NCBI GenBank assembly: GCA_032768795.1
Contig: CP136492.1
Span: 2,604,001 to 2,668,000, forward strand
Origin: Tremella fuciformis
Taxonomy: Eukaryota > Basidiomycota > Tremellomycetes > Tremellales > Tremellaceae
Direction: 5' to 3'
Length of the DNA: 64,000 bases
A program made the position numbers and the translations under genes. The notes under the pieces were generated by a model. It was not told the origin of the DNA. It did no database searches and was given only the letters and a program-made list of their open reading frames with translations. This document shows positions 1 through 64,000 of this stretch, one piece after another. The first letter of the stretch is position 1; each line of letters starts with the position of its first letter.

Positions 1-278
1 TGCACTTTCACGAAACAGCGGTAAGCCGAGAATCGGAAGGTATTCGTGACCCCAATGTGCAGCTTGTAGTTGCTTCTCGGCTGCCGCGACCGACTTGAGA
101 ATCCATGGCTTGCCCTCGTTGTCGAGATATGCCCCTGGGCCTAGGTTGATCTTCAGTGGTGCTGAAGTCAGCAATCGCTCGGATATCAGATCTCACAGGT
201 GTCTGCGTCGAACGCCGCTTTCAGTTCGAACATGCTGTCCGGCGCCTCGAAGGGCGTGTTCAGGAATGGGGTCGCCAT
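1..278 (-). CDS. Aspartate aminotransferase, N-terminal part (runs off the window)
   Basis: Pyridoxal-phosphate enzyme that exchanges amino groups between aspartate or glutamate and 2-oxo acids. The ATG is at 278-276. A 35-nt intron at 162-196 joins two exons so that the frame reads through to conserved class-I aminotransferase blocks: an N-terminal FEAPDSMFELKAAFDADT-like start, the GPGAYLDNEGKPW block, and HEYLPILGLPLFR at the window edge. Only about 80 of the usual 400-odd residues are present, so the catalytic lysine is outside the window. It is divergent from the oxoprolinase gene, with 244 bp between the start codons, so a shared control region is possible. Eukaryotic aspartate aminotransferase can also deaminate 4-hydroxyglutamate, which fits the neighbours at 10-13 kb. 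The family call is firm; the physiological substrate is inferred. Confidence 0.85.
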
Positions 279-522
279 GGTGTACGTGCTTCAGAGTCGC
301 GCTGAAAGTCCAACGGCATGCATGACAGAAACATCATGCCTTCATCTAATAGACCACAGATGAGATGGGTGGTACTCGGAGATCTGCTCCGAGCTTCCGC
401 GGAACGAATGCTAAGATGCTTCTCCAATTTCCGGAGTCAGACATTCGCAGCGCGTCACCATCAATATAAGCACCTCGTACTAGCAATGAGCCCAGATCAC
501 ATTCCTGAAACGACCGGGCGAG
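279..522. promoter_or_regulatory. Divergent intergenic region
   Basis: These 244 bp separate the start codons of the aminotransferase (minus) and the oxoprolinase-like gene (plus), so they must hold both promoters or a shared one. I see no clear TATA box. Confidence 0.5.
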
Positions 523-3500
523 ATGGTGCTGTTGACCAAGCGACAGGCTGCGGGCATCCGTATCGCTATCGACCGAGGTGAGACCTGCCCGGGTAGTTAC
601 TCTGAAAGTGTTGCTGACCCTGACCAGGCGGTACCTTCTGCGATGTCTATGCGACCTTTCGCAACAAAGCGCCAATTGTCTTAAAGGTGCTATCCGTCGA
701 CGATGCATACGAAGACGGTTCGTCTGGTGACAAGATGCACTACTGACTGTCAGCACCAACCGAAGCCATCCGTCGTGTATTGGAAATTGGCTATGAGGAA
801 GACATACCGAGGGGGGTAATGTTGGACCTGACTGGCGTAGAGGTGATACGCATGGGAACAACAGTGGTGAGTATATCGCGAGCAATGAGAATGCATCGAG
901 CTCAGTGCAGGCCACCAATGCTCTGCTAGAGCGCAAAGGCGAGCGCACGGGGTTCGTCACTACCCGGGGCTTCCGGGATGTGCTCCTCATTGGGAACCAA
1001 AGTCGGCCAAATCTGTTTGACCTGAGCGTACGCAAGCCTGAGATGCTATATGAGAGCGTACTTGAGGTGGATGAAAGGGTGGTACTCTCGGACGAATACC
1101 AGATCCCGGGGATCGAAGTAGTGAAAGGCAGTACCGGCGAAACTGTCCAGGTGTTACAGCGTCCAGGTACATCCGAGAAGAGGACCGGGGGCTGGTGCTG
1201 ACGACAGATCCTGTTGCTCTGGAGCGAGACCTGGTGAGGCTGCATCAAACAGGCATACGATCACTCTCTGTTGCTCTGCTCCACTCTTACATATACCCTC
1301 AGCATGAGCTGGAGGTCGGAAAGATTGCCCTCCGCGTTGGCTTCGACCACGTCTCGCTCTCCTCGCAGCTCTCACCCATGGTGCGGCTTGTACCTCGAGC
1401 ACATTCCGCGACAGCCGATGCGTATCTCACACCAGAGCTGAAGCGCTATCTACATGGGTGAGTTGAGGCTTGAAGGCGTGATGCTTATTCCAGATTCTCG
1501 AAGAGCTTTGCCAACCTTCGACCAGGCATGCTGCAGTTTATGCGATCAGACGGAGGACGTGAGCAGGCAGACCATTACGGAGTCTTCGCTAACTGCAGTC
1601 GTCGACGCCGCAAAGTTCTCTGGCCTGCATGCTATCCTCTCTGGTCCAGCTGGAGGTGTTGTTGGCTACGGGTCTACATGTTTCGATCCCGCCAAGCCTA
1701 CTCCCGTCATTGGCTTTGACATGGGCGGCACATCGACAGACGTGTCACGCTACGATGGCCACTTTGACCACATTATGGAGACGACTACAGCTGGGGTAAC
1801 CATTCAGAGCCCACAGCTCGACATCTGCACTGTCGCCGCCGGCGGTGGGTCGATCCTTGTTTGGGAGAACGGCCTGTTGCGCGTCGGTCCCGGGTCAGCA
1901 GGAGCATCACCCGGCCCGGCTTGCTATCGAAAAGGCGGTCCACTGACAGTGACCGACGCCAATGTTTTCCTCGGGCGTTTGGTACCATCGCTCTTCCCAC
2001 ACATCTTCGGTCCCAAGCAGGACATGCCGCTCGACGTTGAGATCGTCCGAACCAAATTCACCGCCCTGGCAGCGCAAATCAATGCCGACACGGGTTCGAG
2101 CAAAACAGCGGAGGAGGTTGCTATCGGTTTTCTTCAAGTCGCCACCGAGGCCATGTGCACTCCCATACGCACGCTGAGCGAGGCCAGAGGACATGAAACG
2201 GCTGCTCATCACCTTGCAGTCTTCGGCGGCGCTGGCGGTCAGGTAGCGTGTGCCGTCGCCAGTGCTCTGGGAATCTCCCGCGTGATCTTGCACAAGTCCT
2301 CCGCTATCCTGTCTGCCTATGGCATTGCGCACGCCGATCTCGTCGAAGAGTCGCAAGAGGGCTTTGCGGGGACGACCGAGGACCATGCATCCTTCATGCC
2401 TCGTCTGGCAGCATTGCAGGCAAAATCAGAGGACGCGCTTGTGCTCGCCTCACATGATGAGGAAGCCACCATGATTGCTGAGCGCTATCTCAACATGCGA
2501 TACGCCGGTGCCGATGCGACTCTCATGGTCCGCGAACCCGAGGATGGGGATTGGGCCGGGGCTTTCAAAGCGGAGCATCATCTGCAGTTCGGCTTCTCCC
2601 ATGGGGACGATCGGGCCGTTTGTGTCGACGATCTACGGGTGCGTGTTGTGCAGAGATCATCGACAGCCCGACCTTGCACGCTTGCGACCGACGTGGAAGT
2701 TGCCCTCAGAAAAGCGCTACCGGGGAAGCCTACCAGTGTGGTTCGCGTCTACTTTGAGCACTGGGAGGACACCAAAGTGTACGACCTGTGCCACTTGCCC
2801 TCTGGGACGCTTATCGACGGACCCGCTCTGATCTACGACAAGACATTTACCGTTGTTGTCGAGCCGAGAGCCAAGGCTGTCATCACGCCTGAATGCATCG
2901 TCCTGGAGTTGTCCACTTCTGGCCGTACAGCGGCACTCAGTACAGCCATCGACCCCGTGCAGCTGTCGGTCTTCGGTCATCGCTTCATGTCTATCTCAGA
3001 ACAGATGGGCCGGGCTCTCCAGAAGACCGCAGTCAGCGTCAATATCAAGGAGCGTCTGGACTTTTCTTGTGCACTATTTGACCCAGAAGGCCGCCTCGTC
3101 GCCAACGCCCCACATGTGCCTGCTATGCTCGGCTCGATGCAGTTTGCAGTCAAGTGGCAGGCCGATTATTGGAGGGGGAAGCTCAAGCCTGGGGATGTCT
3201 TGCTATCGAATCACCCTATCGCCGGCGGGGTCCACCTCCCAGACTTCACAGTCGTTACTCCGGTCTTCGATGCCGCAGGCAAAGAGGTAATCTTCTGTGG
3301 GTACCCGCAGATTTCAAGAAGTCCTGCGTTCTGACGACAAGACACCGCATCTCGCGGTCATCATGCGGATGTAGGGGGTATCGCTCCAGGATCTATGCCG
3401 CCCCAGTCCAAAACAATTTTCGACGAAGGGGCTTCGATTGTCTCGTTCAAGGTCGTGTCCGAAGGAAAGTTCGACGAGAATGGTCTGACAAGACTACTGG

Positions 3501-4835
3501 TCGACGAGCCGGCCAAGCACTCGTGCGGCACGCGTACGCTATCCGACAACATATCTGACGTGCATGCCCAGATCGCAGCAACGTAAGTGCCTTTGCCCAG
3601 ATGCGAGCTGACAGCAGTCGGTTGGGCGTGTCACTTGTGCATAATCTTGTGGCCCAGTATACTCTACCCGTGGTACATTCGTACATGCGAGCCATCCAGA
3701 AGACTGCCGCAGGTGCCGTTCGCGAGCTGTTAAAGGGTTTCGCCCGCAAGCACGCCGGCAAGTCTTTGATGGCCATGGAGCGCATGGACGATGGGACTCC
3801 GATTCACCTGCGCGTGGACATCGATCCTGTAACAGGTGACGCCGTGTTCGACTTCACTGGTACTGGGCCCGAGGTGTACGGCAACTGGAACGCCCCGCCG
3901 GCCATCTGCAATTCAGCTGTCATCTACTCGATGCGTTGCATGCTAGCATCCGACATTCCCTTGAATCAAGGATGCCTCGAGCCCATCAAAATCGTCATTC
4001 CAGACGGTTGCCTCCTGCGCCCGAGCATGAATGCCGCTGTGTGAGCTGCACGATAACGCTGAAAGCCAGTACTGACTCATAGCTGCGGCGGTAACGTGCT
4101 CACTTCCCAGCGCATCACCGACGTGGTTCTCAAAGCGTTCGAAGCATGTGCGGCTTCCAACGGGTGTATGGCGAACCTGACTTTTGGCTACACCGAGGGT
4201 GAACGGTCTCTTGGTTTCTACGAGACTATCGCAGGTGGTTCTGGAGCAGGCCCAACATGGATCGGCACAAGCGGGACCCAAACGTGAGCATTTGTACTAA
4301 GCCTTCCCCTCACGACTGACATCGGCGACAGGCATATGACGAATACTCGCATCACCGATCCCGAGATCATGGAGCGGCGCTACCCCGTCATTTTGCGGCA
4401 ATTCAGCCTGCGGCCAGGATCGGGAGGTGCCGGACAGCATCGAGGCGGAGACGGTGTTGTGCGCGACATTGAATTCCGGCGACCGGTAGAATGCTCGATC
4501 TTGTCTGAAAGACGAGTGTACCAGCCATACGGGATGCACGGTGGAGAACCCGCGAGTCTCGGTGTGAACCTCTGGATATCAAAGGACGAGCAGGGAGAGG
4601 AGAGGACTGTCAATATGGGCGGGAAGAATACTGTCCCCATGAAGACTGGCGGTGAGTCATGTTTCGCGATTGACTGGCAGCAGAGCTGACAACAGACCGC
4701 GTCGTGATCATGACACCCGGCGGGGGCGGCTATGGGCCTGTTGGCAAGGCGGCCGAGACAGTGGATGGCCCTCGATCCGCGAGGGCCGCTAACGGAGGGG
4801 CGACGTTGAGACAAGAGCAGCAGCACAGCAATTGA
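523..4835 (+). CDS. 5-oxoprolinase / hydantoinase A-B fusion protein
   Basis: ATP-dependent opening of 5-oxoproline (or a related cyclic imide) to glutamate, cytosolic. Twelve exons joined by 32-50 nt introns (578-627, 718-753, 867-910, 1151-1182, 1458-1493, 1559-1598, 3297-3341, 3583-3617, 4041-4082, 4284-4331, 4652-4695) give about 1,286 residues, the usual size for eukaryotic oxoprolinases. The HyuA half begins with DRGGTF near residue 18 and carries the second phosphate-binding block DMGGTSTD near 320. The HyuB half runs from about 730 to 1260 and includes [11 protein letters not shown] and the C-terminal TPGGGGYG block. The weakest junction is 1151-1182, a 32-nt intron with a poor donor, chosen because it restores the frame. 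The gene lies beside a D-glutamate cyclase family gene at 13 kb, whose known product is 5-oxo-D-proline. Hydantoinase-type activity on another substrate is the main alternative. Confidence 0.88.
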
Positions 4836-4896
4836 GTCACATACTTGCACATGCATTCATGATCATCACTATGTTTCTCTCTTGATATTCAAAGAT

Positions 4897-7479
4897 TTAC
4901 ATTGCCCAGACTGCTGAAGTCGAAGTCGGGGAGGCCCGGGTTGAAGTCGAGTTGGCCCAGTGTCCAGCTGGCAAATGCTGCACGTCAGACTTGGTGTATT
5001 GTCGCTCAGTGCGAAACCCACGATCGAAGAGACTGCTGGTGCCCTGTTCCGAGAACAGATTACTCAAGGAGAAGGCGTCTCCGCCTTCGACCCCTGAGAG
5101 CGGTGTGGGAGGTACAGGTGGGGCCACGGGCACGGAAGGGGCACCGACTCGCCGCGCTGCCGGCTGGAGAGCGTCAGGCGGCTGCCAGCCCATGCTGGTC
5201 AACAGCTTCACCACGTCGCTACCTGGGTCCTCCAGCGCTTTCAGGGCCGTGGCGTCGCTGTCCACGAGCTGTGCTAGACCGACCGCCGGCTGCGTGGCCT
5301 GAGCAGGCGGGTTCCACTCGTCTTTCATGCGGGAGAGAATTTCGCGGCCGACAATGGCGGCGGGCCATGACATGGCTTCGAAGAAACGGATGCACTGGTC
5401 CACGCGCTCAAGTGCTTCCTTGACCGAGCTGGGCGTGGCTTCGTTGCTGGCTGCGACAAGTAGGAAGGCGGTGCCAGCGGTGAAGACGATATTTGGCACT
5501 GTCGTGGTTGCGTGGCAGAAGGATGGGTACTGCTCCAGCAACCGCATGATCTCGCGTCTGCGCCTCATCAGCTTTAACCGAGCTTTCGAGTGATGCGACT
5601 TCCGCGGCAGCCTCGCAAACCGAGGCGGAGGAGCGACGGGCGTCGCCAGTCATGCCAACGTATTTGAAGGTCGACGGGCGATGGAGCAGGATTCGCAAGT
5701 AATTGAAGACGGCGTGCATATTGACGATGTGTGGCGGGATGCGTTCTCCTTGCCAGGATTCGACTCGAAGGGGACTTGCCAACTCGACATGCCATTGTTC
5801 CAAGGCGAGTCTTTAATTGAGCAGAACTGCCCGATCCACTCCTGATCCGCAGACTCACTCGAGCTTGGAGATTTGCGCAAGGTGGTGATGCGGTGCTTGT
5901 CGCACGCGATAGCTTTTGTCAGATAGCTTCTAGACGAGAACTTCTCGCTCACAAATGTTTGTGTATATCCCCTCCGATCATGGCTAGACGCGATGTCCAG
6001 TGAAAGCAAGAGCTCTTCCACCCAGGCCTCGTTGCAATGCACGTCGGCATCAGGCGCTGATTCTCGTCTTCCCACGGCTCATCATCCTCGCTGCCTGAGA
6101 TCACCGGCAGATCGGTCTTGAAGTCCTCAAAGGAGAATGTTGGTGTTCGCCCGACATTAAAGGTCCACAAGCTTCCCATCAGCTATTCTCATCCCGGCAG
6201 AGCTACAGTGAACTGACATGTCTTGGATGTATATGGTCCAGAAAGTCTGGTTCCTGTGCTGCCGTGTGCCGGAGGACATCAAACGGTTGTCAACGAGGTC
6301 GCTGCAATCAATGTTCAATCCCACTGCTAGTCAGTCCGCGAATGAAATGACGATACACGACCTCACACAGCTGTGCAGTTCTGACTCCCGTCGAGGCGTA
6401 CAGCCATCCCAGATTGCGATTCAGATTATGGAAGTGATATGATCCCAACAGCATCAACCCTCTCGCAGTAGTGGTCATCGGCCTCGACAGCTCAGCTTCC
6501 ATCATGCTGGCAGCATGGGTCGCCAGGGCTCTGCTCGTCTCCCGTGCATCGCCCTCTACGCTTGGCCAGACCTTGCACGAGTTCAGCAGAGCGAGAGCCA
6601 GGATGATGTTGTGCAGGAATGGGGAGTAATGCGCCGTCCGACTAGACGCTGAGGGGTCTGTGCAGGCGGTCAAGAGGTCGGCGGTGAAGGCGCCTTGATC
6701 TGCCCATTGACACCACGAATTCAGGTGACTGAAGGTCAGTGAAGGCAAGATCCCGGGGAACAGCTTGCCTGAAGAAGCTGCATAGAAGCTTCAGATGGAC
6801 GTGCGGAGACAGGTTGACAGGCGCCAGGAAGCGCTGATATGGTACCTTTGTCCAGTCCACCTGCACAAGCCGTGGGCGCTTCTCAGAAACGCTGCCGCCG
6901 GCTTTCTCTGATGTCTCTGCCGCCGCATCTTGCACATGCATGTACGCCGAGGTCGGCCCATAATGGGCTACTGAGCCAGCATCGGACTATCCAGGTCAGC
7001 CAGCTGGACCAACGGTGCAAGCTCACTCACAATGCGTATGACGCCGAGCAGCCCAATCTGATCCGGACCTGCTCCATCCTCGTCTGCGCTGCCGTCTTCC
7101 GTCTCACGGTCGGGCGACTGCAGCTGTCTCTCCAGCTGCTTGACCCTGTTCTCCAGCGCCTCCACGTACTGCTTGTGCGCAGGCCGCCGACCGTCTGTCT
7201 CACGGTCGTACACACACTCCAGGTCGTGCAACTGACAGGTCAGGCACCGAGGTCGGCCGTCACACCTGGTGCGTCTGGGAGTTCAGCCATCGAACTCGGT
7301 GCTTTGTCCCGCGGAGACAAGACACGGAGGTTCCGCGGAAGGCGTCCTCACAGCACTCACTTGCGGCGACAGGTTGCGCATGCGCGAGAGACGTTGTTCT
7401 TGGGACGCTTCCTTGATGATTGAGGTGGGCTGACCCCATCGTCGCCGTCGTCGGTGGCCTGGCGGGCCTTCTTCGTCAT
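4897..7479 (-). CDS. Zn2Cys6 transcription factor with fungal_trans domain
   Basis: DNA-binding regulator of about 735 residues from nine exons. The zinc cluster (Cys34, 37, 44, 50, 53, 60; spacing CX2CX6CX5CX2CX6C) is split by an 86-nt intron at 7275-7360. A short heptad-like linker follows near residues 76-91. The middle homology region contains SHLNSWCQWADQGAF, the YSPFLHN helix and an FNVGR motif, and the C-terminus is low-complexity. Introns lie at 6987-7030, 6729-6768 (GC-AG), 6324-6366, 6172-6217, 5913-5952, 5811-5858 and probably 5572-5599 (28 nt); with these the exon sum is a whole number of codons. It sits inside the aminotransferase-to-cyclase neighbourhood, so a pathway-specific role is plausible. 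The exact joins at 6172-6217 and 5572-5599 are the least certain. Confidence 0.85.
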
Positions 7480-7881
7480 GCCTGCCGGGCACGACTGTCA
7501 GTGTCTGGGCAGCGTTGTTGGCCGGTCACAGCGTCTCTCACCGACACGAGAGAGTGACGAGGGGGATGTGATGGAATACGGAGATGCCCTGCGCGGGTCT
7601 CATTTCCATCCCATCGCTTGCTCGGCCAATGGCCGTATGACCGAGAATGACCTTTGAGGTCAGGGTCGAAAGAGATAAGGTCATCCGGAGATCTGCTCCT
7701 CGGGCAGCTCCTTCCCACGACCAATGACTCGCTATTCCTGTCTGCTCGTCGTGGGCTGTAGCTGGCATGCCAGCATGGGACGGTGAGACAGGACCGGCAC
7801 GTCATATATAGAGTGGTCCCCCCAGTTCCAGGTTGGTCATCTGGCCCGACGCTCATTGTGTCCTTGCAACCTGTTATCATC
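7480..7881. promoter_or_regulatory. Divergent intergenic region
   Basis: These 402 bp lie between the start codons of the regulator (minus) and the transporter (plus). A TATA-like stretch (tatata near 7804) lies about 75 bp before the transporter ATG. Confidence 0.45.
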
Positions 7882-9781
7882 ATGACCGCGGTGCGTGAGA
7901 CTCCTTGATCCATTCTCTAGCACTGACGGTATCTAGGATTCCGAGCACGAGAAGACCTCCATCGCTGTGCAGGTGCACGACCCCGTATACGACACCGAGT
8001 CGCAAGATCTCAGCCCTGAAGATGAGGCAAAGGTTACCCGGAAGCTCGACATGTTCGTCATGCCGATTCTCGGCGTGAGTCATCTTACTGGTGACGCCGG
8101 CTAGCTCTCATACCACAGATCTTGTACCTTCTGTCCTTCCTTGACCGCGGAAACATGTGAGCACAACACAGGCTTACCCGGTCCTGACGGTCAGCGGCAA
8201 TGCAAACGTCGCCACGCCATCCATGGAGACCACACTCCACATGACCGCCAAGCAGTACGGCGCCGCCGTCAGTGTGGTCTACGCCACATACGTTGTCTTC
8301 GAGCCCGTATGGGCCAACCTGCTCAAGGTGTTGACTCCCAAAATCTTGCGTACGTCACCCATAGCCGAAAACTGACTTGGGACCTGATTGATAGTTTCTG
8401 GCTCCGCCGTTTGCTGGGGAGCGCTCACCCTTGGCACCGCCTGGTCCGGCAGCTACCGCAATCTCATGGCCATCCGCATTCTCCTTGGCGTGTTCGAGGC
8501 CGGCCTCTTCCCTTGCATCTCTGTGTGAGTGCTTGCAACGAGCTGAAAATCTGGGCCTCTCTAACATTCAGCTACGTGTTCATGAACTACCGCCGGGAAG
8601 AGGTTGGTCGTCGGATGTCCTACATCTTCTCTTGCTCCGCTGCGTCCGGCGCATTCGGGGGCCTAATCGCCTACGGGCTTGTCCACATCGAGAGTGGCGC
8701 GTTGGTCGGTTGGCAGTACATGTACATTGTGCGTATTTGTATTCGAGGGAAGATCCCCCGACTGATGGCTCCAGGTCGAGGGCATCCTCTCCCTCGCAGC
8801 GGCGCCGCTTACCTTTTTCGCGCTACCCAACAAGATGGACACGGCCTGGTTCTTGACCGCCAAGCAAAAAGAGCACGTCGCAATCCGTATGGAAAGGAAC
8901 AAGGTGCACTATGACCCTGCCGAGCAGTTCCGATGGTCCGAGGTCGCCCGCGGTCTGACGGACTGGAAGGTGAGCTATCTTTGCCTTGTCAGCCCTCTCG
9001 AGAGGATGACTCACGTCAGACCTACGTGACTGGAGCCATCCAGTTTTGTGGTGACATCACATTGTACGGAATCTCCACGTTCATGCCGGCCATCATCAAG
9101 GGCCTAGGGTATGCCAATGTCTACGCCAACCTGCTCACCGTCCCCGTCTACTTTGTGGCCGCCTGCGCTTTCCTCACCACCGCGTACCTGTCCGACAAGT
9201 ACCAGCTGCGCAGCCCGTTTATCGCCTTCGGCTTCGTCATGTACCTCATCGGCTACGCAATCCTTGCCGGAGTTGAGAACACGCACGGCCGCTACGCTGG
9301 GGTATACATCTGTGCCCTAGGCCTCTACAGTGTTCCTGGCCTCAACGTCACATGGATCAGTAACAACTCGGCGGGCCACTTCAAGCGCGCCACCTCGTTC
9401 GGTGTCAATCAGCTCATCGGCAACTCGTCTGGAGCAGCGTCAGTCGCGGAGTCGCGCCGACGAGTGCGATGCTGACGTCGCAGAATTGGTACCATCTACT
9501 TGTCCACCCTGGCACCTCGTTACTTCCGGTCGCTCTACATCTCGATCGGTCTGTCGGCCCTGGGACTCGTTCTTGTTTGTGCCAAGGTAGCCTCTGCTGC
9601 ACCAAGCCGACGACTGTGACTGACCCTAGACATTTGCGTTGTACCGTATCAACAAGAAGCGAGAAATGCTCGTCGCTGGTGGCGCTCTTGACCAACCAGA
9701 GCTCGGCGACCAAAACCCTCACTTCAGGTGCGCTCGTTTGTGTCGAGTGTGCGATAGCTCACTGCTAGGTACATGCTATAA
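7882..9781 (+). CDS. MFS transporter, Dal5/anion:cation symporter type
   Basis: Plasma-membrane proton symporter of the allantoate permease-like family, whose members carry carboxylic acids, ureides and vitamins. Eleven exons with introns of 38-50 nt sum to 485 codons including the stop. Family hallmarks are YLLSFLDRGNIGNA after a charged N-terminus, RILLGVFEAGLFP at the end of transmembrane helix 4, and a GWQYMYIVEG block in the centre. The hydrophobic profile fits 12 helices. The first exon codes only three residues (7882-7890). It is divergent from the Zn2Cys6 gene and lies among catabolic genes, so it may import the substrate of that pathway. The substrate cannot be read from sequence. 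Confidence 0.9.
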
Positions 9782-10222
9782 GTCCCGAAAAAGGGAATCC
9801 GTTGTCTCGAGAGACCCCGATCGATCAGGCACTTTTGTATGACTGGTAGATCAGTGTCGTATACGTCTAGAATGTGTTTGCCGTATCAATGGGTCGAATG
9901 CACAAGTCAATCCGAAGCCTGGTATGTCCTTACGCTGACCGGTGCGATCGTTCAAGTCTCCTGACCGGTCAAGGTTGGCGAGAACGCTCAACTGTGATGC
10001 TCCGTCAGCCGCCTTCCGCCTCAGACCGTATGGGTCGAGAGCGGAGAGCACGTTAAGAGCAGTAACGCGCAGGCCATTAGGCCATCCGCGCATGTGGACA
10101 CAGATGCTGGGGTGGCTGCTCCATGCAGCATATGCTCATGTGACTTGTTGATGGGGATGCCATACATTGCTATGCCTCTATGTGTTCTATCATCTTGGGA
10201 ACCGGATAACATGGGCTCTTTG
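9782..10222. other. Intergenic, convergent 3' ends
   Basis: These 441 bp lie between two convergent genes and should hold both 3' UTRs. I see no coding signal, repeat or RNA gene. Confidence 0.5.
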
Positions 10223-11446
10223 TCATATCTTGCCGGACTGCTCAGCCACAACATACGGCAGATGGCCGGTCTTGAGCCCATGAACCAAATTACGCAAGCA
10301 CACCGCCTCCATCTCGCGCTGCGTCTCATAGCTGACCGTCCCAACATGCGGCAAGCAGACCGCTCGCGGATTATGCAGGAGCGCCGGGGGGATATGTGGC
10401 TCGTTCTCGTAGACGTCGAGACCTGCCCCAGCGATCAGACCATTCTCCAGAGCCGCGATGAGCGCCACCTCATCTACCACAGGTCCTCGTGCCGTGTTGA
10501 TGAGAGTTGCAGTTGGCTTCATCAACTCGAACTCGGCTGTGGAGATTGTGTGCCTTGTCTTAGCGGTAAGGGGCAGATTGAGCGACACGACATCGCTTCT
10601 CCGTAAGAGGTCCTCTTTGGAGCTGAGGTAGCTGACACCTAGGGCAGCTTCTGCCTCGGGCGAGAGTCGATTGCGATTGTGATACCCGACCTTCATACCA
10701 AAGGCGACGGCACGGCGTGCGAGCGCGGTACCAATACCGCCCATGCCCAGAATGCCCAAGACTTTGCCAGCTGGGTCGTTGGATAGGGGGACTTTAGAGT
10801 TGAATGTCCCGGCTTGGGCGTGTTGCAACGCGATAGGAAACTGTCGAAGGCACGAGAGTATCAAGAACATTGCCGTGTCCGCGGTTGCGCCATCGACGAC
10901 CGTGGGCACGTTAGCGACTTGAATCGAGCGGGCCGTGCACTCCTCTACATCGACTAGGGGATGAGCGACACCTCAAGACCCATTTCTCTCGCAGGCTCAC
11001 TCTGATCACTGCATGTCAGTCACGTCCATGCACAAACTCACGACTCACTACCCAGCGCCGTTATGTGCGATGAACTTGAGCGAATCAGGGAGATGATCAA
11101 TGAGTTCCGAGTCGAAACGACCGGTGACCTAATGTCATCTTTTGCCTGACATCACCGACCAGAGTACGTGCGCTTCGACAAATACACTGAAGGGCTCACC
11201 TGAATAGACCGACCGGCCTTGAAGTGTCTATAGATCCCATCCACTCGGCCGTGCTTGCTCGTGAGATCTCTCAGGAACTCTGCGCGCGACTTGGCGGTCA
11301 TATGCTGCGATGAGCAGGCCTCAGGTTGGACTCTTCTCGGCTCTCACCTGGATGTCCACATGCTTCGCCAGGTCTGTGTACTCGTCCTGAGCGAGGTTGA
11401 TGTCGTCCAGGAATAGAAGACAGGGTCGGTGTGCAGCGATTGTCAT
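10223..11446 (-). CDS. D-isomer-specific 2-hydroxyacid dehydrogenase (glyoxylate reductase type)
   Basis: NAD(P)-dependent reduction of a 2-oxo acid, such as glyoxylate or hydroxypyruvate, to the 2-hydroxy acid. Five exons (11348-11446, 11200-11304, 11049-11128, 11001-11008, 10223-10953) sum to 341 codons including the stop. The nucleotide-binding motif GMGGIG is near residue 167, the catalytic Arg is in INTARGPVVDE near 253, the Glu is in YENEPHIP, and the catalytic His is in CLPHVGT near 300. Exon 4 is only 8 nt but completes the conserved GAGYDQIDV block. It is divergent from the aldolase-type gene, with 408 bp between starts. If that partner releases glyoxylate, this enzyme could remove it. 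The family is certain; the substrate is inferred. Confidence 0.92.
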
Positions 11447-11854
11447 TCTCGATCTATATGTCACTCGTGAAGGCAGACGTAACGCCGATCGCTGTCCGTC
11501 TCGAAGTGATAACCACGTCGCACTCGCTAACTTTCGTTGCATCCTCTGATTGCTTCCCTGCACCTTGCTGCACCAGATTGGAAAACACGACTACCAACTA
11601 CCATGCGGATCGGCGGACCAATTGCTACACCGGCTGTCCGTTCCCCTCCACCTTTTGGCGCAGGCGGAGTCCGCGGACTATATCTCCTGGTCCACCGCCA
11701 GGTGAACGGGAGGCTTCCGAGGCTTCCGAGGAGCCAGCCGTCACGTGCCGGACTTGCTCAACCAGGATATGGTGCCCATTGCTCCTGCTGCACTTTTGGC
11801 TACAGATTCGGTCGTAACGCCAGCGAGTGACTACACGAGACGCGGACGACACAG
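11447..11854. promoter_or_regulatory. Divergent intergenic region
   Basis: These 408 bp separate the starts of the dehydrogenase (minus) and the DHDPS-family lyase (plus). A short direct repeat, gaggcttcc twice around 11710-11730, is the only structure I noticed. Confidence 0.4.
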
Positions 11855-12878
11855 ATGTCCCCCGCAAGTGCGCCCCCTCCGGGCATCTACACGCCGCTCG
11901 TCACCTTCTTTCATCCCGACGAGACCATCGACTTTCCGTCGGTTCGAGCACACGCGGTCCGCATTGCGCAAGGAGGAGTCGCCGGCCTCGTTCTGCAAGG
12001 CTCTAACGGCGAGGCCGTACATCTTGATGCCGACGAGCGTCAACAGATCATCCGAGAAGTCCGTGCTGCACTAGAAGAAGCCGGGTTTGCCAGCCTGCCG
12101 CTCATCGTCGGCTGCGGTCTACCCTCTGCGAGGTCCACCATTGAGCTCACGCACCAAGCTAAGAATGCCGGCGGTGACTTTGCGCTTGTCCTCCCTCCCA
12201 GCTACTGGCCGACCGCCATGACGAAACCTGCGCTCATCGACTATTTCACGAGAGTCGCCGACGCTTCGCCGTTGCCCGTTCTAGTCTACAACTTCCCGCT
12301 CGTCGCCAATGGCATCAACATCGACTCGGACACCATGATCCAGCTGGCACAGCATCCGAACATTGTCGGGTGCAAGTTGACATGCGGAGTAGGCCCGATC
12401 CCGAGACGCTTCACTCCTTCGGCTGCTGACTGCGTGTAGAATATCGGCAACCTACACCGCATTGCGGCCCACACCTCACCTGACACCTTTGCGGTCCTCT
12501 CCGGTAAAGCCGAGTTCGCCCTTCATGGGTTTGTTGGCGGTGCCTCCGGATGCATTGCTGCGCTTGTCAATATGTGCGTCGAGCAGTCTCACCCTTGAAG
12601 CAGGCTGACACCGCAGTGCACCGAAAGTCCACGTCGCCTTGTACAAGGCCTATCAAGATGGTGATATTGCAAAAGCCAAGCAGTTGCAGACCATTCTGGC
12701 GGATGCGGATCTTGCACAGTCCAAGCTTGGCGTCGCTGGTCTCAAGCTGGCCGTTGCCAAGTACTTCAACTACGGGTCAGGTGTTGCCCGGAAACCGCTT
12801 GGTGATGGCAAAGTTGAGGTCCTGGCCGCACAGAGTGCGGTTCTCGACGAGCTGGTCGCGCTCGAAAACAGCCTATAG
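11855..12878 (+). CDS. DHDPS/NAL-family lyase, 4-hydroxy-2-oxoglutarate aldolase-like
   Basis: Class-I aldolase of the dihydrodipicolinate synthase/N-acetylneuraminate lyase family, acting through a lysine Schiff base on pyruvate-type substrates. Three exons with introns 12389-12439 and 12574-12616 give 309 residues, the family norm. Visible motifs are the GSNGE loop near residue 49 (bacterial DapA usually has GTTGE), the catalytic Tyr in VYNFP, and the Schiff-base Lys in IVGCK just before intron 1. The GSNGE form and the ALIDYFTRVAD block resemble 4-hydroxy-2-oxoglutarate aldolase, which yields pyruvate and glyoxylate. A glyoxylate reductase-type gene is divergent from it and an aspartate aminotransferase is nearby, which supports that reading. 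Other family activities remain possible. Confidence 0.88.
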
Positions 12879-13008
12879 CCATATTCCCATCATGCATGAT
12901 TTTCATGAGTCACCTCGGACTGAGGCGGAAGAGTATATACAGAACGGATTTCATTCGTACAAGCGGGTACGACCAGAGGGACTCTGTCTAGTTTGATGAC
13001 GCTGGGAG

Positions 13009-14015
13009 CTAGGAAGTGCGGATATCCTCCTCTTTGATATCGAGGCAAATCATCTTGCCGGGCGTGTGACCAATCACCCAGCCTTTCACCAATGGACTGT
13101 CCATAACCGACTGCTGCGGGGAGACCCCGCAGCCCCAGAACACCGGCACGTCGCCCTCTTCAAACACCGGCGAGTCGCCGAAGTCAGCCTTGTTGATATT
13201 GTCGATACCCAGCTCTTTCACCGCATCCCAACCCTAGGAGATCAGCCTATCTAACCGAGCTGCGCTAGCCGGGCTTACCCAGGCAATGGGCTCGCCGTGT
13301 GTGCGACCGAAAGGGCGTGTAATGTCCCTAACGCGCTCTACATCGGCCGCTTTGTATGGGCGCATCGAGACGACCATGTTCCCGCCGAAGACTGCGATGA
13401 GCTCCGGATTGGGTAGAGAGAGACAAGATACTCACTTCCTCCAGGGAGCAGCTTGAGCGAGGTACGATACATGGTCACGTTGGTACCGAGCAGGGTATGG
13501 CGCGGCGTCAAGCCAGCATCGCGCAGTGCCGCTTCGAATGTCAAGGAGCAGCCGACTGAATGTCATCCTGGATGACCGTGACACCGCGAGGACCTGTCTT
13601 ACTCAGAAACGCGACACTCTCCTCTGTCCAGTATTTACGGACGTCCTTGACGTCATGCTCTACCAGCTTGCCGTCGAAGTACCTATTCTTAGTATTTGGA
13701 GCTCATTTGGAAGCTGAGAAGCCCCTACACGTTGTAGCCTGGCGAGTCTGTTGTCACATCGATACCATCGGCCACGCCAGGAGGGAACGTGACGTCGCCG
13801 GGCGCGGTGCTCTCGGCAATGAGCGGGCATGGTACGGGGTTGCGCCGACAGAGCTCGCGGAAGTGATCTGCATATCGCAGAGGGAGGATGAGCAGGTTGA
13901 CCTGCACATAGCCTGCACACTGCCCCGGTGTCGGGGACGAGAAGGAACCGTCTCGGGCTGCTAGCCGCAGATCGGCGGGACGAGCGAAGATGGGAGCATG
14001 AACTGGAATCGTCAT
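13009..14015 (-). CDS. D-glutamate cyclase / DUF1445 family protein
   Basis: The vertebrate homologue converts D-glutamate to 5-oxo-D-proline; bacterial members are uncharacterised. Five exons (13729-14015, 13603-13682, 13436-13555, 13279-13391, 13009-13233) sum to 275 codons including the stop, typical of the short fungal and bacterial form. Signature segments are GYVQVNLLILP, the RNPVPCPLI block, FGGNMVVSMRPY, and DVPVFWGCGVSPQ near the C-terminus. An upstream in-frame ATG at 14039 would add eight hydrophobic residues, so I chose 14015. It is convergent with the aldolase-type gene. Its presence 8-13 kb from a 5-oxoprolinase gives a two-step route from D-glutamate to L- or D-glutamate via 5-oxoproline, an inference from family functions. 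Confidence 0.88.
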
Positions 14016-14859
14016 GACGAGAAGCAGAAAGGGCAACAAAGCAACAGAGAGGAGAAGGGTGGGGCAGTCTAATCGTCATGAGGCTCGGTGCATCCGGAGG
14101 CAGACCATGGCGAGTTGTGCTCATTCGAAGATCCCCAATCGCTAATAACGGCTTCCGTCTCAATCCCGCGGAGGATATTTCCGGTCGACCACCGACACTT
14201 TGCGGCGTAGTAAGTCGGCTTCATCCGCAACAACAACCTCTGGCCACATGCTTCTGACATCACCGAGCTCTGCTTGCTTGGGCCACCAAGGGCGCTGGAG
14301 TGACCCATGGGCGGAGTGACGCCGGTGTGAGGGGCGGGGCAGGCACTTCCGTATGTGAAATCCAGAGTGCCGAAAGTGACCCAGACTCAAAGACGATGGC
14401 CGCTAAGCAGGCCCGTCCGGAGAGCAACACGTATGCCAATAAGCCGGCTCATCTCCGTCGGTTACTTGTCTCCACCTCTCTGGGGTCCCAGCTGTGGGTC
14501 GTTGATCCCCGCCTCTGTCCGGGCGATCGTCGCTTCGTATCTGTATGTATTCGTGGGAATGCCCAGGTCTCCGAGAGTCGCCTGGGCACCGAACAATGTG
14601 AGATAGTATGGGTCCATCGATGCTCTCTGTGTCGACTCCTTGACACCTGGACGTCCTGTCCTCATCGCTAGACGTACGGCCCACTCTCTCTCTGGTCCTT
14701 CAAGAACGATTGCAAATGGCATGTCACTTCGTGACGTGGCTTTCGGTCTGCCGTGCTACTGGACTTATCATATGTATGTCTTGGCAGGTTACGTGTGCAG
14801 CGGGATGGTGTATATATGCCGGGAGGTAGTCCGAAGTACACTTGCACCTGCACTTCGTC
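14016..14859. other. Intergenic region, no gene seen
   Basis: These 844 bp lie between two divergent genes. A TATATA run at 14811-14816 sits about 45 bp before the next ATG. Short open frames on both strands show no recognisable family and no intron-joined coding pattern. Confidence 0.5.
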
Positions 14860-15465
14860 ATGTCTGCAGTGAATGTTCTCCCTGACTGGTGGTCTTTCAC
14901 CTTTATCGGTCTTCAAGCGGTAAGCCGGGAGTCGTTGTACGTCCTAACACACAGGCGGCTCTGCTTCCGCTCACCTACCAACACCTCTCCGACCCCCTCG
15001 GCAAGTTTCTCGATGTGCTGCCCAAGGGCTTCGATCCAGCCACGGACAACATCCGCTCCAGCCTGCGCGTCAATATGGTCGGACGAACCAACGCTCAGAG
15101 TGAGCACTGATACGTTGACAATGCTGACTATAGCCTACCCGATAATCGCCATCCTATTCATTGGATGCACGCTTTTCGCCCGGAACTCCCTCCGTGGCCA
15201 GCCAAAGCTGCAGCAGCGTCTAATGAAGCTGCCAATCTACGCCGGGCTGCTGTCGGATGTGAGTCCCGCATATGCGACTCAGAACTTGAAAGCTGACTCG
15301 GCGTCCCAGATCTGGCTGTACGTGATGATATTGACCGCTCCTCGAGAGATACTATTCGATCGATCTCTCTGGACGTCGTCAATGAAGGGTGTCGCTTTCG
15401 GCTTGCCAGGCGCTACTCTTCTTAAGCTCGTCTGGCTGTTCGGTGTAGGACGAACCGTGGTGTGA
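14860..15465 (+). CDS. Small multi-pass membrane protein, unknown function
   Basis: I do not recognise this protein. Four exons (14860-14919, 14955-15099, 15134-15258, 15310-15465) joined by clean GT-AG introns of 34-51 nt give 161 residues with no internal stop, strong evidence that the gene is real. Four hydrophobic stretches are visible: WWSFTFIGLQAAALLPL near residues 10-27, YPIIAILFIGCTLF near 70-84, IWLYVMIL near 110, and a glycine-rich stretch ending KLVWLFGV near 140-155. There is no obvious catalytic motif. A TATA-like element lies about 45 bp upstream. It could be an endomembrane protein. Confidence 0.75.
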   Translation: MSAVNVLPDWWSFTFIGLQAVSRESLYVLTHRRLCFRSPTNTSPTPSASFSMCCPRASIQPRTTSAPACASIWSDEPTLRVSTDTLTMLTIAYPIIAILFIGCTLFARNSLRGQPKLQQRLMKLPIYAGLLSDVSPAYATQNLKADSASQIWLYVMILTAPREILFDRSLWTSSMKGVAFGLPGATLLKLVWLFGVGRTVV

Positions 15466-16627
15466 CAATATAATGTCACCCAGGATCAAACCCTCCATCA
15501 GAAGGAGATGTGTATATGCCCTCAACTCTCCCAATGCCCTCGAACACCGTTTGCCCTGCTTCCCAAATGTCTCGGGAGGGATACAAATCAGAGTGGCGAC
15601 TGCTTCCATCTTGTCTACTTGTGTGACTGTCGGCAAGCTGTTTGTTTTTAAGATGGAACATGCATCCGCAACCGGAGTTCTCAGTCAGGTTTGCTGTGGC
15701 TCACAGGCTCGGCATTTCCTAAAGATCGTTCAGGCCCACCGTTCTAGGGTTTGCGATTCCATCCGAGCAGGGCACTGTAATCTGTGGTAGCGCGACGCGA
15801 AACAGACCTATGCCTATCCGTGAAAACTGACACCTTCAAGTGACTTTCACAGTCTCATCGCCCTCAAAGCGCTCGAGCGGGCTGCTCTCCAACCTCGTTT
15901 TGCCCCAAACACCGTTGACGTGGTGTGGGTCTCGCTTATAGCTTCCCAAGCGGCCTCGAGGGGAGCGTAGCGTACTAGCTGGACAGAGCTCAAGGGACGG
16001 AAAGGGGCGTCTGAAGATTAGGTATCGTTCCATATCCCAAGGACTCCTTCTCCTATCTCTGCCAAACGCCCGCGCAATGACAGGCGTGACGACATCGTCT
16101 CAACGATTCGGGCAACTAAGCGCTCTTCCCGCAGATCTCTGCCTCGGGACCTATCGCCTCATTATCAGCCCTCACAGAGTCATGTCGCTCGACCTTGTCC
16201 AGGAGCCCAGACATGTGGCAAACGAAGAGCAGCGGCACCAGACGTCGTCGACGGCAACGAGTGGGACTTAGGCCACACCTATTCCGAGGATGTCGGGTTG
16301 AAATGAGACGGTGGCAAGGTTCGGTACGGATTGTCGCCAAGATTGTTCCCACTTGAAGCTGTCCTGAATCACACCCATGAGTGTGCAAGCTATCATAGCC
16401 GCGGGTCAATATCTGTGAGCGATCGACATCGGAAGTCTCCGCGGAGTTTGCAGCCGAGATCTCGGGGATCCACGCTCGGATCGGATGTCTCCATGCGGGA
16501 AGCATCGATACCGAGGTGGCTCACGGCGCTTGCAGCTGGGAGGACTCATCGACAGGTGGGGTGACTGGCCTGTGAGGGGATACTAAATGAGCATGTGCTC
16601 GAAGCGATTCCCACGTCCGTGCGACTT
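15466..16627. other. Intergenic region, no gene seen
   Basis: About 1.16 kb without a recognisable gene, RNA or repeat. Several open frames of 60-130 codons occur on both strands but none matches a family or shows conserved splice structure. Confidence 0.5.
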
Positions 16628-16939
16628 ATGCCCTCGGAGGACACAAAACCCCGATCAAGAATGTCGAACTTACCTAAAGACAAAGAAATGACCGAACACT
16701 ATGAGATCGGTCCTCTCGGGGACGATCGCAAGGCCAGTTCTGATCACCTGGAGGCTCCTGGGGTCGCCCGTGTCTCTAAGTACACGGCAGAGGAGGAACG
16801 TGCACTTCTACGCCGCCTCGACCGGAGAGTCCTCCCCTGGATCATGTTGCTTTACATGGTAGGTGACAAGACTACCATTCCATGCCGAGCGCGACCCGAC
16901 CTAACTTGATCAGCTGAGCTACCTCGATCGATCGAACTT

Positions 16940-17103
16940 TGTTGAACAATAGGCCCCGAGGACCCCGAGGACGCCTCATAGGGTCAGAATTGCCTCTTGC
17001 GGCCAAATGAGTAACCTTATGTAGATGGCTTGAGCAGAGCGACAGCTCATAAGTAGAGAACTGCAGAGATGGACGAATGCATAGCTCTCATCATTGTGTA
17101 ACA
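16940..17103. mobile_element. Solo LTR, 164 bp, with 5-bp target duplication
   Basis: The segment begins TGTTGAACAAT and ends ATTGTGTAACA, imperfect inverted ends (9 of 11 positions) with the TG...CA termini of an LTR. The 5-bp sequence AACTT flanks it directly at 16935-16939 and 17104-17108. It has no coding capacity. Its removal with one AACTT copy restores the transporter frame. Orientation cannot be set. Confidence 0.85.
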
Positions 17104-18378
17104 AACTTGGGAAACTCCGTCGCTCTGGGCCTCAAAAAGGACTTGAAACTAGCTGGCAGTGAATACGGTGGGCTTCAGATCCTGACTACATCGTCCACGA
17201 TTGATCCAGGGAGAATGGGCGAGCGCTTTGTTTTACTTCGCTACCTTCTTCTTTGGCACCATTGGCGCCTTGATGCTCAAGATCGTCAAACCACGATATT
17301 ACCTCGCTGTCTGCTGTGTTGGATGGGGCGGTATGGCTATGGCTCAGGCAGGAGCAACCGGCTTCTCTAGCCTGGGTGCCATACGCTTTCTCCTCGGACT
17401 GTTTGAGGCGTCCTTTGCGCCTGGCTGTGCCTTCTACCTGTCTTTCTGGTACACCAAGGTCCGTCAACCCTAGACACCCCACCCCGTCGGGTAAGCTGAT
17501 GTCCCAGGACGAGCTCACTTCACGTATCGCAGCCTACGCGGGCACTTCTGCCGTATCGGGCATCGTCGGTGGTCTGGTCTCTTATGGTTTCGGCTTCGCG
17601 AATACGAACCTGTTGAAAGGATGGCAGTGGCTGTTCATTTCGGAAGGGCTGCCGACAGTCCTTGTCGGTCTCGCCACTCCATTCATGCTTCCGGACAGGC
17701 CTGAGCAGAGCAAGGCGAGCTGGATGTCTGATGCCGAGTACGCCATAGCCATGGAGCGTCGAAACCGTTATGTGACCAATACGTCCGAGAGCAAGATCAA
17801 TTGGGCACAAGTGAGAGGGTAGGTAGACGCTGGTTCTGCCTTGTGCCCCGAAGCTGACCTCGTATCAGCGCTCTTGTGGACTACCGGCTCTGGCTCTTCG
17901 CCGTCATCTACTCCGGCCTGTCGCTATCCCTCGCGGTCATTTCCATTTTTCTGCCATCTTTGCTCGCCGTGATGGGGTATGCGGGATACAAATCGAATCT
18001 GATGACTGTCCCACCTTATGCCGTTGGCTACCTAGGCCTGCTCGCCGTCGCCACTCTCTCAAACCGCTTCAAACAGCGTGCGATACCTATCATACTTGCC
18101 TCTGCTATCGGTGGCGTTGGATACCTCGTCGTTGGACTCGACAGTACGCCCGGGGTCCGATATTTCGGGTCGTTCCTTGTCGTTGCTGGAACATACTGGT
18201 CCTTCCCTGTGGTCCTCGCCTGGGTGAGCAACACCTTTGCGGCCGACGCAAAGGCGGGAACAGGTCTCGGTGTCGTCATCGCCGTCACTCACGCCGTTGG
18301 AGTCGCCGCCGCGCATATATACCCAAGCAAGGACTCGCCGCAATATCGCACTGGGTCAATCGTATCCGCCGCCCTCAT

Positions 18379-18392
18379 GTTCGCTGTTCGCT
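18379..18392 (+). repeat. 7-bp tandem duplication causing a frameshift
   Basis: GTTCGCT occurs twice head to tail. One copy keeps the transporter frame into the conserved C-terminal tail ending EFRYTL; two copies shift it to a stop after about 15 residues. Confidence 0.85.
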
Positions 18393-18652
18393 TCGGCCAT
18401 CGGGGCGGTTGTGATGCGTTGGCTGTTGAATCGAGAGAATAGGCGCAGGGATCAGACATTCGGCCTCAACAGGCAGACACAACTTGTGTTGGGTGACGAA
18501 GCAGACAAGAACCCCGAGTTCCGATACACGCTGTGAAAGCAGCCGCGTGGCGACCTGACTTAAGATGGAGTATGAAGGTGTCCGCCCAATACCCCAGCCT
18601 TGGCGGATGCCAAAGGTCAAAATGCATGCTGATTCTTGGCGACCCTTGTCTG

Positions 18653-19807
18653 TTACGAAGCTGAATCAACCCGGACAATGAGCATTGCACTTGGCCGTGA
18701 TACGGAAATAGACTCTCCAGTCGGCGTCAATCGCCCGTCCAGTCCCACGTTCCATATGTGCACCTCGTTGCTGGCGGACATGCCAATGAACGCCCGTTGT
18801 CCATCCCGACTCAAGGCGATCCCTTTGGGCGATTCCCCGTCGAGCATTGCGGTCTGTATCCTCTGCAGAGCACCATTTCGCCCGACGTTGAAGACGCTGA
18901 CCGCGTTGTGGCCACGGATAAGGGTGTATGCGTATTTGCCTGAAGGATGAACGCGGAGGTCAGACAACAGGACGCCAGGTCCAGGGAGGAGCGAGTCAGG
19001 GAGAACCGAAGTGGATCCGAGTGAATGGATCGCATTTTGTGAAAATTCGAATGCCTCGATCTGAGGTTGGTACTCGAAATTGACATAGAAGATAGGTAAG
19101 TGTGGATGACATGCGGCGTAACGAGGTCCGCTCCCTGTCGGACAGTCGCGCCCATCGTTCAACTTGAGGCATCGCGACTTGGGGTCGAACGCGTACACGG
19201 TGATCTTATCGTTTGCCATGTCGCATTCTATGAATAGAGGCGATCCGGGAAGACTGCTGATCGAGTGCAAGCACGACTTTGGCCGAGCTTTGTGTATGTG
19301 ACATGGGACACCGGGCCGGCCATCGACATCGAGCGGGAAAACGACAGTTGTAGCGTCCTCGAAGCTCGGCTGCATTCGGTATCCGCTTTCTGGACTGCCT
19401 TCTATCTTGAGCACCGAAGAGGAGGTAGAGAAGTGTGAGATCAGCAGGAAGTTGCGGCTCTCGTCGAGGGCGATCCCCGCCGGCTGTGTGCCGTAGCTGG
19501 GCCAGCGGCCAAGGTTGTTGAGTCTTCCAGACGTCGGGTCTACAGCGTACGCGTACACGCCTCCGCCCCGCTGCCCGTCCGGACCCACCGCGACTTCGTC
19601 CAGCACATACAGGACATTTCGGCAATCGTCAAAGACCATGTTGCCAACATTTAGGCCCGGCTCGTAAGATTCGACTGGGTAGAGGGAGGAGGAACCGGGC
19701 TCGATGCGGAACACATGCAGCCCGGGGCCCGTGAGACCTCCTCCTCCTTTGAAGCTGCCCACCAGGAGGATCTCCCGGGCGCATGTTGAGGGGGCGTCTT
19801 CAGCCAT
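18653..19807 (-). CDS. Lactonase, 7-bladed beta-propeller (6-phosphogluconolactonase/muconate cyclase-like)
   Basis: Intronless gene of 384 residues. Sequence of the lactonase_7 family: repeated blades with motifs such as LDEVAVGPDGQRGGGVYAY, GTQPAGIALDESRNFLLISHF, LSDLRVHPSGKYAYTLIRG and ESPKGIALSRDGQRAFIGMS. Characterised relatives hydrolyse 6-phosphogluconolactone or carboxymuconolactone, or act in sugar lactone metabolism. I chose Met at 19807; an in-frame codon at 19867 lies inside the Helitron end and so is not ancestral. There is no signal peptide. The Helitron terminus sits 47 bp upstream of the start codon, so the native promoter has been displaced. The exact substrate is unknown. 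Confidence 0.88.
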   Translation of the reverse strand: MAEDAPSTCAREILLVGSFKGGGGLTGPGLHVFRIEPGSSSLYPVESYEPGLNVGNMVFDDCRNVLYVLDEVAVGPDGQRGGGVYAYAVDPTSGRLNNLGRWPSYGTQPAGIALDESRNFLLISHFSTSSSVLKIEGSPESGYRMQPSFEDATTVVFPLDVDGRPGVPCHIHKARPKSCLHSISSLPGSPLFIECDMANDKITVYAFDPKSRCLKLNDGRDCPTGSGPRYAACHPHLPIFYVNFEYQPQIEAFEFSQNAIHSLGSTSVLPDSLLPGPGVLLSDLRVHPSGKYAYTLIRGHNAVSVFNVGRNGALQRIQTAMLDGESPKGIALSRDGQRAFIGMSASNEVHIWNVGLDGRLTPTGESISVSRPSAMLIVRVDSAS

Positions 19808-19854
19808 GGTACGAAACCATGACCAGGTTGATGATGGAGATGCATTCTTGGTGA

Positions 19855-19884
19855 CTAGAGTCTGCACCCGTGAAATTCACGGGT
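19855..19884 (-). repeat. Helitron 3' terminus: hairpin plus CTAG
   Basis: A 9-bp stem with a single-base loop at 19866-19884, then 7 nt, then CTAG at 19858-19855 (minus strand order). This is the standard rolling-circle termination signal of Helitrons. Confidence 0.85.
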
Positions 19885-20040
19885 CGAGTGGGTCGTGAAT
19901 TTAGAGTCAATGGGCATTCATGTATTAATTCAGTGGAGCCCCCAGCACATGCATGATGAAAGCTTGAACTACGGGCGTCCCCGCAGCCAAGACTATATAC
20001 AATTCTACGTGATAATTAGCTACAAATTAGGTACAGAGTA

Positions 20041-23000
20041 CTATGTATGATCTACGGAAGCTGCTCTCAACACGTCCTTATACACAATGTTCACTGTTTC
20101 TCCCCGCTTCCCCCGCTCAGACTCCTCCAATAGCACCTTCAGCCCATTCTTGAAGCGTGCGCGTGACAGACCAACATATAATTGCCCATGTGTAAAGACT
20201 GGCTTTGGCAGATAGAGACCGATTGTTGCAAGTGACTGACCCTGGGCTTTATTGATTGTAAGAGCCAGCCCTATGCGAATGGGGAACTGAGTACGGCGAA
20301 GCGTGAACGGAAGATTTGCCGATCGAGGGGAATCAAGCTTGATGCGGGGAATAAGGCACTCGTTTGTATGGTAGTCACCGCCAAGAATCCGACCACGTAT
20401 GACGTTTGAGTGCAACTCAGTCACATAGATCCGCGTGCCATTGCAAAGGCCAGCCGAAGGGTCGAGATTCCGTAATAGAAGTATTGTTGTTCCAACCTTG
20501 ACGCGGGTCTTATGCAAAGGGAATCCACCAAAACTGATTGAATTGAGATATTCGATAGGCCACAGTTGTTGATTGCTCAGTCGTCCCCGGCCTGGCTGAG
20601 ACCCATCGTTTTCCACAATATAGTCGGCACTGAGATATGTACGTGACTCCCCAGGCAACTCGTCCAGTAAGCTGATATTGAGGCCGTCCACTTCCGCATT
20701 TGTCGGTGCCAGGATAGCTCGATCCTTGAAGTACTCCATTGCCGTCTCATCGTCTCGATACCTGCCCAAGTTTGGATACACATGCTGGCGGAGATCGTCC
20801 ACATTATTGACCAACAGTTCTGGCGGGATATGCACCGTGTCCTTCTCCCTGCCATCACATTTCCCATCCCCAATTTCTAACAACCATTGAGCAAATGTCT
20901 CAGCTTCAGCAAATTCCCTCGGGCTCATTGATGCACTGCGTAATCGCATGTTGACTGTCAATCGAAGTCGGATGACGTCACTCCACAGTGAGGAGCTTGT
21001 GAGACAGGCATTTCGAATCTGTGCTTGCGAACCTTTCGGTACCACCGGAAGGCATTGTCGGAAATCTCCAGCAAACACCATAACCACTCCTCCAAAAGGT
21101 GCATCGAAGTTGCGCACATCCCTAAGCATTCGGTCCACAGCTTCTGCCGCAAATCGATGTTGCATTGGAGCTTCATCCCAGACAATCAGGTTCGTTTTTC
21201 TGAACAATTCCGCCAGTGTTGACTGCTTAGACACACTGCATTTTGAATCACCATGAAGGTCAATCGGTATTTTGAAACGTGAGTGCGCTGCCATGTCAGT
21301 CAAATGCTTCAACAATCTCAGTTTCATTCTCACCTGTACGGCCACCTTTGAGCAGGATTGCACAAATACCGGATGACCCAACCATGAGGACAATCTGTCC
21401 CTCTCCCCTTAGCACTGCGGCTACCGTGTTCTCCACAAACGTCTTGCCGCAACCTCCTGGTCCGTCCAAGAAGAACAAAGTCGGTGTCTGCTGTCGTGCT
21501 GCCAAAAGGATGCTCTGAATGATAGCCTTCTGCTCGCCATTTGCACTCTCAAGATTTGTGCTTCCAACTCTTGCCAAATCGGTCCTATCGTACGATGTTT
21601 CTTCAAGGATCAAACGTCCTTCGGCTGAGGTATCGAAACTGATCGTAGGTGTAGGCAAGCCAAAGTCGTCCAACTTCTTTCCCCTCTCGTCAAGGAGGTC
21701 CCGTAACATACACAGTGCCAGGGATTGCCTCTGTTCAGCACTTGGTCGATCACAATGATATCTGTCTCGTAGAACCGGAATGAGATCATCGCTCAATGCT
21801 TGCCAGTGATTTGCCCATAGTCGTGCCGGATCCGAAGGTTCACTCTCCATCAAGATAATCACAAACAACCGCCGCATTCCATTGCCTGATGCCATGAGTG
21901 ATGCCTGCTCCAAGCATGTCTCAAGATCGGAGTCGTCGTCAAGTAGTCCAAGGGCAATGCATGCTGCCCTGAATGTCGGATGCACAACCCCATCCACAGT
22001 TCGCAAGTGCTCAAATGAGGTCGGGCATGCCACCTGGTAGAGAAGTAGTCGCAAATAATAACGCTCGCCAGCTTGAGGCCCGGCAAAGTATACTCGCCCA
22101 ATGGTCCCACCTCGTCGTCGCAGCCCCCAGCGCCGATTCGTTTTGTTCCAAGTCAAATACTTCGGAGCTTCAGGGTAGACCACATCCCGCAGTATGTCGG
22201 GCCAGCGCTGACATGCGTTGAAGAAAGCCGTGAGTGTTGTGCCACGTGCCAAATTGCCCTGTGCCATCTGTGCCGCAATATCGTCCGTGGTATCAAACAT
22301 CACCATTTGCTGATCAGGTAGATGTAACTGCAATCGTACCACAGGGGGGGAATGTCCATGCATTGGCATCGAAAGCAATCGCCATGCCGCTGCTGATCAG
22401 GCCCTACCAATAATAGCATCTCAGGACAACTTACCTTCAGAGGAGGCCACATAACGTGCATCTTCATAAGCCTCCACTTCATCAATGTCTGTTCCAACAG
22501 GACAGACCGCCACATTTGCTCTATCATGACCCTTGTAGACATACTTAAAGAGGTACTTCACGGCTGTGATTGAAGTACAAACCTCAACATTGATATGGCA
22601 CTCATAGCGTGCAGACAGGTATGGGTTGTAGGGGACGACATCCCGATTGCTGAATGTCGTTCCTCCTTTCTCAAAGACTCGCCCATTATCGCTCCGTCGA
22701 TACACCGGATATCCATCTTTTTCAATTGAGGTCTCGGGCTGCCACGCTCGTGGATACTTCTTCGAACACTTTCCATCCTTGAGGCACTTTGGTCCACATG
22801 GCCCATGTACCATGCAGTTTGTGACAATCCGCCAAAGGGCCGGCTGTGTGTCTGGATCAGGCAACTCTGCGCATACAATTCTATCTATGTCGGCCGGTGT
22901 TTGTGGCTTGTCTGCTGGGTCCAAGCACAAAAGCATGTGACAGTGTGGCAGGCCTCGCTTTTGAAATTCGATAACCCAAATTTTGGAGACGACCTGTCAC

Positions 23001-24875
23001 TCAATGTCCGCAAATCCTATATTCTTATTGCTCACTCACTGTACCAAAGACTCCTTTTTTGAAAATTTCATTCTGTAATGCGCCTAACTTGAGTCGGAAG
23101 ACTCGTGCAACAATATCTGGTCGATCTTGAGCGGTCTGGCCCGTTTCCAAAGCGGATTGGATATCGTCCCACAGAGGATTGCAAGTCATCGTTATGAAGA
23201 GGTCGGGCTTTGTAGAATCGGCAACAATAGCCATTGCGTCTTGATATAAGGCATGCATCTGCCTGGGTGATCCGGCAAAGGTGGAAGGTAGGATCACCCG
23301 TTGTCCAATGTCTGTAGGGTGCATCCCGATGTCCACTGCATCCATCACGCCCGCATAAGAATCTGCTCGAAGTGTGTCTTGATTGTTCCGTATGAATCGC
23401 AACCGATTTGTCTCTGTTTGAGCCCAAAAGTCCACCAAGTACTCCTGAAACAATCGTCCGCAGTACAATATTGTATTGAAACAGGTCGCCCGCTTGAACA
23501 TGTAATATGACGCAAACTGGGCTTGGGAGACCCGTGTTGATCCAGCTCGGCCAGTACGCACCACTTGATCATCCCCATTATCATCACCGCCATCACCACC
23601 ATCAATGCCATCGCCGCCGTCAAACTGCTCATTATTTTCGTTTGCTCCAGTGTTGTGTGCATCATTCGTGTTGTTTCCAGGAAGTGGTTGGCCTGCAAGA
23701 GGGATTCCAGGGTGCCAGCCAGGTTCACCGTAAGGGAACATGAGAGTGAAGTGGAGGGGCATGAAACTTGAATGCAGCTCAGACATGCGCTGCGGGATAC
23801 CACTGCCTCGTAGGTGAACAATAATCTCTCGACCTGCCGACTGTTCATCTTCATTCCCCACATAAAGACAGGCCACCTCTTGCGCTGTCGGCCGATTGTA
23901 TGTTCGAGGGTCACGGTTCTTTGGATCCAGCAGTGACAATGTGCGATCGATTATGGTGCCATTCACGTCGTTGTGCCGCTCCTTGAAAGTAGTGAAAGCG
24001 GCATAGTATGGGTTCTCTCGTCGAATCATTTGCTCCAATTTGACCAACATTGATGTTTCAATCCGCGCAAAATGATGCTGCTGCCGAATGGATGCTCGCT
24101 CCATGGGATCCTCTGCCGTGAAATACACCTGAGCAAACTTGGGTTGATCACCAATAGGTGGCAGAATCGACCCAAGCAGGTGATAGCAACGTCCTTTAAT
24201 CTTATATGTGTACACCCCCAACTGGCCGGCCACGGATTCGTCCTGCGTGCACCCAGTTGATGTAAACGCAAGGGCATTGTTATAGTTCCGCATGAATAAG
24301 CGTCGAGTCTTGCCCACTTGTCTCGTCAGCTCAGCCAAAATGTAATCAGTCCTAACGTACCCCCACTTTGATCTGTTAAAAGTTCTCGTAGCTCCAATGG
24401 GGGATCTAATGGTTGAGGAAGAACCACCGCCCCATTTGTGCAGCATTGAGAGAATCTGGGGGAGGCCACCGTAGAATGCTCTCCCCCTGGTGCTCGTCCA
24501 ACCGAGCGCTCATCTTTCCAGTGCAATGCACCACATTTGACGCATTGAATGTCACAACTCCCAAGGCTATGGGGTGTCCATGACGTACTGTATGGCTGTA
24601 GTGCCTTCTTCGGGACTCTTCAGTTGTCAGCAGTGAAATCTAGACGTGCTATTGTCAACCCACACGTGCCCTTCTCTGTCTCTTCTCATTTGTTGCGCTG
24701 TTTGCCGCCTATTTTGTTCGGGTTGTTCCATTGCAATGGGGAGTCCGATAGGACTGTGAATAACGGGGAAATCCAACGTAAACTGCAATTGATAGGCCAA
24801 GATTTGTGTAAGGGGGACTTTTTCAGTCCGGCACTCCCTTACATAGGTGGCAGGGAGGTCCCTGTGCCAAAACAT
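20041..24875 (-). CDS. Helitron Rep-helicase (HUH nuclease + Pif1-like helicase)
   Basis: Rolling-circle transposase. Six exons (24646-24875, 24361-24617, 23040-24316, 22435-22993, 21334-22389, 20041-21287) sum to 1,542 codons including the stop. The N-terminal zinc-type segment has DIQCVKCGALHW and a CC motif. The Helitron N domain contains HHFARIETSML. The Rep nuclease has FQKRGLPHCH (HUH) and the paired tyrosines in VKYLFKYVYKG. The helicase has Walker A GPGGCGKTF, Walker B IVWDEAPM, GDFRQ and a C-terminal TINKAQGQS block. All catalytic motifs I looked for are present and no stop interrupts the spliced frame, so the copy may be autonomous. Intron 24618-24645 is only 28 nt and is the weakest join. 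Confidence 0.88.
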
Positions 24876-25026
24876 GTATCTTAAAAAAACAGTACAACGA
24901 AAAATGGGACAAAAACGAAAAAAAAATGGTTTTCCCAGCCAAAATGGGATTTTTGGGGGATTTTGGCCGACGAATCGTCCGGTTCAAAATAGGTGTTTTT
25001 GGCAGTTTTGCTCTCGGGGCTCAAAA

Positions 25027-25970
25027 GACGTAGCCCCGGTCGACCCGATTTCGGGACTGGTCTCGGGACTTGTGTCGGGTCAACGGTCGGCCGGGAAAAC
25101 GGCTCGAAAGTTCCGAGACCCGACGATTTTTGAGCGACCGAGCCTCCCCGAGCCGTCCCGAGCCGAGACGGTGATGTGCTGGGGGCTCTGGTCGGAAAAC
25201 GTTTTCGGCTGAGGACGTAGCCCCGGTCGACCCGAGCCCGGGACTGGTCTCGAGACTCGTGTCGGGTCAACGGTCGGCCGGGAAAACGGCTCGAAAGTTC
25301 CGAGACCCGACGATTTTTGAGCGACCGAGCCTCCCCGAGCCGTCCCGAGCCGAGACGGTGACGTGCTGGGGGCTCTGGTCGGAAAACGTTTTCGGCCGAG
25401 GACGTAGCCCCGGTCGACCCGAGCCCGGGACTGGTCTCGAGACTCGTGTCGGGTCAACGGTCGGCCGGGAAAACGGCTCGAAAGTTCCGAGACCCAACGA
25501 TTTTTGAGCGACCGAGCCTCCCCGAGCCGTCCCGAGCCGAGACGGTGACGTGCTGGGGGCTCTGGTCGGAAAACGTTTTCGGCCGAGGACGTAGCCCCGG
25601 TCGACCCGAGCTCGGGACTGGTCTCGAGACTCGTGTCGGGTCAACGGTCGGGCGGGAAAACGGCTCGGAAGTTCCGAGACCCGACGATTTTTGAGCGACC
25701 GAGCCTCCCCGAGCCGTCCCGAGCCGAGACGGTGACGTGCTGGGGGCTCTGGTCCAAAAACGTTTTCGGCCGAGGACGTAGCCCCGGTCGACCCGAGCCC
25801 GGGACTGGTCTCGAGACTCGTGTCGGGTCAACGGTCGGCCAGGAAAACGGCTCGAAAGTTCCGAGACCCGACGATTTTCGAGCAGTCTATGTGCTGGGGG
25901 CTCTGCGTCGTTGGCTCGGGGAGCGGCGGAGACTTGAGATTTGGGTGCGGGTGGTGACGTGCTGGGGGCT
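25027..25970. repeat. Tandem repeat, 187-bp period, about five copies
   Basis: Copies start at 25027, 25214, 25401, 25588 and 25775 (gacgtagccccggtcgac), exactly 187 bp apart. The first copy is slightly diverged, the middle ones nearly identical, and the last decays after about 110 bp into related GC-rich sequence to about 26020. Each unit contains palindromes such as gtctcgagac. Long open frames across it on both strands are by-products of the periodicity. Confidence 0.92.
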
Positions 25971-26159
25971 CTGCTCGGAAATGACCGGTCGGCCGAGAGA
26001 CGTCTTGGGTCGGATCCGGTCGTAAGGGTAATCTCATTAGGAAAGCAGTGTAAGTGAGCCGTTTGGGTGGGCTAATGTGATTAGTGAAGCCGGCTCAGAT
26101 GCCACGTGGTTGCCACATGGTTTGTCTATCGTGTTCTTTTATTATAGTAGATGAAATCG

Positions 26160-26202
26160 CTCGGCTAAGTTATGTGATTCGCCTCAAGTCAACTTAGCCG
26201 AG
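26160..26202. repeat. 12-bp inverted repeat with 19-nt loop
   Basis: CTCGGCTAAGTT (26160-26171) and AACTTAGCCGAG (26191-26202) can form a perfect stem. It lies in host DNA just right of the Helitron and 51 bp beyond the carboxylesterase stop codon, so it could be a 3'-end structure or the remnant of a small foldback element. Confidence 0.6.
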
Positions 26203-26252
26203 TGAATACGCGACGCTACGAGTATCGCTACGAGGGCCCCCCGGTCCGGTTC

Positions 26253-27944
26253 TTAGAAGTATAGCTGGGCGTTCAGGTACCCCTTCCAAAAGTCCACAGC
26301 TTCAGGACTGGCCAATTCGACATGGCTCCAGTCGCCCCCCAATCTCTGAAGCTTGCCGCCGGTATTCATCGCCCGCCAATCCTCGTTTCCCACATGGCCG
26401 GGGCGACCCGTCTTGATGAACTCGGCCCAGATACCGGACATGCGCTCCCCCATGGCCCGATCAGCCTCCGTCCATGGCCTGTCAGTGTTCGAAATAACGC
26501 TGTTGAAAGTGTAAGGAAACTCCGAGCCGTGGAATGCGCCAGTCACTGGTCCTTTGTTGAGTGTGTACCCAGGCGTCTTAGGCGCGGTAAAGTCTGGTTC
26601 CCAGCCAAACCACCGAGGCGGGGCGTGAGAGAAGTAGTACGCGAAGACGGGAGCTTTGTGCTTGCCATTCGAAGCAATGGACTCGGCCCATAAGGCGATG
26701 CTGACGCGCGTGTGGTCGCGCACAGATTTGTTCCACGAACGTAGGGGACCTTCGCCGGGCTTATCGTCCTCAACGGGGTAAAGCTGGTACCATCTGTCCA
26801 CCAGCTCTTGGCTACCTTTTGAGTGGGATTGGTCTGGACCAAGACGCTGTGTCACGGAGTCGTGCAGATCTTTCACGGTGAATCGTGGCTCGTTGTAAAT
26901 CCCTGCCTCGTCCTCGTTGTGACCCGCGAGTATGGGGATATCGTGATGGAGGTTTTCCTCGAAGATCTTGCCGTAACGCTTCGGGATGATCCAGCCGTCT
27001 CGAATCAATCTCCAGGCTGGAGGTCCTCCCCAAACTTTGGAGTCTCGACGAGGCCCCACCTCAATGATCTTGTCCATATCATTCCACTTGCGCAGCTCTT
27101 CCACGGATGAGAGGCCAAGCTCCGCAAGCAGATCGATTCCCTCCTGCTCGGCGGCTTCCATGGTCCGGTACGAAGGGGCAGCCGCGGCAAGAGTCGGCTC
27201 GCGGGCATATCGTGGTCCCGACTGAATGATGACCTTGTGTACCAGACCCTTGGTCAATGGCGAGAGCAGTACCGTTTGCGTCATTGCAGAACCACCAGAC
27301 TGCCCGCCCACGGTGACCCTTTCCGGGTCTCCGCCGAACGAAACGATATTGTGTCGCACCCAGTGCAGCACCTGGATCGCGTCAAGCATGCCATACATCC
27401 CAGATGTGCCGGATGAGGACTCTTTGCTCAGATCGGGGTGAGCGAAGAAGCCGAACATATCTACTGGCGTCAGCTGCCGTCCACGCAGGTACAAGGGGGC
27501 TCTCTTACGCAGTCTGTAGTTGGGCACTACGACGATAACGCCGTGTCTCGCCAAGCCAGTCGCTTCAAAGTTCGGATCAGACCCAGCACCTTCCCGAAAT
27601 CCACCTCCATGCAGCCAGACGAATACCGGAAGACGGCCGGTATCTGCTCGCGGCTGGTACACATTCAGATACAGACAATCCTCGCTCTGCGGCTGACCGG
27701 CAAGGGCAGCTGGCCCCCACTTGGGGTCTGGCATCGCCTGTGGACATACCGGGCCAAAGTGATCGCATATCAGAGTGCCCGCCCAGGGCACAACTGGCTG
27801 AGGCGGTCGAAACCGATTCTCACCGATTGGCGGCGCGGCATACGGAATCCCCAAATACCGGGTGACGGAGCCATCAAAGGGTGACGGATGACCTTGGACG
27901 TGACCTCCGTCAACGAGGACAGTCGAGACTGCGGCTGTTGTCAT
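26253..27944 (-). CDS. Type-B carboxylesterase/lipase
   Basis: Alpha/beta hydrolase of the COesterase family, hydrolysing carboxylic esters. Two exons give 547 residues. The catalytic Ser lies in GGQSGGSA, the Glu in GHNEDEAG and the His in FHGSEFPYTF; the oxyanion HGGGF and the EDCLYLNVY signature are also present. An unspliced reading inserts 16 residues between NYRL and FGFFAHPDL; these correspond to a stop-free 48-nt intron at 27461-27508 whose removal restores the family sequence. I prefer Met at 27944 (MTTAAVS); an upstream in-frame Met lies at 27986. No convincing signal peptide is visible, so it may be intracellular. Confidence 0.9.
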   Translation of the reverse strand: MTTAAVSTVLVDGGHVQGHPSPFDGSVTRYLGIPYAAPPIGENRFRPPQPVVPWAGTLICDHFGPVCPQAMPDPKWGPAALAGQPQSEDCLYLNVYQPRADTGRLPVFVWLHGGGFREGAGSDPNFEATGLARHGVIVVVPNYRLRKRAPLYLRGRQLTPVDMFGFFAHPDLSKESSSGTSGMYGMLDAIQVLHWVRHNIVSFGGDPERVTVGGQSGGSAMTQTVLLSPLTKGLVHKVIIQSGPRYAREPTLAAAAPSYRTMEAAEQEGIDLLAELGLSSVEELRKWNDMDKIIEVGPRRDSKVWGGPPAWRLIRDGWIIPKRYGKIFEENLHHDIPILAGHNEDEAGIYNEPRFTVKDLHDSVTQRLGPDQSHSKGSQELVDRWYQLYPVEDDKPGEGPLRSWNKSVRDHTRVSIALWAESIASNGKHKAPVFAYYFSHAPPRWFGWEPDFTAPKTPGYTLNKGPVTGAFHGSEFPYTFNSVISNTDRPWTEADRAMGERMSGIWAEFIKTGRPGHVGNEDWRAMNTGGKLQRLGGDWSHVELASPEAVDFWKGYLNAQLYF

Positions 27945-28535
27945 GCTGCGTGGTGACGATGCTGTGAGTGCGCCAGGGAGCTCCAAACAGATTGATGTAC
28001 AAGATCATTCACGGGATACGGTATGCGATACGCAGACGGATCGTCGTAGCGCGGCAAGTTTGCCGAGCGGTGTGGTCGGACCGAGCGTCCAGGCGACTCG
28101 GTCTGCACGGGTGAGCCCTATGCGCGACCTCGTGAGTGACTTTGCTTGGTGTTCCTAGGGTCAGGATCTACTTCATGTCTCCTTCAGGGGAAAGAACTCT
28201 CGTTATTCACCGTCGCGGTCCCATGCTCTCTGCCTGTGATGGGTAAGTAGCTTGGAGATGCACTTCGCGAGAAGGCTCCTCTTGTGTCTCTTCCGCAGCA
28301 GATTCCTCAGAATCATTATCCCAATGCATGACTCCGCTTGATCGACCGAGTGTTGAACAAGTGGAGGCAAAGCAACTTCTGTACTCGTAGACCCGTATTG
28401 CATGCGTCTCGCCCTGTACCTGCTCCAATTCATATGTATAAAGACTCTTTGACTAGATCAAACCGTCTGACAATCATTTCGTCCCTTCGCATTTCTTTGT
28501 TGTCCACTGGTCCTTGACCAATTCGGCGCCAACCA
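27945..28535. other. Intergenic region upstream of the carboxylesterase
   Basis: 591 bp between the esterase start and the sugar transporter stop, both on the minus strand. No gene or repeat recognised. Confidence 0.5.
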
Positions 28536-30455
28536 TCACACATTCTCAGAGTGCTGAACCTCCTCTTTGGCCATCGCGAGTGCCGGGTCGTGCACATAGG
28601 TCGTCTCCTCGAAAACGTCGATCTTGGCCTTGCGCCACTTGCGCGGATGCAGGTTGGACTCTTCGAACAAATAGTCGATTTCGCGGAAAGTTCTCCCCTT
28701 GGTTTCCGGTAGACGGAAGATGCACCAGATCCAGATAAGACAGTTCGTGCCCGCCTGCCATGGTGTCAGGAATGTCTCACCATCGAGGAGACAAGGGGCT
28801 CACAAACATGAAGGCCGTCTTAGCGCCGAGGTTCCACTCGCCCTCAGTGAGCATGTACGGGATGAGCACGTTGGCAACAATGCCCGAGAGGTTGAATGCC
28901 ACGCGGGAAAGCGAGATCATTTTGGCTCGGAGCTTGACTGAGGGGATCTCTCCCTGCATGGTCAGGGACCTTCAACTCACGAGTGGCCATGGGCACTCAC
29001 GATGATAGTATAAGACGTTGGAGCGATAGTAGCAATGTAGATGACGCTGGATACGGTGAGCAGACTGCCGATGGCATTGGACACGGTGGTCGTTTGCTTC
29101 AGGCAGCCAAGGATGCCGATGGCGAAGAGGAAAACATCGGTCGCCATCATGCCACATGTGAACAGGGTTGCGCGACCAAACTTGGTCATCAACCATACGC
29201 ACAGCAGGCCGAACGTGAGATATTGTGAGTTGAGAACGAGGTTGAGGTCGAACGCGCCGTCCTCCGACAGCCCGGCTTGCTCAAGGAACTGCACGGTCTG
29301 AACATTGATTCCGTTACCGCCCCAAGTCTGAGACATCTGCACAATGCAAACCTGCTAATTAGCTCCTATAGGTCGACGGAGCATGGTCAAAGGCTGACAA
29401 TTTCGGTCCGCCAGAGGTTCTTTCCCTTGAAACACTCTGCGTAGCTGCTCGAAGAGTTGATTTGCGCTTCCATCTTCTGCGTGTAATCGATGAGCGCGAT
29501 GATTTGCTCAATCTCTTCCGCGGTGGTGTCCTTGTTGCGTACCCGACGAAGAACGGCTCGCGCTTGATCTAGTCGACCCTTGCGCACCAGGAAGTATGGT
29601 GATTCAGGGGCAAATACGAAGCAGGTGAGCAAGGGCAAGACCCAGACAAACTGAATCAGGAATGGGACGCGCCATGCTAGACCGTTAGCACAAAGCAGTA
29701 GCGCTCGGTACAATTCACCCCACTGGCCCGCGAGATTGAGGCAGGCGCGGTTGATCAGTGATCCGATGAAAAAGCCGAGACCCCAGCAGATGCCGATCCA
29801 GGCGGTGACGAATGGGCGGAGACACGTCGGAACCATTTCCGTGGAGTAGGCAATGCAGCCAGTTTGGAAGGCGCCCCAGGGGATACCTGACACGATGAGC
29901 TCTCTGGGACCACGAGTAAGGGTCGTACGCACCGCAGATGACCATTGCTGCCACCATCATAGCGAGGTTTTTGGCGAACGCAAAGATGAACAATCCGCCG
30001 GAGAGGAAGATCATCATACCCGTCAAGATGGGCTTCCAGCCGTAACGATCCGCGAGGAATCCAGTCATCGAGAGGCCGATGAGCTCACCCATGGTCAGGG
30101 CTTGCTGTATTCCCGATTGCCATCGAGCGGGAATCTCAAGAACACCCTTGTCGATCACACCAAACTGCTCTTTGAACTGCAGTTGGCCGTAAAAGGTCGT
30201 GGTCTGCTGTAAGAACGCGTCCACTGTCTGAGGGGATAGACGCACCGCCGTAGCATCACAGGCTTGCATCGTCAGGGTGAACGAGAAGATACAGGCCCAG
30301 AAGACTGCCTGTTTGTACTTTCGCACCGCTTGCCACCATGTAAGCGCATGATCGGCCTCGTTTGCGGCGTGTGCGCGGTGGAGGAGCTGCGTGTCGTATG
30401 CGACCTCGGCCGGGTCTGGTTGGAAGTCCTTGACATCTTTGTCGACTGCGGACAT
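28536..30455 (-). CDS. Sugar transporter, MFS hexose/maltose type
   Basis: Twelve-helix plasma-membrane sugar porter. Six exons (30246-30455, 29933-30203, 29399-29886, 29001-29336, 28804-28953, 28536-28754) sum to 557 residues. Typical blocks are FYGQLQFKEQFG after helix 1, ADRYGWKP between helices 2 and 3, PESPYFLVRKGR after helix 6, and FRLPETKGRTFREIDYLFE at the C-terminus. Intron 30204-30245 is 42 nt and stop-free, recognised because the family sequence continues across it. Close in sequence style to fungal alpha-glucoside and general sugar porters. It is divergent from the plus-strand esterase, 414 bp apart. The substrate is not readable. Confidence 0.9.
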
Positions 30456-30869
30456 CCTGGTATTGCAAGACTTCAGGAGGACTTGCTGATATACGGGGAA
30501 CGAGGAGGAAGATGTGTGAGTAGAAATCTCTGCCCTAGGGCTGGTGTCGCAAAAGAGCGGGCGGCGGAAACATATGTAGGCGGGGTAGCTGTGCGTCTGG
30601 TCGGCTTGGAGTGGCCGGGGCCCACACGACGAGAAGGAGTCGCTCCGGGAGCGAGTGGGCTCCAGGAAGGGCTCCAAGATCCCCTCAAGTGGTACTGCCC
30701 TGCGGGTGGGGACGGATGCTCCTATGCAGGCGAAACCGGAACTCGAGCCGAGAGAGCGAGGAATCCAGCCGAAGCGTGGGCTTTCGGCTATTAGGCATAC
30801 TGCACGCTGGGTCTACAAAGCGTTTGCGGAATGTGTTCGATGCAATGCTTCCACACCTGTCCTTCTGCC
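30456..30869. promoter_or_regulatory. Divergent intergenic region
   Basis: 414 bp between the sugar transporter (minus) and esterase (plus) start codons. No specific site identified. Confidence 0.4.
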
Positions 30870-31946
30870 ATGACGTCCAGCAACGGTAGCGACGAGTGTT
30901 ATCCGCCCATACCCCACTACCCGGGTAGGTGAACTTGACGGACAACTGTCCTCCTCGTCTGATTTTGCAGGTCGATGGGGTCCGCCAAAGTCTCTTCTCG
31001 AGGCGTATAACCACATGTGGATCGATTCGGACGTCTGGGCGCTCCCTGATGGTTTTGGCTACGAGCTCTACCCTCAGCCGTCACGCGGTACCGGGCTGGT
31101 CGGGTCCTACCTGTACGTGCTACCGCCTGGTTACGATGACGCGGATATCGATGGCCCGCGATACCCAGTGTTATACTGGCTGCATGGTGGTTTTTCGTGC
31201 TCTCGGCACGCCGAGTGGTCATTGCGTTTCTACCAGCGCAAGATGGAGCTGGGAAAGATGCCGAAGGTCATCATGATTGCTCCACAGGTAAGACATCGAA
31301 AACGCCCGTCAAGTGGCAATCGCTCAGCAAGCAGGCCCTGCCGAAAGGACGATGGATCAACAACTTTGACGGCTCTCGGCCTCTGGGCGACATCATGAGG
31401 AAGGATCTGGTCAACGCGATCGACGAGAGATATCGCACTATCCAGCATCCGTCTGCTCGATGGCTCGAGGGGCATTCGGCCGGAGGGTGTGTTTCCTCTA
31501 ATGTCTCCCCTAAACGAGCTGATTCCGGCAGATATGGAGCGTTCAGCCTCGGTTTCAAGTACCACGATATCTTTGGCGGTGCCATCTCCTCCCTGGCTGG
31601 ATCATTCCGGACTGAGCTCGCCCAGGAAGGCTACGAGATTGTGTACGACACGTACAATGGTTCGCAGGCCTTCTTCACGGCCAACCATGCCCTCACGCTG
31701 CTCGACAAGATCCTCCCGCAGATCCTCGATGAGAAACCCAAACTTCGTCTGCTGATCGGCGGCGAGGACATCCGGCTCAAAGAGGCTCACGAGCACATGT
31801 GGGCATCCCTAGACAAGCTTGGTGTTGAGTATGAGAAGGCCATTGTCCCTGGCGCTCCGCATACCGCTGAGCACGTCATTGGCGGTCTGAACAATGACGG
31901 TCTGCAGTTTTGGTGGGACGCCATGGCCAAGGTGGTCAAGGCATGA
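30870..31946 (+). CDS. Alpha/beta hydrolase, putative esterase (enterochelin/S-formylglutathione esterase-like fold)
   Basis: Four exons (30870-30924, 30971-31287, 31335-31486, 31532-31946) sum to 312 residues. The nucleophile elbow GHSAGG spans intron 31487-31531, the oxyanion segment is YWLHGGF, and a likely catalytic His lies in PGAPHTAEH near the end. The N-terminus (MTSSNGSDECYPP) lacks a secretion signal. The layout, a lid-free compact esterase with an APQ...RWINNFDG segment, matches the putative esterase family that includes feruloyl, siderophore and S-formylglutathione esterases. The ester substrate is unknown. It is divergent from a sugar transporter and convergent with a regulator. 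Confidence 0.85.
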
Positions 31947-32094
31947 TGTCCCGACGTGGGTTTTTAGATGAACATGCATGAGCATCGCATCGCACATCGG
32001 CCGCTATGCCATCATTCCCATCCAGTCCGTCGAATCCAGCATGAACAAGTCCTGCTCTGCGAAAGAGGTGAGAGAATGGTCTGGTTGCTGATGG

Positions 32095-34573
32095 TCAGGA
32101 TCCGCTTCTCTGCTGATCACCCTACGTTATGGTACTTACGACCCATTGTCCCACACCGGGCCCCTGGAGAGAAGACTCAGAGTACGCCGAGTTCGGCAGA
32201 GCCAATGTAAGGGGTGCATCCTCGATGTTCGGTGGCAAGGTCGCCCATCCATTGCGAGCCAGCCCATAACTAGGGTTAATATTGGAGAAGAGACCCTCGA
32301 AAAAGTCAAAGTCCCCATTCAGCATTGCCTATGTGATCAGCTGGGCCCATCATGGTTTAGAGTGAGCGCCTACTGCCAGCGAATCAGCAAGGGTATCGTC
32401 ATCGATCTTCTTCTGCTGCCTAAACCAAGGATGCGGAGGCGTGACCGCTCGCCTGGAGTTGAGTTCGCTCCACGAGAAGCACATGCGACTGACGATTGGT
32501 CTACCGAGGCAGGGTGCCTTGAGAGGTTGTGCCTCGCTATCATGCGCTTGATCTCCTTGTGCTATCGACTCAGCGGCCGACTATGTGAAAATTGAAATGC
32601 AGATGCTCACCAGAAGCTGTGCGGGACGGAAATACGGTGCAGTTCGGCCGACCATATCAGACAAGACCTGGAATGAATCGGTAAGCCTCTCGATGGCGGC
32701 CGGATCACTGTGAAGTTCCGCGGCCTGCTCGACCTGTACCCGGATGCACGAATACGCAAGACGCGGCAAGGTGTGATCCACTATGAGCAAAGGATCAGGA
32801 CCCTCTGACACAAAAGTGGCTATAAAAGTGATATGCTGTGCGTGCCGCAAGCACGCATTGCGTGTCGATGTCAGCCATCCCTCCGGGGCCGCAAGAAACA
32901 TGTGATCGGGCAGCGACTCGGGGTATCCAGAAAGAGCGAACCGATATAGTTCGAGGTGCGACAGATGCCAACGTAGGTACAGCATGACCAGAGCGGGTAG
33001 ACCAGGCCATTGTCGTCGATCACGGAATAGCTTCATGGAGAGGCGAAGTGGAGGAGGGAGGGTATCGCGGATGGCGCATAGCTTGGCGATGCATCTCGCA
33101 TAGGGCGAGGTCGGGTTCCACGGCTCGTTACCGTCTACGAAACCGCCAGTGGATTGGCGGAAAGCGAGGTGACACTGTTTGATGCAGAAGCGCACTCCCG
33201 CCAGCCGAGCATAGAATCCCGAGACACCGACATTCTGGTGAGTGGCGAGACAGGCTTGCTCGCCATCTTGCTCGAGATCTGCTGGCGGCGTCTCGATCAT
33301 GAGGCCCAGACGATAGTGGAAGCCGCTACACGGCAGCCTGACCGATATGCGCACAGCAGGGCAATAGATCGATTCGGGCGTCCCGTCAGACAGGACCCTC
33401 TCGAGACAGTAACATGCGAGATATAGCCGCCTGTCACGCTCTTGCTCGACCCAAGGGATGCTCTCTGCGACATTCTCGCGATGAAGTCCCAAGCTCAGCG
33501 CTTGTCGGTTTGCGATGGCGCAATAAACGTGACCGCGAGGGTACTGACCCTCGTGCTGAGCGTACGCCGCTAGCAGCAGGCAGGCGATGATGTTCTCTCG
33601 GGAGAACTCGGTCGACTCCATAACCAACTCACCAGCACGAGTCGCCCATTGCGCCGCGAGTCCCACCTCCTCGGCAGGGAGAACGAACCTGGCGGCTACC
33701 GCCCAAACGCACAACCGAAGGAGCAGGGAGAGGCTATCCGCACGCAGGTCTTGAAGGACCATGTCACGGTTGAGAAAGCTGTTGGCGTGGTAGTGATGGT
33801 GATAGTTGAAGTATGCAGCGAACAGACGCTCAGAACGGTCTCTTGAAGGTAATGGGCTGTGAGTTCAGTCTGAAAGCACATGGAGATGGCAGGACATGTC
33901 TCTCACCAAGTTTCGCCAAAACTGGTCGTGACAGACGCGAGTATTCCTGCCGGCGGAGGTGCACCTAAAGGGATGCGGTTCAAGCTAGGCTCTGAAGGTT
34001 GAGAGTGAGCCGTAGCAGGGGTGGTGACGAAGTTGGGGACATCAGCCTCATGACCGGTCGGCACCAGAGACAGAGCGGGTGGACGATTATCCAGAGGGAC
34101 GTGATACTCGCTGCCCGAGGTTGAAGGCTGAGGGAGGGACCGAAGACGTTGGCGGCTGGGATAGACGCACTCAAGATTATACACCACGCATCTCGAGCAG
34201 GAAGGCTTATCCTTCGAGCATTGGGAGCGGGCCTCTCGGCAACTCGTACAGGCCATCAATCTTCGTGGGTTCCGGTAGATCTGGGCAGACGAGCCATGCC
34301 CCACCGGAACCTCGTCTTTTCCCGTGAGTCGGTCGACTATAGTCCTCTGTTTTACGATGGCTCACCATCCGTACTCCCAGGCCACACGCATGCTGCATCT
34401 AGGGTGCGGCAGTTGCGACAGACGTCCTTGGCCTCGTCACATTTGACCTTTCGGGCTCGACAAGTGAGACATCCTTTTGAGTGAGCAGGAAGATAGGCCT
34501 GCGCGCCAGGAGTGAGCCTACCTGTGCGCACGCGCCGTGTCTTGCGCGGCCTCTGGTCATCTGTGGTGGACAT
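32095..34573 (-). CDS. Transcription factor with two tandem Zn2Cys6 clusters
   Basis: Six exons (34366-34573, 33907-34315, 32611-33856, 32374-32580, 32140-32328, 32095-32109) sum to 757 residues. Cluster 1 has Cys35, 38, 45, 52, 55, 62 and cluster 2 has Cys92, 95, 102, 109, 112, 119; both are CX2CX6CX6CX2CX6C, 29 residues apart and joined across intron 34316-34365. A basic stretch precedes cluster 1. The fungal_trans region spans about 220-500. The C-terminus has FDFFEGLFSNIN, acidic and typical of activation tails. Two introns are only 30 nt (32581-32610, 32110-32139); the last exon is the least certain, and an alternative stop lies at 32122. It is divergent from the exporter, with 220 bp between starts. 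Confidence 0.85.
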
Positions 34574-34793
34574 TCCTATGCTGTGAACAACCGAAAGAGC
34601 GAGGAGTAAGCTAGCGAGTGAAGGGGACCCCGAACGAAACGCACATGAGTAGCCGGAACCCCGGAAACGAGCAGCCTCGGCAAGCTCGGCTGTGCTGCAG
34701 GCGAATGCACAGACCCCGCAGTTCTTCCTCGTAGACGAGCGCCGCCTGGCCGGAGGGAACGTCGACGCATGGCAGATTCCAGATGCTTGACTG
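34574..34793. promoter_or_regulatory. Divergent intergenic region
   Basis: 220 bp between the double-zinc-cluster regulator (minus) and the exporter (plus); short enough to suggest a shared promoter. Confidence 0.45.
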
Positions 34794-37087
34794 ATGTCAA
34801 GATGGAGCCACAACGAGCTCCGTATCTCTCGCTACACAGAGATCTTCCACAAAATGATCGAGAACCAAGCCCTAAGACCCACAGACGCCTCGGGGAATGT
34901 CAATGGAGTACCAGAGGAGTCAACATCCTCGGCAACGACTCTGACAGGATCCATGGGCCATGAATGCCAAATGGACATTGAGAAGAGTCTTGAAGAATCG
35001 GGAGAGGTTGTTGCGGAGGACCAGCTCGCATCCGCCACCACCGTGGAATCTACACTGCCGAATGCGAGAGCGGACGGCCTACAAGATCAGACCAATCTTC
35101 TCCCTACCCGACAGGTCATCATCGTCTTTCTGGGTCTCAGTTCAGCTCTGTTCTGTGAGTAGGAGTCGACTTGTATTCTGGTTGAGGATCGTTGACACCA
35201 GGTGCGATGCTCAATCAGACTATCGTGTCGACGGTTCTACCAACGCTAAGCTCCGCATTCGACTCGGATGGCAATCTCGTCTCTTGGGTCGGCACGGCTT
35301 ATCTCCTCACATCGACTGTTTTTCAGCCACTTTACGGGCGTGCCAGCGACATATTCGGCCGGAAGATCATCCTCTTGGCGTCCCTGCTCATTTTCCTGAT
35401 CGGTGGCATCGCCTGCGGCGTGTCGCAGTCCATGGTCGAGCTGATTGTCTTCCGTGAGCTATTGGATCTTCCTCCACCGGACTTGATGTTGAGGCCAGGG
35501 GCGTTGTCAGGCATCGGAGCTGGTGGTATCGTGACTACAGTCAGCATAGTGATCTCGGATGTCGTGTCGCTGCAAGAAAGAGGGAAGTACCAGGGTATCA
35601 CCGGCGTTGTCATCTCGGCAGCCAACGCTCTTGGGCCGGTGATCGGAGGCCTGTTTGCAGAAAAAGCTTCATGGAGATGGTGTTTCGTAAGAGCCCACGG
35701 TCATTCACAAAGTCGGCTGACAGGCGAGTATCTCAACGCCCCTCTTTCGGCCGTATCCGTGGTCGTGGTGTTCTTCGCGCTGCCACTCAAGAAAGTGACG
35801 GGCGACGTCCGCACCAAGCTGCGCCAGATCGACTATGCCGGTTGCGTCTGTAGTACAGCGGCATCGGTCCTGATACTTCTGCCCATCAGCTGGCCAGTCG
35901 AGCATTACGCCTTGTACCATGGTCATGACTGACACGCAGGGGCGGGACCAAGTACTCTTGGACAACCGTGCCGGTGTTGGCGCCGTTGATCATCGGCGTC
36001 GCCCTCATTCCCGTTTTTGTCGTAATCGAGTTGAAAGCCGCAAGATACCCAGTGTAAGTTCTCGTCCATCTGCTGAGAACGTTTACTGACCCGCAGCATC
36101 CCTAGTACGGTCTAGACGCACCGTGCGATAGGCTACGCTCATCACAGTGCCTATGTTCAAGAATCCCCACGTCGCTACATGCGTGTTCACCTCCTTTCTG
36201 ACGGGGTTCGCGACGTTCGTCAATCTCTACTATGTGAGCTTCCGACGCTGTTCTGCAAGTGACATTGCTGACCGCCAGCTGCCGCAGTTTTATCAGGTCG
36301 TCCGAGGCGATTCCCCTCTCACGTCAGGAACGCTCATCCTACCCCTCATCGTCTTTCAGGTTGTCACGTCCTTCACCTCCGGCTGGCTCGTCTCGCGGTA
36401 CTCATGCTATCGGTGGAATCTCTTGATCGGGTACGCCGTATGGACCATCGCCTCGGGACTCTTCATCACCGTCGACGAGTACACTTCAAACGCCAAGCTC
36501 ATCGGCTACCAGATCCTCACGGGTCTGGGCAGTGGTCAAACCTTACAGATCACCCTCGTGGCGCTCCAAGCGGCTGTACCTCGCCACGAGATGGCTGTCA
36601 TCACAAGTGCCCGCAACTTTCTCCGCATGGTGGGGTCGACGCTCGCCATCGCCGCTACGGCAGCTATGCTGAACAACGTCGTCAGGTCTGCCCTCTCACT
36701 ATCTCCATCAGACCGCGCTGAGTCCAAACAGGACCATCCTATCTGACGAGGGATTTACTCCATCAATTGTATCCGCCATCGTGTCCGATCCGACCACTAT
36801 CAAGTCCATGGGCCTTTCCTCGGACCAAGTGAACTCAGCCATCAGCGCTTACAGTGCGTTCCCTCATGGCATGCGAAAGGAAGGGCTCACGCCTAGCAAG
36901 CGGTGTCAAGCGAATATACATCATGATGACAGTCCTCGCGGGCGCCCAATTTTGTCTATGTGCCCTGTTCGTCCGCGACTACTCTCTCAAACGCGCAGAT
37001 GATGAGGCCCTTAAGGCCGAGGCCAAGCGAAGGATCAAGGAGAAAAAGTCAAAACAGTTGCAGGCGCCCGGCGGAAGCGCGGCCTAG
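34794..37087 (+). CDS. MFS multidrug/polyol exporter, DHA2 (14-helix) type
   Basis: Ten exons sum to 631 codons including the stop. Family signatures are LNQTIVSTVLPT in helix 1, GRASDIFGRK, VFRALSGIGAGGIV formed across intron 35454-35498, WRWCFYLNAP across intron 35687-35728, and SARNFLRMVGS late in the protein. The N-terminal 120 residues are polar; Met at 34854 is an alternative start. Intron 35893-35939 is GC-AG, and exon 36097-36104 is only 8 nt, giving VIPMPMFK. The C-terminus is lysine-rich. DHA2 proteins export drugs, toxins or polyamines by proton antiport. Its neighbour regulator may control it; the substrate is unknown. Confidence 0.88.
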
Positions 37088-38335
37088 ATGATAGAGCTTG
37101 TCCCATGAACGAAGAAGAGCCACAAGGTTTTTCACTGACCTATGAGCAAGCCGCAGTCATCTTGGCATTCACACGATACATTCCGACAAGACACCCACCC
37201 TGGAGGGCAATCTCACGATTGGTGCGGACGGCAAGGAAGATTGCACTCATATCGCAGCTGCCTGGCGAACAAGATGGGTCTGCGCGGAATGTTTCGCGTT
37301 AATCTGAGGGAAGAAAGCGCAGCAGACTGGCCGCCATATCTCTCAACGTATCCTCTGGGGCTGTATAGGACAGATCTAAAACCCGCGTTGCCTTGTCGCC
37401 AGGGAAGACGTTGCACTTATCCTGCGCGGCTTGGATCGCCTCCTTGACGTCGTCGATCGAATGTTGCGGTCCGACCGATAAAGATGGATTTGCGTCGTGT
37501 GCCGCCTGAGGGTCAGGAATTGATGATTGAACTCGGAGGATCTGGCTCACTCGGTGATACTGATACGTTGTAAGGGATCCGTTACATGTTATGAACCGCT
37601 GTCCGGCAGCCTCAGGGACCAACAGCGCCAGTACGTGTGCTCGGGCACCTAAAGTCAGTGTGTGGACAACAGAGCCGTAACGCACAGTCTCGGACGTCGA
37701 CAAAGGAGAAAGCGGGCGATTGGAAGTCTTCGAGGGTGGTTCCCAGCTGACCATCTAGCCACTTGTAGAACGTAGCTGCTGATGAGCTTGGGATGACGAT
37801 CACTAGCGCTCACCGGTGGAAGTGTTGAGTTGCTCAGATCGGTCGCACTGATGGATGATGGGACCGAGCACGAGTGGGGGATTAATTGTCACTCCCTCCA
37901 GTTGCACCGGACTGTGTTTGACAGCATCCCAGAAGGCTTTTTCGGCTAGTGTCTTGCTGGCTGCTAATTAGCTAGCCCCAGGCCGGCCGCCAGTCGTACC
38001 TCGATATTGGTCTCGTCCGTCTGCGTCTTGTCCCGACGTCTCGCACATCTTGATGGAGTGTGCGTTCCAATCATCCTCGCAGAACCTGAGTATGTATAAG
38101 CGCACCGTCCAACTGCCCAAAAGACCCACCGATGCGGCATCGGGAGTGAGGTATCCAAGATCGCCGCGGTCGAGCTTGTGCACACCACCCTCTTCACCTT
38201 TGACCTGTGACATCAGCTGACCCATGGCGGAAATGATTGACCTGCCCCGACTTCAAGATTGATTCGAGCACACCCGTCGTCCCCTTGATAGCGGGCTCAA
38301 ATAGCTCTTCCAGCGTGGCGGCGTTGTTGTAGAAG

Positions 38336-38648
38336 TGTCAAGACCGGACGTAGGATAGTCCGCGTCGAGCTGGGAAGTCGAGGTTGCCTCGCAGGGAGTA
38401 TGCAATCGAGTAGGGTTACTAGAAGTAGACTGAGAGTACAAGAGATACATTCGACTAGAGATCTTCTCTACTCGAATGTCTACTATATGTATTCGAAAAC
38501 CGTTCAACTATACTAGACAGTCCGAGTGCCGCATTTAGCAGTTCGGCTACTTCACCCGGATGAGGCAAGTGGGCGGTTGGCTGAGTCAGGCCGTGTGGCA
38601 CTTGGCCTTGTCTCATTCCGCCACAGTCTCAGTGCCACAGTCCTGACA
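38336..38648 (-). repeat. 3' LTR of the chromovirus
   Basis: 313 bp with TGTCA...TGACA ends. It appears identical to the copy at 45442-45754. Confidence 0.95.
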
Positions 38649-38652
38649 GTCG

Positions 38653-38666
38653 CCCCCCTCTTCTTT
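38653..38666 (-). promoter_or_regulatory. Polypurine tract
   Basis: AAAGAAGAGGGGGG on the minus strand, four bases before the 3' LTR, the usual plus-strand primer of LTR retrotransposons. Confidence 0.7.
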
Positions 38667-38867
38667 GATGTCGACCCGACATCCTCGGTTGTTGACATCC
38701 TTTATTCGACGTTGCGTCCTTTGGCACTGTGTGTTCGGTTCGTTGAGGTAGATGCCACGCCTGTAAGCCCGAGAGACGCCGTTGTTTACCCCTTCATGCA
38801 AGTTGTTGTTCTGGTTGTTGTGTCCGGACTTCGTCTTTCTTGAGTCGTCTTTCGTACTGTTCTCATC

Positions 38868-40547
38868 ATGGTCGACGACGAGCTGGCCGGATTCAATGTT
38901 GAGCAGGGCATACAAGATGCCTACGATGAGGCGTACCTCGGTACGGCCTCGGCGGACGACTATCGAATTCAACTCCAGGCCGCTCGAGAGAACCTCGAAG
39001 CGCAGCCCGAAAATGCCATTTTCAAGTTCGAGGTCGACAAGCTGGTTGCTGCGGGGAAGGCGGCTTTACGTCGAGAAAGGGATAAATCCGTGAGTCGAAT
39101 GCCAGTAGACGAACTTCGAGTTAAGCTGTTAGGGTTCCTCTCCCGTAAAGTCGACTCCTGCTCGTGCTGAGTCGGTATTCCCGCCTATTCAATCGCCTTT
39201 CAAGGCTCCCCTTGGTCCCATCGGTCGTCTCTCACCCAAGAAACACATCTTGGATCCCTCTCCTATCTCTCGTCAACCACCCTTCGGCTCGAGCAGCATT
39301 CCCGAGACACCGGCTAGTCAAAAGGGTCATGCTCATCGCCCTTTGGGCTTCCCTAAGGCCGCATCTCCGCCTGCCAAAGTCGTGTCTTCGGCTACTGAGG
39401 TCGGTCTGAGCGACTTGTTCGGCTCGGCCCCCGACTCGAGCCCGGGTCAGCCGATCCCTACTCCTTCGCCGACCAAGGCAGGTCGAACTCCTAGTGGGGT
39501 GTTCCCGAGGGTTGAAGGCGAAGAGTTGGTGGTCAAGCGTCTGAATCGCGTGTATCGGTACCCGCTGAAAGAACCGGAGGTCGTTGGACACGACGACTCG
39601 AGGATCGAGTCCTTCTACTCGTGGGTCGAGTCGTATATTTCGACTCGTACTGGCGACACCGCGGATACCGGGTCGAACATCCTCGAAGCGCTCGACTCCG
39701 GCTCGTGGGGCGTCCTGATGGGGGCGGAGCGTTGTGCAGCCTGTGTGTCCCATAATCGCCCTCCCATGTCGGGCTACTCGGGTCTACTCTGCGTCTGCCC
39801 GGTTGTGGAGGTCGATGGTAGGCGGTATGTGGCGCAGAAGTACGTTTTCGACTTACCGTACTCGATTTTCGCTGACGTATAGGTGTCTTGGGTGTATGCT
39901 CAAGTCGAAACACTGCACCCTTTCGCCCAACACCGCTCTTGGGCCCCGAGCTCAACTCGTCCTCCCTGCCGACGAGGTCGTTCGTCGTAAGGGTGTTATC
40001 GCAGGGATTCACCGCCAGGCGACAGCTCTACTTGCAGACGCGAAACCCGGTCTGGCCCGTAATGCTATCTTGGAGATCTATAGAATCAATTACTCCGAAT
40101 ATCAGGTAAGTGTAGTCGGATTTCGTCTTGGTCTTGTCGAGATCTGACTTGCAGCATTTGAACCGGACTGCATTCCGCGGCGAGTCTCAAGTCGCTCTGC
40201 TAGACTCGGGTGATCCTCCGTTGGTGTCTACACTCGACTGGGGCTCTTTGGACGACGCGATGGCCGAAGGCGCTGAGGAGGGGGTTGCGGGTCCCTCGGT
40301 GGTCGGTGGGGGTGGTTTGAAGCGGCTATTGGAGGACTCGCCCGCGCCCTCCATTCACTCGTCTCCCGACCGGCACCACTCGGTTACTCGACTTCTGTCT
40401 GCCCGAGCTGAGTCCCTCGAGTCGGAATCCGACATCCCGCACCGCACGACCCGACTGCAGACCAAGGAGAAGACTGCCAGTGAGGCGAAGGCGCCACAGC
40501 GCGCCGCGCTTGGCGCCCTCAAGACGAAGCGCGGCCGCCGCAAGTGA
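38868..40547 (+). CDS. Spliced antisense gene carried by the chromovirus, unknown function
   Basis: I do not recognise this protein. Four exons (38868-39089, 39133-39839, 39883-40105, 40155-40547) with introns of 43, 43 and 49 nt sum to 515 codons including the stop, each junction keeping phase. Residues 1-74 are acidic and helical in character. Residues 75-200 are Ser/Pro-rich. A cysteine-rich core at 275-321 has Cys275, 278, 294, 296, 311, 314 and 321, suggestive of a zinc-binding fold. The C-terminus is low-complexity and ends in a basic tail, KTKRGRRK, that could be a nuclear signal. It runs opposite to gag-pol, its stop 32 bp from the pol stop, and its upstream region is the 220 bp next to the 3' LTR. 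Its TCGA-rich base usage matches the rest of the element, so it is probably not a recently captured host gene. Confidence 0.8.
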
Positions 40548-40579
40548 TTGTAGTCCAGGTTGTATTTTATGCAGAGACC

Positions 40580-43500
40580 TCATGCCGACTCCGTTCTCCA
40601 GCGCGGGGCGCGCCTTATGCGTTTCGCATCGGATACTAGGGATTCGACTTGGCTGTCCTCGATGCCCTTCATCCACGACTCGAACCGCGGGTCCCCCTTT
40701 AGAGAGTCTGTTGGTTGCCAGGTCGGTTGTTGGTACCCCTTCCATTTCACAAGGACTTGGTCCTCGAGTTGTCTTGCCTTACCCCGGGATCGTCGAGCTC
40801 GTTTCAGTACCCCTTCGACTTCGTAAAGCTCCTCCTCGCTAGTGTGTGGGGCTGGTGGCGGAGCGACCAGCGCGGGTTGCGCTTCGACTCGAGCCCCACG
40901 AACGTGCGACAAGAGCTCTACGTTGAAGACTGGGTGAACTCGATTGGCGACCAATTCCGGAGGCAGGTCCAGTTTATATGCGTTCTCGTTTATCCTTTCT
41001 AGTATGGAGTACGGTCCTACGTGACGGTGGTCGAATTTCCTAGTCGGACGGAGCGTGCGCAAGTTCTTGCCATTTAGCCAGACTTTGTCCCCTACTTGGA
41101 AGTCCGGTGTACGTCGACGCTTATCATATTGCTTCTTCCACCCTTCTTGGGCTCTGAGCAAGTTCCCTCGTATTCGATGGTGCAGCTGTTCTAGCTGCTG
41201 AACCCGGTCGGCGGCTGCTGGAACTTGCAGGTCGGACAGGTCTCCTGGCGGATCGACTAGGGTCGTACGATATGCTCTCCCGGTGTAGGCCTCCAGGGGG
41301 CTCATACCCAGCGAGGCGTGGTGCGTGCTATTGTAGCAGAACTCCGCGTGCGGCAGTAGGGGCACCCAATTGTCTTGTTCGAGGTTCACATAGTTGCGTA
41401 GGTACTGTTCCAGCCACTGGTTCGTTCTCTCGGTTTGTCCGTCTGTTTGTGGGTGGTATGCTGTCGAGTAGCGCAGGTTGGTTCCTAGGCCTTGGCAGAA
41501 GGCTTTCCAGAATTTGGATACGAACAGACTCCCACGATCCGACACTATGCTGTCGGGTATGCCGAAACGAGTATATACTCTATCCGTGAAGATTTCGGAC
41601 ATTCCTTTAGCGGTGATCGACTTGTGACAGGGCGCGAATACTGCCATCTTCGAGAAGCGATCCACGACAACCATGATGGAGTCGTAGGTATTCGAGGTGG
41701 GCAGGTCGACTATGAAGTCCACAGACAGGTCTGCCCATGGTCGTAGTGGCGGTTCGAGCGGTCGAAGGAGGCCGTACGGTTTCTGTCTCGAGGGCTTGTT
41801 TCTTTGGCACTTCTCGCACTCCGCCGCAGATTTCTCTACATCCGTCTTGATGTTTGGCCACCACCAGTGTTGCCTAATTGCCTGATAAGTCTTTCGGGGT
41901 CCAGGGTGACCGGCCGAGACTATATCATGATGTGCCTCGATGACCTCTGTCCGAGACTTCGAGGGACAGTAGTATGCTTTCGAGTGTCTATAGTATCCTT
42001 GCGTGTCTTGGGTTACTTTTCCGTCCGCGATCAATGATCCTAGCTCGTCGTCCCCTTCGTACAAGTCGGACGGCGTCTTGCCCAGCAGCTGTACTTGTAG
42101 GGAGAGTAGCAACTGTTCTGAGGACAGGAGCGGTCGGAAATTGTGTCCGTTGAGTTCCTGAGACAGGCTCGTGGCTGTCGAGTCGGTGGGGAGGTAATCC
42201 GGTCTTCGACTGAGGGCGTCCGGTTTAGTACTTTGCTTCCCCGAACGATAGGAGATCTCGAAGTTGAAGTCTGCCATCATCTCTGCCCATCGTGCCTGTC
42301 GTCGGGTCAGTTGCTTGGTTGACAAGAAGGTTTCCAGGCTGCGGTGGTCGGTGAGCACTTGTGTCCGGTGTCGGGCACCTTCCAGGTAGTGTCGCCATTC
42401 CTTGAAAGCGTACACGATTGCCAAGAATTCCTTGTCGTGTATCGGGTAGTTCAACTCGGCTGGCGACATGACTCGACTCGAATATGCGACTGGGCGCAGC
42501 CCATTCTCCCCGTCTTTCTGGGATATGACTGCCCCGATCGCGAAATCGGACGCGTCGGTCTCTACCACGCATTCCTGGTCTGGGTCATAGTGTTTCAGGA
42601 CGGGTCCGGTCGTCATTTTCGTCTTGAGCAGGTCGAACGCCGCCTGGTGCGGTTCCGACCAGGAGAACGGGGTCGACTTCCGAGTGAGTTCGTGCAGTGG
42701 CTTAGCTACCTTGGCGAACCCTGCTATGAACCTTCGATAGAAGTTTGCAAAACCCAGGAAGGATTGGACTTCCTTGACGTTCCGAGGTGCTGGCCATGCC
42801 GACACCGCTCGCACCTTGTTCGGGTCCATCGATACGCCCTTCGGGTCGATGATGTAGCCCAGGAACTCTACGGAGTCGGTATGGAACTGGCACTTGTCGT
42901 GTTTTGCGAACAGTTCGAATTTCCGCAGTCGTTGTAGGACTTCTTTGACGTGCCTCTCGTGCTCGCTCCGTGACTTCGAGAAGATAAGTATGTCGTCCAG
43001 ATAGACTATGACGAAAATGTCCAGCACATCGCGGAATATGTGGTTCATCAAGTGTTGGAATGAGGCTGGGGCATTCGTGAGGCCGAATGGCATCACTCGG
43101 TACTCGAACAGCCCGAACCGAGTTCTGAATGCGGTTTTCCATTCTTCCCCGGCGGCGATCCGGAGGAGGTTGTACGCGCCACGTAGGTCTATTTTTGAGT
43201 AGATAGTGGCCGCACGGAGTTGGTCTAGTAGATCTCCGATCAACGGTAGGGGATAACGGTTCTTGACGGTTATGTTATTCAACTTGCGGTAGTCCACGCA
43301 GAGGCGTAAGGATCCGTCTTTCTTCTTTACGAATAAAATTGGCGAGGCCGCTGGCGACTCCGAAGGTACGATAAAGCCTTTCTTGAGGTTCGTATCCAAG
43401 TAGTCTCGGAGGGCCTCCTGTTCGGTCACGGACAGCGAGTAGATCGGGCCGAATGTCGGCTCAGCGCCGTCGAGTAGCGGGATGCGGTGGTCGAAAGGCC

Positions 43501-44225
43501 TATGAGGAGGTAGCTTGGTGGCCTCCGACTCCGAGAAGACATCCAGGAACTCGTGGTATTCCGTAGGTACCACTTCCTCCATCCGAGGTGGGTCCACGGA
43601 GATGGCTCGTAGGTAGATCGCCCCCTTGGGTTCGTCCGTAATCTGTTCGAATGCCTCGGCCGAGATGAGGGAGATTGCTTTTAGTTTTCCCGACTTGCCC
43701 TGGTGTGATCTCGAGGGAGGAGGTTGAATGGCCAGGTTATCCCAGTCGAGCGTTGGCTTGACTTCTTTGAAGAATGGCGCCCCAAGGATGATGGGGCCCA
43801 CATCTAGTCTGGCGACCAGAAATGTAGCTGTGTAAGGCTGGAACCCTTCCCCTAGCAAGAGGGTGAGGGTAACCTCTTGTTCGATAGCGCTGCGGGAGCC
43901 ATCCGCTAATCGTAGGGTCTGTTTGATTCTAGAAGGGCGCAATTCGAGTTTCGACTCGATGGCGTAGGTTTTCTCTATAAAGTTCCGGGAGGCCCCGGTG
44001 TCGAGCAGCGCTCGGGAGACTAGTGATTGTTTGTTTGCGATCGCGACAGGTATATGGAAAAGGTCTGGGGTATCAGGAATAGCTGGCGTCGAGATTGGGA
44101 GTGCGGCGAAGGTGGCGGTCACGCTGAGGCGTACCTCGCCGCCGCGGGGCTGGGGTACGCCAACTTGTTTTCCGAATCGTCTTTGTCGAATTTCGTATGA
44201 TCGAGGTTGGCGTTCGCATTCGGTG
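40580..44225 (-). CDS. pol: Pol polyprotein of the chromovirus
   Basis: Open frame of at least 1,180 codons with no ATG start; it overlaps the end of gag by about 100 nt in the -1 frame and is numbered here from 44122. Protease has ALLDTGAS at residues 39-46. Reverse transcriptase spans about 250-430 with YLDD at 374-377. RNase H spans about 515-640 with ETDASD. Integrase has a zinc-binding HHCC segment (about 732-772) and catalytic Asp802, Asp861 and Glu898, followed by a GPY module near 1035. A chromodomain lies at 1098-1150 (YEVEGVLKRAR to VLVKWKGY). All active-site motifs are present and there is no internal stop. Expression probably needs -1 frameshifting or an equivalent bypass. Confidence 0.95.
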
Positions 44226-45393
44226 CTTCGTGTCTAATACCATTGAGGCGGACTGCGTTCGCCCCCGATGCGGGGCTGTTTCGAGGAGCTCGCGTTTTCG
44301 GGGCCGTGGGGCAGTTGGCTACAATGTGATCCGGGCTCTCACAGTATAGACACAGGTTTTTGTCCATCCGTCGCTGTCTTTCGCTGGGCGAGATCCTACC
44401 CCTCGAGTGTCCGTCGTCCTTCCGATATCTCTGGTTGGTCGGGGGTCGAGAGGGCGGATTCGGGGATCGAACGTAGTCCCTCGAAGGTCTGTCGGCGCGG
44501 TCGCGAGAGTGAGTTGTCGCCGGCGTCTCGCCGAACCTTTTCGAGGTAGCTCGCTCCGGCTCGCGCTGTAGCAAGTTGTTGCGGACACTGTCCTGCTGTA
44601 CATTGAGACGAATCGCTACGTCCGCCAGCTCTTTTAGGGATCTGGGCTCGTGCTCGCGATTCGCTATGGCCAGGCGGATCTCGGGTCGCAGACCCGACTC
44701 GAACATGTCTCGTAGGCTACGGTCCTCATACTCCACATCGGCTGAGATCGCCAGGAATCGTGCATAGTATTCCGAGACCGTGCGGGTTTGCGACAGTTTC
44801 TTGAGTCGCTGAACCGCAATTCGGTGTCTATCCGGGTCGCCGAACATGTCCTGTAACTCGGAAATGAAATGGTCCAAGTCGGAGCAAAAAAGGGGTTGTT
44901 CGATTTTCGGCCTGTTGAAGTACGGTTCCCACCAACGAAGGGCATTTCCCCGTAGGTAGGATGCCGCCCAAATGACTTGCCTCCGCGAGTCCAGGCCACC
45001 GCCTTGCATGCTAAGGTACATTCGTACCTGGGTAATGTATTGCGGTAGCTTATCGCGGTCACCGTGATATTCATCTGGGGGGTTCACCTTGAAGGATCTC
45101 GTCGCGTTCGAAATCCTCTGAGCGGACTCGAGCGGCGAGTGGTCGTGGTCGAGATCCGTGTCCGTGATCTCTTCCAGGGGTGTACCTTGCGCGGCTCCCG
45201 TGTGATGAGTGGTTGCCGGGGTGGCCCGTTCGGCCAATGCGAGACGGGCGGCCGCTAGGGCCGAGTCGCTCTGCTCCTTGGCTTGGCGAAGCTCGAGTAT
45301 CTGACGTCGGAGTTCCTCAACCTCCGTAGGAGTGTCGAGGTCCTCCGAGTCCGGGTCGACATGCGACCGTAGTTGGCGAGTGGAAGCACTCAT
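44119..45393 (-). CDS. gag: Gag protein of the chromovirus
   Basis: About 424 residues from the ATG at 45393 (MSASTRQLRS), 49 nt after the LTR. A coiled-coil-like segment near residues 25-55 (VEELRRQILELRQ) precedes the Ty3 gag capsid domain (YLRGNALRWWEPYF, FGDPDRHRIAVQRLKKLSQ). The C-terminal part is basic and contains a CX2CX4HX4C zinc knuckle, CLYCESPDHIVANC. An in-frame codon at 45447 lies within the LTR and is not a likely start. It forms the virus-like particle that packages the element RNA. Confidence 0.92.
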   Translation of the reverse strand: MSASTRQLRSHVDPDSEDLDTPTEVEELRRQILELRQAKEQSDSALAAARLALAERATPATTHHTGAAQGTPLEEITDTDLDHDHSPLESAQRISNATRSFKVNPPDEYHGDRDKLPQYITQVRMYLSMQGGGLDSRRQVIWAASYLRGNALRWWEPYFNRPKIEQPLFCSDLDHFISELQDMFGDPDRHRIAVQRLKKLSQTRTVSEYYARFLAISADVEYEDRSLRDMFESGLRPEIRLAIANREHEPRSLKELADVAIRLNVQQDSVRNNLLQREPERATSKRFGETPATTHSRDRADRPSRDYVRSPNPPSRPPTNQRYRKDDGHSRGRISPSERQRRMDKNLCLYCESPDHIVANCPTAPKTRAPRNSPASGANAVRLNGIRHEAPNANANLDHTKFDKDDSENKLAYPSPAAARYASA

Positions 45394-45424
45394 GTTCCTC
45401 GACTTGCAATACTCAGTGCGAGTA

Positions 45425-45439
45425 TAGTCGAATGTATCT
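45425..45439 (-). promoter_or_regulatory. Self-priming primer-binding site
   Basis: Two bases after the 5' LTR, the minus strand reads AGATACATTCGACTA, a perfect 15-nt complement of the LTR segment at 45549-45563. No tRNA 3'-end complement starting TGG is present at this position. The arrangement resembles Tf1, whose mRNA 5' end primes its own reverse transcription. Confidence 0.75.
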
Positions 45440-45441
45440 AA

Positions 45442-45754
45442 TGTCAAGACCGGACGTAGGATAGTCCGCGTCGAGCTGGGAAGTCGAGGTTGCCTCGCAG
45501 GGAGTATGCAATCGAGTAGGGTTACTAGAAGTAGACTGAGAGTACAAGAGATACATTCGACTAGAGATCTTCTCTACTCGAATGTCTACTATATGTATTC
45601 GAAAACCGTTCAACTATACTAGACAGTCCGAGTGCCGCATTTAGCAGTTCGGCTACTTCACCCGGATGAGGCAAGTGGGCGGTTGGCTGAGTCAGGCCGT
45701 GTGGCACTTGGCCTTGTCTCATTCCGCCACAGTCTCAGTGCCACAGTCCTGACA
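45442..45754 (-). repeat. 5' LTR of the chromovirus
   Basis: 313 bp. On the minus strand a TATA-like catatag near 45594 lies about 30 bp before TAGTCGAATGTATCT (45563-45549), a plausible transcription start and self-primer. Confidence 0.93.
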
Positions 45755-46390
45755 AGAAGGGACTGACGTCAATGACGGCCCCTTCCGGCGACTTGCCTAG
45801 CGGTATGTATCACCCCTTCAACGTCCCGGACCGCAAGGTCGAAAGCCCCGGTCTGTCATCAGCCCCTTCCTGAGACCTTCACTTCGCTGACACTGGCGAT
45901 ATTCTCAACAATAACGTATTCAAAGAGTTTGTTGGCGAACAATTCACTCAGATACTCGCCCTTCCCCGGTGTCCTGACAGTTGCCCTGACGCGCATGCCA
46001 TGTTCGAGGAGTGTCTTGACAACATGTCTAGCATTTAGCACTGCCAGAGCCGTGGTACTTACGCAGCGATGAAGCCTGATGCACCGGTGACGAGCACAAG
46101 ATCGCCTTTGTTCAGCGCTGGCATGTTTGAGGGCATGGGCCGCATCATACTGCCCTCCTGCTGATACATATAAACATTTGGCCAGGGTGGAGGGCTTCGA
46201 TGCCTACGGCAAGTGGCAGTACGGGCAAGGAGTCAAACGACCGTTCCTTTCTCCCCGCCCAGTCATTCGATGGCTTTAGTAATGCAAAGAGGCGAATCTG
46301 AGATCCGCAAGGTTAAGGCGCGTACGTGGCACATCTCTCCAAGGCCCCTGCTCTTGGCGGACATGGCTCTACTGACTTAAAGGACGTGCA

Positions 46391-47315
46391 TCATTCACGG
46401 ACCACTTTTGAGATCATGTCTAGAGCCACGATCGTCGCCTCATCCTGTCCTCTGGGCATAGACACCATAAGTGATAATGGAGCGTCCTCAAATACCAAAG
46501 GATCATCTGAACGTCAGTCCCGTATAATTCTTTCTCTCTCACATTGTCGATAAATTTCCTCGTCTTTGCTGCTCATAAAAACATGGGCCGGGGCAATTGG
46601 ATCGCTTTCCGTCGACACACTCAGCCCGGTGGGAAACACAGCTGAGGGGTAGTCGACCAAGTTGAAGATTGAGGTGTACGACCAGTACCTTGACGTGCCG
46701 CACACTGGGGCTGGACCGGGTCCAGGAGGAGAGAGGATAACGTCGACTCCCGTAGCGAGGAAGTGTGCTTGGTATGCTGGACGGAATTTGTCCCGTTCCC
46801 CACATAGCTACCATAAGCCTTGCCCAACGAAGCTAGGGATACCGACAGCGAGAAGGCTTTGTGCGGACTGAAGCTTCGAATGGCTCATCAACCACTGATT
46901 GAGGGGATGGACCGGCTCGTTCCCATCACCGGCAAACTTGATTATCCTCTCTCCCCCGTCCGCGTAGTACAGCTCGCTCTGGGTATCAGCAGGGATGCTT
47001 TATGAGGATGGGACTCGCAATCAGGCTCCACCCTTTCGCCTGCTCGAACGGGGCGTAGTCGACCACATGAAATCCAGCGACGTGTAGTTTGTCTACGGCC
47101 AAGTTCAGCGCCCTTGACATTGGCGGCTGGGGTAGTACCACCCCATCATGCCACATCACGCCGATGATCGGCTTATCTCCCCCTCTCCACTGGACTTTGG
47201 AGAGGTCCCAGTCGTTCCTTGTGCAGGTGAAGTCGTGTGCCCACGTCTCCGCATCGGAAACCGCTTGCATAATCAAGGACCGACCAGTCTGTGGAAGAGC
47301 AAGTGCTGCTTTCAT
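46391..47315 (-). pseudogene. Amidase, C-terminal remnant
   Basis: C-terminal half of a fungal amidase signature enzyme: IIGVMWHDGVVLPQPPMSRAL, ELYYADGGERI, ERDKFRPAYQAHFLATG, VDVILSPPGPGPAP, and RYWSYTSIFNLVDYPSAVFP. The N-terminal half with the Ser-Ser-Lys catalytic triad is absent because homology stops near 47300, where a truncated regulator begins on the other strand. An in-frame TAG at 46810-46808 interrupts the block before ERDKF. The join near 47000-46965 does not splice cleanly. A normal intron (46511 area) links the last exon ending SKVVRE. I read it as a decayed fragment. Confidence 0.8.
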
Positions 47316-47429
47316 TCGAGTGCTCCTTGCGCGATATTGACGATCGTGAACCTCGATCGCCCCTTGGAAATTTGGATCGGAGCAGAGTTGGCACTCTCCC
47401 CGATTACATTGCTCCGCCCGGTCATCTAC

Positions 47430-49518
47430 AGTCTTCTACGAGCTCATGGCCTGGAATATTGTCTCCCAACGTTGCCAGCACATCCGCTACCGCCACACTT
47501 GATTCCAGCAGGCAGACGAGCGACATCCTCCGCCACCTCCCCCACTCCAAGGCGGCTGAGTTTCTGGTGGATCACTTCTTTGCCGCGGTTCAAGGCTATC
47601 GTGAGTCATCTTGTGCGCGGCATCATGATCACGCTGAGATCATTATGGTATTATCGGCATGAGGCGGTATTCAAGCATGAGTTCAGTACCTTCTCGACTA
47701 TTCGCGACCAGCCTCCGGTCTTTGCCATTGATCCGGGATGGTTAGCCTTGCTATTGGCGGTCCTGACGTGCGGTCGTTCTAGGCGGTCCTGCATGTCTCT
47801 CTCCACCAACTCGGCATTCACCGAACAAGCAAGGCGGTACGGGGTCCACTCTGCTCATCTACCTGTGCTATCGCAGAATTTATTCGAGGCTCTGGAGACG
47901 AGCTTGACAGCCGCCAGATGGTTGTCGAGACCTCAAGTACGAATCCTACAAGCCCTGCTGATCATGACGCCGCAAAAGTGAGCACATATGTCTTGTTGTT
48001 TCTGAACCTGCTAACATCAATCAAGCTGTCGCGATGCGCCGGCTTCGCATTTTGCAGAGTTTGAGACCCAAGCAAGGCGGGTGTCGTGGTCATCCATTGC
48101 AATAAGGTAGGCTGCCCTATGCCTGTCAGAATCAGTGCTTATGATGGAAGCATTGCCAAACAGCTCGGGTTGCGTAGGATGCGTAGGGGGATACCTAAAG
48201 CGCTACAAGACGACCTTGCGCTGCCGAGAGAATATTCTCTGTATACGCAGCAGATCTGCAGTCGTCTATTCGCCCAGATTCTCTTCTCCGACACCATTAG
48301 CTGCTGCTCGCTGCCTGCTACAGTGCGGCGATACAGCCCTTTTGCCTTTCCGTCCGACTCATACGATACCCTGGCGCCAGGGAATTACCCAGAAGAGGCT
48401 TTGTGGAATGCTGCAGGAGAAACGGACAGTACAGCGGCTCTGGACGGGTCGCAAATAACAGCCTACGTGTGGGAATGGTATTTGTGCCGCTTAACACTAC
48501 ATGTCAGGTCAATCGTGGCAATATCTGAGCGTCATCTGGACATGGCACTTGACGCAGTGGCACAGTGCGACCAAGACATCAGGATTGACTACGTGTCTTT
48601 TCTGAGGCTCAAAGCCGTAAACGACTTGAGCGGTAGGGAAAGCTATCACTGGTTCCTGGTCAGCAGGTGAGAAGAAGGTCCAACCACATTTGTGCTGAAA
48701 GTCTTTAGTGCGTACAACTTTCGGATCCTACAGCTCCATCGAAGCTGGCTGTGCCGCTCTCAGCTCGACCCGAAATATGCTTTTTCGCAAACTCAAGCGA
48801 TGGACGCAGCCACGCAAATCCTCAGAACGCAAGAGCATCCCTTCAGGCAATATGCATCCGAGCCTTCACTCGCCGACGCATTCTTCCTGTTCGTCCATCA
48901 TTTGGCGGCGGACATAGCCGTCTTCGCTCATAGCCTCCGTCAAGATCACAACCGGGCCCGCTGGCGGAGGGAGCTGAGTTCCTCTCGGCAACTCCTTTTG
49001 CGCGAAAGTGCCCGGCTCCAGAGAATGGAGAACGGGGGTCTACGGTGGATCAAGGCATTGGACATCATGTTGGATGCGGGTTATCTCTTCCGGCACGTCC
49101 AAGGGCTCACGAGACTCAGATGCTTCGAGAAGATATTCAAGAGCCGCACGACATACCAAAAGTCCTAGAGAGACTCAAGGCCCGCCTCGCCCAGCCGGAT
49201 GAAGTCTGCGATCACACTCCAGTGTCACTACCTGAAGTGGAGAATATAATGAAGGGTATCGGAGACTCTAGTCGGGGCGACTCAGAACTTGGTCCAACTC
49301 TTGGAGCAGAACGTCGGGATTTTGCCGAATTCTCTTTGCGCGACGACGGGAGTAGTCAGGTTGTCTTGCCAGCGAGTTGGCTTGGATGGGACACTCTTGC
49401 CGCAGCTGGGCCGTCCGTTGCGCAAGAGTCGGTCTCGTTCTCACAAGGTCCAGCACCGATGGGTTACACACAGGACGCGGTGCTGGACATGATTTTCCCT
49501 TTCCTCGTGGACAACTAG
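47430..49518 (+). CDS. Fungal transcription factor fragment (fungal_trans region, no zinc cluster)
   Basis: The frame opens at 47270 without an ATG. Recognisable sequence starts near 47430 with a Ser/Thr-rich linker, then the usual regulator helices: ILRHLPHSKAAEFLVDHFF, WYYRHEAVFKHEF, IDPGWLALLLAVLTCG, and AISIAKQLGLRRM. Likely introns are about 47612-47645, 47979-48026, 48109-48153, 48669-48707 and a 50-nt one near 49079-49128. The tail ends FPFLVDN. No Zn2Cys6 exon is found upstream, where the amidase remnant lies head to head, so the 5' part was probably lost in a rearrangement. It may be a pseudogene or a zinc-cluster-less protein. Confidence 0.6.
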
Positions 49519-49885
49519 CACTAAAGAGCGACTGCAGCGAGATCGTCGAGAAGAGTCGGCGTGCTGCTAAATGAGCATGCATCAATATCTCATAAGCCGA
49601 TCTGTTCATACTCCAAAGTAGACAGCGAATGATGTAAGGCCTCGATTTGATACCCCTCACGATGCCCGTCGCCCCCGACATTCCTCACCATAACAGCAGC
49701 GGTTTTATGGCAAAGCTGGAGGCAAAACATGGCGCTTTCTTTGGCAGCGCCACCGTTTGTGGTCTCGCTCGATGCACACATCGGAGCACGTGGCCGGGCG
49801 GTCCGCCCCAAGAAAGGCTACAGCTGGGTGCGGCCATGCTTCGTCCCGCCCAATGTCGCTTGGCCACGGTTGAGAGGGGGGTCTT
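49519..49885. other. Intergenic, convergent 3' ends
   Basis: 367 bp between two convergent regulator genes; nothing recognised. Confidence 0.5.
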
Positions 49886-52800
49886 TCATGTACACGAACC
49901 CAGGTTTGCAATGACTGACAGATCAGCACACCGGGAACTCCCTCTGCCAACCATGTAAGGGTACTGACAGGTATTGAAATCAAATTCGTCATCGTGCATC
50001 TCCAGCTCTTCGGGGAAGACATATCGCTCATCAATTGTAGAAACGAATCCGTCCGATTCCCGGCGTTCAGAGCTTCCCGCACTGAGATATGTTTGGGACA
50101 GGTCCAGATGCTCAGACAGGTCGAAGAGCATCATGCGAGCCGCAAAGGAAGCATCCGAGATCTGAGACGGGTCGAACGGAACGCGCTCCAACCGAGTTTC
50201 CGATCCAAGTATTTCGGATCGCGAAGATTTGACTGTCGCTTCGTGCTCTTGAGGCGGGGAGAACGAGGCCGGCTGCGAGGTGGCAATGCAGTTGCGGACT
50301 TCTGTCACATGAGCAAGCTCCACACCGAGATACAAGTCCATACGTACGACCTTGGAGCCGCTTGACGGCGGGCTGCAGTCAGTTAGGCGGAGTAGGGACG
50401 TCGAGAGAAATTCACGAGATACCGCCTGGTGCAGAAATCCTGACTGACAGACTCGAATAAGGAAGCACCTCTCTCAACTTCGATAGAGCAAGCTTGCGAA
50501 AGATACGCGGCAGGAGAGCGGAGAACGGCTGCGGAAAAGGTGACGATGGCGGTGAAAGCGTGAAAGAAGAATAGATGGTGACGTGACGCCAGTTCAGGGT
50601 TCACAGTTCTTTGCGTGAGATACATCACTTCGAGCACACATTCACTCACATGGCTTGCTGCAGAGCGTCTATCATTGATCGAGAAGCATCCAGCGCGGCT
50701 GCCAGACTGCGCCGGAAACGTGATTGGAGTGGCTCGTGCCGGTTCTCTCGCAGAGCCTGCGCGAAGAGCAGTCGATGTGTATAGAACAAGCTGCGGTCAG
50801 AACCAAGGGTACGCTACCAAAACAGATGAGGCCTGACCCAACGTTAATGAGAAGATTCAATGCGATGCGCTGGAAGGCAAGAAGAGGTCGAGTGTCGCGA
50901 GGGCGGATGAAACCAACCCTTAGCAGGTCTGGCAATTGCGCCACAACTACAGTCGTATTCAGTACTCGACTGCTCAGCATTCCCGTACTTGTTACGCACA
51001 GATCTTGAGGGCACCGTCTAGCGCCTGAACTTCACTCCACGCTGGGCGGACCGCGGCTGTTTGCAGATCGTTGACTTGAGCGAGGATCCTAACAAGCCGG
51101 TACTGCTCTTCAGTTTGCTATTCAGAGAGTCGGGTGTTACGGAATCACTTTGTAATCATGGACTGCGAAGCACATCAGCTCTGGTCACCGTAAAGTCACT
51201 CACACATGTGGCTTTGGAAAGACTCGTCCATAAGATCGGCACAGCGGGGAAGGGATGGATACTCGCAGTCAATCGTTGCTTCGGCAATGGCTGTTGCTGA
51301 TTAGTTCGAGATACGGGCATTGGACTCACTTCTCGGTCTCCCGCGAGTGAGCGACTCGATCGTATCCTCCGCGTGGATCCGTAAGTCAGTACAATCTCTC
51401 TGTCTCAGAACGCAAGACTCACCTCCCAGAAGACCTTGCGTTTACCCTCGGTCTGATGTTCGTCAAGTGACCAGTGGGTGCCGTCTTTGTACATCCCCAG
51501 AGATTGACTGATTCGAGCTGCCATGCCCAATATGGCCCAGAACTCTTCTTTCCCGTTGAGATGACTGGGATTGTTATGTATGTATCGGCTCATCAGGTGG
51601 ATGCACTGGACCATGGCTACCGAGCTGGAAGAGTCTCGGCCATCAGCAGTGAGCCAGACATTCCGCATGGTCTCACCCAGTGCCAAAGATGCTTGGCCAA
51701 GACGAAATAGGGAGTCCGCGAGCTGTGAATCTACAGGAGTCAGCCACCTCCAATCATGCCATGTGAGCTGCTGACACGGTGAGGTAGACAGATCCATCGA
51801 TGCGCCCACAGCCATGACGAACAGCAACATGGCAAGGTGTTGATTGTTCAGCCGCTTTTGCCCATCCACTCGCTCGGCGAAGAAGGCCGACTCGTAGATA
51901 CGGTCCATCGAGCGTTCCATATTTTCGCGGTAGCACGTATTATTCAGGAATGAAGCGTTCTTTGGGCATCAGGTCATTCAGGTACAGTCAGACATAGAGG
52001 GACGAACCGTATAGTAGAGGTCAAGCATGCGGTCCGCCACATCTCTGGGTGGCATTTGACGACGGACGTCCTCCAGGGTGAAGTTGACAGTGACCGAAGG
52101 AACTCCGAGCATGCGGGAGAAGTCGGAAGACAAGGACCACATGCCAAAAGACAAGGGCTTGTCGGGAAGCAGCGTGCATGCGTTCGGGTCCTCGATGTCT
52201 TGCGTGCGAACCTCCCGTCTCAATTGAAGTCATTACGAGGGTGGTATGCACGCTCACCATGGTGTATGCGGGAGAGGCGTTGCCAAAATGTCGGCAAGTT
52301 CCAGGCAATTCTCCAAGAATGAGGTGACCATGATCATGGACCACTCCATCTGTCGTTCCGGACTGATCTCCTGCGTCCCCCTTATTCGATCCTAGCGGAC
52401 GATTCTGCTCCCGCAGGTCCCGGAGCTCTTTCTGCAAAGCACCATAAGCCTTCTGTAGCAGCTCGTAACCCTGCAAAGAGTGTTCGAGATATGCGATGTG
52501 GTCTCGATTGCTCTCGCCTGACTCTCCCGAGGTTGCAGATATGGGTGATATGGGGAAGGTCGTTTGTGCTCCAGCGTCAGCGTCTGCTGGGCAGTCCGTG
52601 ATTGCGATGAAGGTATGCTTACTACATGGGCCGTTCAGATCCCCGCCAGAGCAGGAGCTGCAATCAGTGTCAACACAACAACGAGACTTTCGTTTGCAGA
52701 GGAGCGCACTGCGCCTTTCCTTTCTTGACACAAGCGCTGCATGGTCGAAGCCGGTCGCATCTGAGCCATATCAGCTCTTGGCTGGATGTGTAATGAATGA

Positions 52801-52955
52801 CCAGCGCACCGTCGCTTGACCCTGCGGCACTCTGTACAACTAAGGATCGGTTGCATCCTATTCCCTCTGTTGCTCTGCTTTGTGGAGGAAGCCCGCTCGT
52901 CCAATGGCACTCGGCTCATGACCTCTCGAGGCTCGAACGTGAATATCTCACTCAT
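49886..52955 (-). CDS. Zn2Cys6 transcription factor
   Basis: The zinc cluster (SCTECRRVKRR joined to CDRLRPCSACVKKGKAQC; CX2CX6CX5CX2CX7C) is formed across an intron at about 52755-52803. A coiled-coil segment (YLEHSLQGYELLQKAYGAL, near 52440-52500) follows. The fungal_trans region includes PPRDVADRMLDLYYT, QHLAMLLFVMAVGA and FWAILGMAARISQSLGMYKDG. Later exons contain ALNLLINVG and FFFHAFTAIV. The C-terminus is acidic (EELEMHDDEFDF). I chose Met at 52955 or, equally likely, 52919. Exon joins between 50,300 and 52,000 were not all resolved. It neighbours a peptide transporter, which it might regulate. Confidence 0.78.
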
Positions 52956-53274
52956 TATCGACGGGTCGTGGCCTTTGACAGACAGTGTACAACGCAAAAA
53001 CAGACGGTGGAAGACATAATCGAAGAAGGGTGTCCGTGGCGCATTCAGGGAAAAGACGACGGGTTCGTCCGGTTTTCCCATTGTTATCAGGTCTCAGCAT
53101 TCATGACAGCTAAATACAAATCCTTATTCTAAAAGAAAGTGGAGCAATCGGTAACTCACAAGGCTCTGTCTAGTTTCAAGAGTCGGATCAATTGCCGGAA
53201 TCACTCTACGGACCATCGAGATGAGTCACTCTCCGCCAGTTTCTGACCCATGCACACGGTCCTTCGTCCCTCCG

Positions 53275-55546
53275 TCACGCCTTCGACGAACCGTGCTCTT
53301 CCGTGGTCTGTTCCATCCTGTTTAAATCGTTGTCCCGGCCCGTGTCCATCTTGTGGAAGAAGACCCAATTCAAAAATGACGCAAGCAAATTGGCGAGAGC
53401 AATGCCGACGAACGGCCAGATCAGGTGAGGATCTTTGAACGATGGCGAGCAAATTTCGATGAGTGCCTGCGACAGTGCCGAAGTGAAGAAGACGACAGCA
53501 ATGATGGAGCCCTTCATTCGCGGTGGAGTCATCATGTACGCCATTTCGTATGCTGTAGTCAGTCTTCCATCACTCTAATTTTCGAGCTGGCAAGAGGTGG
53601 ACTCACAGCTGACGCTGATGAGAATTCCACCGAGGGGTTGCAGCCAGAAGGGGATCATGACCAGCCAAGCAGACTGCACATCAGCCGATGCCGTTCAAAC
53701 CGGCACTGGAAAGCGCGCGAACTGACCAAGGGAGACACCTCTTTGCACGTCGTGGCGTGATAGCCGCAGGGACTCGTCTTGTACACTTGCCACTGTAGGA
53801 TAGCCGCCACCGCATTGAGCATAGCGCCGATGAAATAGCCAACACACACTGCATGTTAGTGTGCCAGTATTCTCCACTCGGTGTCGGGATACACATACTC
53901 CGTTGTATGAGGCCAAAGTTGATTCCAAGCTTACGGCAGGTAGGGTACAGAAAGTAGTTGTAGATTGGAATGGCAATCACGGTCGAGATGGGGTTGAAGT
54001 TGGACAGCAAATCGTCTGACAATGATGAGCTTCGTCACCTCCATGCGACGTTTACTCACTTGGCAGTCCGTTTGTGGTCATCGTCCCTGCCATGCTCGTG
54101 AGCACTGAATTGGTCCCCCCATCGGCCATGTACCAGAACGGAAAGAAAATGAAGACCCGCAACGCCTTCAGAGTCGCCTTGACTTCGTCGACAAACTGAT
54201 CGTCCCAGCTGATCCAGCCTTCCCTGTGCTTCGCCTCGAGTGAGTTATACTCTCCCGAAGCCTTGAGATTGGAAGGTTTGACCGCTTCCCATCCTTCGGC
54301 TGTCAGTCGGCCCGACTTGCCATGCTTGAAGGCCAATCGGGCCACTTTGATGGCATCACCGACAGAGGAGCCCGAGGCGGGATAGATGACGATGCGCTTC
54401 CGAACCCACAGCAGGGCGATGGGCATGAACATGTACACGATGCCGGGCAGGAGATATGCAAGCCAGAACCCGATCCGCTTTTCTGCGTAAGTCGTGGCGA
54501 TTCCAAAGAACGCTCCGATGTTGGTGGCCCAGTAGTAGTACAGCAGCATTCGCTCGATGGTTACTGCCGGATCGACAATGACACGCTCTCCCGATGAAAG
54601 AGTCTTGACCCATTGACGCTTGACAGTACACTGGTCAGCGATGAGGGGGGCTATGCTAGCCGTTGTCAGATTTTCCATTCTATAACGTCTTAAAGGACTC
54701 ACGCTGGTTTGATGTACCCTGAAGCAAAGGCAAGCGACAGCAGACCCAGAATGAAAGGGACAATGGCGTGACCAGCTGTGATAACGCCCGGAATTGCAGC
54801 TGGATACTTCAGTTGTGAGATAGGATCAATGAGCGTGACGTCTCACCTATGACCAAAAGGATATGTGAGACAAAGCCGATGTACAACCCGATCCAGAGTG
54901 CTTTGTAACGACCGATTTTGGCATCGGAGTGGTATCCGCCGATCAACGGGGTGCAGTAGGCGAGGAACCCGCCTATCAGCGCGTCTGATACCAACGAGAG
55001 AGATGAACGTACTGGAAGAGGACGACCAAAGCAGTAGCAGTCTGCACACCTAGTCCGAGCGCACCGGCGGATAGTTGCGAGCCTTTTGGAGGTGCGCCCT
55101 AAGATCGTCAGCAACCGAGCAGCCCATCAACGGGGACATGCGCACTGCACCATTCCCGCCTGCAGGCAGTGGTCGCTGGATGAAATTGGTGAAGACACCG
55201 GTGACACCGTAGTACGAGGCGTTGTTCGCACCGTCCACAAAACAGAGGACGTAACCGGCACCGTTGATCTTTCCATGCACCCGACGAAGTGTCCTCTTCT
55301 CCTCGGCCGTAGGAGCAGGGCCCTCCGCGATGTCAGTCTCGCCTTGGACTAGCTCGTGTCCCGTTGTCGCGTCGTCTTTTGTCGTCGGTTCGAGGGGCGA
55401 TTGTGGCTGTTCGACTTCCGTCAGAACGTGATTGACATCTTGGCCAGTGAGGATCACCCCTCGTACGACATCTCCATCTGTAGCGGCTGTCGGTGTTCAG
55501 CACAGTCCTTGAGCAGATTCACAGAAGTAAAACACCGCTCACACAT
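53275..55546 (-). CDS. POT/PTR2-type proton-coupled peptide transporter
   Basis: Membrane importer of di- and tripeptides. Family blocks are CFVDGANNASYYGVTGVFTNF in helix 1, GGYHSDAKIGRYKALWIG, PLIADQCTVKR (the PTR signature region), LLYYYWATNIGAFFGI, and MAYMMTPPRMKGSIIAVVFF near the end. The charged N-terminus of about 50 residues is typical of the fungal PTR2 group. The first coding exon appears to be only ATGT (55543-55546), spliced over a 56-nt intron to 55486; other introns are 40-50 nt. The stop is at 53275. It is divergent from the oxygenase gene. Substrate preference is not predictable. Confidence 0.88.
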
Positions 55547-55921
55547 CGTGGGGTGCCGGCAAGAAGGAATATGTGGAAAAGAATATGGACGGGGACGAGT
55601 GCTGCTCGTTGCTGCTATAAACGACACTTCATTTGCCCGTCCAGGGCGCGGGGAGGGTCAGCATCGGCGATAAGCCTCGAGCAAGCTTCATTCCAGATAG
55701 CGATGTCCGGCGGATCCGCCAACTCAGTGCGCGGGCGCTGAGGCGGAGCAAAGCGGACCAAAAGCGGGGCTGAGGCCGCTTCGGCAAGGGTCACCAAAAG
55801 CTCGGCAGGTATCCGTTAATAGCTCCGCTCTGCTGACTAACTAGCAACCCGCGACTTGACCAGATTCTGCTCGTCTCCACACCTTCGACCCACACGCAGC
55901 TCGGCTGGAAAGAACCTCGAC
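55547..55921. promoter_or_regulatory. Divergent intergenic region
   Basis: 375 bp between the peptide transporter (minus) and the oxygenase (plus) starts. No clear element recognised. Confidence 0.4.
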
Positions 55922-57054
55922 ATGCCTGTTCAGACCTCTCATGGCGGCCTACCACCATTTCCCGACAATGTGAAGACTGCTCCTCTGCTCTCCCTCTCCC
56001 TCGCCAAGCTTGAAACGGATGATATGGTCGAGTCGGAGGCGTTCTTCAACGCCAGTAAGCAACTGGGGTTTTTCTATCTCAACATGTTCGGGTCGAAGCT
56101 TGGAGAGAGCATCGTGGCGGAGGCGGAGCAACTCAACCGACTGCAGAAGGAGTTCTTCAAGCTGCCCAATGAGGTCAAAGACATCTACGGTCGGCCGCAC
56201 CTCGACCCATTTTATGCGTATCGATTCGGCGAGACCAGTCTGCAGGACGAAGATGGGAAACCCTTGCGCGGATTCCAGAACTACAATGTGAGACCTCGTG
56301 TGCCGCGATCGATGAAACTTGCGGCTGATAGCAGCTCCGGAAAGACGACATCCTCGGCATTCGCCCTCGCCTTGCATGCCATCAGATCATCCTTGACCAC
56401 CAGACCCTGCTCGAAAGCTACGTGCGTCACTGCCGTGCGGCTGTGGATATCCTCCTAGAGCATCTTAACACTCATCTTCAACTCTCGCCGGGGACCCTAG
56501 CCAAGCTCCACCGTATCAGTGAGCCTTCCGGAGACCATGTGAGGTTCACCCAGTCGCCCCCGCAGCCATGGGACGAGCAGCTTGTCCGGAAAGCCGAACA
56601 TACGGATTTCGGATCTCTCACGATCCTCTTCAATTGGGTTGGGGGTCTGCAAATCCGGACTCCCGATACGCACGAATGGGTGTACGTCAAACCCGTCCCA
56701 GGCTCATGCGTCGTCAACCTCGGTGATGCGATGGTTACCTTCACGGCGGGGATTCTGCGCTCCAACATCCACCGAGTGGTCCCGCCTCCCGGAGAACAAG
56801 CAAGTTTGACTCGGAACAGCCTAGTATTCTTCACGCGACCCGAAGATGCGGTGACCATGAAACGTCTCACAGGAGGTCTGATCGACGCCCAGCCACCTAG
56901 TGAGCAGTCCGTGGAGGAGATGACGGCCGAGGAGTGGATTCTCAAACGAGGGACGGGGCAGATGCCAGGCGTTTTCACGGCCAAGGGGTTTGAGCCAGCC
57001 CAATTTGTCCTTCACACTCCCTCCCGGCCGACAGCCTTGGCGATCAAATCGTAG
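55922..57054 (+). CDS. 2-oxoglutarate/Fe(II) oxygenase, isopenicillin N synthase-like
   Basis: Two exons with a 44-nt intron at 56288-56331 give 362 residues. The DIOX_N-type N-terminus has PLLSLSLAKLE and FFNASKQLGFFYL. The double-stranded beta-helix carries the iron ligands in HTDFGSLTIL (His-X-Asp) and IHRVVPPPG (His), and an Arg in TRNSLVFF for the 2-oxoglutarate carboxylate. The family hydroxylates or desaturates small molecules such as flavonoids, gibberellins or peptides; fungal members of this type are often orphan catabolic or detoxification enzymes. The neighbouring peptide transporter may be coincidental. Fold and cofactor are firm; the substrate is unknown. Confidence 0.9.
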
Positions 57055-57972
57055 GCATGCAGTAGAAACCCACGTTTCAGATAGTGTCTTCTAGTCCTGA
57101 GCGCGCTTCACATCGGAGCGTCATCCGTACGTGTCAGTATGGGAAAGAGTCATGATGTCACTATCATACGGATAAGCCTTGGCAAATACGCCGCCAGTGA
57201 GAAACGGTCATCCGAAACTCGCGCCAAATGGTCGTCCCAGACACTTCCATGCGTTCCCGTACGCGAGTTCCGCCCAATCTCGACGCCACAAGGCAGCGCC
57301 AAGGCTTTACAGAAATCACACACTGAGCATGGAATGGTGGTAGCACTGTACGCAATCCTGGATCATGCGTCCCGCTTAGCCGCGCTTGTGTCCAACACTC
57401 ACGATCCATATGTTTCCTCCAGTCCACTCTCACATGTCCATGAGGCGCTCGTCCTGGGGCGGTTGATCAAGCGTTATGGATTCGTATCTATTTGTGGGCA
57501 TAGCTTGAGACGAATAATGGACTCGAGTCGGGTGCACTGCCAGCCGAAGAGAGCTATTAGTGCCGGCAGGCGGTGTTAGAGGCCTGACGAGCCGAGGCAG
57601 GGTGCGAACGAGGGGGAGCGTGTTACCCATCCAGTGTTCGGATGTGGTCCAGGGCTGCACGGTGTACTTGAAGGCAGCAAGCCGGCTTGTCTTGAAGATT
57701 GATGGGAAACCCCGGGGGCCGATACGTCAGGTTGCTTCGCTCGATAAGCGGCTGAAGAGAGACTGGGCCCTACTGGCAGATCAGTCGCAGGTACGGAAGT
57801 AACAAAGCCCCTCAGCGCTGGGCACCCATGTGGTTGTGCCATGGACGCAGGCGACCTCACTGAGAGTACGGAAATGCGTTCCCCTCAGGCAGGCTCATGT
57901 AAAATAGTGACTCAGCGGGGCTCGGCTAGACCCCGATCGCGCATGACTTCGAGATGGAGTGAGACACGTCCT
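57055..57972. other. Intergenic, convergent 3' ends, no gene seen
   Basis: 918 bp. A 146-codon open frame at 57139-57579 has no recognisable family or splice support. No RNA gene or repeat noticed. Confidence 0.45.
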
Positions 57973-58706
57973 TCAGCGCTTTTCCTTCTGCACCTTCTCG
58001 GCGTCCTCCTTCTCATTCTTGGGCAGCGGTATCACTTTCTCAGTCAACGCGACCTGTCCTCGCTTCAATGCCTGCAGCTAAGCCTCTCCTTTCTGGACGA
58101 CCCGGTCTCTATCCGGAGGAGCCGGACAATCCACCCACCTTGACTAGAGAGTTGTCGCTCAACTCGTCTGCCGGTCGATCTTGCAACCTGACTATCTTGC
58201 CCTCCTGTGCGCTCGAGAAGATGATCAAGGTAGTGTCGATGTTCATCGTACCCGTGGGCACAAAGTGCAGCTTGTGCTTGAAGCGGACGTTCAATTCATC
58301 CGCCTGGACATCCCGTCTTGACCCAGTTCTCGTCTGTACGGGACTGGAAGACGTGACCTGATAGAACTCGGTCTCATACGACTTGGTCGTGGTCGGAATG
58401 TTGAGCAGCTGCCCTGCTGCGACGCATCAGTTCCTCTCCTGGAAATCAGTTGGAGGCGGTGGAGGACAACGTACCAAACTCCTGCCTGTCCTTGCACACC
58501 GCAAAGTGATCCTCATATAGCACGTCCTCAACAAAGTTCTCATCCAGTTTCGCTTTGGTCCCTCTTCTCTGCCATAGGTCCAGGACGACAGCTACGTGTT
58601 GGCGCTGGAGATCGGTGAGGGTGACCCCGGGCACTATGTTGAGCGTTGCAGGATCGATGGCCGTCTGCGAGAGCTCCTCGGATGTGATTGGCGTTGTGGT
58701 AGACAT
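57973..58706 (-). CDS. Small conserved fungal protein, NTF2/SnoaL-like
   Basis: Three exons (58475-58706, 58139-58416, 57973-58077) sum to 205 codons including the stop. The protein starts MSTTTPITSEE, contains QHVAVVLDLWQRRG, DENFVEDVLYEDHFAVCKDRQE, a strand-rich segment with ELNVRFKHKLHFVP and LIIFSSAQEGKIVRLQDRP, and ends in a charged tail, PLPKNEKEDAEKVQKEKR. This pattern, helix then DP/YED motif then curved beta sheet, is that of NTF2-like proteins. No catalytic residues are obvious. Function unknown. It is divergent from the next gene, 309 bp apart. Confidence 0.75.
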
Positions 58707-59015
58707 CGCTCGATCTACTCGATACAGGTACCCTAATGTTGAGCGCCAAGCACAGTTACAAGTCATGATATGTTGGTATTGACCAGTTCGACGGGGATCA
58801 TTCGCAAGTTGGGATGACGTAGTGGATTCGGCAATCGCACTGCTTAATCGTCGCCGGAAGACATCGAGGCTCGAAAGACGAGTTACATCAGGTGTTGTTA
58901 AGCAATAGCAGGGAGGGCGTCTCAACGTGGTGCGTCTCCAGCCATCCAGTCCTCGACTGAAGCTGATTCTAGTGACCGACCTTCAAAAGCTTAGAGTCTC
59001 GAAACCGTCGTACCA

Positions 59016-59345
59016 ATGGCGCCAAAGCAGCGTGATGCTATCGCATCTCACCCGCTCGCTGCTTCTTTCCTCCTCGGCGCGCTTGTAGCATCGGCTGCCT
59101 ATCTCGGTGCGACTCTCGCTATCTCTGCACTTCGTATGGGGCCTCGGCGATCCGCCATGACACTACGCGAACTCCGGGACGTTAAAGCACAATTGTCCGG
59201 CTTGCAGACTACATTGACGAGACTCGAGGGCCTCGCAGAAGCAATTGGACGCAAGCAGGAACAACGGGGGATGCTACCCGCGTCGCAAGCGGGGACCAGT
59301 GCTGTCTTGACGGATCATCTATTCCTCTGCCTCCTCGTCTTGTAG
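59016..59345 (+). CDS. Small single-pass membrane protein, 3' end replaced by a transposon
   Basis: I do not recognise this protein. It has 109 residues with one transmembrane helix at about 16-38 (FLLGALVASAAYLGATLA) followed by a coiled-coil-prone segment (TLRELRDVKAQLSGLQTTLTR). The last ten residues and the stop codon come from the 93-bp terminal repeat of the retroelement that starts at 59316, so the native C-terminus is lost. The remaining protein might still be made. Confidence 0.6.
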   Translation: MAPKQRDAIASHPLAASFLLGALVASAAYLGATLAISALRMGPRRSAMTLRELRDVKAQLSGLQTTLTRLEGLAEAIGRKQEQRGMLPASQAGTSAVLTDHLFLCLLVL

Positions 59346-59408
59346 CCCGCCCAGGAGGTCCCACCCGCCGAGTCCAGCGCGTGCATGTGCGGACTGCTCC
59401 AGAGGCCA
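59316..59408 (-). repeat. Split direct repeat, copy B2 (93 bp)
   Basis: Appears identical to 59723-59815, in direct orientation, and forms the outer 3' end of the element. Confidence 0.88.
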
Positions 59409-59722
59409 CAAGGGCAACTCTTAGGAGCCCGAAACTACAAGAAGAAGGGTATCTGCAAGCTACAAGGCGCGGGGTGAAACTCCCTGGGTCAAACCGCGTG
59501 GGACAAATACCCAGGAAGAACCCTATCGCCACCTATGATACGAAGAGAGGAGGAGGGGCGCGAGGCGGCCAAAAGAGACAAGAGCGACTGCGCTGGGGGC
59601 AAGCTCGCGATGAGAAGGAGGATGGAGAAGGGGCTATGTAATGCAGGTAGAACGTCGCTGAACCAGAGACGTGCTGATACCGGAATGCCACGTCATAGAC
59701 CACCGTCATCCTCTGACCGTCC

Positions 59723-59815
59723 ATCTATTCCTCTGCCTCCTCGTCTTGTAGCCCGCCCAGGAGGTCCCACCCGCCGAGTCCAGCGCGTGCATGTGCGGAC
59801 TGCTCCAGAGGCCAT
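59723..59815 (-). repeat. Split direct repeat, copy B1 (93 bp)
   Basis: Begins 39 bp after the recombinase stop codon. The 314 bp between the two copies would be the A2 segment. Confidence 0.88.
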
Positions 59816-59853
59816 GGACCCATGGGACGTAGCGGTCGCGTAGCGAGTCGCGG

Positions 59854-60890
59854 CTATTCGTCGCCCCACCATTGGCGGGCAACGGGCACAATCTCGGGGT
59901 GTTGACGGCGTCCATTGACCAAGGTTCGGCTGGCGAGTGCTGCCAGCTGGGAGGTTGGTGTCTCCTGGTACAATTTGACCGCTTCGGACGACCAGCGGCC
60001 GAGGAGTTTGATGTCCCCGTCGTCCATTTGGGCCTCCAGCTTGGCCCAGGTGGCCATACCGCGACGGAAGGAGTGACCGGCGAACTCGGACGCGTTGAAG
60101 CCGGCGCGCGTGAGGCAGGTGCGCAGCGTGTCGACAAAGAAAGACCTTGGAAAGGCGGGCGCGGACGGTCTGTTGAGCCGATTGCTTGGTCTCGCGAAGA
60201 GCGGGGCCTGTCCCGCGGGACAGGCAGCCAGGTGGGCCCAAAGCAGCGCCAGGGGGTCTACCACAGCGCCTGGCGGTGCGGCGGGAACGACAACCAGGAC
60301 ACCGCGACGAAACGGGTCGGTTTTGGAGGCTGGGAGCCGCACCGTCGCGTAGGAGCCGAGGTCGGTCACATCGGTGATGGAGATGTGGAAGGCGGGATCG
60401 AAGGAATCGTAGGTGATCTCGCCGCAGCGCAGACCACCGACGTAGGCTAGGGCAAATGCCGCGGCCAGCGCGGTCCTCTCGGCGTCGGCGATACGTACGC
60501 CTTGCAGAGCGGCAAGGATTCCGGCCAGGATCGGTAAAGTGATGGGCAAGCGGCGGCGGCGGGTAGATTCGCCCACTGCCCGCCTGATGCCCCGAAAGAT
60601 CCGTTCAACCTGCGGGCTGTCGAAGGCAGCGTGGTCGAGATTGCAGTCCGTGTGGAGTGAGCGGAGTCCGCTCATGTAGCCACGGATGGTGCCCGGGCGG
60701 TGTCCGGCCACCGCCAGTTCCGCGATCCAGTTGGAGATGTTGGGCGGTGAGGCCGGGAAGGGGCGGTCCACCTCGTTAGCCATTGCCCAAGCGGAGAAGC
60801 TCCTCTGGGCCACCTCGTAGCCGCGGCGGGTTCCCTCCCCGATGCCGTTGTAGAGGAAGTAGGCGGCGGACGGGGACAGCGTGAGTCCCG
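59854..60890 (-). CDS. Tyrosine recombinase of the Ngaro-like element
   Basis: Site-specific recombinase that integrates the circular DNA intermediate. The frame has no ATG upstream of its conserved part and overlaps the RNase H frame, as in DIRS-group elements. An N-terminal SAM-like domain (TRRGYEVAQRSFSAWAM, PGTIRGYMSGLRSLH) precedes the catalytic domain with Arg in GGLRCGEI, the HxxR box in GHSFRRGMATW, and the Tyr nucleophile in RWSSEAVKLYQE. The R-H-R-Y set is complete. The C-terminus ends QWWGDE 39 bp before repeat B1. The catalytic residues suggest an active fold, but the element is incomplete. Confidence 0.85.
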
Positions 60891-61478
60891 CTAAGGCGGC
60901 AAAGGCGGCTGGGGCGCGTCGTCCGGCAAGGTCCCCGCACGACTGCGGTGGGACAATGCTGCTAGTGAGGCCTGAGGGTTGATGGAGGTAGCGCGCTGCC
61001 AGTCAAAACGAGACAAGGCGTCAGCAAGACAATTCTCTTCTGATGCGAGCCAAGAGGAGGAGAAGGAGAAGTTGCCCGTCGCCGCCAGCATCCAGATACG
61101 GCGGAGGAGGGCTTGAGCCGACTCCATGCGGATGGAGCCGGAGGATAGGGCCGCCACGACGGCCTGATTGTCGACGTGGAAGGTAAGATGAAGTCCGGAC
61201 CAGCCGGTGTCTGATAGGTGCTCGAGTGCGTAGACCACCGCGTGTAGCTCCTTGAACACGATGTCCTTGTTGCGATGACGGTGAGGGAAGGTGTAAGCAA
61301 AGGCGGATGTTGCTATGTCGGCGCGGCCCAGATGGCCGCCCGCACCTTTGCTGCCACTGGCGTCGGTCCAAATCTCGACGTGTGGGCGGGCGGGCTCAGA
61401 GATCGGCCGGCTCCCGTTCCAATTGGGCAGGAGCGTTGTCATGACTCGTGATGAGGAAAAGGAGAAAACATGACTCAT
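60891..61478 (-). CDS. RNase H domain of the retroelement, 5'-truncated
   Basis: DIRS/Ngaro-type RNase H: IWTDASGSKGAGGHLG, FKELHAVVYALEHL, HVDNQAVVAALSSGS, and ASEENCLADALSRFDW carry the D-E-D-D residues. The reverse transcriptase that should precede it in the same frame is absent; element-like sequence stops near LLPNWNG at about 61440. The codons MSHVFSFSS upstream may be unrelated host or junction sequence, so the apparent start is not native. Confidence 0.8.
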   Translation of the reverse strand: MSHVFSFSSSRVMTTLLPNWNGSRPISEPARPHVEIWTDASGSKGAGGHLGRADIATSAFAYTFPHRHRNKDIVFKELHAVVYALEHLSDTGWSGLHLTFHVDNQAVVAALSSGSIRMESAQALLRRIWMLAATGNFSFSSSWLASEENCLADALSRFDWQRATSINPQASLAALSHRSRAGTLPDDAPQPPLPP

Positions 61479-61514
61479 GGAATGATGTGTTATTTGGAGA
61501 ACGTTTATCAGTTG

Positions 61515-61745
61515 ATTAGTCAGCCTCCACCTTGCTTAGTAAGCCTCCACCTCTGAGGCATTTTCCCTATTGGCTAGTTCAAAGAGCTTAGTCAGCCTCC
61601 ACCTTTGAGGCATTTTTCCTATTGGCTAGCTTGTAGTTTCCCACGGTGGTCTAAGTGAGGCATTTATCTGATTGGTCAGTAAATCCCTCACGACCCCTCT
61701 TTAATTAGTCCTACCTTTTAGATGTGAAGGGTATAAAAGGAGGCC
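61515..61745 (+). promoter_or_regulatory. Promoter-like segment: repeated ATTGG boxes and TATAAAAG
   Basis: About 51-bp direct repeats near 61543 and 61594 and a diverged third near 61650 each contain a gaggcatt...ATTGG core (inverted CCAAT box). TATAAAAGG follows at about 61732. The downstream 500 bp have no recognisable coding sequence and run into telomeric repeats at 62245. It could be the U3/R part of an LTR or the promoter of a lost gene. Confidence 0.55.
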
Positions 61746-62244
61746 TCATCTGGCCCTTCCCCCCTTCTTCTTCAGCAATGGATCTTGTGTCTTCTCTTCA
61801 CACAAAGTCACTCAGTTGGTCTTAACCCAACACTTCAGTCACCTCAGTACCTAAGGCAGTCATCAAGCTCTACGAGCCAGAGACTAAACCCCTTCAGTAC
61901 CCAAGGCAGACCTCTCGCTACCGCAGACTACCCGCAGGCGTGACAGTATCCATTGCTCCAACCCTTTAGTCCTTGCTCGTCCCTCGTCCTCTCGTCAACA
62001 ACATTTTCGCATTTTTGCCACCCAAGGCTTTCCCACGGCTACCCTCGACACCTCTGGCAAAAAGATCATTCTGGTCACCATTGTGACTTGAACCAAGGAC
62101 CTCTCGTCATCATCAATCCTACTTTCAACAACACCTTCGATCACTTCGACATTATCATCACCCTTGTCGTCACCATCATTTGGGTGCTCATCACCATCAA
62201 AAAACTCGATCCACCCTCGACTTTAGGAATCACTTCTACATAGT
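61746..62244. other. Transcript-like leader without recognised gene
   Basis: 499 bp between the TATA element and the first telomeric block. Pyrimidine-rich, with two short related phrases (cagtacctaaggcag, cagtacccaaggcag at about 61845 and 61897). No protein family recognised. Confidence 0.4.
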
Positions 62245-62279
62245 GGTTAGGGGTTAGGGGTTAGGGGGTTAGGGGGTTA
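62245..62279 (+). repeat. Interstitial telomeric repeats, block 1
   Basis: Five units of TTAGGGG or TTAGGGGG read on the plus strand, the orientation expected if the chromosome end lies to the right. Confidence 0.88.
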
Positions 62280-62583
62280 CAGGCGGTAGTTACAGGCAGG
62301 TCCTGGGGGGGGGACTTTCTCGCGCATCGAGATTTTCGAAACTTTTTTTTTAGATTCAAAAAGTTCGACAAAAAAGCTATTCGTAAATGTAATGATCTTC
62401 CCGATCGGGTAAAAACTGACGGATTTACGGGCATCCAAAGTGGACTGGGTATTTGACTTTGATTGGCTGTGACGCGATCAATAATTGGGATATTGAGTTG
62501 ATTGTCGAAGAGAGTAGCCTAATATGGTCCTAGATATATGTGGGATGACTCTCGCATGCATCCCCAACTTGACGTAAAACGGT

Positions 62584-62631
62584 CCAAGGGGGGACCCTTG
62601 GAGCTCATGTGGCCCAAGGGGGGACCCTTGG
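62584..62631. repeat. Paired hairpin motif inside the satellite unit
   Basis: CCAAGGGGGGACCCTTGG occurs at 62584-62601 and 62614-62631: a 7-bp perfect stem with a GGGA loop, repeated at 30-bp spacing. It recurs 502 and about 1,094 bp further right in the other units. Confidence 0.85.
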
Positions 62632-63290
62632 AATTGGCTGGTTGTGCATGAAATTATTCTTGTGTTGTGAAGGGTGCTACTATACTCTATTTGACGAGCT
62701 GATTAAGAATCTCTAACCCATTTCCAGATCGGAGCGGAACTGACGGAGCAACTCCCCCCGGAAGTCCAGTATGTGTGCCCAAGGGGGAGGGTTACAGGCA
62801 GGTCCTGGGGGGGGGACTTTCTCGCGCATCGAGATTTTCGAAACTTTTTTTTTAGATTCAAAAAGTTCGACAAAAAAGCTATTCGTAAATGTAATGATCT
62901 TCCCGATCGGGTAAAAACTGACGGATTTACGGGCATCCAAAGTGGACTGGGTATTTGACTTTGATTGGCTGTGACGCGATCAATAATTGGGATATTGAGT
63001 TGATTGTCGAAGAGAGTAGCCTAATATGGTCCTAGATATATGTGGGATGACTCTCGCATGCATCCCCAACTTGACGTAAAACGGTCCAAGGGGGGACCCT
63101 TGGAGCTCATGTGGCCCAAGGGGGGACCCTTGGAATTGGCTGGTTGTGCATGAAATTATTCTTGTGTTGTGAAGGGTGCTACTATACTCTATTTGACGAG
63201 CTGATTAAGAATCTCTAACCCATTTCCAGATCGGAGCGGAACTGACGGAGCAACTCCCCCCGGAAGTCCAGTATGTGTGCCCAAGGGGGA

Positions 63291-63334
63291 GGGTTAGGGG
63301 GTTAGGGGTTAGGGGGTTAGGGGGTTAGGGGGTT
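63291..63334 (+). repeat. Interstitial telomeric repeats, block 2
   Basis: About six TTAGGGG(G) units between satellite units, same orientation as block 1. Confidence 0.88.
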
Positions 63335-64000
63335 ACAGGCAGGTCCTGGGGGGGGGACTTTCTCGCGCATCGAGATTTGGGGGTTACAGGCAGGTCCTGG
63401 GGGGGGGACTTTCTCGCGCATCGAGATTTTCGAAACTTTTTTTTTAGATTCAAAAAGTTCGACAAAAAAGCTATTCGTAAATGTAATGATCTTCCCGATC
63501 GGGTAAAAACTGACGGATTTACGGGCATCCAAAGTGGACTGGGTATTTGACTTTGATTGGCTGTGACGCGATCAATAATTGGGATATTGAGTTGATTGTC
63601 GAAGAGAGTAGCCTAATATGGTCCTAGATATATGTGGGATGACTCTCGCATGCATCCCCAACTTGACGTAAAACGGTCCAAGGGGGGACCCTTGGAGCTC
63701 ATGTGGCCCAAGGGGGGACCCTTGGAATTGGCTGGTTGTGCATGAAATTATTCTTGTGTTGTGAAGGGTGCTACTATACTCTATTTGACGAGCTGATTAA
63801 GAATCTCTAACCCATTTCCAGATCGGAGCGGAACTGACGGAGCAACTCCCCCCGGAAGTCCAGTATGTGTGCCCAAGGGGGAGGGTTACAGGCAGGTCCT
63901 GGGGGGGGGACTTTCTCGCGCATCGAGATTTTCGAAACTTTTTTTTTAGATTCAAAAAGTTCGACAAAAAAGCTATTCGTAAATGTAATGATCTTCCCGA

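Follow-up and report, generated by a model that had tools for sequence, protein, structure and literature searches.

A complete Ty3-type LTR retrotransposon lies within the 64,000-nucleotide stretch of DNA analyzed here, referred to as the window, and the space between its pol gene and its 3' LTR is occupied, on the opposite strand, by a long frame that is read through three introns. The question raised by this locus is whether the frame is a gene of the element and, if so, what its product could do there. Window genes near the element encode Fungal_trans and Zn_clus domains (Pfam), which mark the DNA as fungal, and copies and relatives of the element were sought in the corresponding genome of 28.1 Mb in 11 contigs. 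The features of the element and of the antisense gene are collected in Table 1. Above their Pfam cut-offs, the pol product matches RVT_1, RT_RNaseH, Integrase_H2C2, SH3_Tf2-1 and rve; the protease models score just under their cut-offs, and the C-terminal chromodomain (Chromo, E 0.0011) reaches 19.3 bits, below the 25.1-bit cut-off. Among the protein-database matches listed for gag, two proteins of 344 and 327 aa are 33% identical to it. Self-priming of the element, as is known for Tf1, is predicted from the complementarity between the primer-binding site and the LTR. The LTR stretch involved in this pairing is located shortly after a TATA-like motif.

Table 1. Coordinates, in the window, of the retrotransposon and of the gene antisense to gag-pol
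Feature	Position	Strand	Basis
Complete Ty3-type LTR retrotransposon	38336..45754	-	LTR pair, copy boundaries, Pfam domains in pol
Target-site duplication AGAAG, left copy	38331..38335	.	direct reading
3' LTR, 313 bp, TG..CA	38336..38648	-	identical to 45442-45754
Polypurine tract adjoining the 3' LTR	38653..38666	-	sequence
Antisense exon 1, residues 1-74	38868..39089	+	gene model, dN/dS
Antisense intron 1, GTGAGT..TGTTAG	39090..39132	+	sequence
Antisense exon 2, residues 75-309 and part of 310	39133..39839	+	gene model, six-frame control
Cysteine cluster codons C275-C321, CxxC..CxC..CxxCx6C, intron 2 within	39733..39916	+	copy alignment
Antisense intron 2, GTACGT..CTGAC..TATAG	39840..39882	+	sequence
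Antisense exon 3	39883..40105	+	gene model, six-frame control
Antisense intron 3, GTAAGT..CTGAC..TGCAG	40106..40154	+	sequence
Antisense exon 4 with stop; least constrained exon	40155..40547	+	gene model, dN/dS
Basic C-terminal tail KTKRGRRK	40521..40544	+	same in 14 intact copies
pol open frame, 1217 codons	40580..44233	-	overlaps gag stop, different frame
gag, 424 aa, CCHC knuckle CLYCESPDHIVANC	44119..45393	-	open frame; Pfam Retrotrans_gag
Primer-binding site	45425..45439	-	15 nt complementary to own LTR 45549-45563
5' LTR, 313 bp	45442..45754	-	identical to 3' LTR
Target-site duplication AGAAG, right copy	45755..45759	.	direct reading

The antisense gene extends over 38868-40547 of the plus strand, between the pol stop (40580) and the 3' LTR, and consists of four exons separated by three GT-AG introns of 43, 43 and 49 nt; it comprises 515 codons with the stop and encodes 514 residues. 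In coordinates, strand, introns and codon count the initial annotation of this DNA, made from the sequence alone, was accurate. An alternative acceptor of intron 1 at 39150 yields a 61 nt intron, keeps the frame and gives a product of 508 residues. Introns 2 and 3 contain a branch-like CTGAC motif that ends 6 nt from the intron end (CTGAT in intron 2 of copy L045), and for intron 1 a CTAAG is found at the branch position in three diverged copies and is absent from the window copy. The antisense frame and pol are convergent, with 32 nt between the end of the frame and the pol stop, and the antisense ATG is located 219 nt inside the 3' LTR boundary. The N-terminus of the product is acidic and its middle part Ser/Pro-rich; a cysteine cluster and a basic tail are present as previously described, and the described similarity in base usage to gag-pol is also borne out by GC3 (0.645 in the antisense gene, 0.645 in pol and 0.664 in gag). 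An env-like gene on the sense strand was considered and rejected, every minus-strand frame of the window copy having stops within each exon; three shorter sense ORFs of the interval (173, 159 and 119 aa) have dN/dS of 1.0-7.0 and show no constraint, and a fourth, of 139 aa, overlaps the pol end.

The length of the frame by itself is a weak argument for an antisense gene. When the best three GT-AG introns are chosen freely, the region yields 518 codons, compared with 322 on the opposite strand in the identical search and with a mean of 278 and a maximum of 453 in 100 Markov sequences, and by frame length it ranks 9th when the window is cut into 66 tile-strands of the same length, a set in which real genes are frequent. 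The window has more intron-like sites than expected, the two strands holding 25 and 24 vs 10-18 in 10 Markov sequences, a comparison of site counts; many of the sites are 43-52 nt long. The earlier argument that phase kept through three introns excludes chance is therefore not decisive, because random sequences already reach the above mean and only a 9th rank is attained here. The same ease with which long frames arise from free introns is what could speak for a chance frame or an artefact of the gene model; this reading is refuted by dN/dS, by the six-frame control and by the intact frames of other copies, which leaves it a negligible probability. The decisive evidence is judged to be comparative, namely a dN/dS of 0.16, the six-frame control, frames intact in 14 of 17 copies, and retention of the splice sites.

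Selection on the antisense protein was estimated from three diverged copies, two of which, L044 and L052, are close relatives (dS 0.026). Compared with L045, the most diverged copy, the antisense gene has dN 0.071 and dS 0.44, that is, dN/dS 0.161, and the ratio is 0.156 against L052 and 0.164 against L044, with dS over the three copies ranging from 0.17 to 0.44; a dN/dS near 1 among copies, which had been named beforehand as a reason to discard the gene, is thus far from what is found. The corresponding values against L045 are 0.085 for gag (dS 0.37) and 0.072 for pol (dS 0.44). Since dS is the same for the antisense gene and pol and dN/dS is 0.161 vs 0.072-0.085, the antisense gene has belonged to the element for as long as pol and is about half as strictly kept. 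Synonymous and nonsynonymous changes against L045 differ at Fisher p = 1.6e-34, and the changes are distributed over the three codon positions as 50, 27 and 132 (chi-square p = 1e-19). Within 14 young copies, two of them broken, the ratio of nonsynonymous to synonymous changes is 17:30 vs 72:124 fixed against L045, that is, there is no difference. The LTRs are 5.4% and the introns 7-16% divergent from those of L045, compared with the exon dS of 0.44; constraint, exchange between lineages or mutation bias are candidate readings of this low divergence.

In the six-frame control against L045, the claimed frame alone is both low in dN/dS and stop-free in all four exons, and against L052 the same is observed for exons 1-3; the complementary minus frame is also low in dN/dS but has stops. 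By exon, dN/dS against L045 is 0.13, 0.16, 0.07 and 0.26 for exons 1 to 4. Exon 4 (40155-40544) gives 1.10 on few changes in the comparison with L052, where it is unconstrained yet stop-free; the discrepancy with L045 could mean that selection on the tail has relaxed or is shifting. By this high ratio, the C-terminal part of the antisense protein is the loosest in constraint.

Among the best candidates of the whole-genome search, 17 copies of the antisense region, including that of the window, and two distant relics were found. A perfect 5-bp duplication flanks nine of the 12 copies in which both LTRs were read, the exceptions being L045, L046 and L048. Of the 17 copies, 14 have an intact spliced frame, so that the initial annotation's proposed check of the frame in sister copies came out in its favor; of the three others, L044 is broken by an insertion of 20 nt, L046 by a deletion of 206 nt and L047 by an insertion of 440 nt. 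The 440-nt insertion, in exon 2, is rich in GTCGAGG repeats and is possibly another mobile element. Introns 2 and 3 retain GT-AG in 17 of 17 copies and intron 1 in 16 of 17, where L046 carries a deletion, and all seven cysteine codons of the cluster are kept, by aligned column, in all 17. A 7-nt insertion within intron 1 of L045, L052 and the broken L044 extends the intron to 50 nt, and exon 4 of L045 has a 3-nt deletion; these indels, as they occur in intact copies, fit the splicing model. Among the pol matches listed, the antisense gene adjoins all 14 that cover the full C-terminal 739-residue query at an identity of at least 93%, is intact beside 12 of these 14, and is unbroken wherever pol keeps its full 1217-codon frame (11 copies). 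This presence, the intact copies and the low dN/dS agree with the earlier proposal that the gene is an established part of the element. Judged from these comparisons, the frame is almost certainly a real, spliced gene maintained by selection opposite gag-pol.

Relic L055 retains the C-terminal third of the antisense gene, interrupted by stops and 39-53% identical. Where intron 3 would lie it has an intron-like insert that contains CTGAC and AG, and its tail reads KTRRARWK; the pol end is present in the convergent order of the window element. These data bear on the possibility that a host gene was recently captured and is carried as a passenger. The gene is spliced as host genes are, but every relative among the best genome matches is a copy, a relic or an antisense frame of another element, its dS equals that of pol, and the arrangement in L055 is identical, so that capture is most improbable. 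At G000:C10:743182-743869, in L056, a piece of the antisense gene has an isolated fragment of a Piwi domain as a neighbor, 320 nt away and in the same orientation.

Antisense frames with a cysteine cluster just past pol also occur in two other Ty3 families of the genome, with pol 47% identical. The family names used here, F3, F5 and F7, denote groupings by pol match and frame length, and the antisense frames were placed relative to the pol match. When the cysteine domain alone was searched at a permissive threshold, two further places were obtained (30% identity, E 0.011), each on the antisense strand and 1.36 kb beyond an F3 pol match; in F3 (pol 47% identical), a 270-nt piece of L059 codes for a CxxCx6C..CxxCx6C domain. 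Comparison with shuffled sequences in which the cysteines were fixed, over 21 pairs in all, gave a score of 82 for the F3 domain against the present gene, reached by none of 500 shuffles (maximum 58), and a score of 49 for F5 domain A, reached by nine of 500; F5 domain A and the F3 domain scored 63, reached by 20 of 500. Against the present gene, scores of 28 and 26 were obtained for two host zinc clusters, values reached by 371 and 388 of 500 shuffles, and one of them scored 43 against F3 (51 of 500). Since the F3 score is reached by no shuffle and that of F5 by nine, the F3 antisense domain is related to the present gene by more than its cysteines, and F5 domain A is so only weakly.

In the one F5 region that was read (L057, G000:C5:991650-994450, minus strand), two antisense cysteine-cluster frames, A and B, follow pol. 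Frame A has two likely introns, and frame B is preceded, ~45 nt before its ATG, by a TATA-like run, TATATATAT. Among the pol matches listed, frame B is common to F5 (two of two pol copies) and F3 (three of four pol copies), at ~40%, with a weak match in F7 (G000:C10:351133-351321, E 0.014), and in these three families it is always antisense and ~350-380 nt past the pol match. The cysteine-fixed shuffle comparison detected no relation between frame B and the present gene. Frame B of L058 and L057 has a faint match to DUF3716 (E 0.05 and 0.19), below the Pfam cut-off, and the F3 domain has weak PDB echoes in an ethanol regulon factor (E 0.15) and GAL4 (E 0.38), with cytochrome c close behind (E 0.43-1.2); Zn_clus was not matched above the Pfam cut-off by any of the F3 and F5 antisense frames. 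Beside the other pol families listed, no antisense relative was found by sequence matching alone. Weak matches to F5 frame B (E 1e-5 and 0.01) and to frame A (E 7e-4) are located at G000:C3:10125-10322, C9:761239-761373 and C8:1360069-1360476. An N-terminal piece of F5 frame A (87%, in a 244-codon open frame) is found at G000:C11:161093-161296, ~4 kb upstream of pol and on the same strand, and so outside the usual place.

The protein itself has no recognizable family. No match at E up to 10 was obtained in the protein database for the full antisense protein (best 7994 candidates by shared words) or for exon 2 alone (best 467 candidates), nor was there a Pfam match at E up to 5 or a match of a three-sequence profile of the protein in the PDB sequences; within these searches, the earlier statement that the product belongs to no known family is upheld. 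The structure predicted for exon 2 alone is unusable (mean pLDDT 45.5). The cysteine pairs CxxCx6C of the F3 and F5 antisense frames resemble the Zn2Cys6 cluster (PF00172), whereas in the present gene the first half has no third cysteine and a CxC separates the two halves; Zn_clus (PF00172) is not matched by it, and its cysteine spacing fits neither this nor any other Pfam model. 

Antisense additional ORFs between pol and the 3' LTR are designated aORF-3R and include maize Grande gene23 and the ORFs of rice RIRE2, Silene Retand and PvRetro13 (PMC7264820). The present gene resembles them in place and orientation, and, by the account given there, in its presence in most copies (14 of 14 listed pol matches; 12 of 14 and 14 of 17 intact), in a conservation comparable to that of gag-pol (here, dN/dS 0.16 vs 0.072-0.085) and in the lack of clear database relatives; in contrast, those are plant elements (PMC7264820), and their genes are not known to contain introns. 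Retand, a non-chromovirus, has an antisense gene with the TRP28 domain (PMC11963269), and this domain (PF04195) is absent from the present protein (Pfam, E up to 5). Nuclear localization is reported for Grande gene23, and DNA binding is predicted for Retand TRP28 (PMC7264820, PMC11963269). Spliced antisense genes are known from HTLV (PMC3185765, PMC1459196), where, as predicted for the present element, a spliced antisense message is made from an LTR element, that of HBZ (HTLV-1) and APH-2 (HTLV-2) encoding a regulator (PMC3185765); the HBZ/APH-2 antisense product is described as nuclear (PMC11963269). HBZ differs in being a retroviral bZIP protein with its ATG in the 3' LTR, whereas no bZIP domain is found in the present protein (Pfam) and its ATG lies inside the LTR boundary.

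The initial annotation knew antisense ORFs from plant elements and no spliced one from a fungal chromovirus. The second part of this statement stands, since searches of the open-licence PMC literature found none described for any fungal LTR element; to the plant precedents a fungal antisense gene is to be added, brtn, for which Zhao et al. 2011 is said to be the original paper. This gene belongs to Boty (BcGypsy1) of Botrytis cinerea (PMC7264820, PMC8365987, PMC4227169), which, like the present element, is a fungal Ty3 element with an extra antisense gene; the gag-pol of Boty has a chromodomain (PMC4227169, PMC8365987). An additional ORF of unknown function is also marked in a survey of fungal Ty3 elements (PMC2864245). 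The four-exon, selection-maintained form of the gene and the depth of its relatives within one genome look new.

The conserved cysteine cluster and the basic tail fit a nuclear zinc-binding regulator, zinc binding, nuclear entry and target all being presumed, and that the antisense protein acts as a nuclear regulator of the element is a possible reading, held at somewhat less than even confidence. Taken as a whole, the best explanation, a selected spliced accessory gene encoding such a zinc-binding regulator, is given an even chance. The host polymerase would transcribe the antisense gene from the integrated DNA copy, starting in the 3' LTR or in the 219 nt between the LTR and the ATG, and the host would splice the message. 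The RNA that is reverse transcribed would be the other strand, on which the plus-strand introns are no introns; because the genomic RNA is the minus strand, from which these introns are not removed, they would survive retrotransposition, and DNA would be the sole source of the protein, by way of an antisense transcript of its own. The product would then bind nucleic acid or chromatin and tune the transcription or copy number of the element, by analogy with the presumed role of such proteins in other LTR elements. Since the two stop codons are 32 nt apart, transcription from both ends would collide, and this convergence may add a switch between genomic RNA and antisense message; an effect of double-stranded RNA may add to that of the protein.

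The cysteine cluster and the basic tail, being conserved, could also be expected of a protein that acts in transposition itself, as a nuclear import or integration factor or as a chaperone of the Gag particle, rather than as a regulator of transcription, and the intactness of the antisense gene in all listed copies with a full pol frame points in the same direction. A spliced antisense message would, however, decouple the supply of such a protein from that of gag-pol, and no Pfam match to a Gag, integrase or env family was found, so that this role is considered unlikely. The genome encodes Piwi and RNA-dependent RNA polymerase domains that score above the cut-off (Pfam), and a convergent gene could produce double-stranded RNA that the element must survive; a protein countering host silencing, by RNAi or at the chromatin level, would suit these circumstances but has no similarity to a known family to recommend it, and is regarded as quite improbable. 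The same RNAi domains, and introns and LTRs that diverge less than synonymous sites, would accord with an antisense RNA being functional in place of the protein, limiting copy number through double-stranded RNA or interference. Codon-level selection is unexpected for a non-coding RNA, which could add to the protein and not replace it, and this alternative is very unlikely. The earlier suggestion of antisense RNA against pol does not suit the position of the gene: with 32 nt left between the end of the frame and the pol stop, the coding part can pair only with untranslated 3' sequence of the genomic RNA, and antisense RNA would reach pol only through a longer 3' end of the message.

Beyond the nuclear regulator of this one element, it is tentatively proposed, and with more doubt than confidence, that a spliced antisense cysteine-cluster module past pol is ancient and common to several fungal Ty3 chromovirus families, its introns serving as a strand-asymmetric device through which the protein would signal integrated copies and act back on the element. 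If this proposal is true, the protein would be made from integrated DNA through host splicing only and never from the genomic RNA. Extra antisense genes have long been recorded in LTR elements with their function unexplained; the introns, codon-level selection, many intact copies and relatives of the present gene make this function approachable by comparison and expression. The gene also suggests that a retroelement can keep introns in the long term if the gene that contains them sits opposite the strand of the genomic RNA.
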